From positions 1 to 42,279 of IMG/VR virus record IMGVR_UViG_3300022859_000008: DNA of 42,279 nt; one strand, given 5' to 3'. Below are positions 1-42,279 of this stretch, piece after piece. The notes under the pieces were generated by a model. The model made no database searches. It worked only from the letters and a program-made list of their open reading frames with translations, and was not told where the DNA came from. This DNA is from a virus. The translations under genes were made by a program, and so were the position numbers. The first letter of the stretch is position 1; each line of letters starts with the position of its first letter.

Positions 1-528
1 GACACGGACAAAATGATCGAGGCGCAGGAAGCCCTAGCTCGAGCCACATCGGACAAGGACCGCTACGAGATTGCCAAGCAGCGCGCCGATCAGCGCCTAC
101 AGGCTCCCGAGCAGCAGCAGACGCAACAACAATACGCACCTCAACCCCAGCAGCAGCAACAACAAGCTGCTCCCGCGGTCGATCAAAAGGCACAGGGTTG
201 GGCGGAGAAGAACACGTGGTTTGGTCAAGACGAGGTCATGACCTATGCCGCCTTCGGTGTTCACCGTAGACTTGTCGAGGAAGAAGGGTTTGACCCACAG
301 AGCGATGAGTATTATAGTGAAATCGACCGCCGTATGCGTTCGGAGTTTCCGAACAAGCTCAAGGTGGAGAAGAGATCGGGGAATAGTCAGGTCGCACCTG
401 CTGGCTCTTCAGCATCCCGCAGCACAAAATCAGGGCGCAGGACCGTGAAGCTCTCACCGTCGCAGATCGCTATTGCGAAAAAGCTGAACGTCCCTCTTGA
501 GGAATACGCAAAGTACGTGAAGGATTGA
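1..528 (+). CDS. Probable scaffolding protein, C-terminal part (gene starts before the window)
   Basis: The frame is open from base 1, so the 5' end lies outside the window; an internal ATG sits at base 13. The visible part has a Gln-rich stretch at about residues 30-51 after that ATG, then a conserved-looking block with WAEKNTWFG and a charged acidic/basic helix region (about residues 63-115), and a basic C-terminus. This composition and the position two genes ahead of the capsid proteins fit phage scaffolding or head-assembly proteins, which guide procapsid assembly and are removed later. Remembered similarity to scaffold proteins of marine phages supports this; no catalytic motif is seen. 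A minor capsid protein is the alternative. The next gene starts 4 bases after its stop. Confidence 0.6.
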   Translation, partial: DTDKMIEAQEALARATSDKDRYEIAKQRADQRLQAPEQQQTQQQYAPQPQQQQQQAAPAVDQKAQGWAEKNTWFGQDEVMTYAAFGVHRRLVEEEGFDPQSDEYYSEIDRRMRSEFPNKLKVEKRSGNSQVAPAGSSASRSTKSGRRTVKLSPSQIAIAKKLNVPLEEYAKYVKD

Positions 529-532
529 TCTG

Positions 533-994
533 ATGACTGATAATAAACGAGCTCCACGAGCAACCGAATCGCGTGAAACAACCGCGCGCCGTAAACCATG
601 GGCACCGCCCAGTCACCTACAAGCACCTGACGCCCCTGAAGGCTATGTGCACCGTTGGATTCGAACAGCTATGCGAGGCGAGGAGGACGTGATGAACGTC
701 ACATCCAAACTTCGGGAAGGATGGGAACCTGTCCGTGCTGATGAGTATCCAACATACCACGCCCCTGTGATTGACTCTGGGAGTTACGCAGGCGTTATTG
801 GTCAAGGTGGTCTGATGTTGTGTCGCATCCCTGTCGAGACTGCGCAAGAACGATCCGCGTATTACGGGAACCGGACCCGCGAACAGATGCAGGCTGTCGA
901 TCAGGACTTAATGAAGGAGTCACATCCTTCGATGCCGATTCAAAACAATCGGCAAAGTCGTGTATCCTTCGGTGGACGTGGGTCTACCGATTAA
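533..994 (+). CDS. Conserved head-region protein of unknown function
   Basis: A 153-residue protein lying between the scaffold-like gene and the capsid genes, starting 4 bases after the scaffold stop. The N-terminal 25 residues are basic and probably disordered. Residues 35-75 contain a motif around PEGYVHRWIR and REGWEPVRADEYP that recurs at this location in marine phage genomes. There is no signal peptide, membrane segment or enzyme motif. Its place suggests a role in head assembly or a minor head component; the exact function is not known. Confidence 0.6.
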   Translation: MTDNKRAPRATESRETTARRKPWAPPSHLQAPDAPEGYVHRWIRTAMRGEEDVMNVTSKLREGWEPVRADEYPTYHAPVIDSGSYAGVIGQGGLMLCRIPVETAQERSAYYGNRTREQMQAVDQDLMKESHPSMPIQNNRQSRVSFGGRGSTD

Positions 995-1017
995 CTGAAA
1001 GCTAAAGGAGCTGTCAA

Positions 1018-1653
1018 ATGGCCAATACAAATGGCGCATTCGGTCTTCGTCCCATTGGAAAAGTGGGTCAGAACGCCAACAGCACTGGTGCAACTGAGTA
1101 TCGTATTGCTGCAGGCAACACGAACGCTATCTATCAGGGTTCCCCTGTTATCCCTCTCTCCACAGGTGTCATTGACATCGTTGGTGCAGATGCGGGTGGC
1201 ACGGTAGGTCTGCTGGGTGTGTTCTGGGGCTGTGAATACGTTTCCTCAACCACTGGTGAAAAGATCTTCTCTAACTACTGGCCTGGTTCAGGTGCAGATA
1301 CAGACCATCCTGTAAAGGCGTTCGTCTATGACGACCCAATGCAGACGTTTGTGATTGCATCAGATGCCTCACTGACCAACGAAGCCACGGCTCGCGGTCA
1401 CGTGTTCATCAATGCGAACTTCGCCGCAGCAACAACTGGTTCAAGTTCAACTGGTCTGTCTGCTGGTTCATTGGGTGTTAGCACAATCGCTGCTACAGCT
1501 GCTCTGCAGTTGCGGATTATGGGTTTCCAAAACGATCCCGATAACCAAGACTTCACCGCTGCTGGTATCCCTGTAATGGTTCGACTGAATAACCACTTCA
1601 ATTCCGCCAACGGTGGTATTGCAGCTGGTACTCCGTCGACTACTGGCGTTTAA
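1018..1653 (+). CDS. Head decoration or minor capsid protein (predicted)
   Basis: A 211-residue protein rich in Gly, Ala, Thr and Asn, with few charged residues and a beta-strand-like pattern, as expected of a virion surface protein. It starts with a strong ribosome site (AAAGGAG, 7 bases before ATG) and sits immediately before the major capsid gene, which is where decoration or head-stabilising proteins are commonly encoded. No membrane segment or enzyme motif is present. It could alternatively be a second capsid-shell protein. The assignment rests on position and composition, not on a recognised domain. Confidence 0.55.
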   Translation: MANTNGAFGLRPIGKVGQNANSTGATEYRIAAGNTNAIYQGSPVIPLSTGVIDIVGADAGGTVGLLGVFWGCEYVSSTTGEKIFSNYWPGSGADTDHPVKAFVYDDPMQTFVIASDASLTNEATARGHVFINANFAAATTGSSSTGLSAGSLGVSTIAATAALQLRIMGFQNDPDNQDFTAAGIPVMVRLNNHFNSANGGIAAGTPSTTGV

Positions 1654-1666
1654 GGAGGGCTGAAAC

Positions 1667-2581
1667 ATGGCTATTTCACGCGCACAACTCGCGAAAGAGC
1701 TGGAGCCGGGTCTTAACGCCCTCTTTGGCATGGAGTATGGTCGTTACGAAAACCAGCACTCCGAAATCTTCACCACTGAGTCTTCTGATCGTGCATTCGA
1801 AGAGGAAGTCATGCTGACCGGTTTCGGCGCAGCACCGACTAAATCTGAGGGTTCAGGCATCAACTTCGACGAAGCTGGTGAGGCTTACACTGCTCGGTAT
1901 AACCACGAGACTGTCGCTCTGGCGTTCTCGTTGACCGAGGAAGCTATCGAAGACAATCTTTACGACCGTCTTGGCTCACGCTATACACGTGCCCTTGCAC
2001 GCTCAATGGCTCACTCCAAGCAGGTGAAAGCCGCCGCTGTTCTGAACAACGCCTTTACAGGTGGTGCTTCAGCTGGTGGCGACGGTAAGGCGCTTTGTGC
2101 GACTGACCACCCACTTGCTAACGGTGGTGATTTTGCCAACACTCCATCAACTGCAGCTGACCTGAACGAAACATCTCTCGAAGATGCTTTGATCAACATT
2201 GCTGGTTTTGTTGATGAGCGCGGCATGAAGATCGCTCTTCGCGGCCTGAAGCTTGTCATCCCTCGCCAACTGCAGTTTATCGCAGAGCGTCTGATGGTGT
2301 CGAACCTCCGCGTCGGCACAGCCGACAACGATGTGAACGCGCTTAAATCAATGGGGATGCTTCCTGACGGCTACGCTGTCAACGACTTCCTCACAGATCC
2401 AGATGCGTTCTTCATCAAGACTGACGCACCTCGTGGCTTCGTACACTTCGAGCGCACACCTCTGTCGACCGGCATGGAAGCCGACTTCGACACAGGTAAC
2501 ATGAGGTTCAAAGCGAGGGAGCGTTACAGCTTCGGGTTCAGTGACCCTCGCGCCGTGTTTGCTTCACCTGGCGCAGCCTAA
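1667..2581 (+). CDS. Major capsid protein (HK97 fold, predicted)
   Basis: A 304-residue protein of the size and style of Mu gpT-like/HK97-fold major head proteins. The N-terminal half has the acidic segment with FEEEVMLTGFG and the long helix region around ALARSMAHSKQVKAAAVLNN; the middle holds the recognisable CATDHPLANGG loop; the C-terminal half contains IPRQLQFIAERLM and ends in a strand-rich region with RFKARERYSFGF. It forms the icosahedral shell. It follows the decoration-like gene by 13 bases with a GGAGG site, and a strong terminator follows its stop, so it probably ends a highly expressed transcript. There is no N-terminal prohead protease domain, consistent with a separate scaffold. 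Confidence 0.85.
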   Translation: MAISRAQLAKELEPGLNALFGMEYGRYENQHSEIFTTESSDRAFEEEVMLTGFGAAPTKSEGSGINFDEAGEAYTARYNHETVALAFSLTEEAIEDNLYDRLGSRYTRALARSMAHSKQVKAAAVLNNAFTGGASAGGDGKALCATDHPLANGGDFANTPSTAADLNETSLEDALINIAGFVDERGMKIALRGLKLVIPRQLQFIAERLMVSNLRVGTADNDVNALKSMGMLPDGYAVNDFLTDPDAFFIKTDAPRGFVHFERTPLSTGMEADFDTGNMRFKARERYSFGFSDPRAVFASPGAA

Positions 2582-2606
2582 TAAAAACAAGGACTTAGGT
2601 CTTTTT

Positions 2607-2635
2607 AAGCCCCGCTTCGGCGGGGCTTTTCTTTT
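2607..2635 (+). terminator. Rho-independent terminator after the capsid gene
   Basis: A perfect 8-bp stem AGCCCCGC/GCGGGGCT (2608-2615 and 2620-2627) closes a TTCG tetraloop, one of the most stable loops, and is followed by TTTTCTTTT. It lies 26 bases after the capsid stop codon. It would separate capsid transcription from the genes downstream. Confidence 0.9.
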
Positions 2636-2637
2636 GC

Positions 2638-2666
2638 TTGATATCTAAATTATTAGACCCTATACT
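2638..2666 (+). promoter_or_regulatory. Sigma-70-type promoter for the GIY-YIG gene
   Basis: TTGATA (2638-2643), a 17-base spacer and TATACT (2661-2666) match the housekeeping consensus well. The promoter begins just after the terminator U-tract and lies about 32 bases before the endonuclease ATG, so it would give that gene its own transcription. Confidence 0.7.
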
Positions 2667-2697
2667 CATAACTATACTAAACACAGGAGTCATAACT

Positions 2698-3534
2698 ATG
2701 AAAGAAGCTGTTATTTATTGGATCAAAAACAATCTGAACGACAAGTTTTACATTGGTAGCACTGTCCAGAGGTACGTTCGATGGAAAACCCATAAAAACA
2801 AACTGAATTGTGGCACACATCACTGCGCCCACCTACAGGCAGCTTGGAACAAGTACGGCTCTGAGGCATTTGAGTTCAAGGTCGTAGAGCGGATGCCTAC
2901 CACTGATGGGCTACAGGCGGCTGAGGACAAGTGGCTGGAACAACATGTGGGGCAGCCGCACTGCTACAACCACGGGCTCCGTTCGGGGGCGCCTTGGAGG
3001 GGGGCTGCAAAAGAAGACCACCCTCGTTATGGGGCAACCCTAACAGAACAACAGAAGCAGGTGATACGCGAAGCAACTATTGAGCAGTGGAAAACCTCGG
3101 ACCCACGCACGGGCAGAAAGCACAGCGATGAGACCAAGGAGAAGATCAGGACCAAGGTCCACGCTGCGTTAGCCGAGGGCCGCGGCGGCCGGTTCATCCC
3201 GACGGAGGAGACGCGCCAGAAGATGTCTGAGGGGCTCAAGGGGAACACCAATGCTCTTGGGCATGTGCGCTCGGCAGAAGAGCGTCAGGCGATTGCGGAA
3301 CGGGTGACAGGTAATCAGAACTGGCTTGGTAAGTCCCACAGCGAGGAGTCGAAGGCCAAGATGGGTCAGTCTGTCAAAGCGATTGCTCCAGACGGGACAG
3401 AGACGGTGTATTCTAGGACCACGGCGATTAAGGAGGAGCTCGGCATCTTTCTTCCGACGGTTCAGCGCTCTGTTAGGTCAGGCAAGGCGTTGAGCCGTGG
3501 GCCGTATAAGGGTTGGAGGTTCGAGTATGTTTAA
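2698..3534 (+). CDS. Free-standing GIY-YIG homing endonuclease with NUMOD motifs
   Basis: A 278-residue protein. The N-terminal nuclease domain shows the paired motifs of the GIY-YIG family (VIYWIKN near residue 5, FYIGST near 19), followed by the conserved Arg/His-containing helices and a Glu in SEAFEFKVVE. Residues about 140-225 hold repeated NUMOD3-like DNA-binding motifs (GRKHSDETKEKI and GKSHSEESKAKM), and the C-terminus has a NUMOD1-like helix-turn-helix (around YSRTTAIKEELGI). The start at 2698 is chosen for the ACAGGAG site 7 bases upstream; an upstream in-frame codon at 2638 lies inside the promoter. Such enzymes cut phage DNA and spread their own gene. It sits between the capsid terminator and the next structural gene, as an insertion would. 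Confidence 0.88.
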   Translation: MKEAVIYWIKNNLNDKFYIGSTVQRYVRWKTHKNKLNCGTHHCAHLQAAWNKYGSEAFEFKVVERMPTTDGLQAAEDKWLEQHVGQPHCYNHGLRSGAPWRGAAKEDHPRYGATLTEQQKQVIREATIEQWKTSDPRTGRKHSDETKEKIRTKVHAALAEGRGGRFIPTEETRQKMSEGLKGNTNALGHVRSAEERQAIAERVTGNQNWLGKSHSEESKAKMGQSVKAIAPDGTETVYSRTTAIKEELGIFLPTVQRSVRSGKALSRGPYKGWRFEYV

Positions 3535-3625
3535 ACCCTTTTCTTTCGAGGCCATTTCTTGTAGTGTGGGGACATCCCTGACAGCTGCATTGTGCGGCTG
3601 ACACTTACCCCGACAGGAGATTCCA

Positions 3626-3859
3626 ATGGGTACGACTTCATTTTCTGGACCAGTAAACTCGGCCAACGGCTTCGTAGGCGACATCACAGGTGATGTGACT
3701 GGCGACGTCACAGGCGCAGTTACAGCCACAACAGTAACAGCCACAGGCGCTCTTACCGCAACAGCTACAGACAACGTCTTCGTTGTCCCGACATCGGACC
3801 CTAGCGTTGCTGGTGCTCTCTGGAATGATGGCGGAACGCTTTCTGTCTCCGCAGGTTAA
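3626..3859 (+). CDS. Small Gly/Thr/Val-repeat structural protein
   Basis: A 77-residue protein with a strong AGGAG ribosome site. Residues 17-45 are a run of short repeats of the GDVTG type followed by TATTVTATG-like units, a pattern common in beta-rich virion proteins. The C-terminus (DPSVAGALWNDGGTLSVSAG) resembles the end of head-fibre or tail-fibre-associated proteins of marine phages. The role is inferred to be structural; no specific family is recognised. Confidence 0.6.
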   Translation: MGTTSFSGPVNSANGFVGDITGDVTGDVTGAVTATTVTATGALTATATDNVFVVPTSDPSVAGALWNDGGTLSVSAG

Positions 3860-3870
3860 GGAGATACAGC

Positions 3871-4383
3871 ATGGCTGGTTCTGATACAAAAAGTGTTCAC
3901 CGCCCCGGCTCCGGTTTTGCTCTTCTGGGGCGAGCTCGGATAACGGGGCTGTCCTATATTGGGACAGCCACGGCTGGCTACCTCAACATCTTTGACACGC
4001 TGACTGCTCCCGTAGCAGCAACCTACACACGATCTGGTACGACAGTGACTGTGACCTCGACTGGTCACGGCTTGAAGACTGGGGACATCGTAGGTATCGC
4101 CTTCCGCACAGGAACAGGCGGAGAGGCCTCTTCTGGCAACTACCCCATCACCGTGACATCGGCAAACGCGTTCACTCTCACAGAGCTCAACAGCGGCACC
4201 ATTTCAGGCACCGTTGTTTGCTCTTACGTGAACGGGAAGGGTGGCTGGGTTTTCAGCACGCAGGTTTCAGCGGGTGACACCTATGCCAACATCTTCAGTA
4301 TTCCAGGCGAGGGACTACTTGTGCGCCAGGGGATCTACGTCGAGATGACAAACGTCACTTCGGCCAACATCTTCTACAGCTAG
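3871..4383 (+). CDS. Predicted virion structural protein with a beta-rich insert
   Basis: A 170-residue protein starting 11 bases after the previous stop with a GGAGA site. Residues 50-108 form an Ig-like/FCCH-like beta module marked by TSTGHGLKTGD and NAFTLTELNSG; a similar module marked by DTGHGAITGD occurs in the tail nozzle-like protein at 12305-14209. The flanking parts are Gly/Ser/Thr-rich. It has no membrane or enzyme motif. The position among head and connector genes and the module shared with a tail protein suggest a virion surface component. Confidence 0.55.
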   Translation: MAGSDTKSVHRPGSGFALLGRARITGLSYIGTATAGYLNIFDTLTAPVAATYTRSGTTVTVTSTGHGLKTGDIVGIAFRTGTGGEASSGNYPITVTSANAFTLTELNSGTISGTVVCSYVNGKGGWVFSTQVSAGDTYANIFSIPGEGLLVRQGIYVEMTNVTSANIFYS

Positions 4384-4391
4384 GTGGCAGC

Positions 4392-4634
4392 ATGGCAAGG
4401 TCTGGCGTGAATCTTTCAGTTGGACGCGGAGAGAAACTCTCCGTCAAAGAAGGCGCGGGCCTCACAGCTAAGGGCCGCGCGAAGTACAACAAAAAGACCG
4501 GCAGCAATTTGAAGGCGCCAGCTCCAAATCCTAAGACCAAAGCGGACAAGGCTCGTAAGGCATCTTTTTGTGCACGGTCTGGGAGCTGGACAGGCGAACG
4601 GGGCAAGGCTGCCCGCAAAAGATGGAAATGCTGA
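4392..4634 (+). CDS. Small Lys/Arg-rich protein (DUF6321-like)
   Basis: An 80-residue, very basic protein. The core, with LTAKGRAKYNKKTGSNLKA and KADKARKASFCARSG, closely resembles a family of small marine phage proteins that I remember as DUF6321. It ends in KRWKC with two cysteines overall. Strong positive charge suggests nucleic-acid contact or packaging in the virion, but its function is unknown. It leads a run of four tiny genes with 1-2 base gaps or overlaps, so they are likely co-translated. Confidence 0.65.
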   Translation: MARSGVNLSVGRGEKLSVKEGAGLTAKGRAKYNKKTGSNLKAPAPNPKTKADKARKASFCARSGSWTGERGKAARKRWKC

Positions 4635-4635
4635 C

Positions 4636-4902
4636 ATGAGTAACGTGCAGATAACAGCTGAAGAGCTAGAAGCAATGCTCGACCGATCCGCGAAGCGAGG
4701 AGCGAGGGCCGCGCTTGAGGAGCTTGGCTTGCATGACGAGAGTGCGCCAAAGGATCTGGACGAGTTACGCAGTCTGTTGTCCGCATGGCGTGATACACGC
4801 AAGGCTGTTTGGCAAACAACTGTTCGACTGGCCACTGGTGGTCTGCTATTATTCATAGCAGGTGCAGTGTGGATGTCGTTCAAAGACAACGTGGGACAGT
4901 AA
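4636..4902 (+). CDS. Small single-pass membrane protein (DUF6127-like)
   Basis: An 88-residue protein starting one base after the previous stop. Residues 8-50 are an amphipathic acidic/basic helix; residues 66-82 (LATGGLLLFIAGAVWM region) form one transmembrane segment, followed by a short charged tail. The layout fits a small phage and prophage family I remember as DUF6127. It could be a holin-like or other lysis-related membrane protein, but it lies among virion genes rather than in the lysis cassette, so that is only a possibility. Confidence 0.55.
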   Translation: MSNVQITAEELEAMLDRSAKRGARAALEELGLHDESAPKDLDELRSLLSAWRDTRKAVWQTTVRLATGGLLLFIAGAVWMSFKDNVGQ

Positions 4903-4903
4903 T

Positions 4904-5089
4904 ATGAACCGCACCAACATGGCAAAACAAGTGATGGAGCCTCCGATGAAGAAGTGTTCAAAGACTAAAGGCGCAATGAAAAAGGGCTACATGAAAGGTG
5001 GCTCTGTCAAAGCGGGATATAAAAAAGGCGGCACGGTCGATCAGTCGATGTGCAGCCCCCGTAAGCAAATGGCTATGGGTAAGAAGTAA
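4904..5089 (+). CDS. Tiny Lys/Gly-rich protein
   Basis: A 61-residue basic protein starting one base after the previous stop; an in-frame ATG at 4919 is an alternative start. It contains repeated KKGY, KGGSV, KKGGTV units and two cysteines in a C-terminal MCSPRKQMAMGKK. Similar repeat-rich basic peptides are frequent in this position in marine phages. Function unknown. Its TAA stop overlaps the ATG of the next gene by one base. Confidence 0.5.
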   Translation: MNRTNMAKQVMEPPMKKCSKTKGAMKKGYMKGGSVKAGYKKGGTVDQSMCSPRKQMAMGKK

Positions 5090-5241
5090 TGGCTAAGAAG
5101 CCTGGTCTGTATGCCAACATTCAAGCTAAGAAGAAGCGGATAGCCGCAGGCTCTGGCGAGAAGATGAGGAAGCCCGGCTCTAAAGGGGCGCCAACTAACA
5201 AGGCGTTCAAGCAGTCGGCCAAAACGGCGAAAAAGAAATGA
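5089..5241 (+). CDS. 50-residue basic protein
   Basis: A complete small gene: its ATG shares a base with the upstream TAA, and its TGA overlaps the ATG of the next gene as ATGA (5238-5241). The protein has about one third Lys/Arg, begins MAKKPGLYANIQAKKKRI, and contains a GSGEKMRKPGSKGAPT stretch. I recognise this as a small protein recurring beside the adaptor gene of marine phages, with no known function. Translational coupling on both sides supports it being real. Confidence 0.65.
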   Translation: MAKKPGLYANIQAKKKRIAAGSGEKMRKPGSKGAPTNKAFKQSAKTAKKK

Positions 5242-5903
5242 CAACATCGGGCTCACGAGACTTCAACCTCGACGTCGCAGAAGCGATTGAAGAGGCCTAT
5301 GAGCGTATCGGTCTTGAGATGCGTACGGGCTACGACGCCAAGACGGCTCGTCGCTCGATGAACATCATGTTTGCGGAGTGGGCCAATCGGGGCCTGAATA
5401 TGTGGACGGTGTCGACTGGCACAACCACTGTGACGCAAGGCACGGCGCAATACACTCTTGCAGAAGATGTCGTCGACATACTGGACATGGTGTTGCGTCG
5501 CGACGGCACGGACTATGAGATGGCTCGGATCAGCCGTAGCGACTACCTGGACTTCCCGAACAAAACAGACCAGGGCCGCCCGTCTCAGTTCTATTACGAC
5601 CGTCAGATCGCACCTGTGATCAATCTCTGGCAGACGCCAGAGAACAGCACAGACCAGCTGGTGTATTACTATGTGCAGCGTATCGAGGACGTCGACAACC
5701 TGACCGACACCACGGGGATCCCGTTTCGGTTTTACCCCTGCATGGTTGCGGGCTTGGCCTACTACCTCTCTGTTAAGCGGGCTCCAGAACGCGTGCAGAT
5801 GATGAAGTCAATCTACGAGGAAGAGTTTCAGCGCGCTGCTAACGAGGACGAGACTCGTGTAGGGTTGAGGCTTGTTCCAAGTGCTCGCTCGATGAGGGTC
5901 TGA
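5238..5903 (+). CDS. Head-tail adaptor/connector-like protein
   Basis: A 221-residue protein. It begins with helices typical of adaptor proteins (FNLDVAEAIEEAYERIG), has a conserved MNIMFAEWANRGLNMW segment, a central beta section (residues 55-150) and C-terminal helices (YYLSVKRAPERVQMMKSIYEEEF). This arrangement matches podovirus adaptor or tail tubular A-type proteins that bind beneath the portal and receive the tail nozzle. It is translationally coupled to the preceding 50-residue gene. The exact counterpart (P22 gp4-like or T7 gp11-like) cannot be settled by eye. Confidence 0.65.
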   Translation: MTTSGSRDFNLDVAEAIEEAYERIGLEMRTGYDAKTARRSMNIMFAEWANRGLNMWTVSTGTTTVTQGTAQYTLAEDVVDILDMVLRRDGTDYEMARISRSDYLDFPNKTDQGRPSQFYYDRQIAPVINLWQTPENSTDQLVYYYVQRIEDVDNLTDTTGIPFRFYPCMVAGLAYYLSVKRAPERVQMMKSIYEEEFQRAANEDETRVGLRLVPSARSMRV

Positions 5904-5906
5904 GCC

Positions 5907-6209
5907 ATGGCTTTTGCTTCCGACAAAAACGCGTATGGGATCTCTGACCGGTCTGGTTTTCGTTACCGCCTGCGCGATATGCGCAAGGAGTGGACGGGTG
6001 CGCTTGTCGGGTCCGACGAGTATGAGGCGAAGCACCCGCAGCTCTACCCTCCAAAGGCAGGCCCGGATCCGCAGGCCTTACGCAATCCCCGCCCTGATCA
6101 GCCCGAGGCGCTTCAGGTCTACGTGGATGTGCCGACAGTAGAGGCACCTAGCCTTGTGAGCGTTCGTATGATAGGTAAGGCGGGACAGGTTACGGTGGTG
6201 ACAACATGA
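5907..6209 (+). CDS. Conserved small virion-region protein
   Basis: A 100-residue protein beginning MAFASDKNAYGISDRSGFRY, with a conserved RLRDMRKEWTG segment, a Pro-rich middle (PQALRNPRPDQPEAL) and a strand-like C-terminus. It recurs in this position, between two adaptor-like genes, in marine podoviruses. No enzyme or membrane motif. It overlaps the next ATG by 4 bases, so the two are probably made together. Structural role inferred from position only. Confidence 0.6.
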   Translation: MAFASDKNAYGISDRSGFRYRLRDMRKEWTGALVGSDEYEAKHPQLYPPKAGPDPQALRNPRPDQPEALQVYVDVPTVEAPSLVSVRMIGKAGQVTVVTT

Positions 6210-6856
6210 GCTTTACATACGGCCAACTCAAGCAGGCGATTCAGGATTACTCTGAATATGACGAGACCACTTTCGTCAACAACATCCCTTTGTTTATCCG
6301 CCAGGCTGAAGAGCGCATTCTCAAGCAGGTGCAACTCAGCTTGTTCCGTAAAAATGCTACTGCGTTTTCTGACAACGGGAACCCATATTTGGCTGTTCCG
6401 TCCGACTTCTTGGCACCGTACTCTTTGAGCTACCGCGGCAGCAACGGCGACCGTAGTTTCTTGGACTTCAAGGACGTGTCTTTTGTACAACAGTACAATC
6501 CCGACACCACCACTACAGGCACGCCGAAGTACTACGCTCAGTTCGACGTCGACTACTTTCTCTTGGGTCCGACGCCTGATCAGGAGTTCACCATGGAACT
6601 CCACTATCTGTATCGGCCTCAGAGCATCACTGAGCTTTCGGACGATGGAACGACCTGGCTCAGCACAAACGCTGAAATGGCCATGCTTTACGGATCCCTT
6701 TTGGAAGCGTACATTTTCATGAAGGGCGAGCCTGATGTCCTGTCGCTTTACGAAAAGCGCCTGCAGGAATCCATCGTTGGAATTAAACTTCTGGGCGAAG
6801 CCAAGGAAACCACAGACCAGTATCGCACTGGTCAAGTCGTGAGGCCCAAGACCTGA
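6206..6856 (+). CDS. SU10-type phage adaptor protein (predicted)
   Basis: A 216-residue protein. The N-terminus (YGQLKQAIQDYSEYDE, then IPLFIRQAEERILKQ) and the C-terminal helices (LYGSLLEAYIFMKGEPDVL and YEKRLQESI) are hallmarks of the family I remember as SU10-like adaptors; the middle is a beta domain with LLGPTPDQEFTMELHYLYRP. These proteins form the ring joining portal and tail in short-tailed phages. It overlaps its neighbours by 4 bases and 1 base. Function is assigned from family resemblance and context. Confidence 0.7.
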   Translation: MSFTYGQLKQAIQDYSEYDETTFVNNIPLFIRQAEERILKQVQLSLFRKNATAFSDNGNPYLAVPSDFLAPYSLSYRGSNGDRSFLDFKDVSFVQQYNPDTTTTGTPKYYAQFDVDYFLLGPTPDQEFTMELHYLYRPQSITELSDDGTTWLSTNAEMAMLYGSLLEAYIFMKGEPDVLSLYEKRLQESIVGIKLLGEAKETTDQYRTGQVVRPKT

Positions 6857-7152
6857 TGTTCAGTTTAGACCTTAGTGTAAAGCAAGACGCTCCTCTCGTT
6901 GGTGTTCGTGCAACCAATAACAGGGGGTTCACTCCCGAGGAGCTTGCTGCACAGTGCGCGCAGAAAGTTGTTTCAGTGGCTGACACTGCACCTCCCGCTA
7001 TCCGGGATCAAGCGGTTGCTTTTCAAAAGCACATCGAAAAGGTGGTCGAGCACTATTTGAAACAAGCGGTTCGCAGCGACCGCACAACTGTGTATAATGC
7101 ACTCAATGACGCGGGTCATCCCGACCTCGCACAACTGATAAGGAAACTGTGA
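6856..7152 (+). CDS. Conserved small phage protein, function unknown
   Basis: A 98-residue mostly helical protein with a recognisable NRGFTPEELAAQCAQK, VSVADTAPPAIRDQA and SDRTTVYNALNDAGHPDLA series. Proteins of this type are very common in marine podoviruses next to the adaptor genes, but no role has been established that I know of. Its ATG overlaps the adaptor stop (6856). It could be a chaperone or a minor virion component. Confidence 0.65.
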   Translation: MFSLDLSVKQDAPLVGVRATNNRGFTPEELAAQCAQKVVSVADTAPPAIRDQAVAFQKHIEKVVEHYLKQAVRSDRTTVYNALNDAGHPDLAQLIRKL

Positions 7153-7153
7153 C

Positions 7154-7591
7154 ATGGCGTTCACTGGGAATTTTCTTTGTACATCATTCAAGCAGGAGAT
7201 CCTGCAGGGTGTGCATAACTTTACGACAGGCACTGGCAATTCATTCAAGCTGGCGCTGTACACCAACAGTGCTGCGTTTACGGCAGCCACAACGGCTTAC
7301 ACCGCGACGAACGAAGTTGGTAACTCTGGTTCCTACGCAGCCGGCGGCGGCACGTTGACAAATGTCACACCAACAACATCTGGGACGACAGCCTTCACAG
7401 ACTTTGATGACCTGACATTCACGTCAGCCACTATCACTGCACGTGGCGCATTGATCTATAATGACACTGCGGCAGGCGATCCAAGTGTTGTTGTTCTAGA
7501 TTTTGGTGCTGACAAGACGTCGACCGCAGGCGATTTTCAGATTGTTTTTCCTACTGCCGATAGTTCAACGGCCATCATCCGGATTGCCTAA
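7154..7591 (+). CDS. Predicted tail or capsid surface protein
   Basis: A 145-residue, Thr/Ser/Ala/Gly-rich protein with low charge and a repeating beta-strand pattern, starting one base after the previous stop. The beginning MAFTGNFLCTSFKQEI and the end with FQIVFPTADSSTAIIRIA fit a small beta-sandwich virion protein repeatedly found before tail-fibre genes in marine phages. No enzyme motif. Function inferred as structural. Confidence 0.6.
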   Translation: MAFTGNFLCTSFKQEILQGVHNFTTGTGNSFKLALYTNSAAFTAATTAYTATNEVGNSGSYAAGGGTLTNVTPTTSGTTAFTDFDDLTFTSATITARGALIYNDTAAGDPSVVVLDFGADKTSTAGDFQIVFPTADSSTAIIRIA

Positions 7592-7622
7592 GCCACTCTG
7601 CCTAACGGAGGAGTGACTGGTT

Positions 7623-8618
7623 ATGGCGAATATCACAGGATGGAGCCGAGAATCTTGGTCTGAGGGGCCGTGGGGTCAAGCGGCCCCCGTTGTGATATCT
7701 GGGCTAGGTGCAACAAGTGCCGTCGGTAGCGTAACTGTTACTGGCGACTCTTCTGTTGTGTCTGGGAACCTTGGGGTCACGGGCTCTGTAGGTTCTGTGA
7801 GCGTCGTGATTAACGTCGAACCTGTCATCGCTGGGCAGGAAGCTACAGCCTCTGTTGGTGTCGTCACCACGTCAGGTACGACTGAAGTCCCAACAACCGG
7901 GGTGGAGGCAACGAGTGCTGTCGGTGCCGTTACGGTGGCCGCAGGTGCAGATGCTGTTGTGTCGGGTCTGGCCGCCACGTCTGATGTCGGTGAGGTCACG
8001 TTCCGTGCAATTGTCGCTGCCGTTGTTACAGGGGTGGAGGCAACCAGCGGAATTGAAGGCGTCACGATCGGCGAGGGTTCGGGTGTAAACGTCGAACCTA
8101 CTGGGGTCGCCGCAACCAGCGCAGTTGGCGCCGCAGTTGCTACTGGGTCGACTGCACCTGCTACAACCGGACTTTCTGCTACAGGTGGTGTTGGCTCCGT
8201 TACAGCCACCGGTATTGCCGTGGTCAGCCCTGTAGGCGTAGCTGCCGACGGTCTGGTTTCTTCTATACGGCAAGATGCTCTGGTTACGTTTGAGGGCTGG
8301 GGCCGCAACACGTGGGGCGCCGGAGCTTGGGGCACGCCGATCTCATTACCGCTCGTAGGAACGGGCGCGGTTGGCGAAGTCACCATCAAAAACAACCAGC
8401 GCATCCCAGTAACAGGTTTTGAGCTGACATCGACTGTTGGTTCTGTTACTGTCACCACAGGAACCGGTATAGACGTTGATGTCACGGGCGTCACCGCAGA
8501 TGGTCTGATCTCCCCTTGGGGCGTGTTGGTGTGGGGCCGCGTTGTGCCTTCACCTGACACAGATTGGACACCTGTTGTGCCAAGCACGACAACAAGTTAT
8601 ACTGAAATTAACCCGTGA
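7623..8618 (+). CDS. Repeat-rich virion surface protein
   Basis: A 331-residue protein built from roughly a dozen degenerate 20-30 residue units whose core is G-(V/L)-(E/G)-A-T-S-x-V-G-x-V-T-V, giving a long beta-rich rod. A Trp-rich cap marks the N-terminus (GWSRESWSEGPWG) and recurs at about residue 225 (GWGRNTWGAGAWG), where it may start a second module. The C-terminus has VVPSPDTDWTPVVPS, a common ending. It starts after GGAGGAG with a longer than usual spacing. Likely a fibre or decoration protein. The same core unit appears once at the end of the small protein at 14209-14505. Confidence 0.6.
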   Translation: MANITGWSRESWSEGPWGQAAPVVISGLGATSAVGSVTVTGDSSVVSGNLGVTGSVGSVSVVINVEPVIAGQEATASVGVVTTSGTTEVPTTGVEATSAVGAVTVAAGADAVVSGLAATSDVGEVTFRAIVAAVVTGVEATSGIEGVTIGEGSGVNVEPTGVAATSAVGAAVATGSTAPATTGLSATGGVGSVTATGIAVVSPVGVAADGLVSSIRQDALVTFEGWGRNTWGAGAWGTPISLPLVGTGAVGEVTIKNNQRIPVTGFELTSTVGSVTVTTGTGIDVDVTGVTADGLISPWGVLVWGRVVPSPDTDWTPVVPSTTTSYTEINP

Positions 8619-8638
8619 CGGAGGCTCAGAGGTAAACT

Positions 8639-9496
8639 ATGGCCAGTACATACACCATCAATACCGGTATCGAACTCATTACCAACGGCGAGCAGTCGGG
8701 TACATGGGGTGATACTACGAATACAAACTTGGAGATCGTCGATCGCTTAACAAGCGGTGTCGGTGCAATCACGCTTTCTGGTACGACGCACACGCTGTCT
8801 ACTGCTGACGGCGCACTTTCCGAAGGCCAGTACAAAGTGCTGGTGCTTGGCGGTTCTCCCAGTGGGACGAACACGGTCACTGTTTCTCCGAATGACCAGA
8901 GCAAGCAGTACTTCATCGTCAACAACTCTGGCGAGAGCGTCATTATCAGCCAAGGCTCAGGCGCTACTGTCACCATCGCTGATGGTGCGACAGATATTAT
9001 CTACTGCGACGGTGGCGGCGCAGGCGCTGCGGTAACCAGCTTTGGTACGGACCTTTCTGGTGTTTTAACCACGGGCGCTATCGGCACCACTGTTTTGGCC
9101 TACGACGCCAACCTTCAATCATTTGTCACAGCTTTGACGCTGCCTACTTCGGATGGCACAAGCGGCCAAGCATTAGTTACGGACGGAAGTGGTAATATCA
9201 GTTTTGGTACAGATCTTTCTGGTGTTTTAACCTCGGCAAACAACTTGTCGGATGTAGCGAACGCAGGTACTTCGCGCACCAACCTTGGTCTTGGCACAGC
9301 TGCTGTTGGCGACATCGGCACAGACGTTCTGGCCTACGACGCCAACCTTCAATCATTTGTCACGGCTTTGACGCTTCCCACATCAGATGGCACAAGCGGC
9401 CAAGCATTAGTTACGGACGGAAGTGGTAATATCAGTTTTGGTAGTGCTGGAATATCAACTGGTAAGGCCATTGCTATGGCAATCGTTTTTGGGTGA
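8639..9496 (+). CDS. Tail fibre-like protein
   Basis: A 285-residue protein. Residues 1-130 form a conserved attachment domain (YTINTGIELITNGEQSGTWG start, DGATDIIYCDGGGAGAAV end) common in marine phage fibres. After it come two copies of a 78-residue-spaced module with AYDANLQSFVTALTLPTSDG and QALVTDGSGNISFG, and the chain ends in STGKAIAMAIVFG, a recognised fibre end. It is expected to be a trimeric receptor-contact fibre. An HNH endonuclease gene lies immediately after its stop. Confidence 0.7.
   Translation: MASTYTINTGIELITNGEQSGTWGDTTNTNLEIVDRLTSGVGAITLSGTTHTLSTADGALSEGQYKVLVLGGSPSGTNTVTVSPNDQSKQYFIVNNSGESVIISQGSGATVTIADGATDIIYCDGGGAGAAVTSFGTDLSGVLTTGAIGTTVLAYDANLQSFVTALTLPTSDGTSGQALVTDGSGNISFGTDLSGVLTSANNLSDVANAGTSRTNLGLGTAAVGDIGTDVLAYDANLQSFVTALTLPTSDGTSGQALVTDGSGNISFGSAGISTGKAIAMAIVFG
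9097..9443 (+). repeat. Duplicated 113-bp module inside the tail fibre gene
   Basis: Bases 9097-9209 recur at 9331-9443 (offset 234 bases, 78 codons) with only a few differences. The adjoining GTDLSGVLT segment is repeated too (near 9043 and 9206). The match extends to silent positions, pointing to recent duplication. Confidence 0.8.
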
Positions 9497-9499
9497 CAA

Positions 9500-10006
9500 A
9501 TGCTGACTCAAGCAGATATAAAAAGCCGTTTTACTTACCAGCTTGATGGGACGCTTGTGCGTCGGCATAGTGTTGCAGGGAACGGTAACACTGCGGGGAA
9601 AACAATTGGCCACTATCCATCTGCTTCTCAAGGCCGCAGTCACCGGTATGCTACAACAAAAATACAGGGAAAGACGTACAAGATACATCGTCTTGTTTAC
9701 CTCTATCACCACGGTGACGTCCCAGACCAATTGGATCACATTAACGGTGACCCTTTAGACAACCGGATTGAAAACCTGCGCCCGTGTGATTCTTGTCAAA
9801 ATGCCGCAAACAGACGAATGTTTAAGTCTAATTCGTCTGGGCACAAGGGCGTTTCATGGCACGTTCATAGTAAACGCTGGTTTGCTTACGCCGATTCTGG
9901 TAAGACTAGGACGAACCTTGGTTACTTCGACACGCTTGAGCAAGCGAATCAAGCAGCGCAAGCAGCGCGAGAAAAGTTACACGGCAACTTTGCCAAACAC
10001 GCATAA
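9500..10006 (+). CDS. HNH homing endonuclease with AP2 DNA-binding domain
   Basis: A 168-residue protein. Residues 55-100 carry the HNH_3-type nuclease core (KIHRLVYLYHHGDVPDQLDH, then INGDPLDNRIENLR), with the catalytic His/Asn set present. Residues 110-165 form an AP2-like three-strand DNA-binding domain (GHKGVSWHVHSKRWFAY, TNLGYFDTLEQANQAA). It starts 4 bases after the tail fibre stop and lies between two structural genes, the usual niche of a free-standing homing endonuclease. It is not part of an intron or intein as far as can be seen. Confidence 0.88.
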   Translation: MLTQADIKSRFTYQLDGTLVRRHSVAGNGNTAGKTIGHYPSASQGRSHRYATTKIQGKTYKIHRLVYLYHHGDVPDQLDHINGDPLDNRIENLRPCDSCQNAANRRMFKSNSSGHKGVSWHVHSKRWFAYADSGKTRTNLGYFDTLEQANQAAQAAREKLHGNFAKHA

Positions 10007-10017
10007 GGAGGCCTGAG

Positions 10018-10392
10018 ATGGCAAACCCAAATATCGTAGATGTCACAACGATCATAGGCAAGTCTGCCACTATCGCGCTTTCTACAACCTCAGCAACTAC
10101 GCTGGTAAGCAACGCCGCATCGAGCGGCAAGGTCTTTAAGATCAACATGATCCAAGTGGCTAACGTCGATGGCACAAACGCCTGTGACGTTACTATTGAC
10201 GTGCACAGCGAAGACGATGGCGGCGGCACAGCATACTCGCTGATTTCTACTGCATCGGTAGGTGCTGATTCGTCGTTGGTTGCCTTGGATAAGTCCACAG
10301 CGATTTACCTTGAGGAAGACAGGTCTATTACCGCAACTGCTGGCACAGCAGACGACTTGGAAGTTATCGTAAGCTACGAGGAGATCTCATAA
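10018..10392 (+). CDS. Small beta-rich virion protein
   Basis: A 124-residue protein beginning MANPNIVDVTTIIGK, rich in Thr, Ser, Val and Asp, with a probable beta-sandwich pattern (KINMIQVANVDGTNACDVTI, SSLVALDKSTAIYLEE, LEVIVSYEE). It has a strong AAGGAGG site. Similar small proteins accompany tail fibre genes in marine phages and cyanophages. Likely a fibre-associated or decoration protein; the function is inferred from context. Confidence 0.6.
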   Translation: MANPNIVDVTTIIGKSATIALSTTSATTLVSNAASSGKVFKINMIQVANVDGTNACDVTIDVHSEDDGGGTAYSLISTASVGADSSLVALDKSTAIYLEEDRSITATAGTADDLEVIVSYEEIS

Positions 10393-10393
10393 A

Positions 10394-11677
10394 ATGCGTA
10401 CAATAGGTAACACACCTGTGGGTGGTGAAGTTCGGGCAGTTGCCAGTGGTGCGTTGCCGAACGGTAAGCCTGTTATCATCAATGCTGATGGGACTGTTAG
10501 TGTTGTTGATGGTGAAGCGAGGGCTGTAGGCAGTCCTGTAGTCTTTGAGAGTGCTAGTTCCGATTACATGTCAGCTACCTTTGATAGTAGCTCTAACAAA
10601 GTAGTGATTGCATATAGGGACGAAGGCAACTCTGACTACGGAACTGCCATAGTAGGGACTGTAAGTGGAACCTCTATCAGCTTCGGAACGGCTGTAGTCT
10701 TTGAGAGTGCTAGTTCCGATTACATGTCAGCTACCTTTGATAGTAGCTCTAACAAAGTAGTGATTGCATATAGGGACGTTGGTAACTCTAGCTACGGAAC
10801 TGCCATAGTAGGGACTGTAAGTGGAACCTCTATCAGCTTTGGTACTGCTGTAGTTTTTGAGAGTGCTAGTTCCAGTTATCTGTCAGCTACCTTTGATAGT
10901 AGCTCTAACAAAGTAGTGATTGCGTATAGGGACGTTGGTAACTCTAACTACGGAACTGCCATAGTAGGGACTGTAAGTGGAACCTCTATTAGCTTCGGAA
11001 CGGCTGTAGTCTTTGAGAGTGCTAGTTCCAGTTTTCTGTCAGCTACCTTTGATAGTAGCTCTAACAAAGTAGTTATTGCATATACGGACGTTGGTAACTC
11101 CTACTACGGAACTGCCATAGTAGGGACTGTAAGTGGAACCTCTATTAGCTTCGGAACGGCTGTAGTCTTTGAGAGTGCTGTTTCCTATTACATGTCAGCT
11201 ACCTTTGATAGTACCTTTAACAAAGTAGTTATTGCATATACGGACGGTAGTGACTCTGGCTACGGAACTTCCGTAGTAGGGACTGTAAGTGGAACCTCTA
11301 TTAGCTTCGGAACGGCTGTAGTCTTTGAGAGTGCTAGTTCCAGTTATCTGTCAGCTACCTTTGATAGTAGCTCTAACAAAGTAGTTATTGCATATACGGA
11401 CGTTGGTAACTCCGACTACGGGACTTCCGTAGTTCTTCAAGACGGATCCACCAACCTCACCTCCGGGAACTACATCGGCATTGCCAAGGGCGCTGCTGCT
11501 GACGGAACATCTGCTGTTGTCCAGACGGGTTACTCTATTAATGACGCACAGTCTGGTTTAACTGCTGGGCAGGCTTACTATGTCCAAGCTGATGGTACGC
11601 TGGGCTTAACCGCTGCCGATCCATCTGTACTTGCTGGCACTGCTGTGTCGGCTACTAAACTCATCGTGAAAGGATAA
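10394..11677 (+). CDS. Tail/fibre protein with six near-identical 52-residue repeats
   Basis: A 427-residue protein with three parts. An N-terminal cap (MRTIGNTPVGGEVRAVASG, DGTVSVVDGE) covers about residues 1-45. Six tandem 52-residue repeats follow (about 49-347), each with AVVFESASS, LSATFDSSSNKVVIAYRD and YGTAIVGTVSGTSISFG, a pattern suited to beta-propeller blades or a beta-solenoid. A C-terminal cap (NLTSGNYIGIAKG ... AQSGLTAGQAYYVQ ... VSATKLIVKG) covers about 350-427. Both caps are shared with the frameshifted gene at 11950-12295. It starts one base after the preceding stop. It probably contributes to host-surface binding, and repeat number may vary. Confidence 0.65.
   Translation: MRTIGNTPVGGEVRAVASGALPNGKPVIINADGTVSVVDGEARAVGSPVVFESASSDYMSATFDSSSNKVVIAYRDEGNSDYGTAIVGTVSGTSISFGTAVVFESASSDYMSATFDSSSNKVVIAYRDVGNSSYGTAIVGTVSGTSISFGTAVVFESASSSYLSATFDSSSNKVVIAYRDVGNSNYGTAIVGTVSGTSISFGTAVVFESASSSFLSATFDSSSNKVVIAYTDVGNSYYGTAIVGTVSGTSISFGTAVVFESAVSYYMSATFDSTFNKVVIAYTDGSDSGYGTSVVGTVSGTSISFGTAVVFESASSSYLSATFDSSSNKVVIAYTDVGNSDYGTSVVLQDGSTNLTSGNYIGIAKGAAADGTSAVVQTGYSINDAQSGLTAGQAYYVQADGTLGLTAADPSVLAGTAVSATKLIVKG
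10538..11435 (+). repeat. Tandem array of six 156-bp units
   Basis: The marker GTAGT(C/T)TTTGAGAGTGCT begins at 10538, 10694, 10850, 11006, 11162 and 11318, an exact 156-base period (52 codons). The last unit is incomplete. Units are nearly identical at DNA level, including silent positions, apart from a few variable codons near the middle and after the DNA for VVIAY. Confidence 0.95.
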
Positions 11678-11681
11678 TCTG

Positions 11682-11945
11682 ATGAAAACTATCGTTGAGA
11701 CATCAAGCGGCTTGTCGAAGTACTTGCTTGCTGATGACGTTACTATTACTGCTACTGCTGACAATATTACTGTAGGTGACCCTGCCAAGTTCATCATTGG
11801 TGACTTGAACACTGGTAATGCTACCGTGCATGAGGGTGTAACAAACGCCCCTGACGACTGGACAGGCGATAAGTACTTCTATGATGGAGCTACTTGGACA
11901 CTGAACCCTGATTGGGTAGACCCGACACTCGAAGACGAGGAGTAA
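11682..11945 (+). CDS. Small acidic fibre-associated protein
   Basis: An 87-residue acidic protein (MKTIVETSSGLSKYLLADDV, then NTGNATVHEGVTNAPDDWTG, ending DPTLEDEE). It lies between two genes sharing the same end caps. The C-terminal DDWTGDKYFYDGATWTLNP resembles small proteins near cyanophage and marine phage tail fibres. No enzyme motif. Possibly a fibre cap or chaperone; function unknown. Confidence 0.55.
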   Translation: MKTIVETSSGLSKYLLADDVTITATADNITVGDPAKFIIGDLNTGNATVHEGVTNAPDDWTGDKYFYDGATWTLNPDWVDPTLEDEE

Positions 11946-11949
11946 TCAT

Positions 11950-12295
11950 ATGCGCACCATTGGTACACCCAGCACGGAAGCTGAACGCCATTGCCAGTGG
12001 TGCGTTGCCGAATGGTGATCCTCTTGTCGTTAATGCTGACGGGACTGTTAGTGCTGTTGGCGGCGGGAACCTCACCTCCGAGAACTACATCGGCATGTCT
12101 ACAGGCGGTACATACGCAGACGGTAGCAGCGCCACGGTAGACATCATCGGATCACTCAGCACAAACCAGTCTGGCCTCACGGCAGGGCAAAGCTACTTCG
12201 TTCAGACAGACGGGACGATAGACACTACGCCAGCTACCCCAGAGGTCTTTGCTGGAACCGCTATATCTGCTACAAGTTTGGTAGTGAAAACATAA
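11950..12295 (+). pseudogene. Cap-only paralogue of the repeat protein, split by a frameshift
   Basis: The ATG at 11950 has a good GGAG site and starts MRTIGTP like the 427-residue protein, but this frame stops after 22 codons. The rest of the protein continues in the +1 frame from about 11969 to the stop at 12295: NAIASGALPNG, VVNADGTVSAVGG, then the C-terminal cap (NLTSENYIGMSTGG, QSGLTAGQSYFVQTDGT, ISATSLVVKT). Relative to its neighbour it is 5 bases shorter in the N-terminal segment and lacks the entire repeat array. It may be broken, rescued by a +1 shift at CCC-A (11968-11971), or affected by a sequence error. No convincing start exists in the downstream frame. Confidence 0.6.
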
Positions 12296-12304
12296 GGTAG
12301 CGCC

Positions 12305-14209
12305 ATGCCCCTGACCAAGCTCCAATTCCGTCCTGGCATTAACCGTGAAATAACCAGCTACTCCAACGAGGGTGGCTGGCACGATTGTGACAAGGTGCGG
12401 TTTACAAAAGGCTATCCCGAGAAGATCGGCGGCTGGGTCAAAAAGGGCATCTTGTCCTTCCTCGGCGCTGCGCGGTCCATGCACCCATGGCGCGACCTGA
12501 TCGGCACTCGTCTCATTGGGCTTGGCACTGACCTGAAGTTCTATGTCGAAGAAGGTGGTGGCTACAACGACATCACGCCTATCCGTGCAACCACTGCAGC
12601 GGGCGAAGTAACCTTTGCTGCAACGGACGGCTCGTCGGCACTCACAGTATCTGACACGGGCCACGGAGCGATAACCGGGGACTTTGTAACCTACACCGAT
12701 GCAACAGGGCTTGGCGGCAACATCACTGCAGGTGTGCTGAACCAAGAGTATCAGATCGCACTGGTGGTGGACACGGACACCTACCAGATTCAGGCCCGAG
12801 AAGCGGGGACCTCCATCCCGAGCATAACGGTCGACGGCGAGCTGGCCCCTGTCCTGGTAAACGCCAATGCGTCGGACACAGGTAGCGGCGGTGCAAGCAC
12901 AGTTGGCGCATATCAGGTTAATACAGGTCTTTCGACAGCGCTCATCGGCAACGGCTGGGGCGCAGGCTTCTGGAGCCGCGGTGCGTGGGGCTCTGCCACG
13001 GACATCAATACTCTGACCGCGAACCTCCGTACTTGGTCACAGGACAACTTCGGGGAAGATCTGATTTTCAACCCTCGTAATGGCGGCATCTACTACTGGG
13101 ATCGCAGCGCTTCATATACAACGTATGAGCGTGCTGTGCCTCTGACTGCGCTTGCTGGCGCATCTGGCGCCCCTACGATTGCCAAGCAGGTGCTTGTATC
13201 GAACTCTGATCGCCACGTGATTGCGTTTGGCTGTGATCCGGTGGACAACATCGGCACACAGGATCCTTTGTTGATTCGGTTCTCCGACCAAGAGAACGCA
13301 GCCGACTGGACACCAACGGCAACCAACACGGCAGGTGATTTGCGTATTGGTGCGGGCTCCGAGATTGTTGGCGTGGTCGAGACACGTCAGCAGGTTTTGG
13401 TCTTCACCGATACATCACTGCACGCAATGCAGTACCTTGGACCTCCGTTCACGTTTGGTATCAATCTGATCTCTGAGAACATCAGCTTGCAAGGCCCCAA
13501 TGCTGCAGTGGCAGTAGATGACATGGTCATGTGGATGGGCCAGACAGAGTTCTATATGTATAACGGCGCTGTTCAACGCCTGCCCTGTATGGTGCGCAGC
13601 TACGTATTCGACGACTTCAACTTCACGCAGGGCGACAAAGTCTTTGCGGGCCTTAACTCTGCACACTCCGAGGTCTGGTGGTTCTACCCGTCTGCAAGCA
13701 GTGCGAATGTGGACCGTTACGTGATGTACAACTACGCCGAGCAGGTCTGGGCTTACGGCAGCTTGGCGCGTTCCGCTTGGGCTGACCGAGGTGCGTTTGA
13801 AAACCCGATCGCCGCAGGCTTGGACGGTTACCTTTACGAGCATGAGACAGGTTTTGACGACGGAAGCACAACGCCTGCCTCTGCCATCAACTCGTTTGTT
13901 CAATCGAGCCCGATGGACTTGGGCGACGGCGAGCAGTTTGTTTTGATGCGGCGTGTCTTCCCTGACATTGCGTTCAAGAACTCTACGGCCGAGTCTCCTT
14001 CTGCGGACGTGACGATGAATGTACGGAACATCTCAGGAGGCTCTTACGTTCGATCGACAACGGCGACGTATTTGGACGACGACCGAGAGCAGCTCAACTT
14101 CCGTTTGCGTGGGCGTCAGTTTAGCCTCAAGGTTTCTTGTGACAACACGGCCACCACATGGCGGCTTGGTTCTCCCCGCGTGGATATTCGACCTGACGGG
14201 AGGCGCTAA
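12305..14209 (+). CDS. Tail nozzle/stabilisation-like protein
   Basis: A 634-residue protein. The first 90 residues (LQFRPGINREITSYSNEGGW, KVRFTKGYPEKIGGW) are typical of the large tail nozzle or stabilisation proteins of podoviruses (P22 gp10-like, T7 gp12-like in role). A beta insert at about residues 95-160 has DTGHGAITGD, and the rest shows repeated strand motifs consistent with a beta-propeller (RLIGLGTDLKFY, LVFTDTSLHAMQY, MVMWMGQTEFYMYNG). It forms the tip of the short tail that binds the adaptor ring. The start follows the frameshifted gene by 9 bases. Exact family not confirmed. Confidence 0.65.
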   Translation: MPLTKLQFRPGINREITSYSNEGGWHDCDKVRFTKGYPEKIGGWVKKGILSFLGAARSMHPWRDLIGTRLIGLGTDLKFYVEEGGGYNDITPIRATTAAGEVTFAATDGSSALTVSDTGHGAITGDFVTYTDATGLGGNITAGVLNQEYQIALVVDTDTYQIQAREAGTSIPSITVDGELAPVLVNANASDTGSGGASTVGAYQVNTGLSTALIGNGWGAGFWSRGAWGSATDINTLTANLRTWSQDNFGEDLIFNPRNGGIYYWDRSASYTTYERAVPLTALAGASGAPTIAKQVLVSNSDRHVIAFGCDPVDNIGTQDPLLIRFSDQENAADWTPTATNTAGDLRIGAGSEIVGVVETRQQVLVFTDTSLHAMQYLGPPFTFGINLISENISLQGPNAAVAVDDMVMWMGQTEFYMYNGAVQRLPCMVRSYVFDDFNFTQGDKVFAGLNSAHSEVWWFYPSASSANVDRYVMYNYAEQVWAYGSLARSAWADRGAFENPIAAGLDGYLYEHETGFDDGSTTPASAINSFVQSSPMDLGDGEQFVLMRRVFPDIAFKNSTAESPSADVTMNVRNISGGSYVRSTTATYLDDDREQLNFRLRGRQFSLKVSCDNTATTWRLGSPRVDIRPDGRR

Positions 14210-14505
14210 TGTCTCGCAATCTTCCCCTACCGTTTCTCCCTGTACCGCCAAGCGAGTACAGCCAGTCTCACTTTGCTGAGATTGTGCGGGCGATTTCTGT
14301 TTATATGCAGAACGAGCGGAACCCAGGTGAGGGTCGCCACACCTTTATGGTGTATACGGATCTGCAAACAGACGACTCTGGCTTGGAGACTGGCGCAGTA
14401 TTCAACCACGGTGGCTTTCTCAAAGTCACTCAACTCAAAACACCCCATGCCCGAGGTTCGAGTGCCACCAGCGCAGTTGGCTCGGTCACAGTTACAACAA
14501 CCTGA
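14209..14505 (+). CDS. Small tail-region protein ending in a fibre-type repeat unit
   Basis: A 98-residue protein whose ATG overlaps the upstream stop. Residues 1-78 (LPLPFLPVPPSEYSQSHF, VRAISVYMQNERNPGEG) form a conserved-looking domain. The last 15 residues, SSATSAVGSVTVTTT, are one unit of the repeat that builds the 331-residue protein at 7623-8618. It is therefore likely a virion component contacting or mimicking that rod. Function unknown. Confidence 0.55.
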   Translation: MSRNLPLPFLPVPPSEYSQSHFAEIVRAISVYMQNERNPGEGRHTFMVYTDLQTDDSGLETGAVFNHGGFLKVTQLKTPHARGSSATSAVGSVTVTTT

Positions 14506-14515
14506 GGAATAAGAC

Positions 14516-14722
14516 ATGTCTGACATCATTGGGTGGAAACCCTCAACAAGTTCTGATACAGTGCACTGTAAGAACTGCAGCAATGCTGTGGACACGCCAG
14601 AAGAGATCTTGAGCTACCCAGATGGTAACTGCCCTGATTGCGGAGAACCATGGACAGGAGCCGAGCGGCGCAGTACAACAATCATAGTAACAGCACCTGA
14701 AGCGGTGCGCGGAGAAGCTTGA
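14516..14722 (+). CDS. Small zinc-ribbon-like protein
   Basis: A 68-residue protein with two CxxC pairs (CKNC near residue 20, CPDC near 39) spaced as in a zinc ribbon, flanked by DIIGWKPSTSS and an acidic link. Such proteins bind zinc and often nucleic acid or protein. It lies just ahead of the internal virion protein block, and its TGA shares a base with the next ATG. Function unknown. Confidence 0.6.
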   Translation: MSDIIGWKPSTSSDTVHCKNCSNAVDTPEEILSYPDGNCPDCGEPWTGAERRSTTIIVTAPEAVRGEA

Positions 14723-15441
14723 TGATACCTTTGTTGGCACCACTACTCGGAAGTCTTGCAGGCTCCTTGCTCCCAGCGACCCTGGGCACCGGAATCGCTG
14801 GCGCTCTGGGTCTCGGTGGGACAGCGGCTGGCGGCTTGATTGCGGCGGCTGCACCCAAGGCTATCGGCGCAGGCATCGGCACACTTCTTGGTGGTGGTGA
14901 TTTGGGTGACGCGGCGATCAACGCCGTCGGATTTGGCGCGCTTGGTGCAATGGCTCCAGGTGCAGGCGCCGCTGGAGCAGCGGGAGCAGGTGCTCCTCTA
15001 AGTGCGATGGGCGCTGGCCCTGCAGCGGCCCCGGCGGCGGGCGCCACTGCGGTTGCCCCACCTGCAAACCCGACCCCATTCAATATTAAAGACGTAATGC
15101 AGGACGTGAACCAAGCTCAGAAGGTGTTTGGTGCAACACAACAGAAGCAGGCACCTATGCCTGCAGCACCCAACCTATCACAGCCACGCGCGCAGCAGGC
15201 GCCTATGCAGAGCAATCCAATGCTCTCGGCTCCCGCTCCTATGATGCAACCAGCTATGTCCTCCCCAGTTATTCCTAGCGTAGGCGGACCGTCGGCTATG
15301 CCTGCAGCGGTCGGCATTGGCGCGCTCCCATTGAACGGGACACCTATCGCGGCGAGCGACATGACAATGGGTCTTTCACCCTCTCAACGAAACATGGCCA
15401 ACCAATATCTTGTTGGCCGCGGCATGACAGGATTTTCATAA
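14722..15441 (+). CDS. Gly/Ala-rich internal virion protein (predicted)
   Basis: A 239-residue protein. Residues 1-105 are strongly hydrophobic and Gly/Ala-rich (LLAPLLGSLAGSLLPATLG, AAAAPKAIGAGIGTLLGGG), suited to membrane insertion during DNA ejection; residues 106-239 are Pro/Met/Gln-rich and probably flexible. It begins a run of five overlapping or nearly abutting genes for internal virion proteins. By analogy with podovirus ejection proteins it may help build the channel through the cell envelope. ATG at 14722 is preferred over the TTG just before it. Confidence 0.55.
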   Translation: MIPLLAPLLGSLAGSLLPATLGTGIAGALGLGGTAAGGLIAAAAPKAIGAGIGTLLGGGDLGDAAINAVGFGALGAMAPGAGAAGAAGAGAPLSAMGAGPAAAPAAGATAVAPPANPTPFNIKDVMQDVNQAQKVFGATQQKQAPMPAAPNLSQPRAQQAPMQSNPMLSAPAPMMQPAMSSPVIPSVGGPSAMPAAVGIGALPLNGTPIAASDMTMGLSPSQRNMANQYLVGRGMTGFS

Positions 15442-16160
15442 TGTGTGGTGGTGGCGGCGGAGGTGACCAAACGGTCACACAAAAAACAGAACTAGACCCA
15501 GCAATGCGCCGCCTTTTGTATGGCGGCACGGCGGCGAACCCTCGTGGTGGCTTTGGTAGCACCAGTCCAGCAGCTGCAGCCCCTGCGTTGACACAGCAAA
15601 ACATGGGTGGCGGCGAAGGCATGGGCGGCATGGGTGGCGGCGAAGGCATGGGCGGCATGGGCGGCGGATATGGCGGAGAACCAAGTTTCGGTGACATCGG
15701 TCCAGTCTCTGGCACTGGTGATCTTTATGCAATGGGCGGCATGGTTGCCCCGCAACAGGGGCTTGCGTCCTTGAACCAAGGTCAGATGCCCATGATGGGT
15801 GGTCAAATGCCCAACCTTTCTGATCCGATGACCGCGGCTACTCTGGCTATGGCAGTGCGCCAGCCTGAGTTGCAGTATGGATCAATCATGGCGCAACCTC
15901 AGCCCAACATGCCTGTGCAGAACCCGCGCTTGGGTTACGCCATGGGTGGATACGTTGAAGGACCTGGCACAGGGACGAGCGACGACATTGAAGCTCAGAT
16001 ATACCAGAACGGTATGCCTGTCCAAGAAGCACGGCTCTCAGACGGTGAGTTTGTCATGACGGAAAACGCAGTCAAGGGCGCTGGCAACGGCGACCGTGAA
16101 GCTGGAGCGGCGAATATGTACCGGATGATGCAGCAGTTTGAGCGTGGGGGCTACGTCTAA
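15441..16160 (+). CDS. Internal virion protein with Met/Gly repeats
   Basis: A 239-residue protein starting MCGGGGGGDQT. Residues 55-80 are perfect repeats of GGGEGMGGM, and Gln/Met/Pro-rich sequence fills the middle. The C-terminal 65 residues (GTGTSDDIEAQIYQNGMPV, LSDGEFVMTENAVKGAGNGD, ANMYRMMQQFERGG) resemble a conserved segment of phage ejection and tape-measure-type proteins. The ATG overlaps the previous stop by one base. Likely packed in the head or tail and delivered with DNA. Confidence 0.6.
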   Translation: MCGGGGGGDQTVTQKTELDPAMRRLLYGGTAANPRGGFGSTSPAAAAPALTQQNMGGGEGMGGMGGGEGMGGMGGGYGGEPSFGDIGPVSGTGDLYAMGGMVAPQQGLASLNQGQMPMMGGQMPNLSDPMTAATLAMAVRQPELQYGSIMAQPQPNMPVQNPRLGYAMGGYVEGPGTGTSDDIEAQIYQNGMPVQEARLSDGEFVMTENAVKGAGNGDREAGAANMYRMMQQFERGGYV

Positions 16161-17503
16161 TGTGCAATCAACCTGGGATGCCTATTACCAATTACCAAGA
16201 GGGTGGTGAAGTTCGCACTGGTACTATTGGTGGTCGAGACGTGGCTATCGCTCGTGCGGACGAAGACATCGCAGGCATTACGGAGCTTGCCTATGGTCTT
16301 GCTCGCGAAGGAATTCAGCTCCCGCAGCAACAGCTGGCCGGGTTTAACGCTGATCAGCGACAAGCTTTTGACTTGGCCCGTGAGGGCATTGGGTCATGGA
16401 AGAGTTACCTAGACCGAGGTGAGGGGCTCACCGAGGAAGGCGTCGTGGCACTGCAGCAGGCGCTTGGTGCCACACGTGATCTAGCAGATCAAGTCCCAGG
16501 TGTTATCGCTCCAGGGCAAGAGGCTCTTTTGAGAGCCGCTACAGGTGTGGAATCAGCTGCTGCTAAAGGTGTGTCAGAAGCCGACATCGCTGCTGCGCGT
16601 GCTCGAGCATCCACTGCTGAGGCGCAGCGTGCTTTGCAAGAGGCCTCTGCGTTTGGTTTGGAGTCGGCTCGTGCTGGTATTGCAGGCCTCGCTCCCGAAG
16701 CCGCAACAGGTTACATGAGCCAGTTCGAGGACGCTGCAGTTCAGCAGGCCTTGGCAGACGTCGCTCGTCAAGGTGAGCTACAGCAACAGAACGTGGCAGC
16801 GCAAGCTGTGCAGGCAGGAGCTTTTGGTGGATCACGCGAAGCCGTGGCGCAGCAAGAACTGGCACGCAATATCCTAGAACAACAAGGTCGCACTGCAGCC
16901 CAGATGCGCGCAGCTGGTTTCCAGAGCGCGGCTGATCGGGCCATGCAAGCGGCGCAAACAACTGGCCAGCTTGGCCAGATTGGCTCTTCAGCTGCAGCGC
17001 AGGCTGCTCAAGCTGGCGGCCAGCTTGGTCTAAGTGCCGAGCAACTGGCTCAAACGAGCGCGTTGCAAGGTGGTCAGCTGGGGATGCAAGGCGCAGAGGC
17101 GGCAGGTAACCTCGGTCTTCAATCCTCGCAACTTGGTCTGTCTGGTATTCAAGCGGGCCTCGGTGCGCAGCAGCAAGCTGCGGGCCTTGGTCAGGGGATC
17201 GCGGGCCTCGGTCAGCAAGTGGCGGGCCTCGGTCAACTGGGGCAGCAGCTCAACCTGCAGGGTATCAACACGATGTCGACGATCGGTTCGCAGCAGCAAG
17301 CTCAGGAGCAAGCAGCGCTCGACACGGCCTATCAGAACCAGTATCAACAAGCTATGCAGCCGTATCAGCAGCTGGCGTTCCTATCAGACATTACAACAGG
17401 CGCTCCGTCTGGACAGATGTCAACGGCAACGCAGCCTGGTCCGAGCATCGGCTCACAGTTGATTGGTGGTGGTCTCGCCGCGTACGGCTATCTGAACCAA
17501 TAG
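16160..17503 (+). CDS. Internal virion protein, long Ala/Gln-rich coiled region
   Basis: A 447-residue protein dominated by Ala, Gln and Gly. Helices at about residues 30-250 include the conserved GAFGGSREAVAQQELARNIL, which I recognise from podovirus internal core proteins. Residues 255-370 are Gln/Gly/Leu repeats (GQLGLQ-like, GLGQQVAGLGQ). The C-terminus has a short Gly-rich hydrophobic stretch. Likely a structural ejection protein forming an extended, multimeric assembly. Its ATG overlaps the upstream stop by one base. Confidence 0.6.
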   Translation: MCNQPGMPITNYQEGGEVRTGTIGGRDVAIARADEDIAGITELAYGLAREGIQLPQQQLAGFNADQRQAFDLAREGIGSWKSYLDRGEGLTEEGVVALQQALGATRDLADQVPGVIAPGQEALLRAATGVESAAAKGVSEADIAAARARASTAEAQRALQEASAFGLESARAGIAGLAPEAATGYMSQFEDAAVQQALADVARQGELQQQNVAAQAVQAGAFGGSREAVAQQELARNILEQQGRTAAQMRAAGFQSAADRAMQAAQTTGQLGQIGSSAAAQAAQAGGQLGLSAEQLAQTSALQGGQLGMQGAEAAGNLGLQSSQLGLSGIQAGLGAQQQAAGLGQGIAGLGQQVAGLGQLGQQLNLQGINTMSTIGSQQQAQEQAALDTAYQNQYQQAMQPYQQLAFLSDITTGAPSGQMSTATQPGPSIGSQLIGGGLAAYGYLNQ

Positions 17504-17515
17504 TAAGGAAGTCTC

Positions 17516-18946
17516 ATGGATCCCATGTCACGCAAAATGTTCAAGTCCCGAGATGCACGGAACACGCTCCGCGGCATGGGGGGCATCATGGCTTCTTCCC
17601 CTGAGCTGTCACAAACAGTGCAGCAGTTTCAGGAGGGTGGTGCGGTCCACGCACCAAGTGGCCTGCCTTATGCGGACATGAGCCGAATGCAGCTGCAGGT
17701 TCTGGCCAGCACTGGAGATGCAATAGCTCTGAACATGCTTCGTGAAGAGGTGTCCGTTGCGGCGCAACCCGACGCCTCTCCTATCCAACGCTTCCCGTCT
17801 GCCCCTGCAGACCTGCGGGACGACGCTAAGGCCGAGCGCAGTTTTGGTCGGTCTGCCTACATGAGCGGTTTGCAAACCCCTTCTGATCTCAGACCTATGT
17901 TTTCGGCGCGCGCAGAAACACCGTTGTCAGAGATGTCTCCTGAACGTCTTGAAGCAGAACGCATGGCTGCGGAGTCAGGCGGACTCAAGGAACTCGGGAC
18001 CGATACTGCTGAAGGCGTTACTGGCGCTGTGCGTGGGGCGGGTGAGTCGCTGCAGCGGGGCCTCGGCTCTGGGCTATCTAGTATGGGGATGCCAGGGGCT
18101 GGCGCTTTCTTTCTTGAAGGCGCCGAAGACACGGCGGCGATATCCGCTCGACGTGCGCAAGAGGAGCGTGGCCGAGAAGCTGCGCGAGCAGACCGAGTTG
18201 CAGAAATTGATGAAGCAGCCGGGGTGACCAGAGGTGAGCCTCTTACAGTTCCAAAAGGCGGGGCGGCCGCACTGCTTCCGCCGGCGCCAGCGGACGAAAC
18301 AGTTGAGACCACAGTGACTGAAGGCGAGACACCGGTGCTCACACCTACTGCAGACACCGGAGCAGGCACCGCGGCCCCCGAAATAGACTTCGACGCCTCC
18401 TATGCGCAGGCCAAGGAACGTCTTGGGGCGATCATGGGTGGAGAGGCTGACGACGATAAAAAGAATAAAGCCATGGCAAACCTCGCCATGATTGGTCTTG
18501 CTATTGCCTCAGGTCAAAGCCCGAATGCGCTGACCAACATTGCACAGGGCGCGCTTGCTGGTATGCAGGGCATATCCAAAGCTGAGGCTGCGGAGAAAGC
18601 GCAAGAGCGTGAGATCGAACTTGCTGCAACAAAGATGGCGGCCGATGAGGTGGACCTTAACAAGCGCCTCGCCAGTGCCGAAAAGATCGCCGCGATGCGG
18701 ACTGCAGGCGGCTCTGGCACGTTCTCTCCACAGGACCGCTTGTACAACTCCGTGTTCACTGAGATGCTGCAACAGACAGGCGATGTTGAGGAGGCCTCTG
18801 CGGCGGCCCGACAAGCCGCGCCTGGCGCCTCGCAGGCAGCGATGTCCGCAGTGGCAGGTGCTGGTCCGAGCGCAGGACAGATTGTGGAGCAAAACGGAAT
18901 ACGCTATCAAAGACAGGCGGATGGAAGCTTTAAGCAGCTAGGGTAA
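17516..18946 (+). CDS. Internal virion protein (predicted)
   Basis: A 476-residue protein. It begins MDPMSRKMFKSRDARNTLRG and has an early QFQEGGAVH motif like the two preceding proteins. Acidic and Pro-rich linkers (residues 240-300) separate it from a helical domain at about 300-390 (MANLAMIGLAIASGQSPNAL, NIAQGALAGMQGI), a pattern common in phage ejection proteins. The C-terminus is QNGIRYQRQADGSFKQLG. No peptidoglycan-cleaving motif was found. Function inferred from order and composition. Confidence 0.55.
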   Translation: MDPMSRKMFKSRDARNTLRGMGGIMASSPELSQTVQQFQEGGAVHAPSGLPYADMSRMQLQVLASTGDAIALNMLREEVSVAAQPDASPIQRFPSAPADLRDDAKAERSFGRSAYMSGLQTPSDLRPMFSARAETPLSEMSPERLEAERMAAESGGLKELGTDTAEGVTGAVRGAGESLQRGLGSGLSSMGMPGAGAFFLEGAEDTAAISARRAQEERGREAARADRVAEIDEAAGVTRGEPLTVPKGGAAALLPPAPADETVETTVTEGETPVLTPTADTGAGTAAPEIDFDASYAQAKERLGAIMGGEADDDKKNKAMANLAMIGLAIASGQSPNALTNIAQGALAGMQGISKAEAAEKAQEREIELAATKMAADEVDLNKRLASAEKIAAMRTAGGSGTFSPQDRLYNSVFTEMLQQTGDVEEASAAARQAAPGASQAAMSAVAGAGPSAGQIVEQNGIRYQRQADGSFKQLG

Positions 18947-18949
18947 CAC

Positions 18950-21900
18950 ATGGCAGAATTTGATCCAACACAACCTTTTGAGGTTGTAGAACCAGAAGCT
19001 GCCACACCAACTGGCTTTGATCCAACACAACCGTTTTCCGTCGTTGAAGACGAAGAAAGCGATCGCACGATTGCCAGCGACATTGCGCGCGGCATGGGTG
19101 CAGGGGTCGTGGGCCTTGGTCAAGGGATCGCGGAACTCGGTGCTCTCGGCATCGACGCTCTGTTTGACACCGACACGTCACAGGCTACCACGGACTTCTT
19201 CGAGGGCGCCAAGACAGGCATGGGTCTGGACCCTGAGACAACGGCAGGAAAAGCGGCAGAGGGGATCACCAACTTTGGCGTGGCCTTTATCCCTGTTGCA
19301 GGTTGGCTGGGACGCGCTGGGCAAGTTGCCAAAGGCGCACAGACAGTAGGTAAGGCTGGGCGACTCGGCCGCGCTGCGGAAGCGTTTGGTAAAAGCAAAG
19401 CAGGCAAAGCTCTTGTAGGATCTCGTGCACGCTTGGCTGGAACCACAACCCTAGCCGCTGGCGTCTCTGACCTGTTCGTCTCCCCCGAGGGCACAGGCAC
19501 AATGTCTGACGCCTTTGATGCACTCCCCGATATCCTGATTACAGAAGAAGACACTGGCCTTACAGGTCGGGACGAAGCGTTTCGTCGCCTTCGCAACAAG
19601 CTTCGTGTTGGCACAGAAGGAACAGCGTTCGGTGCGGCTTTTGAAACCCTGTTCCCAGTAGCGCGGCTCACGGCCCAAGGTATCTCACAGATACCAGGTG
19701 TGCCAGCCACAGCGCGAACCATTGTCGCGGGTATGGAAAAGCTCGGCGGGAAACTTGCGGAGATTCCCGGAGCGCAGAAATACTTTACCTCTGCAGGGCT
19801 TACGCCAGCCGACCTTCGTTTTGGCGTTGAGACAGCCGAGGGTATGACCGACACCGCGCGCGTAATGGCCGAGAAGAACCTCATCGACTTTGAGAAGTCT
19901 GCCAAGAAACTGGTCCCAGGTGTTGTGGGCCAGCTCCGAGGAGCGGGTCGCGCGGGCTACGATAAACTGTACGACGATCTATTCCTGTATCTGCAAGGCA
20001 CGGACAATGCGCTGGCCAGCTACGGCTCTGACATCACGAAGCCAGCTGCGCAAATGCGTGACCAGATCTCCCGTATGTCGCAGACCATTGCAGATGACGT
20101 GGCAGAAAGCGGCTTGGATCCTGAGTCAAAGAAGCAGATCCTCGACACGTTCCAGAACAACATGGGCGGATACGTTCGCCGCTTGTATCAGAAGTTCGAG
20201 AACCCCGACTCTTGGACCTTGGACCCTAATACGTTTACGTCACCCACATTTAAGCGCGCCACGGACGAGGTGCAGCGGGTGTTTGAAAGCATGGACCGCG
20301 CAGCGGTGAAGGCTGGTGATATCATGCAGGTGCGCGCGCCAGACGAGGTTCGCACTGCAGCGGAGCAAGAGATCAAGAGACTGCTTGGTTTGGACGCTGT
20401 TGAGACAGGACTCACGGACGATGCGTTGCTAGGGCTTCGCAGCACCGTAGCCGCTAAGGGCCAGAAGCAGATCGGCGGTAAGCCTCTGTATAGCATTGCC
20501 GAGGGTTTGTTGCAGGAGCGCAGCAAGTTGCTCAACCGAGCTCCGTCACTGCGTGAGCTCCTTGGAGAGATCAAGGATCCGCAGCAAGCCTTCCTGAAGA
20601 CGGTTGACGACATGGCTCGTTTCTCTGCAGGTAACAAGCTGTATAACCAGTCGCTCAAGCAGTACGGCAAGACAGGCACTGAAGCCCTGCAGATGATAAA
20701 CCAGAGCCAAGGCAAGGCTGTGCCGTTGATTGTCTATGGCCCAGATGCGGACCAGGTTGGGGCCGAGCTCGCGCAAACAAAAGGCTACGTGAAGCTGGGT
20801 GAACCAAACGAGAAGACTGTGTTTGGTGGGAGCTATGGCGCCCTGACAGGGTCGTATGTGGCACCAGAAATCTACGGCGCCCTCACCAGCCCGCAACAAA
20901 TGACCCAAGGGTTTTTGAACGAGGCCTTGGCGTTGTCGCTGCAGGCAAAGGGTGCAGCGCAGGCAGCCAAGACGGTATACAGCCCTCTAACTCAAGTGCG
21001 AAACTTTTTGTCTGGTACATTCCTGACCATGGCAAACGGAAACATGATGCGTGGGATGCCGTTTGGTGACTCTCTTCGGCTGACTGCTGGTAAGGCGGCG
21101 AACCTTGCGGATGACGAGTTTCGCAATTTGTTTGAGATCACTGGTAATCTCGGCCTTCGTGACCAGAACCTTACAGTTCAAGAGTTTCGCAACCTTCTGA
21201 AAGAGGGTTCTGACATGAAAGTCGCAGGCAAAACACAGGCCGGGGTAAACGCCCTCAAGGAGCGTGTGCCGTTTGCGAAGGCTTTGGAAAGTCTCTACTC
21301 GAACTCGGACACATACTGGAAGCTCGTTAACTGGAGCGCTGAAAAAGCAAAGTATACCAACGCCTTCCGAAAGGCGGGTCTCGCACCTGACGCCTTGAAC
21401 AAAATTGCAGATGACCTCGTATCATCGGGCATCGGTTCTCGGACCGGGGAACTCTCTGGAACGGCCAGCTACCTCGACACTTTGGCAGGCGACATTGTCA
21501 AGAACACACAGCCTACATACAGCCGTGTCCCTGAAGCTGTAAAAATGGTGCGCCGCATCCCTGTTGTCGGTAACTTTGTTGCGTTCCCTGCAGAGGTTAT
21601 TCGCAACACGACCAACATTATGGATCAAGGTCTGCGAGAGATGGGTTTCTCTGCCAAGAAACTGGTTGACGCTGGCACGATATCTCCTCAACAGGCGGCT
21701 CAACTTGAGAGGCAGATCCGTGCCATCGGTGCGCAGCGTATCTCTGGCTACATGGCCTCAGCTATCGCGGTGCCTGCTGGTATCCAAGCGGCCGCTACAC
21801 GCACCCTTGGATGGGACGGAGAAGACGGCCGACCGTCGATCGACGACCTGAACAAGCAAGCGGCAAACTACCTGAAAGGCCACCAGCTGGTTCCCATTTC

Positions 21901-23068
21901 TGCAGCGGGTGACCCCAATGTGGAGTACATCGACCTAAGCTATATGATGCCGTATGATTTTGCTCTGGCACCAGCTCGTGCGGCCATGCAGATCTACAGC
22001 GAGAAGGGTGAGGTCGGCGCAGGTGAAGCAGATCAGATCCGAGCAGCCACGTTTGCCGGTGTCGGCAAGCTCTTAGAGCCCTTTGCAAGCGAGAGCTTGG
22101 TGGGTGAGCGCCTTGCGGACGTAACCGTCCGTGGCGGCAAGACGCCTACTGGGGCTCCTATCTTCACAGAAAACACACCGTTTGGTGAGAAGGCTTCGAA
22201 AGCCTTTACGCACGTTGCAGGGGCGTTTATCCCTGGAGCAGCTGAACTCTTTGTTCAGGAGCGTCGTGGTCAGCTTGTTCCCGGGCGAGTCACACGTGCC
22301 GCCACGGGTATGTCAAGCGCCACTGGTCAGCCTTACGATTTGTTCGAGGAAGGCGCTGCTCTGGTAACAGGGCTACGACCAATGCAAGGACGCTTGAACG
22401 AGACCTTCAGCTTCAAAGGGTTTGAGTACAACCAAGCACGCCGAGACGCCACATCGGTGTTCAGTCAGGTTGCCAACGCAAACGACACTGATGAACAGGA
22501 TGTGCTTCAGGCGTATGAGCGTGCGAACAACCAGCTCAAACGAGGGCAGGCGCAGCTCTATGATCTTGTAGAGTCAGCCCGACGTCTCGGTATGAAGGAC
22601 TCTCAAATCCGAAAGCAGCTCATCGACGTTGCACGTCTCGGCCGGAACGAGGTCAACATGATCATGCGCGGTAAGTTCGATCCTCTTGGTATTTCAGACG
22701 ATCGAGTGAAGACTGTTCTACGGGAAGGCCGCGAACAAGCACGTACGTTAAAACGTCTGCCTGTCCGTGAGCTGAAGGCGATCGAGCGGAGTTTCCTCCG
22801 TCAGGATCTTGTTCCGCAAGACTACAACGACGAGATTGGTGCGGCGCCTGCGTTCAATCCGAACCAGCCGTTCAGTACTGTACAGGAACCTGTACAACAA
22901 AGGGCGGCTCCCGCCGCCCCTGCTATCGCTCCAGCGCCAGTGCCCGCGGTCCCACAGACTCCGCAAGCACCAGCAAGAAACGCACCTCCATCACCCGCGT
23001 TGCTGGGCGGTAATATTGTTGATCAAGCGAAGAACGCTGAAATTGCACAGAGACTCTCCGGTCAGTAA
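18950..23068 (+). CDS. Giant internal virion (DNA ejection) protein
   Basis: A 1372-residue protein, the largest in the window, last in the virion block as the T7 gp16-type ejection protein is. Two hydrophobic Gly/Ala-rich segments near the N-terminus (residues 45-70 and 95-150) could span membranes, and the middle is long alpha-helical. FDPTQPF occurs twice in the first 30 residues and FNPNQPF occurs near residue 1303, a short linear motif at both ends. The C-terminal 70 residues are Pro/Ala-rich. No lytic transglycosylase motif was recognised by eye. Its stop overlaps the end of the convergent gene on the other strand by 7 bases. Confidence 0.7.
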   Translation: MAEFDPTQPFEVVEPEAATPTGFDPTQPFSVVEDEESDRTIASDIARGMGAGVVGLGQGIAELGALGIDALFDTDTSQATTDFFEGAKTGMGLDPETTAGKAAEGITNFGVAFIPVAGWLGRAGQVAKGAQTVGKAGRLGRAAEAFGKSKAGKALVGSRARLAGTTTLAAGVSDLFVSPEGTGTMSDAFDALPDILITEEDTGLTGRDEAFRRLRNKLRVGTEGTAFGAAFETLFPVARLTAQGISQIPGVPATARTIVAGMEKLGGKLAEIPGAQKYFTSAGLTPADLRFGVETAEGMTDTARVMAEKNLIDFEKSAKKLVPGVVGQLRGAGRAGYDKLYDDLFLYLQGTDNALASYGSDITKPAAQMRDQISRMSQTIADDVAESGLDPESKKQILDTFQNNMGGYVRRLYQKFENPDSWTLDPNTFTSPTFKRATDEVQRVFESMDRAAVKAGDIMQVRAPDEVRTAAEQEIKRLLGLDAVETGLTDDALLGLRSTVAAKGQKQIGGKPLYSIAEGLLQERSKLLNRAPSLRELLGEIKDPQQAFLKTVDDMARFSAGNKLYNQSLKQYGKTGTEALQMINQSQGKAVPLIVYGPDADQVGAELAQTKGYVKLGEPNEKTVFGGSYGALTGSYVAPEIYGALTSPQQMTQGFLNEALALSLQAKGAAQAAKTVYSPLTQVRNFLSGTFLTMANGNMMRGMPFGDSLRLTAGKAANLADDEFRNLFEITGNLGLRDQNLTVQEFRNLLKEGSDMKVAGKTQAGVNALKERVPFAKALESLYSNSDTYWKLVNWSAEKAKYTNAFRKAGLAPDALNKIADDLVSSGIGSRTGELSGTASYLDTLAGDIVKNTQPTYSRVPEAVKMVRRIPVVGNFVAFPAEVIRNTTNIMDQGLREMGFSAKKLVDAGTISPQQAAQLERQIRAIGAQRISGYMASAIAVPAGIQAAATRTLGWDGEDGRPSIDDLNKQAANYLKGHQLVPISAAGDPNVEYIDLSYMMPYDFALAPARAAMQIYSEKGEVGAGEADQIRAATFAGVGKLLEPFASESLVGERLADVTVRGGKTPTGAPIFTENTPFGEKASKAFTHVAGAFIPGAAELFVQERRGQLVPGRVTRAATGMSSATGQPYDLFEEGAALVTGLRPMQGRLNETFSFKGFEYNQARRDATSVFSQVANANDTDEQDVLQAYERANNQLKRGQAQLYDLVESARRLGMKDSQIRKQLIDVARLGRNEVNMIMRGKFDPLGISDDRVKTVLREGREQARTLKRLPVRELKAIERSFLRQDLVPQDYNDEIGAAPAFNPNQPFSTVQEPVQQRAAPAAPAIAPAPVPAVPQTPQAPARNAPPSPALLGGNIVDQAKNAEIAQRLSGQ

Positions 23069-23274
23069 TCCGCCTTGAACTTTATGTCGATCCCGACGCC
23101 GCCAAACAGGATGACGGCGTCCTCTGCAACCTGGTGCATCTGTTCAAAAACTTCCTCGTCGTCCACTGCGGCGGCGAGGTTGAGAGCTGCATCGATGAGG
23201 GTCAGGAACGCCTCCACCTGATCCTCGTGCATCTGCTCAAATCCCAGTGTCTTGATGTCCGCATTAAAGCTCAT
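23062..23274 (-). CDS. Small acidic protein at the end of the replication operon
   Basis: A 70-residue acidic helical protein (EDQVEAFLTLIDAALNLAAA, FEQMHQVAEDAVILFGG). Its ATG overlaps the polymerase stop (ATGA), so it is translationally coupled to the polymerase. It has no recognisable family. The position suggests a polymerase accessory or regulator, but this is speculative. Its last 7 bases overlap the end of the plus-strand ejection gene. Confidence 0.6.
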   Translation of the reverse strand: MSFNADIKTLGFEQMHEDQVEAFLTLIDAALNLAAAVDDEEVFEQMHQVAEDAVILFGGVGIDIKFKADY

Positions 23275-26054
23275 TCGACTTCTCCCCAGTTATTAGGTAG
23301 CCCACGCAGGGCAGGAATATCATCGTCAACCTTGGACGGGATTTTCAAAGGAAGCCCTGTCTCCATGATCTCCTTTATCTTAGCAGACTGAGCCTCGTTT
23401 TCCACGGAAAAACAAAGTTCATCGTGAACTGTCAGCATCGGCACCAGACCCTCGGCGAAGCAGTCAGCCATCGCCTTCTTGGTTTGGTCGGCCGCCGACC
23501 CTTGGATCAACTTGTTTAAGGCCTTGTAAGTAAAGGCTCTTTTCAGAGAACCGCCGTACTCCTTCTTGGCTTCTTCCAACGGCAGAGGCTTGTTGTAACC
23601 AAACGAGGTCGGCTCCCAAAGATGGAACCGGCACTTGCGGCCGAGGATCGTGCGGATCTGTCCGTGCTTCTCGCCTTGCGCACTGGCTACCGCGGCCAGC
23701 TGTTTAACGAACGGAACTTTGTCGCGATGCTCTTCGATGATTGACTTCGCCTCTTGGTCGGTGACGCCCAGCTGTGCAGCAAGCTTGCCTACGCCCATGC
23801 CGTACATGATGCCGAGGTTCACCACCTTTGCTTGCTTGCGAGTGATACCCGCAATGTCCGCAACCATCTGGTGCAGGTCGACGTCACCCTTGTGATACTC
23901 CTCAACGATGGTGTCCACCACAGGGCTGCGCATATGGTCTGGCATGGATGCTGCGAAGTGAACCAGCAACCGTGGCTCTTGGCTCGAGTAGTCAAACGAA
24001 CCCCACATCTGCCCATCTTCTGGTATGAAGAGACCACGGATCAGCTTCTTGATCCCCGGATCACGGGCCGGGATTTGTTGAAGATTGGGGTTTGAACTAC
24101 TATTATGGTGAACGAGACCGTGGGCTATGTAGCTGTGGTCGGTCTCGACTTCGATGTCCCAGACCTGTGCAACTCCCAGAGGCTCAATTTCCTCAACGGT
24201 GACCGAGAATGAAGAGAACGATGTCCCTCCGGTGTCACGAGTGCCAGATTGTCTGGGGAGTTGTCCGCTCGATCCTCGTTGATGTGGTGAACATGCATTC
24301 CCTCTGGCACTTCCGTCAGGCCAAGCGTCTGCGCCATAACCACTTGATGCTCGTAGACGTGTTTCGACATAGGTCTCCCCGTGTACCAGCTCGGTTTCAG
24401 TACAAGAATGTACCCGTGTGGGTCGCAGAACAGTCGCCCCTTGTGGTTGTGGTGCTTGCTGCCAGTCTTCCCCTTCATAGGGTTCATTGAACCGATCTTC
24501 GATCGAGAGTACCGTAGAGCCTGCTCCTCTTTGAGCTTCTCCGGCGGAAGCACGCGACGAACCATCTCCTGCGCTGTGTGAAAGGTAATGGACAGTGCTT
24601 TGGCCACTTCCTTGAGAGTTGGTTTCTCCTGCGCCTGATACAAGGCCACGGCTTTTTGGCATAACTCCTCGTCCGCCAAATGTTTCTTTGAAATCGACAC
24701 CTGTTACCTCCTGTCCAACTGTAAGGTCTCCAACGCTCTTCCACCCAGATGCTGTGAAGACACGATGGTTTCGGGTACATTTTATAACACTACCAGAAGA
24801 TACCCGAAGTGCAACCATTTCTTCTTCACCCTTGTATATAAGGTGACGAATAGGCTGAAGGCGACCGAGGTGTGTGATTGCATAATCACTTCGAGGTTTG
24901 ATCTCTACGATAGGCACAGGCCCACGCTGGGTTTCGATCAAGGTGTCTGCTGACACACAGAACCGACCAGTCACTGTGCCACCGTCATCGGAGCGCAGCT
25001 GGTGAAATTCTGTATGAATACGGCCGTTGTGTGCGTGGCGCAGGATACTGTCGATAAAAGTGCTGTCAGCTTTGTCAAACTCGCGCAAGCGTACGATCTG
25101 CTGGCACACCTCATGTGGGTGGGCATTCAGATACTGCTTTGTAAACGAGGCGGCGCCAGCTTCTGTCTTGGGATACTGCAGGTTCAGGGACTCGAACACC
25201 TTCCGCACGCTGCCCGCGGCCCACGGTTCAATGGCCACGCCTGTCTTGTGCTTGATGTCGTCCTTCAGTTCTTGGACCTTGAGCTTGAGACCCTGCTTGG
25301 CGATGTCCGCTTTGTCGATATCCACACGCACGCCGTTGGCCCGCATCTTCACCATCAGCGGGATGAGAGATGTCTCCAGATCAAAAATGTGTGTCAGCTC
25401 CTGAGATGTGATCTCTGTCTTCAAGCGGTCCCAAAGCTTCAGCGTCATGAGCGCATCCTGCTCGGCGTACGCTCCGACATACGACGGCGGCAGCCGCCAC
25501 ATATCTGCCTTGGGGTCAATGCCCCAGTCCTTGGCCGCAGCGCGCAGCATCTTCTCGTCCTTGCGCATATCGATGTAGTCGCGGCCTAGGTTGTTCAGGC
25601 TGTATGACCAGCGGTTCTCGTCGATCACAGGGGCGGCCACCATGGTGTCGATGATCCGACCTTGGACCTCGACCCCTTCAGCAAGCAGCCAGCCAGTATC
25701 GTAGGTCGCGTTGTGCATCAGCTTGTCAATGTGCGGCGTAGCCATCTGTTTGCGCAGCCACTTCAGTGTCATCTTGGGATCCATGTTGTGTCCGTTCTCG
25801 TGACGGATCGGGAAATACCAAGCGTTGTCGCCCGCAGCTACAGCAATGCCAACGACAAACCCGTCCTTGCGTGCCCAGCCTGGGCCCATGGTCGTGAGGT
25901 TCGGGTCGCAGGTCTCGAGGTCGATCGCGATCTGAGGATACTTTGTCAGGTCAGGGAACTCTGGTGGGATGTTCCAATCAGGCTCGAGCTTCTCACCCAA
26001 GTCCATGCGGTCCAGAAAGGAGATAGTGCTCTTGTCTTTACGGTCTCTTGCCAT
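23271..26054 (-). CDS. polA: Family A DNA polymerase with 3'-5' exonuclease, interrupted by an intein
   Basis: A 927-codon gene giving a 641-residue polymerase after removal of a 286-residue intein. The N-terminal proofreading domain has Exo I D45/E47 (IAIDLETCD), Exo II N115/D119 and Exo III Y196/D200. After the splice junction TGRF/SSSNPNLQQIP come motif A (FDYSSQEPR), motif B (RKQAKVVNLGIMYG) and motif C (VHDE). All key residues are present, so the spliced enzyme should replicate the phage genome and proofread. It starts 5 bases after the upstream gene and is coupled to the 70-residue gene downstream. The intein interrupts the region just before motif A, so activity should depend on splicing. 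Confidence 0.93.
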   Translation of the reverse strand: MARDRKDKSTISFLDRMDLGEKLEPDWNIPPEFPDLTKYPQIAIDLETCDPNLTTMGPGWARKDGFVVGIAVAAGDNAWYFPIRHENGHNMDPKMTLKWLRKQMATPHIDKLMHNATYDTGWLLAEGVEVQGRIIDTMVAAPVIDENRWSYSLNNLGRDYIDMRKDEKMLRAAAKDWGIDPKADMWRLPPSYVGAYAEQDALMTLKLWDRLKTEITSQELTHIFDLETSLIPLMVKMRANGVRVDIDKADIAKQGLKLKVQELKDDIKHKTGVAIEPWAAGSVRKVFESLNLQYPKTEAGAASFTKQYLNAHPHEVCQQIVRLREFDKADSTFIDSILRHAHNGRIHTEFHQLRSDDGGTVTGRFCVSADTLIETQRGPVPIVEIKPRSDYAITHLGRLQPIRHLIYKGEEEMVALRVSSGSVIKCTRNHRVFTASGWKSVGDLTVGQEVTGVDFKETFGGRGVMPKSRGLVSGAGETNSQGSGQSTVHYLSHSAGDGSSRASAGEAQRGAGSTVLSIEDRFNEPYEGEDWQQAPQPQGATVLRPTRVHSCTETELVHGETYVETRLRASSGYGADAWPDGSARGNACSPHQRGSSGQLPRQSGTRDTGGTSFSSFSVTVEEIEPLGVAQVWDIEVETDHSYIAHGLVHHNSSSNPNLQQIPARDPGIKKLIRGLFIPEDGQMWGSFDYSSQEPRLLVHFAASMPDHMRSPVVDTIVEEYHKGDVDLHQMVADIAGITRKQAKVVNLGIMYGMGVGKLAAQLGVTDQEAKSIIEEHRDKVPFVKQLAAVASAQGEKHGQIRTILGRKCRFHLWEPTSFGYNKPLPLEEAKKEYGGSLKRAFTYKALNKLIQGSAADQTKKAMADCFAEGLVPMLTVHDELCFSVENEAQSAKIKEIMETGLPLKIPSKVDDDIPALRGLPNNWGEVE
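24125..24700 (-). CDS. HNH homing endonuclease nested out of frame inside the intein
   Basis: A 191-codon gene on the same strand as the polymerase, one base out of frame. Residues 28-50 look like a helix-turn-helix (LKEVAKALSITFHTAQEMV), residues 62-85 resemble a NUMOD-type DNA-binding stretch, and residues 95-164 form a complete HNH domain: H118 (VYEHQVVMAQ), H138/H139 (MHVHHINED), N147, N151 and H160/H164. It starts with GTG at 24700 behind a perfect AGGAGGT with 5-base spacing. The domain ends at residue 164, just where intein splicing sequence resumes; its last 27 residues are an out-of-frame reading of intein block F. It would cut an intein-free polymerase allele and drive spread of the element. 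Confidence 0.85.
   Translation of the reverse strand: MSISKKHLADEELCQKAVALYQAQEKPTLKEVAKALSITFHTAQEMVRRVLPPEKLKEEQALRYSRSKIGSMNPMKGKTGSKHHNHKGRLFCDPHGYILVLKPSWYTGRPMSKHVYEHQVVMAQTLGLTEVPEGMHVHHINEDRADNSPDNLALVTPEGHRSLHSRSPLRKLSLWELHRSGTSKSRPTTAT
24706..24712 (-). promoter_or_regulatory. Shine-Dalgarno site for the nested endonuclease
   Basis: The minus strand reads AGGAGGT, then AACAG, then GTG. This perfect anti-16S match lies within intein codons for Gln-Glu-Val and decides the start of the nested gene at 24700. Confidence 0.85.
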
Positions 26055-26059
26055 GTTCC

Positions 26060-26398
26060 TCAGTCCTTTGTTGGGCGGTCATCTGTGCCTGTGCCGCGCT
26101 CTTCGTATGCAATCAAGAAGGCTATGCAGCAGCCCGCATGCCAGAGGTGCGAGCGCCCCGTTTCTTGATCCTTGTTCTCGCCTGACCACCATGCCCACAT
26201 ATGACGCATCAAAGCGCCAAAGACACGAGACCACTTCATCCCCTTCTCCCAGTTGCGGTCATCATATTTCTCCGCCCCAAAGGTCAGGATGTCGCCCACG
26301 GCTACAATGAGTTCTGGTGGGATCAGTTCCATCCGCACCTTGTCGGTGTCGTCCTTGTGGGCTCCAGTCTTCAAGAGTTCTTCTCGGTTATCTGACAT
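26060..26398 (-). CDS. dATP/dGTP diphosphohydrolase-like protein (DUF5664-like)
   Basis: A 112-residue protein with the conserved order DKVRMELIPPELIVAVGDIL, TFGAEKYDDRNWEKG, and RVFGALMRHMWAWWSGE ... DQETGRSHLWHAGC. This is the pattern of the small phage family annotated as dATP/dGTP diphosphohydrolase N-terminal domain (formerly DUF5664), with Glu/His/Asp residues suited to metal binding. It would adjust dNTP pools during replication. It lies between dCMP deaminase (11-base overlap) and the polymerase (5-base gap), supporting a nucleotide-metabolism role. The reaction is inferred from the family. Confidence 0.75.
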   Translation of the reverse strand: MSDNREELLKTGAHKDDTDKVRMELIPPELIVAVGDILTFGAEKYDDRNWEKGMKWSRVFGALMRHMWAWWSGENKDQETGRSHLWHAGCCIAFLIAYEERGTGTDDRPTKD

Positions 26399-26834
26399 CG
26401 ACCATCACTCCCGCTTCGTTAAACATCTCCATCGACAACGCAATGTCACCCTCCCAGCGCTCAACGAACTCCTCGTCAGGCGTGGGCCAGCACACGTTCG
26501 CTACGCCCATCTGGATAATCTGTGCCGCGCACTGGGTGCAGCAAGGATGTGTGCAGAAGAGTGTCGATCCGTGGACCGAGGTCGTAGCAAAGCTCAACGC
26601 GTTCCGCTCAGCGTGCAGCACCATCTTGTATTTAATGGACCGATCATTCAACCGCTTCTGGCTGTCGATCACACCACGAGGCAGACCATTGTAGCCCCCG
26701 GCTACAAGGCGCCGCTTGTCGTCGAAGATTACAGCACCGACCTTGGTACTCGGATCTTTGCTCAGCTTGGACATATGCTTGGCCAGGTCGACAGCCCAAT
26801 CCCAAAGTCGTCCTTCTTTAAATGCGTAGGTCAT
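26388..26834 (-). CDS. dCMP deaminase
   Basis: A 148-residue protein of the cytidine/deoxycytidylate deaminase family. The zinc site is complete: HAERNA (H74, E76) and the PC-type motif HPCCTQC (zinc cysteines probably C99 and C102), with an N-terminal DPSTKVGAVIFD strand and GYNGLPRG as in dCMP deaminases. It converts dCMP to dUMP, supplying dTTP synthesis for phage replication. An additional Cys replaces the usual residue before the first zinc Cys. It overlaps both neighbours by a few bases in the replication operon. Confidence 0.88.
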   Translation of the reverse strand: MTYAFKEGRLWDWAVDLAKHMSKLSKDPSTKVGAVIFDDKRRLVAGGYNGLPRGVIDSQKRLNDRSIKYKMVLHAERNALSFATTSVHGSTLFCTHPCCTQCAAQIIQMGVANVCWPTPDEEFVERWEGDIALSMEMFNEAGVMVDVR

Positions 26835-28369
26835 AGGTGATACTTATACCTCTTTTTGCTTTCGATGATGTGCAGGTTCTCCCGTGTACGGGTGATACCC
26901 ACGTAGAACGCGCGGTGCTCGTCGTCTGGGTACGAAGTCTCCTCGCAGGCTCTGGTGCTGCCGAGATACACTGCGCAGTTCTCGTCCTCCCCACCCTTCA
27001 TGGCGTGGAAGGTGGACAGCTTGATGCGCGGCGGCTTGGACAAATCCTCACCGGACTTCTCAACGTGCCGTAGGTAGGCTTGTCTGGACTGTCCGAAACC
27101 CAAGACGTCAAAGACATCCCTGTATTCCCCCAGCAGGTTGGGCTGCTCCAGCAGACCGAACTCGTCAGCCAGCTCACGCATCGTCAACCGTGCTTCTGGG
27201 TCCGCGGCCTCGAGCAGCTTCTTTGACCCACGCTTTACGACAGCCTTGTCACCCTGCTTGGGCACAGCCTCATACATCGTATAAACGCGGCTCAGGTCCA
27301 CTGCCTTACCGGCTGCAAGCTCACGCCACGTGTTGATCGTCTCAGCCTGCTCTCGGGTGATCGGGGCGCTGCCCTTCAGAGAATAGTAGTAGCCCATCTC
27401 CTCGATCTCTTTGGCCATGCTGTTGACGTAGGAGTTGATGCGGCACATCAATGTCCAAGACCCCGTCTGCAACGGCAGGCTGCTCAGGTCATAGTGCCAT
27501 GTGACAGATCCCTCACGGTCGGTTGGGTGGTAGGTCTTCGGCACACGGTCCTTGATCCTACGAACCACGCGCTGCGCCAGGTCAAACACCTTCCTGGGCA
27601 GGCGGTACGATTGTTCCAAAACAATGCGGTTCGGGGACATATTGATAAACTGCTTGACGTTCACCCCTGTCCACCGGTGAATAGCTTGGTCATCGTCCCC
27701 CGCAATCCATACTTCCGTAGCATTGGCAGCCATGTGCTGGACCATTGCCCACTGCAGCGGCGTCAGATCCTGTGCCTCGTCGACAATCAGAACCTGCAGG
27801 TGCGGTGACTCGACGGTCTGAGTGTACACATCGATCATGTCCACGAAGTCCAGCTTACCGAGCTTCGACTTGTACTCGATCAGCGTGTCTCGAACCTGCT
27901 TGCACTTGAAGAACGACAGGTCCGAAGTGTCGTGGTCCTTCCACTCCTCGCGGATGTCAATCATGCGGTAGCGTGCACGATCGATGACCTTCATGTACTT
28001 GCTACCACGGCGCAGGTCTGACGGTATGAGCATACCGTCCTCCGGCTGTGTGTTGATAATGAACTCCTCGCCCAGCATTTTGCCCAGCTTCTGGTAATCA
28101 GGCGGGCTCATGACGTCATCCCGTTTGATCTGCAGCCCAGAGAACCCAGTCGAGTGCAGCGTGCGGAAGTTGATCAGCTGCTTGTCGTCGAGGTTGAAGC
28201 GGTTCTTGGCGCGCTCCTTTGCCTCTTGGATGGACTTGCGAGAGAACGAAACAAACGCAATGTGCTGTGGGTTCATGCCGGCCTCGAGATGCTTCTCAAT
28301 GATCTGCATCAGGCGCTCAGTCTTGCCGCAGCCCGGAGGTCCGAAGATCTGTGTGCTGTTCTCAATCAT
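26831..28369 (-). CDS. UvrD/Rep-type superfamily 1 DNA helicase
   Basis: A 512-residue protein with the SF1A motif series: Walker A GPPGCGKT (residues 10-17), motif Ia around VSFSRKSIQEA, Walker B DEAQD (197-201), motif III GDDDQAIHRW (224-233), motif IV LEQSYRLP, motif V LSTFHAMKGGE and motif VI FYVGITRTRENLH. It would unwind DNA at the phage fork or in repair using ATP. It is shorter than cellular UvrD (about 720 residues) because the 1B/2B inserts are small, as in phage homologues. It overlaps dCMP deaminase by 4 bases and the HTH gene by 8 bases. Confidence 0.9.
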   Translation of the reverse strand: MIENSTQIFGPPGCGKTERLMQIIEKHLEAGMNPQHIAFVSFSRKSIQEAKERAKNRFNLDDKQLINFRTLHSTGFSGLQIKRDDVMSPPDYQKLGKMLGEEFIINTQPEDGMLIPSDLRRGSKYMKVIDRARYRMIDIREEWKDHDTSDLSFFKCKQVRDTLIEYKSKLGKLDFVDMIDVYTQTVESPHLQVLIVDEAQDLTPLQWAMVQHMAANATEVWIAGDDDQAIHRWTGVNVKQFINMSPNRIVLEQSYRLPRKVFDLAQRVVRRIKDRVPKTYHPTDREGSVTWHYDLSSLPLQTGSWTLMCRINSYVNSMAKEIEEMGYYYSLKGSAPITREQAETINTWRELAAGKAVDLSRVYTMYEAVPKQGDKAVVKRGSKKLLEAADPEARLTMRELADEFGLLEQPNLLGEYRDVFDVLGFGQSRQAYLRHVEKSGEDLSKPPRIKLSTFHAMKGGEDENCAVYLGSTRACEETSYPDDEHRAFYVGITRTRENLHIIESKKRYKYHL

Positions 28370-28559
28370 AGCTCATCTCCTCCAACCATGCGTTGATCAC
28401 GTCTGGTGACCAGCGCAGCGTGGACCTTGAACCTTGGCCCAAGCGCATCGGCGCCGGCATACTGTCTTCTTTGATCCACTTGTATACGGCCGCGGGTGTG
28501 ACCTGCAGATACCCTGCAAGTTCTCTGACTGAGATCATCCGATCAGAAGGGTATGTCAT
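28362..28559 (-). CDS. Small AlpA/excisionase-type HTH protein
   Basis: A 65-residue protein. RMISVRELAGYLQVTPAAVYKWIKEDSMP is a MerR-like helix-turn-helix (HTH_17 type), and RLGQGSRSTLRWSPDVINAWLEEM forms the wing and last helix. Such proteins act as small DNA-binding regulators or excisionase-like factors. No integrase gene is visible, so regulation or replication initiation is more likely. Its ATG with a GGAG site lies inside the end of the primase gene (17-base overlap), and its end overlaps the helicase start by 8 bases. Confidence 0.8.
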   Translation of the reverse strand: MTYPSDRMISVRELAGYLQVTPAAVYKWIKEDSMPAPMRLGQGSRSTLRWSPDVINAWLEEMSYD

Positions 28560-30084
28560 TGTTGATCTCCTCTACTGGAAGCTCGATCTCTTCCTCTTTC
28601 ATTTCTGGAACCCACCAAACTCTGAGGCTGCCCCATGACCCATCGGCTTTCTTGTAGCGCTGGGTGCCGTTGAAGCTCTGCTGCCCGTTCAGGCGTTTGA
28701 TCTCCTCCTGCAGTTTTGCTCGGTTCTCGGACCACGGATGCTTCCGGTTCTGCAGGAAGTTGACCAGTCCCTCGATACGGAACTTAACCAAGCCGTTGTC
28801 ATGATAAGGCTTGCCCGTGTGCAGCTCCTCTGGATCATAGGCTTGCGCACTGCCGTTGCAGTATGATTGCAGAAGGTCTTCGAAACGCCCTGTCATTGTC
28901 AGCTCTCGATCGACCTCGATGTAGGTTGCCTGCTTCAGCATCCCGTTCACCATGGCTGTCCAGTCTTGCTCCTTCATCCTCGAGGGCATGAAGTTGATCT
29001 GCGTAAGACAGGCCTTTTGCCACTGCGCCTGGTTGTGCAGCTCGTCCACGTTCAGCTCTACACGCTTCCCGTTCACATCCATGAAGTAATACGGAGGCTG
29101 GGACAGAATGACAGTCAAGCCGCCAACCTGTGCCTTGCTCTCGCTATCTCCGCCAACGCCATACTTCTTGGTGCGGCAAACCTCTTTGTCACAGTGCGAG
29201 CAGAACGGCTCGATGTTGCAGGTGTAGAAGTAGTCTTTCTTCTTCAGCTGCTTGACGATTCCAATCACCTCTTGGGCGTCGAGCATAGGCTCCATGAACA
29301 CGCGGTTGTATTCCTCAACCATCCGCTCCCATGTGTCGCTGTATTTCAGTTTGGCGTACACGCCCATCTGCAGAAGTGTGTTGTTTCTCATTTCACCCAC
29401 TGTCCCTGTTGCCACCAGCAGGCGCAGACAAGGAGGCCCGTCAGTGAAGTGCTCCTGTGATCCCGCAAGGTCGAGAGAGTCCAGAGAGCTCATCGCTGTG
29501 CGGTTCTTCTCCACGCTGTCCAAGAACTCCTCGAGCTCCATGGCTTCTGCCTTCTTGTCGAAGGCGTAGCGTGTGGTCTGCTCCGCGTTGAAGTATGGCA
29601 TATTGATAAAGTTGCCGAGGTCGCCGCGCTCCACCAGGATCTCGTCCTGTTTTGGGAAGACCTCGCACCCTGAGAAACCCAGAGCGATCGACATCTCCGT
29701 CAGGTGCTCACGGATCAGTGACGCTGGCTGCCAGTCTTGCAGAAACAAATACAGGTGTGCGCCACCAGACTTGGTGCGGCAGTGGAACAACGGGAGCTTC
29801 AGATCTTGGATCTTGCGCTGCAACGCAGCGTGGTCCAGATCATACACGTCGATATCCAAGGCACCGAAGCGGCACTGGTTGGCAGGGCTGGTCGTGATTG
29901 GGATCGCACCGATGCCTTGCTTGCCATCAATGTGTGCCTGTGCTTGTGCCTCGGTCAGCTGACCGCGACGCACAAAGCTCTTTGCTTCTGCTTTGCCCTT
30001 GCGGCCAACACGTCCTACGGTTGTCTCCCCGTATGCTGCATCGGAGCCCTCAAAGGCGACAAGCAGTCTTTTTGCTAAGGTCAT
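28543..30084 (-). CDS. Archaeo-eukaryotic-type primase
   Basis: A 513-residue protein. The AEP catalytic motifs are visible: ALDIDVYD (D77, D79) and SGGAHLYLF (H110), followed by NFINMPYFN. A cysteine cluster (CNIEPFCSHCDKEVC, about residues 295-310) suggests a zinc-binding segment of the kind found in the C-terminal parts of these primases. It would make primers for the polymerase. The protein ends EEINNDIPF, which resembles the C-terminal tip of SSB proteins and of the neighbouring SSB-like protein. The ATG has an AGGAG site. A separate replicative helicase is not obvious unless the SF1 or SNF2 enzyme serves. Confidence 0.8.
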   Translation of the reverse strand: MTLAKRLLVAFEGSDAAYGETTVGRVGRKGKAEAKSFVRRGQLTEAQAQAHIDGKQGIGAIPITTSPANQCRFGALDIDVYDLDHAALQRKIQDLKLPLFHCRTKSGGAHLYLFLQDWQPASLIREHLTEMSIALGFSGCEVFPKQDEILVERGDLGNFINMPYFNAEQTTRYAFDKKAEAMELEEFLDSVEKNRTAMSSLDSLDLAGSQEHFTDGPPCLRLLVATGTVGEMRNNTLLQMGVYAKLKYSDTWERMVEEYNRVFMEPMLDAQEVIGIVKQLKKKDYFYTCNIEPFCSHCDKEVCRTKKYGVGGDSESKAQVGGLTVILSQPPYYFMDVNGKRVELNVDELHNQAQWQKACLTQINFMPSRMKEQDWTAMVNGMLKQATYIEVDRELTMTGRFEDLLQSYCNGSAQAYDPEELHTGKPYHDNGLVKFRIEGLVNFLQNRKHPWSENRAKLQEEIKRLNGQQSFNGTQRYKKADGSWGSLRVWWVPEMKEEEIELPVEEINNDIPF

Positions 30085-30108
30085 AACTTGCTCCTGATTG
30101 ATTGATGA

Positions 30109-30160
30109 GGGGGCGAGATCGTTTGGTGCCCCGCCCCCGAGACTTAGCTAAGTTAGCTAA
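30109..30160. promoter_or_regulatory. Hairpin and duplicated palindrome between SSB and primase genes
   Basis: GGGGGCG (30109-30115) pairs with CGCCCCC (30132-30138). Next to it the perfect 8-base palindrome TTAGCTAA occurs twice, separated by one base (30144-30151 and 30153-30160). There is no U-tract on the minus strand. These could tune transcription or RNA stability between two genes needed in different amounts, or bind a regulator. Confidence 0.4.
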
Positions 30161-30168
30161 ACCCGACT

Positions 30169-30966
30169 CTAAAAAGGAATTTCCGAGTCATCATCAACAC
30201 GGGATGAACCAGCTTGCTCCTGACCGTCGTTGGCTGCGGCCTTGAGTTCCCCGGCTGCGACCGACTCACGGAAGGTCTTGGCCTCGAGGAGCAGGTCACG
30301 GCTCTCGACAAGCCCGATCTTCTCGACTGCCCAGTTGGACCACGAACCTTGGTCATTGCTCTCCTCAACAGAGGTTAACTTCCACATCGTGGCGAACACC
30401 GGAGGCGTGATCATCTGACCAGTCTTCGGGTGCTTGAGTTTGTTCATCGCGATCTGCGTCTTCCAGCGGCGCGACACCTTGAGCTGTGTCGACTTCATGT
30501 CGATCACAACGGGCTGGGTCATGCCTTCCTCGTCAACGACAAGGCAGAAGTGCTGATCAGATTTCACAAGCTCGTTCCCTGTGGGCAGGATCTCCTTAGA
30601 CCCTGAGCGTGTAGTGCGCTGCAGGACAGGGTCGTTTGCTGGGATCTCACCACGGAACCCGCCGCCTTGATCACGAGGTACGAACTCGAGATACTTGGTG
30701 GTCTGGAAGCAGGGGATCACAGTGAGACCTGTCTCGCCGTCCCAATACTGGCCGGTCACATTGTTGAAGGCGTCACCTGCATCGGCGCCCTCGATGAACT
30801 CAGACTTCTTCTTGCTGAGCTGTGGTGACAGAGGCTGGAGCAGACGCACGAATGGGATCTGCATTTCGCTGCTGTCAAAGGATGCACCCTCGCCAGCGCT
30901 GTCAAAGATGTCGTCCATCACGTCGGTAGAGATAGAAGTCTCTTGTGCTTTTGTTACTGCGGTCAT
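30169..30966 (-). CDS. Single-stranded DNA-binding-like protein
   Basis: A 265-residue protein with a probable OB-type core (IPFVRLLQPLSPQLSKKK, TVIPCFQTTKYLEFVPR, GEIPANDPVLQRT, WKLTSVEESNDQG) and an acidic C-terminus ending DDDSEIPF. That tip is the signature by which SSB proteins (E. coli SSB type) recruit partners; T7 gp2.5 has a similar acidic tail. It would coat single-stranded DNA during phage replication. It follows the 185-residue gene directly and lies upstream of the primase. The fold is inferred from the tail, size and context rather than a clear motif. Confidence 0.65.
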   Translation of the reverse strand: MTAVTKAQETSISTDVMDDIFDSAGEGASFDSSEMQIPFVRLLQPLSPQLSKKKSEFIEGADAGDAFNNVTGQYWDGETGLTVIPCFQTTKYLEFVPRDQGGGFRGEIPANDPVLQRTTRSGSKEILPTGNELVKSDQHFCLVVDEEGMTQPVVIDMKSTQLKVSRRWKTQIAMNKLKHPKTGQMITPPVFATMWKLTSVEESNDQGSWSNWAVEKIGLVESRDLLLEAKTFRESVAAGELKAAANDGQEQAGSSRVDDDSEIPF

Positions 30967-31524
30967 TTACTTTCTCCGGATTTCTGCTGCGTTTGCAACG
31001 AAGGCCCCGAACATATCGAGGTCGATTGGTTTACCACTCTCCATGCGCTCTTTAACAAACGCTTTCAGGGTCATGGGGTGAACGTAGGTTTTGGCCGAGG
31101 CATTGTAGCCGCGGTCCTGCAACATCCCGAGCACATCGCCCGCGACATTGTCTTCTCCTTTGCCGAAGGAGCAGGTGACATCGTTCTTGATGATGTCATC
31201 GAGGCCCTCGGACCTTAGCCACCCCAGAGCTTCGTCCTTGCGGTCTGCTGGGATAGAAGCATGCACCATCATCTTACGAGTGACAGTCACCCCGTCTACG
31301 TCAATACGCTCCACGCCCATCTCATCCATGAGCGCAGGTATCTTGTCGATAGAAAGGTTTTGCTTATCAGCCTTGAGTGACTTGAGGTGCAGCTCAGTAT
31401 CCTTGATCTGGTCTTCGACTGAGCGAAGCGTCTTTACAAGGTCACTGAGAGTCTTGCTGGTGCCTACATCTACATCGCCGAGGGCACCAGCTTCGTCGAA
31501 GATGTCGTCAAATATATCAGTCAT
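30967..31524 (-). CDS. Conserved replication-operon protein, function unknown
   Basis: A 185-residue protein, first gene of the minus-strand replication operon. Residues 24-60 form a predicted coiled coil (LVKTLRSVEDQIKDTELHLK), followed by a beta hairpin (VERIDVDGVTVTRKMMVHAS) and a helical C-terminus with YVHPMTLKAFVKERMESGKP. I recognise it as widespread in marine podoviruses beside the SSB-like gene, but know no function. Its stop abuts the SSB-like ATG, so they are probably translated in a fixed ratio. A role as an SSB or recombination partner is possible. Confidence 0.65.
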   Translation of the reverse strand: MTDIFDDIFDEAGALGDVDVGTSKTLSDLVKTLRSVEDQIKDTELHLKSLKADKQNLSIDKIPALMDEMGVERIDVDGVTVTRKMMVHASIPADRKDEALGWLRSEGLDDIIKNDVTCSFGKGEDNVAGDVLGMLQDRGYNASAKTYVHPMTLKAFVKERMESGKPIDLDMFGAFVANAAEIRRK

Positions 31525-31551
31525 AAGTTTTTTCCTCTTCAGGGTTGATTG

Positions 31552-31573
31552 TGGGCAACTTGTTTGCTACCCA
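31552..31573. promoter_or_regulatory. Imperfect inverted repeat, possible operator
   Basis: TGGGCAAC ... GCTACCCA is an inverted repeat with 6 of 8 paired positions and a 6-base centre. It begins 8 bases beyond the minus-strand -10 element, at the expected transcription start, where a repressor would block the replication operon. Confidence 0.35.
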
Positions 31574-31580
31574 TAACCAG

Positions 31581-31609
31581 AACATAGAGACAGGGAAGAG
31601 GGTTGTCAA
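31581..31609 (-). promoter_or_regulatory. Sigma-70-type promoter of the replication operon
   Basis: On the minus strand, TTGACA (31609-31604) is a perfect -35, followed by a 17-base spacer and TATGTT (31586-31581). It points at the 185-residue gene 50 bases downstream. Its -35 element overlaps the ATG of the divergent helicase gene. Confidence 0.65.
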
Positions 31610-33108
31610 TGGAGTTCTTTAAAACAAAACCATACCAACAGCAGCTTGAGGGTTTTCCCTTTAAGCTGCCACCGTATGCACATCAGCTGGAGGCTGTTTC
31701 GAAAAGTTGGGATCGCGAAGGTTACGCTTTTCTAGCTGACATGGGCACCGGGAAAAGTAAGATGCTTATCGACACCATAGGCATGCTGTACTTAAACGAG
31801 GAGATCAACTTCGCTCTGATCATCGCACCCAAGGGTGTGTTTCGCAACTGGCCGGAAAAAGAATTGCCAGAGCACATGTCGGATGCAGTAAAGCACCGGG
31901 TGATTCGCTGGTCCTCTAGCTCCACCAAAAAAGCCAAGGAAGAGATGGCTTCTGTTAAGGACGACTTTGACGGACTTACTGTATTCGTAATGAACGTAGA
32001 GGCCTTCTCTTCTCTGAAAGGGCGGAACGCAGGGGAGTGGATGGCTAAACGATTTGGCGTGAACGGGTTGATCGCAATCGATGAAAGCACAACCATCAAA
32101 AACCCTAAAGCTAAACGAACCAAAGCACTGACCAAGATCGCATCTGGTTTCCAGTATCGACGAATCCTCACAGGATCACCTGTGTCGAACAGCCCAATGG
32201 ATGTCTACTCTCAGTTCGAGTTCATCGGTTCAGGGTCACTGGGATTTGAATCTTACTACGCATTTCAAAACAGGTATGCCGTCACACAACGGCGCAGCAT
32301 GGGTGCACATAGCTTCGATCAGATCGTAGGCTACCGAAACATTGAAGAGCTGACCGATCGTATCGACAGGCACGCTTACCGCGTTCGCAAAGAGGATTGT
32401 CTTGACCTGCCTGACCGCACTTTCACCACGCGCCTCGTACCTTTGTCACCGGAGCAGTTCAGGATGTATGAGCAGCTCAGAACCATGGCCTTAACCATGT
32501 TGGAAACAGGTGAACTGGTGACAGCGCCTGCGGTAATCACCCAGCTCTTGCGGATGCAACAGGTGCTGTGTGGGCACATCCAAACCGATGACGGGGAACT
32601 TAAAACCTTTCCCTGCCCCCGCCTGGATGCCGCCCTCGACATCGCTCAAGAAACCAGCGGGAAGGTTATCTACTTTGCACGGTTCCGCTATGACATTCAG
32701 CAGCTGGTAGAGAGGTTGAGGAAAGAGTTTGGGGAGCATTCGGCGGCCGCATACTACGGAGACACCACTGTCGAAGAACGCAGCCAGATTATGAAGGACT
32801 TCCAGAACCCAGACCACCCTCTCCGCTTTTTTGTAGGTAACCCTTCAACAGCAGGGTACGGCTTGACGCTAACACAGGCAAAAACAACTGTGTTTTACAG
32901 CAACTCCTTTTCACTGGAGCAAAGAATACAGGCACAAGACAGGAACTATCGCATCGGCCAGGATCAAAAAGTGCTTTACATAGACCTGATAAGTGATGGT
33001 ACAATAGACCAGCACATCGTGCAGTCTTTGAAGAACAAGATTGATCTGAGTGCGAAAGTTCTAGGCGAAGAGGCAATGAAATGGCTAAATGTAAAACCAT
33101 CGAAATAG
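31609..33108 (+). CDS. SNF2-type superfamily 2 helicase/translocase
   Basis: A 499-residue protein with the SNF2 motif series: Q-like PPYAHQLEAV, Walker A ADMGTGKSK (residues 43-51), a motif II IDES replacing DEAH/DEGH (around 157), motif III LTGSP, a C-terminal motif V region FFVGNPSTAGYGLTL and motif VI IQAQDRNYRIGQ. Such enzymes move along double-stranded DNA and remodel protein-DNA complexes or forks. ATG at 31609 is preferred over TTG at 31603 because of the GGAAGAGG site. The gene faces away from the replication operon, so it is separately controlled. An HNH gene begins within its last 28 bases. Confidence 0.88.
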   Translation: MEFFKTKPYQQQLEGFPFKLPPYAHQLEAVSKSWDREGYAFLADMGTGKSKMLIDTIGMLYLNEEINFALIIAPKGVFRNWPEKELPEHMSDAVKHRVIRWSSSSTKKAKEEMASVKDDFDGLTVFVMNVEAFSSLKGRNAGEWMAKRFGVNGLIAIDESTTIKNPKAKRTKALTKIASGFQYRRILTGSPVSNSPMDVYSQFEFIGSGSLGFESYYAFQNRYAVTQRRSMGAHSFDQIVGYRNIEELTDRIDRHAYRVRKEDCLDLPDRTFTTRLVPLSPEQFRMYEQLRTMALTMLETGELVTAPAVITQLLRMQQVLCGHIQTDDGELKTFPCPRLDAALDIAQETSGKVIYFARFRYDIQQLVERLRKEFGEHSAAAYYGDTTVEERSQIMKDFQNPDHPLRFFVGNPSTAGYGLTLTQAKTTVFYSNSFSLEQRIQAQDRNYRIGQDQKVLYIDLISDGTIDQHIVQSLKNKIDLSAKVLGEEAMKWLNVKPSK

Positions 33109-33629
33109 GGCTGTTTAAAAAACTGCTCCAGTACAGCCCCCAAACAGGGAAGCTATACTGGAGACCTCGAGACGAAAGCACCTCACCAAGACCAGCGTCT
33201 TTCAACACCAGACACGCACACACTGAGGCGGGGTGCCAGAATGATAAAGGGTATATGCTGCTTTCGGTGTGCAACCAGAGGCTTCGTGCGCATCGAATTA
33301 TATATGCCATGATGACAGGTGAGTGGCCCGAAGAGATCGATCATATTAACGGTGATCGATCGGATAACCGTTGGTCAAATCTTCGGAACGTGACCCATAG
33401 AGAGAACCGGGCAAACAGCTACGGGTGGTCTAAGAAAACCAGCTCAAAGTTTATAGGTGTGTGCAAGCAGACAGGCTCTGACCGCTGGAAGGCGCAGGCC
33501 AGCGTGAACGGTAAAGCCAAGCACCTTGGTTTGTTCGACTCAGAGATTGAGGCTGCTAAAGCACGAGACGATTTTGTGGCCAGCATTAACCCATACGCTA
33601 GACTGAATTTTCCAAAGGATCTGATATGA
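33081..33629 (+). CDS. HNH homing endonuclease with AP2 domain
   Basis: A 182-residue protein. An N-terminal LFKKLLQYSPQTGKLYWRPR module precedes the HNH core (RLRAHRIIYAMMTGEWPEEI, DHINGDRSDNRWSNLRNVT) with intact His-His/Asn residues, then an AP2 domain (SSKFIGVCKQTGSDRWKAQA, KHLGLFDSEIEAAKA). It starts inside the end of the SNF2 helicase gene in another frame and overlaps the next gene by 4 bases, so it is tightly woven into the operon. It is a free-standing selfish element rather than an intron or intein resident. Confidence 0.88.
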   Translation: MAKCKTIEIGLFKKLLQYSPQTGKLYWRPRDESTSPRPASFNTRHAHTEAGCQNDKGYMLLSVCNQRLRAHRIIYAMMTGEWPEEIDHINGDRSDNRWSNLRNVTHRENRANSYGWSKKTSSKFIGVCKQTGSDRWKAQASVNGKAKHLGLFDSEIEAAKARDDFVASINPYARLNFPKDLI

Positions 33630-33901
33630 CCGACAAGCTAGAAGACCATGACGACATCATAGAAGTATTCGTCGACTACAAGAAGGGCCTTCGAACCATG
33701 AAGACGGCCACCGCAGAGATGGTCCGCCTGGGGTTCGAGGAGAACGTAGCCTATGCCATGCTCAAGAGCATGAAGAAGCATAATGTCGTCGACATCCGAA
33801 ACAAATCCTACGAGCCTCCGCAGCTGGTCGGCACCGACAAGAGTCGGAAACGAAGGGCTTGCACTGACGATGCAAGTGGGGTAGAAACAGACAACAAATG
33901 A
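33626..33901 (+). CDS. Small protein with UBA-like helices, function unknown
   Basis: A 91-residue protein. The N-terminus is acidic (EDHDDIIEVFVDYKKG), the middle AEMVRLGFEENVAYAMLKSM resembles a three-helix UBA-type or HTH module, and the C-terminus is basic (DKSRKRRAC). The ATG overlaps the HNH stop (ATGA), showing coupling. A regulatory role is possible; no function is claimed. Confidence 0.55.
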   Translation: MTDKLEDHDDIIEVFVDYKKGLRTMKTATAEMVRLGFEENVAYAMLKSMKKHNVVDIRNKSYEPPQLVGTDKSRKRRACTDDASGVETDNK

Positions 33902-33911
33902 CGAGGATGCT

Positions 33912-34076
33912 ATGCCCAAGAAGAACACCGCAGCCGACCTGAAGTTTCGCAACGTGGGTCTACTACTTGAAGATCACGAGATGCTCCGCCAGCTCGCCGA
34001 CCGCGAGCAACGCTCGATGGCCCGCCAGCTTTCCGTCCTGATTCGGAAAGCGCTGGAGGATGCAGAGGAAGTATGA
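33912..34076 (+). CDS. 54-residue ribbon-helix-helix DNA-binding protein
   Basis: A complete small gene behind an ACGAGG site, with ATG at 33912 and TGA at 34074-34076. The protein shows an Arc/MetJ-like pattern: a strand (LKFRNVGLLL), helix one (EDHEMLRQLADRE), a turn and helix two (SMARQLSVLIRKALEDAEE). Such dimers insert the strand into operator DNA as repressors. It is the last gene before a terminator and stands near the divergent promoter region at 31525-31608, so it could be the repressor of one of those units. That target is an inference. Confidence 0.7.
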   Translation: MPKKNTAADLKFRNVGLLLEDHEMLRQLADREQRSMARQLSVLIRKALEDAEEV

Positions 34077-34109
34077 TACCTTACCCCTGTCATACTTCCT
34101 CCCAAACTC

Positions 34110-34135
34110 GGACGGCCCTTGTGGCCGTCCTTTTT
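34110..34135 (+). terminator. Rho-independent terminator before the lysis genes
   Basis: A perfect 8-bp stem GGACGGCC/GGCCGTCC (34110-34117 and 34123-34130) with a CTTGT loop is followed by TTTTTC. It lies 33 bases after the RHH stop and 15 bases before the amidase ATG, leaving no room for a promoter in between. Lysis genes may depend on read-through or antitermination. Confidence 0.88.
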
Positions 34136-34150
34136 CATTGAGGTGAACAC

Positions 34151-34813
34151 ATGCGAAAACTGAACACGATCTACATTCATTGCACCGCGACCCGAAAAGA
34201 GTGGTGGGCGGACCGTCGACCCACTGAAAAGGTTGACGAGGTACGACGCTGGCATACACAAGGTCGAGGGTGGAGTGACGTAGGCTACCACTACCTCATC
34301 GATTTGGATGGAACAGTGGTTGAGGGTCGCCCCATTGAGAAGGCCGGTGCCCATGTCAAGGGACACAATGCCAACAGCGTCGGTATCTCCCTGTTCGGTG
34401 GCCATGGCTCGGACCAGTACGACAAGTTCGAGGACAACTTCACACCCGAGCAGGATCGTGCGTTGCGCAAGCTCATCGCGCAGCTCCGCATGGAGTATCC
34501 GTCGATCACAAAAGTCCGAGGGCACAATGAGGTGTCCCCCAAAATGTGCCCAGGCTTCCAGGTGGACAAATGGTTGAACAGCGCAGAGACCGAGAAGAAA
34601 CCCGAGCGCAAGAAGATTGCGCAGACCAAGACAATCCAAGCTTCGTCTGTTGCAAAGCTGGCGACGCTCGCGTCACCTGCGACGATTGCCACTGTCGGTG
34701 GGCTGGAGTGGCAGAAGCTCCTGATCATGGGCGTGTTCGCCTTGGTGGCTCTGGTCGCGTTGGGGGTAGTTGACCTCGAGCGTCTCAAGAAATGGAACCT
34801 CGGAGACCGTTAA
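34151..34813 (+). CDS. N-acetylmuramoyl-L-alanine amidase with C-terminal membrane anchor
   Basis: A 220-residue protein. The T7 lysozyme/Amidase_2 fold is clear: H10 (IYIHCTAT), Y46 (WSDVGYHYLI), H125 (VRGHNEVSP), K131 and C133 (PKMCPGF) correspond to zinc ligands and catalytic residues. It cleaves the amide bond between glycan and stem peptide. A charged linker (about 146-165) leads to a hydrophobic segment at 189-207 (LLIMGVFALVALVALGVV) and a basic tail. A C-terminal anchor is unusual for this family and could hold the enzyme at the membrane until lysis, or give it holin-like activity. The TAA overlaps the next ATG. Confidence 0.88.
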   Translation: MRKLNTIYIHCTATRKEWWADRRPTEKVDEVRRWHTQGRGWSDVGYHYLIDLDGTVVEGRPIEKAGAHVKGHNANSVGISLFGGHGSDQYDKFEDNFTPEQDRALRKLIAQLRMEYPSITKVRGHNEVSPKMCPGFQVDKWLNSAETEKKPERKKIAQTKTIQASSVAKLATLASPATIATVGGLEWQKLLIMGVFALVALVALGVVDLERLKKWNLGDR

Positions 34814-35052
34814 TGTTCTTGCTCGGCAAACTGAAGATGTATGCGGCGCTGATTGGTGCGGCCTTGGTGGCAGTCGTGACTGTCTACTACCGAGGGCGTG
34901 CCGATGGCAGGGATGAGCTCGAGTACGAGATCAAGGATGACCGCCTAGAAAAGATACTCAAAGCAAAGGATGTACAGGATGACGTACAAGCTCTTGATGA
35001 TAATGGCCTTGCTGACCGCGCCTCTCGCTGGGTGCGCAACGATAACGGGTGA
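34813..35052 (+). CDS. Rz-like inner-membrane spanin
   Basis: A 79-residue protein with an N-terminal membrane segment (residues 9-25, MYAALIGAALVAVVTVYY) and a charged, helical periplasmic part (RDELEYEIKDDRLEKILKAK), the layout of an i-spanin. The Rz1-like gene begins inside it in another frame, the classic arrangement. Together they would join inner and outer membranes and disrupt the outer membrane in the last lysis step. The ATG at 34813 overlaps the amidase stop. Confidence 0.78.
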   Translation: MFLLGKLKMYAALIGAALVAVVTVYYRGRADGRDELEYEIKDDRLEKILKAKDVQDDVQALDDNGLADRASRWVRNDNG

Positions 35053-35188
35053 CACATACTGCGACATAGCCTCGCCTCTATACTTCGATTCCGACAAGAC
35101 TGTCTCATGGTTGTTGCAGAATGATCGTAACCTCATGGTCGATATCATTGTCCACAACGAGACGAACGAACGGATATGCAGAAACTAA
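34970..35188 (+). CDS. Rz1-like outer-membrane lipoprotein spanin
   Basis: A 72-residue protein with a signal peptide and lipobox LAGC (Cys22), followed by TITGDTYCDIASPLYFDSD and a short C-terminus with two more cysteines. It starts 83 bases before the end of the Rz-like gene in a different frame. After lipidation it would sit in the outer membrane and bind the inner spanin. ATG at 34979 is an alternative start that gives a more typical signal peptide. It lacks the Pro-rich stretch common in coliphage Rz1. Confidence 0.78.
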   Translation: MYRMTYKLLMIMALLTAPLAGCATITGDTYCDIASPLYFDSDKTVSWLLQNDRNLMVDIIVHNETNERICRN

Positions 35189-35347
35189 ATGCCCTCAGCA
35201 GCCTGCTGCACGGTGTATCATTCCGTGATACACACGAGAGCCTGTGCTCCCGTGCGTGGCGCTTACAAAGTGAGAACAGGTTCTGGAAAATCTGGACCCA
35301 TGTGTTCGGAAGGAGGCATTGCTACACCTCCTTCGAACACTACTGGC
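35189..35347. other. Convergent intergenic stretch with two strong hairpins
   Basis: Between the lysis genes and the opposing small-gene operon lie GTGTATCA/TGATACAC (35213-35220, 35226-35233, loop TTCCG) and a longer stem GTGTTCG-AAGGAGG/CCTCCTTCGAACAC (35302-35316 and 35327-35340, one bulged G). Neither has a U-tract. They may act as bidirectional terminators or RNA-protecting structures. A 79-codon plus-strand open frame here is not convincing. Confidence 0.5.
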
Positions 35348-35866
35348 TTATTCCTCTGTCGGATCCTCATCAAAGTCCCGAGTGTGAATCGCCCACACCC
35401 GGTGCGAAGAACGGCTCTGATCAGGTGAGCTGAACACGTCAGCCTTGACGATGTCGCCAGAGGCGAACAGGCCCTTGCACAGCGCGCCTACAGCGCCCGC
35501 ATCCATGCTCATCATCCGTGCCATCGTCGCCGTGCGCATCGGTCCGTGCTCCTCGAGCAGATCCTTGATGTGCTCGTGAGGTTTGTAGTTGATCACCACA
35601 TCTGGCGTTTCCTCCTCGTCGTCAAGATCATCGAAGATCGAACCTCGGACCACGGCCCGCATAGCACGCCACGGGACGTGGTCACGCTTGTCCTCGTAGT
35701 TCGGCATCAGGTGGGCTTCCAGCACGTCACCGTGCTTGATCTTCACGGCGCTGACGATACGCGCGTTGATGAACACCGCCTCGCCTTCTTCCGTTGCAGC
35801 AAAGGCGCTGCCCACTGTTGTGACCTGGTCTACGATGATGTTCTTTTTCTCAATCATATTAAGCAT
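35348..35866 (-). CDS. Predicted nucleic-acid-binding protein with winged-helix-like end
   Basis: A 172-residue protein. Residues 20-80 (AVFINARIVSAVKIKHGDVL, AHLMPNYEDKRDHVPWRAMR) resemble a small beta-barrel found in marine phage proteins that recalls cold-shock/OB folds. Residues 105-150 (HIKDLLEEHGPMRTATMARM, AVGALCKGLFASGDIVKAD) look like a winged helix. It is the last gene of the minus-strand accessory operon and overlaps the upstream gene by 8 bases. A regulatory function is likely but not established. Confidence 0.55.
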   Translation of the reverse strand: MLNMIEKKNIIVDQVTTVGSAFAATEEGEAVFINARIVSAVKIKHGDVLEAHLMPNYEDKRDHVPWRAMRAVVRGSIFDDLDDEEETPDVVINYKPHEHIKDLLEEHGPMRTATMARMMSMDAGAVGALCKGLFASGDIVKADVFSSPDQSRSSHRVWAIHTRDFDEDPTEE

Positions 35867-36227
35867 TGGTTGTCTCCGTTTGTGTTTCTTCTGTGTGGGC
35901 GTCCCGAAGGACTTCTACGATATACTCCGCAAGTGTCGCGCACCCTGTTCCCAAGGTCTGATCGCTGAGCCAGTCTACCTGCTCTCGGGTCAACGCTGCA
36001 AGGATGTCGCTGATCGATCCGTACTTCACGTTCTGTTGCGCCAGCTGGTAGCGGATGTCCCCTCGCCCCTTGGACGCAAGTCTTCCATGCTGTCGACCAC
36101 GGTACAAGGCACTGTTGACCATGCTGTAAGACACATCCAGTGCCGCGGCGATCTCCTTCGGTTTCATTCCCTGCCGCTTCATCTCCCAGATCTGAAACGT
36201 CCGCTCTTTGGTTTGTTGTCCGTGCAT
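35859..36227 (-). CDS. Predicted HTH regulator
   Basis: A 122-residue protein. Residues 15-45 (MKRQGMKPKEIAAALDVSYS, MVNSALYRGRQHG) form a helix-turn-helix of the type in sigma-like or transposase-type regulators. The remaining part is helical (SISDILAALTREQVDWLSDQ, CATLAEYIVEVLRDA). It has an AAGGAGA site. It probably binds DNA to control phage or host genes; the target is unknown. Confidence 0.6.
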   Translation of the reverse strand: MHGQQTKERTFQIWEMKRQGMKPKEIAAALDVSYSMVNSALYRGRQHGRLASKGRGDIRYQLAQQNVKYGSISDILAALTREQVDWLSDQTLGTGCATLAEYIVEVLRDAHTEETQTETTNA

Positions 36228-36237
36228 CGTGCTCTCC

Positions 36238-36474
36238 TTAATGTATGCTGTGGTCCATGTGGTGGACGGTAAATGACTCAGGTGTGTTGGCCACCTCAGA
36301 CAGGTAGCGGAGGTATGCTGCTGTGTTCTGCAGCCCGTGAGCCATGCTCACAACCGTCAGGATAAAGGCGCACAGCATCTCCTCGTCGAAGTCATCAGGT
36401 AGGCTCTTCTGAAACGCTGTAACGACGTCGCATACAGCGTCAAGGGTGTCCTTCAGTTCTCGCTCCTCGGTCAT
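36238..36474 (-). CDS. Small helical protein, unknown function
   Basis: A 78-residue acidic helical protein (TLDAVCDVVTAFQKSLPDDF, MLCAFILTVVSMAHGLQNTA). The central hydrophobic helix is amphipathic rather than clearly transmembrane. Its ATG overlaps the stop of the upstream 56-residue gene (ATGA). Unrecognised. Confidence 0.5.
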   Translation of the reverse strand: MTEERELKDTLDAVCDVVTAFQKSLPDDFDEEMLCAFILTVVSMAHGLQNTAAYLRYLSEVANTPESFTVHHMDHSIH

Positions 36475-36641
36475 TGGTCTTCCTCAAGCATTGCCTTGTA
36501 GCGGGCGATCCGCTCCTCCAAGATAGCCAGGTCCGTGCTCACCCAGGATGGTCGCACGCCCTGGTATTTGAGGGCGATGTTGCTGCGTTCAGCGGACCAC
36601 GCCGCGATGCAATCCTTGATCTCGTCTTGAGGTAGGGTCAT
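36471..36641 (-). CDS. 56-residue protein, unknown function
   Basis: A complete small gene with an AAGGAGA site 8 bases before its ATG; the start overlaps the upstream TGA and its own TGA overlaps the downstream ATG. The protein begins MTLPQDEIKDCIAAWSAERS and ends with a charged helix (AILEERIARYKAMLEEDQ), similar in style to the coiled C-terminus of the gene at 38661-39179. Coupling on both sides supports a real gene. Confidence 0.55.
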   Translation of the reverse strand: MTLPQDEIKDCIAAWSAERSNIALKYQGVRPSWVSTDLAILEERIARYKAMLEEDQ

Positions 36642-36799
36642 TGGGTCTCTCCTTCTTTCACAATCAAATCCAAAGCTCGTTGGATGTCATACACGCTGGG
36701 CGTCGGGCCGCCGCGCTCGTAACCCTGCAGCTCGGCTCGTAGTGCGTTGCGCAGATCCTTCGTATACTCAAAGGCTTGGTTCAGTTTGTCTTGGTTCAT
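36638..36799 (-). CDS. 53-residue protein, unknown function
   Basis: A complete small gene, ATG at 36799 and TGA at 36640-36638 overlapping the next ATG. It is charged and helical (MNQDKLNQAFEYTKDLRNAL, AELQGYERGGPTPSVYDIQR). It contains no motif I recognise. The Shine-Dalgarno site of the next gene lies within its last codons. Confidence 0.5.
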   Translation of the reverse strand: MNQDKLNQAFEYTKDLRNALRAELQGYERGGPTPSVYDIQRALDLIVKEGETQ

Positions 36800-36975
36800 G
36801 GTTCTCGGTCCTCGATCCAGTCATATACTTCCTGCAGGTCCACGCCGTAGGCCGCGCACCGCAGCACCAAAGCAAGTGCCTCGTTCAGCAGCAGCTGAAC
36901 CGTGTCCTCTGGCAGGACACGTCCTCCAAGTAAGTCATGCGTTCTAGTAATCCAATAGGGTCTACAACCTGCCAA
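36796..36975 (-). CDS. Possible small gene with unclear start
   Basis: An open frame on the minus strand whose TGA overlaps the next ATG exactly as its operon neighbours do. The C-terminal 38 residues (LPEDTVQLLLNEALALVLRC, AAYGVDLQEVYDWIEDREP) look like genuine helical coding sequence. There is no ATG; TTG at 36975 is the outermost choice and gives 59 residues. Its 5' part overlaps the end of the 240-residue Ala-rich protein in another frame. Possibly that upstream gene shifts frame into it. Confidence 0.35.
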   Translation of the reverse strand: MAGCRPYWITRTHDLLGGRVLPEDTVQLLLNEALALVLRCAAYGVDLQEVYDWIEDREP

Positions 36976-37607
36976 AAGGCGTCTCTGTTTTTGACAGCAG
37001 CAGCATAAGTAGCAGCAACAGCAGCAGCAGCAGCAGCATCAGCAGCATCAGCAGCAGCAGCACGAGCAACAGCAGCAACAGCAGCAGCAACAGCAGCATC
37101 AGCAGCAGCACGAGCAACAGCAGCATCACGAGCAACAGCAGCAGCAGCATCATAAGTAGCAGCAGCAGCATAAGCAGCAGTATAAGCACGAGCAGCAGCA
37201 TCATGACTGCGTTCACGGCACATCCTCGACCACTCAACGCCAAAGCCATAAGTGTCTGCAGTGTCCTGTAGCTGTGGCAAAACTGTTACCCACATCCAGT
37301 CAAGCAAAACACCCAGCCGTTCCTGTTCTTTGTCACGCCCTGTGCCTGCCATGTTTGGCAACAGCGCCTTGTAACGGTTACTGTTGCGTAGAACATCAGG
37401 CATGGCGTCTTGTAGTTTGATAGTAGCCTGACCCAACACCTCACTCATGCAAGCAGGTATGGTGTCAGTTAGCTCACCTTTGATCGCCAAGTTAATCGCA
37501 GCAATAGAGCAGGCGCTTTCCTTAGAGCCAAAACCCGAAGGTAACTCATGTGTGGAAAGGTATTGCTCAAGTTTGGTGCGGTGTTCTTCTGTGAATGTGT
37601 CAGTCAT
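36885..37607 (-). CDS. Conserved phage protein with long alanine-rich tract
   Basis: A 240-residue protein; ATG at 37607 is chosen for the GAGGAGA site, although the frame is open upstream to 37748. Residues 1-135 form a conserved domain (EQYLSTHELPSGFGSKESAC, LGQATIKLQDAMPDV, LGVLLDWMWVTVLPQLQ, GFGVEWSRMC) I recognise from marine phages without a known function. Residues 140-212 are about 70 percent Ala with interspersed Val, Asp, Arg and Tyr, encoded by a trinucleotide-like repeat. The end (FWQVVDPIGLLERMTYLEDV) is conserved-looking too. The Ala tract should form a long helix of variable length. Confidence 0.6.
   Translation of the reverse strand: MTDTFTEEHRTKLEQYLSTHELPSGFGSKESACSIAAINLAIKGELTDTIPACMSEVLGQATIKLQDAMPDVLRNSNRYKALLPNMAGTGRDKEQERLGVLLDWMWVTVLPQLQDTADTYGFGVEWSRMCRERSHDAAARAYTAAYAAAATYDAAAAVARDAAVARAAADAAVAAAVAAVARAAAADAADAAAAAAVAATYAAAVKNRDAFWQVVDPIGLLERMTYLEDVSCQRTRFSCC
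36996..37206 (-). repeat. GCN trinucleotide tract encoding polyalanine
   Basis: About 210 bases are almost entirely GCA/GCT-type codons (AGC/GCA runs on the plus strand) broken by ACA, ATC, ACG and TAA-like triplets. All interruptions keep the frame. The tract resembles a microsatellite that could expand or contract by slippage. Confidence 0.85.
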
Positions 37608-37773
37608 TCTGTTTCTCCTCGATCCATATGTCCATGAAATAAGCGCACTTGTCGGGTGTCTGCGGTTCAAACTTAGCAAACGATTGACGAAAGGTGCTTG
37701 GCTTTGCCTCATGCCGATAGCATTCATCCGCCATCGGACATTCGTCATTGGAGCACATCGTAATGTCAGGCAT
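37600..37773 (-). CDS. 57-residue cysteine-containing protein
   Basis: A complete small gene with an AAGGAGGG site. The protein begins MPDITMCSNDECPMADECYR and has cysteines at 7, 12, 18 and 43, with AKPSTFRQSFAKFEPQTPDK between them, suggesting a small metal-binding fold. Similar peptides occur in other phages in my memory, without known role. It overlaps both neighbours by 8 bases. Confidence 0.6.
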   Translation of the reverse strand: MPDITMCSNDECPMADECYRHEAKPSTFRQSFAKFEPQTPDKCAYFMDIWIEEKQND

Positions 37774-38113
37774 CTTTCCCTCCTTTCAGTTCTGCGAGGG
37801 TGGTGCGGGCTTTGTTCCCGCCATCTTCTTGCAACGCGTGTCGCCCGCTATCGCCTCCACTGTGTATCAGGCGGCACAGACGCGCCTGCTCTGCATACCA
37901 TTCCAAGGTATCAACCGCCTTAGCCAGCTTCGCCTCTAGCTCCTCGACCCTCTCCTCAAGCATCACGTTATCCGCTGCTATCTCTTCATACTCATCCTTG
38001 AAGTCATACTCTTCTTGCTCCCCCACAGCCTCATATGTCTTCTCGAAGATGTCAGGCTCAAGCAAGCCGAGTGGGATACGGTTCTCAAGCAGGTCTTTGT
38101 TGTCTTGTGTCAT
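37766..38113 (-). CDS. Coiled-coil small protein
   Basis: A 115-residue protein; ATG at 38113 overlaps the upstream TGA (ATGA), so it is preferred to a GTG 9 bases earlier. Residues 33-75 form a strongly charged coiled coil (YEEIAADNVMLEERVEELEA). The C-terminus (TLEWYAEQARLCRLIHSGGD, GRHALQEDGGNKARTTL) is a recurrent ending in small proteins of alphaproteobacterial phages. Function unknown. Confidence 0.6.
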   Translation of the reverse strand: MTQDNKDLLENRIPLGLLEPDIFEKTYEAVGEQEEYDFKDEYEEIAADNVMLEERVEELEAKLAKAVDTLEWYAEQARLCRLIHSGGDSGRHALQEDGGNKARTTLAELKGGKDA

Positions 38114-38472
38114 CTGTTCCACCCCTTGCGCTCCGTATAAAAGTCCTCCGCAATCGCACGTGCCAAATCACGGATCGTCACGTCCATGTCCCACACATCA
38201 TCCATCACGTTCTCTATGTGATCCGCAAGGCTCGCAATGCTCACGGCCGTAATCTCATCCAGCAGTACGCCGCCGTCCTTGCCCCGTGGTCCGTGGTCCT
38301 CGAGCCGCGTCAGCTTTCCGACACCACTGTCTTGATACGCAGGAATTTGGTTCCAACGCTCGCCGTCAAACTGGTCCAGATAGTGGCTCGTCTCAGCGTT
38401 GCCGTCCGCGTTGACCCTCGTGTAGTTCACAGCGCGGATCATGCCCTTCCATGACCTGTTGTCCTGTGTCAT
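38110..38472 (-). CDS. Hypothetical protein
   Basis: A 120-residue protein with an AAGGAGA site before ATG at 38472. The N-terminal part is strand-like (WKGMIRAVNYTRVNADGNAE, HYLDQFDGERWNQIP) and the rest helical and acidic (LADHIENVMDDVWDMD, LARAIAEDFYTERKGW). No recognised domain. It begins MTQDN, as does the next gene, hinting at shared leader sequence. Confidence 0.5.
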   Translation of the reverse strand: MTQDNRSWKGMIRAVNYTRVNADGNAETSHYLDQFDGERWNQIPAYQDSGVGKLTRLEDHGPRGKDGGVLLDEITAVSIASLADHIENVMDDVWDMDVTIRDLARAIAEDFYTERKGWNR

Positions 38473-38487
38473 ATTCTCTCTCCTTGA

Positions 38488-38664
38488 TTAAAATTCTGGC
38501 TCGCCGTTCTCCGCCAACGAAGGCAAAGAATATGCGTAGTCCCTGTTCCTCTTCGCACGCAGGTCAGGCACGTCGTCATACGATATGTTGTCCGACGCAA
38601 TCAAACCAAGCTCGCGGAGCTCATGCTCTATATACAAAGGGATCGGTCCGTGGTCCTCGGTCAT
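38488..38664 (-). CDS. 58-residue protein, unknown function
   Basis: A complete small gene with ATG at 38664 overlapping the upstream TGA and TAA at 38490-38488. The protein begins MTEDHGPIPLYIEHELRELG and has a basic YDDVPDLRAKRNRDYAYSLP segment. Nothing is recognised. Coupling to the gene upstream supports expression. Confidence 0.5.
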   Translation of the reverse strand: MTEDHGPIPLYIEHELRELGLIASDNISYDDVPDLRAKRNRDYAYSLPSLAENGEPEF

Positions 38665-39179
38665 CCTTCCATCTCCTGAATCTGTGCCACATAGCGCTGA
38701 ATGCGCTCTTCGAGTATCGCAAGCTTCGCCTCAAGTTCTTCGATGCGGTCAGCGGACAAGCTGAACAAAGCTTCTGCTAAATATACTTCCTGCACATCGT
38801 CGCCAATCTGTGAGCGCAATTTTTTTACTAGATCGTCACTCATCTTGCTCTCCTTATCTATTTTCCAATCTAGGTGAAGCCAGTCAGTATCTTCTGGCAT
38901 CATTTCTACTTTGTCACCATGAAGTTTCTTTAGTCTAGCCCATGCTCCTGCGTTGTTCATTCTCAGCAGATAAGAGCCTTTACCGCAACGGTAATCAGAA
39001 CCACTTGAACCCTTGAAGTAGAAGTAGTCGTCACTCTCGTTGACCTCAGTGATACCGCTGTTCATTCTCCAGCTATCACCATCCAAGTAACCACCGCTCC
39101 ACCCTGCAAGAACACGGTAGTGAGGGTCATCACCTTTCACCTTGACGACAACCCAGTTGTCAGGTGTGTAAGTAGTCAT
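38661..39179 (-). CDS. Apparent fusion of two small phage proteins with an internal start
   Basis: A 172-residue protein. Residues 1-108 (WVVVKVKGDDPHYRVLAGWS, YFYFKGSSGSDYRCGKG, AGAWARLKKLHGDKVE) form a beta-rich module I recognise as a stand-alone phage protein. Residues 113-172 (MSDDLVKKLRSQIGDD, ADRIEELEAKLAILEERIQR) form a coiled-coil protein that usually stands alone. Exactly at the junction the minus strand reads AAGGAGA-GCAAG-ATG (38855-38841), a perfect start signal, so a separate 60-residue product from 38843 is likely as well. The fusion may have arisen by loss of a stop codon. Confidence 0.6.
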   Translation of the reverse strand: MTTYTPDNWVVVKVKGDDPHYRVLAGWSGGYLDGDSWRMNSGITEVNESDDYFYFKGSSGSDYRCGKGSYLLRMNNAGAWARLKKLHGDKVEMMPEDTDWLHLDWKIDKESKMSDDLVKKLRSQIGDDVQEVYLAEALFSLSADRIEELEAKLAILEERIQRYVAQIQEMEG

Positions 39180-39358
39180 TCTGTTACCTCCTCATGCGTC
39201 ACGCCGAGCTCCTCGGAGATCCACGCCATAGCCGTGCAGATGTCGGCCCAATCCTCGTCGTAGTCTGGATCCACGCCCTCGGGGATGGTGAGCTCACGAT
39301 GCAACTCAAGAGCACCCCACACAACCCCCAGACAGCTCGCTTTGTCGTTCGCGGTCAT
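39176..39358 (-). CDS. 60-residue acidic protein
   Basis: ATG at 39358 is chosen for its GGAGGTGGG site and ATGA overlap with the upstream stop; a longer open frame to 39421 would add residues read from a 7-bp repeat. The protein (MTANDKASCLGVVWGALELH, ADICTAMAWISEELGVTHEE) is helical and acidic. Unrecognised. Confidence 0.5.
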   Translation of the reverse strand: MTANDKASCLGVVWGALELHRELTIPEGVDPDYDEDWADICTAMAWISEELGVTHEEVTE

Positions 39359-39765
39359 TGGCCCACCTCCTGCGTCAAAAGGTTCTCGGTTCTCGGTTCT
39401 CGGTTCTCGGTCATCGCACACGTCACGTTCCGCAGAGGCGTCACATACTCGTCCGCAATAGAGTTCTCCGTAGCGTAGTCCACGGCGCTCGCAACTCGGG
39501 TCAGGTATTCCTTCGTCACCATGTCCTCGGGCGATGGCAGCTTGGCGATATACTCGTGCGCTGCTTCGAAGGTGTAAAAAAGCTTCATACTATCACCTTC
39601 AAACGGCTCCTGATCGTAAAGGGACTTGATCCAGACGCTGAAACTGTCTTGGTATATATCAACCTCCGCTTCTGGTTTTATCACGCCCTTATCAAGCATC
39701 TCCGCAACCAGTGCGTCGATCTCGGCTCGGATGTCTTTGATTGGTTTGGTCATGTTCTCGTTCAT
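39355..39765 (-). CDS. First gene of the accessory operon, unknown function
   Basis: A 136-residue protein; ATG at 39765 has a GGAGCGAG site, while the open frame continues upstream through repeats. It contains a helical N-terminus (IKDIRAEIDALVAEMLDKGV), a strand section (VDIYQDSFSVWIKSLYD), and a C-terminal helix-strand part (EYLTRVASAVDYATENSIAD). The end includes TENREPRTEN encoded by tandem 7-bp units. No family recognised. Confidence 0.5.
   Translation of the reverse strand: MNENMTKPIKDIRAEIDALVAEMLDKGVIKPEAEVDIYQDSFSVWIKSLYDQEPFEGDSMKLFYTFEAAHEYIAKLPSPEDMVTKEYLTRVASAVDYATENSIADEYVTPLRNVTCAMTENREPRTENLLTQEVGQ
39381..39408. repeat. Four tandem copies of GGTTCTC
   Basis: The 7-base unit GGTTCTC occurs four times without gaps and is followed by a variant GGTCATC. 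The related string GGTCCTCGG or GGTTCTCGG is scattered through the accessory operon and the adjoining non-coding region (for example near 36800, 38651, 39770, 39957 and 40006). Confidence 0.85.
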
Positions 39766-39814
39766 TGGTTCTCGCTCCGTGGTTAAAACACTCAATGTGT
39801 TGTGTCGTGCTTGG

Positions 39815-39843
39815 AGGTTATCGACAAGTGGAGGGTGGGTCAA
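39815..39843 (-). promoter_or_regulatory. Possible promoter of the accessory operon
   Basis: On the minus strand TTGACC (39843-39838), a 17-base spacer and TAACCT (39820-39815) precede the first accessory gene at 39765. The -35 is good and the -10 weak, so this is tentative. Confidence 0.35.
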
Positions 39844-39851
39844 GGGGCTTG

Positions 39852-40016
39852 TGCAACAAAATGCAGAGTTAAGGGAGAACGCAGCACGGTCCCATGTTCG
39901 CGGACCATGCAACAAAATGCAGAGTTACAGGAGCACAGTGCACGCAGCACGGTCCTTGGTCCTCGGATCAAAGAGGGTTTTTCGAGGATATTGTAAGAAA
40001 GTCCTTGGTCCTCGGA
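39852..40016. repeat. Direct repeats in the 39766-40491 non-coding region
   Basis: Three exact direct repeats are nested here: TGCAACAAAATGCAGAGTTA at 39852-39871 and 39908-39927; ACGCAGCACGGTCC at 39879-39892 and 39942-39955; GTCCTTGGTCCTCGGA at 39952-39967 and 40001-40016. No convincing gene is found between 39766 and 40491. Confidence 0.85.
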
Positions 40017-40077
40017 CCTTGGTTTGATATACAAGGTGCGTCCAACGGACAAAAATTACCCCTGATTCGTCTCACTC

Positions 40078-40342
40078 GTAACGAGCCGTTACACTTGCTT
40101 GATTGTAAGTGTAACGGATTTTTGTGTTTGTTTACAGTGTTTTAGGGGTTAAAAAGCCTGTAATCTGAGTCCGTAACAGGGTTTTTTCCAGAGAACCTGA
40201 GTAAAAGTGAATCGAAAACTTCCAGATTGGGTATAGGGAGTGTAACGAGTAGTGTTTTTATGTGTTAGAGTATTGTTTTTACTGGGTTATTCCCGTCACA
40301 ATATCCGTTACACTGACAATCTCTATCTGTAACGGTGTAACG
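40078..40342. promoter_or_regulatory. Cluster of GTAACG motifs, possible origin or operator array
   Basis: GTAACG or its complement occurs at 40078, 40087, 40111, 40242, 40306, 40329 and 40337, plus GTAACA at 40173. Several are extended as GTGTAACG followed by G or A. Two copies form an 11-bp inverted repeat CCGTTACACTT/AAGTGTAACGG (40086-40096, 40107-40117), followed by ATTTTTG, which could also terminate transcription. The surrounding sequence is AT-rich relative to neighbours. The cluster could bind an initiator or repressor. Confidence 0.5.
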
Positions 40343-40434
40343 AGTTCCTAAAGGATCGGTTTTTGAAGGTTTTGTTTTTTTGTTAACTGAAATCCTCTGG
40401 AAAAATCCCTTTACGTTTCTGGGAAGAGCGCCTC

Positions 40435-40464
40435 TTGAAAGGACAGCGGTGCTTGTTGTATAGT
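40435..40464 (+). promoter_or_regulatory. Sigma-70-type promoter for the small terminase gene
   Basis: TTGAAA (40435-40440), an 18-base spacer and TATAGT (40459-40464) precede the terminase start by 27 bases. Confidence 0.6.
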
Positions 40465-40491
40465 GCCCACAAGTAATCTCTGGAGGACACC

Positions 40492-41082
40492 TTGGGAAAG
40501 TATGTGAAGAAAGAATACCCTGAAGGCACACCCATCCGCGCTGATGGAAAGCCTGACCCACGCAAGGGGAGGATCACCAATAGGCAAGAGACCTTTTGTA
40601 AGCTGGTCGTTGAAGGCATCTATTCAAACTCCGAATGCGCACGGCGCTCAGGTTTCTCCGTTGCCACCTCAGCAGGCTATGCCAAGAAGCTTTTGGATGG
40701 CGTAGAATACCCCCATGTGGTGGCTCGGATCCAAGAGCTGCGCGAGGAGCGAGAACGCCGCTACGGTGTGACCACCATCGGCCAGCTTGAGCGTTTGGCA
40801 AAGCTCTCACGTGGTGCTGAAGATGCAGGCCAGTTCAGCTCTGCAATCAACGCAGAAAAGATTCGCTCGGCGCTGGGCGGATTGACAATCGACCGCCGCG
40901 AGAACATCAATGTCATGGATCAGATGAGCCGCGATGAGATCACCTCGCGCTTGGCCGCTCTGCAACAGCAATATCCGCAGGTCTTTCAGATTGAGGGCTC
41001 CCAGATGCGGGACGTCACCCCAAGTGACACCAGCACCGAGCTGTTAGACTACGTCGAGGGCAGGACAGTAGACAAAGGCTAA
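40492..41082 (+). CDS. Terminase small subunit (predicted)
   Basis: A 196-residue protein. Residues 28-75 (ITNRQETFCKLVVEGIYSNS, ECARRSGFSVATSAGYAKKL) match the HTH region of Terminase_2-type small subunits, followed by a long charged helix (ARIQELREERERRYG) and an oligomerisation helix (GQLERLAKLSRGAEDAGQF). It recognises phage DNA and recruits the large subunit for packaging. It starts with TTG at 40492 behind TGGAGG with 5-base spacing; no ATG fits as well. The large subunit gene is not in the window, which is consistent with its lying past the end. Confidence 0.72.
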   Translation: MGKYVKKEYPEGTPIRADGKPDPRKGRITNRQETFCKLVVEGIYSNSECARRSGFSVATSAGYAKKLLDGVEYPHVVARIQELREERERRYGVTTIGQLERLAKLSRGAEDAGQFSSAINAEKIRSALGGLTIDRRENINVMDQMSRDEITSRLAALQQQYPQVFQIEGSQMRDVTPSDTSTELLDYVEGRTVDKG

Positions 41083-41169
41083 CCCATCGGCTATACGGAA
41101 AAGGAAGCCCCCGCGCTGCGACAACAGCCGAGGGCATGATCGAAACCTTAAACTGCAAGGGAGGCTTCA

Positions 41170-41712
41170 ATGCCCAGCAAATTACTATCTATCGAGACTC
41201 TTCGCAAGCTCCTTCGCCAAGACCCTGAGACAGGTCTTTTGTTTTGGCGCGAGCGCACCCCTGATATGTTCGAGGCAGACACCCCTGAGAAGGCCGCCGC
41301 CATATGCACCCGCTGGAACACACGGCACGCGCACCAGTCAGCCTTGATTACCTTCGGGCCATATGGTGCGACAGGTAGGATGGGTGGCAGGAACTACACA
41401 GCTTCACGGGTTGCGTGGGCTATGCATCACGGGGAATGGCCGAATAAAAACCTATGGATAAAAAACCTAGACGGTGATCGGTTCAACATCCGCATTGATA
41501 ACCTCGCCTTGCAGACCAAGCAGGAAGCCAATACCGCTGAGCGTGAGTCTACTCTTTTGTATGACAAAAAAAGACGCCGTTGGGTGCCCCGTATACACAG
41601 GGACGGAAAGCGTATAGAGCTTGGTAAGTTCTTTCACCGAGAAGACGCTGAAACCGCCCTGCTTCAGGAGCAAATAAGACAGGAACGACGAACAAATGAG
41701 CCAAGGCCCTGA
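41170..41712 (+). CDS. HNH/AP2-type protein with altered catalytic motif
   Basis: A 180-residue protein with the same architecture as the HNH gene at 33081, including LRKLLRQDPETGLLFWRER and a shared NTRHAH segment. The usual DHINGDR...DNR...NL core appears as NLDGDRFNIRIDNLALQ: the first catalytic His is replaced by Asn, so nuclease activity is doubtful. The AP2-like end (RRWVPRIHRDGKRIELGKFF) is retained. It lies between small terminase and the VRR-NUC gene and overlaps the latter by 17 bases. It may now act only as a DNA-binding protein or be decaying. Confidence 0.7.
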   Translation: MPSKLLSIETLRKLLRQDPETGLLFWRERTPDMFEADTPEKAAAICTRWNTRHAHQSALITFGPYGATGRMGGRNYTASRVAWAMHHGEWPNKNLWIKNLDGDRFNIRIDNLALQTKQEANTAERESTLLYDKKRRRWVPRIHRDGKRIELGKFFHREDAETALLQEQIRQERRTNEPRP

Positions 41713-42115
41713 GTCCAGATTCTGGAATACGCTGAAGTCGTCCATGCCCCCAAAGAGCTTCGCACAGCGCGTTGAGAACCGTGCGGGGGGTGGGGTGCCC
41801 GACGTGTTCGGAACCCTATCAGGGCTACCGTTTTGGGCCGAGCTAAAGGCAACAAAGATTTCGACCATAAAAATCGCCCCTCATCAGGTCGCGTGGCATA
41901 CTTCATTCTGGGCTCACGGGGGTATCTCGTTTTTCTTGATAAACGCCCTCTCTTTCAAAGAAATCCGAATAATCGAGGGCCGAGAAGCGGTAAACGTGGC
42001 CCAAAACCCGAGAATCGCGGACCACGGGCGGGTTTTCGGGAGCAAAGCTGAGGTTTGGGAGGCTCTGCGCGCTGACTGCGTGGCTCACTACGCGGGATTG
42101 ATGCGCAAGGTGTGA
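41696..42115 (+). CDS. VRR-NUC/Holliday-junction-resolvase-like nuclease
   Basis: A 139-residue protein with a PD-(D/E)XK core: RVENRAGGGVPDVFG followed by FWAELKATK, giving the PD...ExK set, then a Gln/His helix (APHQVAWHTSFW). This is the pattern of small phage VRR-NUC nucleases thought to resolve branched DNA before packaging. It lies next to the small terminase, which fits such a role. The start overlaps the HNH-like gene by 17 bases. The tandem repeat array begins 5 bases after its stop. Confidence 0.78.
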   Translation: MSQGPESRFWNTLKSSMPPKSFAQRVENRAGGGVPDVFGTLSGLPFWAELKATKISTIKIAPHQVAWHTSFWAHGGISFFLINALSFKEIRIIEGREAVNVAQNPRIADHGRVFGSKAEVWEALRADCVAHYAGLMRKV

Positions 42116-42120
42116 GGTCT

Positions 42121-42279
42121 GCGGCCCTGCGCGCCGTGTTCTGCGGCCCTGCGCGCCGTGTTCTGCGGCCCTGCGGTCCACGGCCCTGCGCGCCGTGTTC
42201 TGCGGCCCTGCGCGCCGTGTTCTGCGGCCCTGCGCGCCGTGTTCTGCGGCCCTGCGCGCCGTGTTCTGCGGCCCTGCGG
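42121..42279 (+). repeat. GC-rich 22-bp tandem repeat array at the window end
   Basis: The 22-base unit GCGGCCCTGCGCGCCGTGTT + CT begins at 42121, 42143, about 42180, 42202, 42224 and 42246. One interrupted unit (42165-42179) reads GCGGCCCTGCGGTCC, and a partial last copy runs from 42268 into the window edge. The array is far richer in GC than the rest of the window and has no spacers. It lies directly after the nuclease gene, where the large terminase would be expected to follow. Confidence 0.92.

Follow-up and report, generated by a model that had tools for sequence, protein, structure and literature searches.

The window (the whole 42,279-nt stretch of DNA analysed) carries on its minus strand a family A DNA polymerase gene interrupted by an intein, and within the intein, out of frame with it, lies a gene for an HNH homing endonuclease. 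The features of this region are as follows.

23271-26054, minus strand: precursor of a family A DNA polymerase, 927 aa, with the intein inserted in it (Pfam DNA_pol_A, 2e-50; DNA_pol_A_exo1, 8e-15)
24102-24959, minus strand: intein of 286 codons, running from Cys1 to HHN, with Ser+1 following (splicing blocks, profiles, alignment)
24702-24959, minus strand: N-terminal splicing region, intein residues 1-86, single-coded (78-84% amino acid identity among four alleles)
24209-24700, minus strand: dual-coded core, HNH residues 1-164 and intein residues 87-250 (intein frame open, predicted to be disordered)
24102-24209, minus strand: C-terminal splicing region, intein residues 251-286, part of it overlapped by the HNH tail (86-92% amino acid identity among alleles; TIGR01443)
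24706-24712, minus strand: AGGAGGT Shine-Dalgarno of the nested gene, within the N-terminal splicing region (AGGAG in 4/4 alleles)
24125-24700, minus strand: nested HNH homing endonuclease gene, 191 aa, at +1 relative to the intein frame, GTG start (ORF, profiles, alleles)
24551-24688, minus strand: predicted helix-turn-helix region, nested protein residues 5-50 (AF2 helices at 5-9, 11-21, 29-35 and 40-50; pLDDT about 80)
24224-24355, minus strand: HNH_3 nuclease motif, nested protein residues 116-159 (Pfam PF13392, 5e-12)
24076-24101, minus strand: presumed target region in the C-extein (intron sites at 15/21 nt and the I-PfoP3I nick; possible use by the nested enzyme)

Polymerase and intein form one continuous open frame of 927 codons, both exteins included, with the intein inserted into the motif TGRF^SSSNPNLQQIP. 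The splicing residues listed in an earlier note on this DNA are all there -- Cys1, TRNH (the TxxH of block B), the C-terminal HHN and Ser+1 -- and the matches to Pfam Intein_splicing (PF14890, 1.5e-9) and, at the two ends, to NCBIfam TIGR01445 and TIGR01443 lie above their cut-offs; the N- and C-terminal splicing regions can also be aligned with those of the solved RecA, DnaB and DnaX inteins. Since the splicing residues are intact, the element would be expected to splice autocatalytically and rejoin the polymerase. An endonuclease is missing from the intein frame itself, again as the earlier note had it: in contrast to a canonical intein, a profile search of the middle of this frame gives no endonuclease match, and HNH_3 matches in the +1 frame. 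The AF2 models, built from four-sequence alignments, are of low confidence (mean pLDDT 39 and 54, the former that of the intein), and for the intein only the contrast between regions is used: Hint-like strands appear with low-to-moderate confidence at residues 1-90 and 251-286, while residues 91-249 are of very low confidence and without structure. The simplest reading is that the middle of the intein frame forms a disordered loop, in the position taken by the endonuclease domain in other inteins.

Read one base over, this same middle region encodes a complete helix-turn-helix-HNH enzyme, in agreement with the earlier note; its residues H118, H138, H139 and N151 are invariant across four alleles, and it matches phrog_7545 at 1e-26. 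A PDB profile search with the protein gave no match, and a Foldseek search of the PDB with its (weak) model gave nothing significant, the best E being 0.09. The AGGAGGT and the GTG start, with a spacing of 5 nt, were likewise confirmed. With this start site and the HNH domain both in place, the gene is probably translated separately, by internal initiation.

The same element is found on six further IMG/VR contigs (L001-L006), which together with the window make up four diverged allele groups: the window; L001; L002, L003, L004 and L006; and L005. All four alleles are exactly 858 bp long and open in both frames, except in L006, where an indel of a single base within the overlap breaks both; 5 of the 6 relatives thus have both frames open. 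Alignment-based viral scans for this element, referred to here as that of site A, yielded no further alleles, and the bacterial genomes gave distant intein matches only, with no nested homolog of the window intein. In 80 of the 80 closest uninterrupted IMG/VR polymerases located, up to 94% identical to that of the window, the site is empty. The inteins of L002/L004 and L003/L006 share 99.9-100% nucleotide identity (L006 over the first 480 nt), whereas the N-exteins share only 72% amino acid identity; the same junction type is seen in L003 and L006, which stem from different metagenomes. Near-identical inteins in such diverged polymerases point to recent horizontal transfer, and these comparisons indicate that the intein has probably moved recently by homing.

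The nearest relatives of the nested HNH protein in phage records are the HNH enzymes of polA group I introns. Twelve such relatives were fetched with their flanks; in eleven the HNH gene is inside a DNA polymerase gene, between annotated pieces of one, or next to the polA motif, and the neighbours of the twelfth, RCIP0039, are unannotated. Where the motif could be located, the polA introns interrupt TGRLSSSNPNLQNIP, 15 or 21 nt downstream of the intein point of the window (the placement is less exact for PhAPEC7 and MJW), and the intron of Pf-WMP3, for which exon ends have been published, lies 15 nt from it. The Pf-WMP3 enzyme I-PfoP3I, which shows 38% identity with the window HNH over 139 aa, nicks the intron-free polymerase gene 4 nt before the +15 intron point (PMC3428280). 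Nested and intron HNH enzymes thus appear to share a target neighbourhood, much as in the collaborative homing described for an endonuclease and an intron (PMC3984707). They form separate groups in a tree, with a long branch between them, so that transfer may have run in either direction. Rfam at gathering thresholds detects no intron family in the window, though it also misses the known polA introns of L101-L105; the splicing element around the nested HNH has the features of an intein.

Because the target neighbourhood is shared and the transfer recent, homing on intein-free polA genes is the probable role of the nested enzyme. One other possibility is that it no longer homes this intein and is directed instead against rival phages or a different site, since enzymes such as I-HmuI, an intron HNH, can cut other phages and also intron-plus alleles (PMC3428280), and the presumed target may be uninterrupted by the intein. 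The minimal site of I-PfoP3I extends from -3 to +11 of its intron site (PMC3428280); an I-PfoP3I-like site would therefore lie wholly downstream of the intein point, which counts against the homing model and leaves the sparing of intein-bearing alleles unexplained. The presence and absence of the intein among close relatives, along with its recent transfer, indicate that its mobility is active, and such another role is considered unlikely.

This arrangement recurs. Twenty-seven nested inteins have been tabulated, which occupy several sites of the phage polA gene and, in one instance, a helicase; their nested endonucleases are of three kinds (two HNH families and one LAGLIDADG) and lie at two frame offsets. 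Elsewhere in the L001 polymerase (L001:5138-6100) lies a further intein, unlike the first, with its own nested HNH gene at +1. The enzyme it encodes (HNH B) belongs to a family unrelated to that of the window (HNH A), the two proteins showing no significant similarity, which suggests that the two intein types of L001 have not recently shared an endonuclease. All 13 of the 13 IMG/VR loci with HNH B from the alignment scan are nested in the same manner. Among isolated phages, a polymerase intein with the HNH at +1 is seen in APSE-1, Caulobacter GB2A, Shewanella SFCi1, Gardnerella AB1 and Streptococcus Javan255 and Javan101, and one with the HNH at +2 in Salmonella SE2, EBPR siphovirus 2, Pseudomonas MR14 and Vibrio 97.13. 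Near-identical copies of the SE2 version, covering 80% or more of its length, occur in 163 phage records, openness having been checked in SE2 only. The helicase intein of Xanthomonas FoX3 holds a LAGLIDADG_2 enzyme (9e-22) at +2, for which IMG/VR has no relatives beyond the FoX3 record itself. No in-frame HNH was met among the polA inteins examined here. The sequences are related, though several of the sites, offsets and endonuclease families are independent. The earlier note had taken the window element for an overlapping-gene intermediate; the overlapping gene stands, while "intermediate" is too weak a word for an arrangement that is recurrent and stable, with several endonuclease families and two offsets.

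The closest published precedent is the insertion in the methylase genes of mycobacteriophages ShiLan and Pacc40, which is not an intein (PMC11855218). Like the window element, it has an out-of-frame HNH gene within an insertion that leaves the host frame open, and it is mobile between phages; unlike it, it has no splicing domain, no ribosome-binding site was found, and the host gene is non-essential, and its authors concluded that it is neither intein nor intron (PMC11855218). Were the window element also a non-splicing insertion retained as a loop of the polymerase, as proposed for the ShiLan methylase, that precedent would apply directly. The splicing domain which ShiLan lacks is present here, however, with blocks conserved at 78-92% amino acid identity and with Cys1, TxxH, HHN and Ser+1 in place, and the insertion site is a conserved motif in a probably essential enzyme, so that a non-splicing insertion is quite unlikely; the window element differs from that of ShiLan in being a true intein, in a replicative polymerase and with an internal Shine-Dalgarno.

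That Shine-Dalgarno also bears on how the endonuclease is made. In all four site A alleles AGGAG or AGGAGG precedes the nested GTG, with 5-6 bases of AGGAGG kept, and it is built out of the Gly-Gln-Glu codons of the intein; in most of the site B cases an ATG follows GAGG or AGGAGG at a distance of nine bases. Several of the +2 cases are without a clear Shine-Dalgarno for the nested gene, and theirs is a frame that a -1 shift would reach, as would fit a programmed ribosomal frameshift that joins the endonuclease to the intein product, with no internal initiation. No -1 slippery heptamer is found in the intein frame ahead of the nested start in the window, L001, L002, L005, SE2, ESV2, MR14 or V97.13, though, and with a Shine-Dalgarno and start codon in site A and most site B cases, frameshifting is given very little credence.

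Within the overlap, conservation of the HNH protein is at the level of its amino acids, whereas all that is preserved of the intein frame is its freedom from stops. Identity among alleles in the core is 66-76% for the HNH amino acids and 33-45% in the intein frame, and differences per codon are about 0.5 at intein position 1 (HNH position 3) as against 0.15-0.26 at the other positions, from which these two modes of conservation are read; in the single-coded N-terminal part the differences fall at intein position 3, the usual pattern. The site B family shows the same asymmetry, with identities of 0.63 for the HNH and 0.44 for the intein frame and with differences of 0.28, 0.25 and 0.47 at HNH positions 1, 2 and 3. 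The suggestion that both frames are under constraint needs correcting in that they are not constrained alike: in the overlap, constraint on amino acids is confined to the HNH frame. Comparison of the hydropathy of the intein frame with codon permutations gave no consistent shift, and thus no evidence of selection on its composition.

The earlier note's judgement that a stop-free intein frame was unlikely by chance was borne out. With the HNH protein held fixed and its own codons permuted, the window has a mean of 5.9 intein-frame stops and is open in 9 of 20000 trials; with phage codon usage it is open in none of 20000. Shuffling left 3 of 20000 trials open for L001, 129 of 20000 for L002 and 13 of 20000 for L005, and in the four alleles 4-7 stops would be expected where zero are seen. 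Eleven related HNH genes outside inteins, such as the intron homologs, have 10-25 stops in the corresponding frame. At +1, an HNH codon ending in T before AA, AG or GA is the sole source of an intein-frame stop, and in the 15 pooled +1 cases 0 of 574 codons in that context end in T, compared with 503 of 1689 elsewhere (p about 1e-74, a nominal value, the sequences being related and not 15 independent tests). The intein frame could still be open merely through chance or base composition, the HNH gene alone being of importance, since GC-rich DNA is poor in stops and a few high-GC +2 cases are individually unremarkable (open in 544 of 5000 permutations for MR14 and 1070 of 5000 for V97.13). Against the avoidance of T, the absence of intein-frame stops in 27 of 27 cases where the third frame of the same DNA has 3-23, and the need of the C-terminal half of the polymerase for the intein frame, this is extremely improbable. 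An artefact in which paired compensating indels from sequencing or assembly displaced an in-frame HNH, as L006 with its indel might bring to mind, can practically be dismissed, as the offset, which the earlier note had proposed to look for in homologous phage inteins, recurs in four diverged alleles of exactly 858 bp, in independent assemblies, in the isolated phages APSE-1, SE2, SFCi1, GB2A, Javan255 and AB1 and in the 163 near-identical records.

The best reading, and one supported by these data, is an intact intein whose DNA also holds, out of frame, a homing endonuclease gene that is translated on its own; that the whole is a mobile intein with its homing endonuclease encoded out of frame inside it is judged highly probable. 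Translation in the polymerase frame would yield a precursor in which the two halves of the Hint splicing domain are parted by a disordered loop of some 160 residues, tolerated in the place of the usual in-frame endonuclease; the intein would then excise and join the polymerase. The same mRNA, read one base over from the internal AGGAGGT and GTG, would give a separate helix-turn-helix-HNH endonuclease of 191 aa, putatively derived from the polA group I intron lineage, whose probable target for nicking or cutting is the conserved sequence that codes for TGR-SSSNPNLQ-IP in intein-free polymerases, with repair then copying the intein in. Selection would act on the HNH protein by amino acid and on the intein frame by avoidance of stops.

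Such an overlap could have arisen without altering the endonuclease protein, since stops at +1 are removable synonymously: an intein-frame stop there requires T at the third position of an HNH codon, where T to C is always silent, and a single synonymous change suffices to remove each of the 192 stops of this kind in the eleven HNH genes that are not nested (at +2 a few cannot be removed so). Trans-splicing could carry the element until the stops were purged. The fractured helicase inteins of Ymer and STP4-a occupy the DE^C site that the open FoX3 intein also uses; their two intein halves share one frame and the endonuclease ORF between them is at +2, just as in the nested FoX3 intein, and a link between nested inteins and fractured split inteins is plausible. 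We lean, with some reserve, toward regarding dual-coded inteins as a third, widespread phage architecture beside the in-frame and split ones, in which any endonuclease family may be overprinted, with several origins and silent purging of stops, the fractured inteins being perhaps a precursor or a decay state.

Fractured genes with split inteins, having a free-standing endonuclease between the halves, were reportedly described by Dassa et al. in 2009, a study cited in PMC3653736. They share with the window element an endonuclease gene that is apart from the splicing domain and between its halves; their halves lie on separate genes, while the window intein is unbroken within one open frame of 927 codons, with splicing expected in cis, and its endonuclease overlaps the halves rather than separating them. 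The canonical large inteins likewise have a Hint domain, an endonuclease between the N and C splicing blocks, and mobility, though with the endonuclease in frame, whereas the product of the window intein is itself without one; the HNH-containing intein of the phage CL131 dCTP deaminase, for example, is in frame and has been shown to self-excise (PMC6293099). The polA intron enzymes of the I-PfoP3I type (PMC3428280) have a homologous HNH in the same gene, at sites 15-21 nt apart, and differ in that their host element is a self-splicing intron rather than an intein and lacks a second coding frame. In APSE-1 (NC_000935), P46 is annotated as an HNH protein nested at +1 within P45, the intein-bearing polymerase; this is an annotation only, and discussion of it as an overlapping intein endonuclease was not found in searchable papers. 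Some Jerseyvirus polymerases are also annotated as containing inteins. In the accessible full-text literature (subscription papers and preprints being outside the search), no description was found of an out-of-frame endonuclease within a genuine intein. To the known mobile inteins the window element would thus add one with an overlapping, separately translated homing endonuclease, its splicing, HNH production, target and homing all being predicted from sequence.

Descriptions of intein endonucleases have so far placed them either within the intein, as one of its domains, or in free genes that separate the halves of a split intein. The overlapping arrangement is recurrent and mostly unannotated, even in well-studied phages, and surveys that follow the intein frame alone would label such inteins endonuclease-free. 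One stretch of DNA here encodes a splicing scaffold and a mobility enzyme in different frames, which uncouples endonuclease dosage from splicing and offers a path between split and continuous inteins. It also shows an intron endonuclease lineage and an intein sharing one target gene, and, with one frame constrained only against stops, provides a clean natural system for the evolution of overlapping genes.

Two inteins interrupt the polymerase gene of L001, an IMG/VR contig with a relative of the window intein. The second of them (L001:5138-6100) has its own out-of-frame HNH gene (L001:5283-6092), of a different family from the HNH of the first. Within the allele group that includes contigs L002, L003 and L006, the N-extein of L006 is L002-like over its final 15 nt and L003-like over the remainder, a pattern that would be expected of a short co-conversion tract.

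The window polymerase itself (23271-26054, minus strand) scores 309 bits against phage_DpoZ_1, the NCBIfam family of aminoadenine-incorporating polymerases, which is under the family cut-off of 500. Elsewhere in the window, the Rfam RNA motif Mu-gpT-DE (63 bits; 3576-3628, plus strand) lies 3' of the gene that probably encodes the major head protein.

Fractured inteins were found in two phage helicases:
L125, Pectobacterium phage Ymer, fractured helicase intein
L145, Salmonella phage STP4-a, fractured helicase intein
In both, the N- and C-terminal halves share one frame and the middle ORF is at +2; their insertion site, DE^C, is also that of the nested helicase intein of Xanthomonas phage FoX3.

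Relatives of the HNH enzyme nested in the APSE-1 polymerase intein, at about 42% identity, occur in 156 records of the plasmid collection (for example, NZ_CP126951, 79395-79949), annotated, where seen, as hypothetical protein.

Shortened inteins were found at one and the same polA site in two phages:
L126:1501-1920, Ruminococcus phage NatCom_29429, shortened polA intein
L128, Streptococcus phage Javan422, shortened polA intein
The nested ORF is absent from one and the HNH is reduced to its N-terminal part in the other; they look like stages of loss following decay of the endonuclease.
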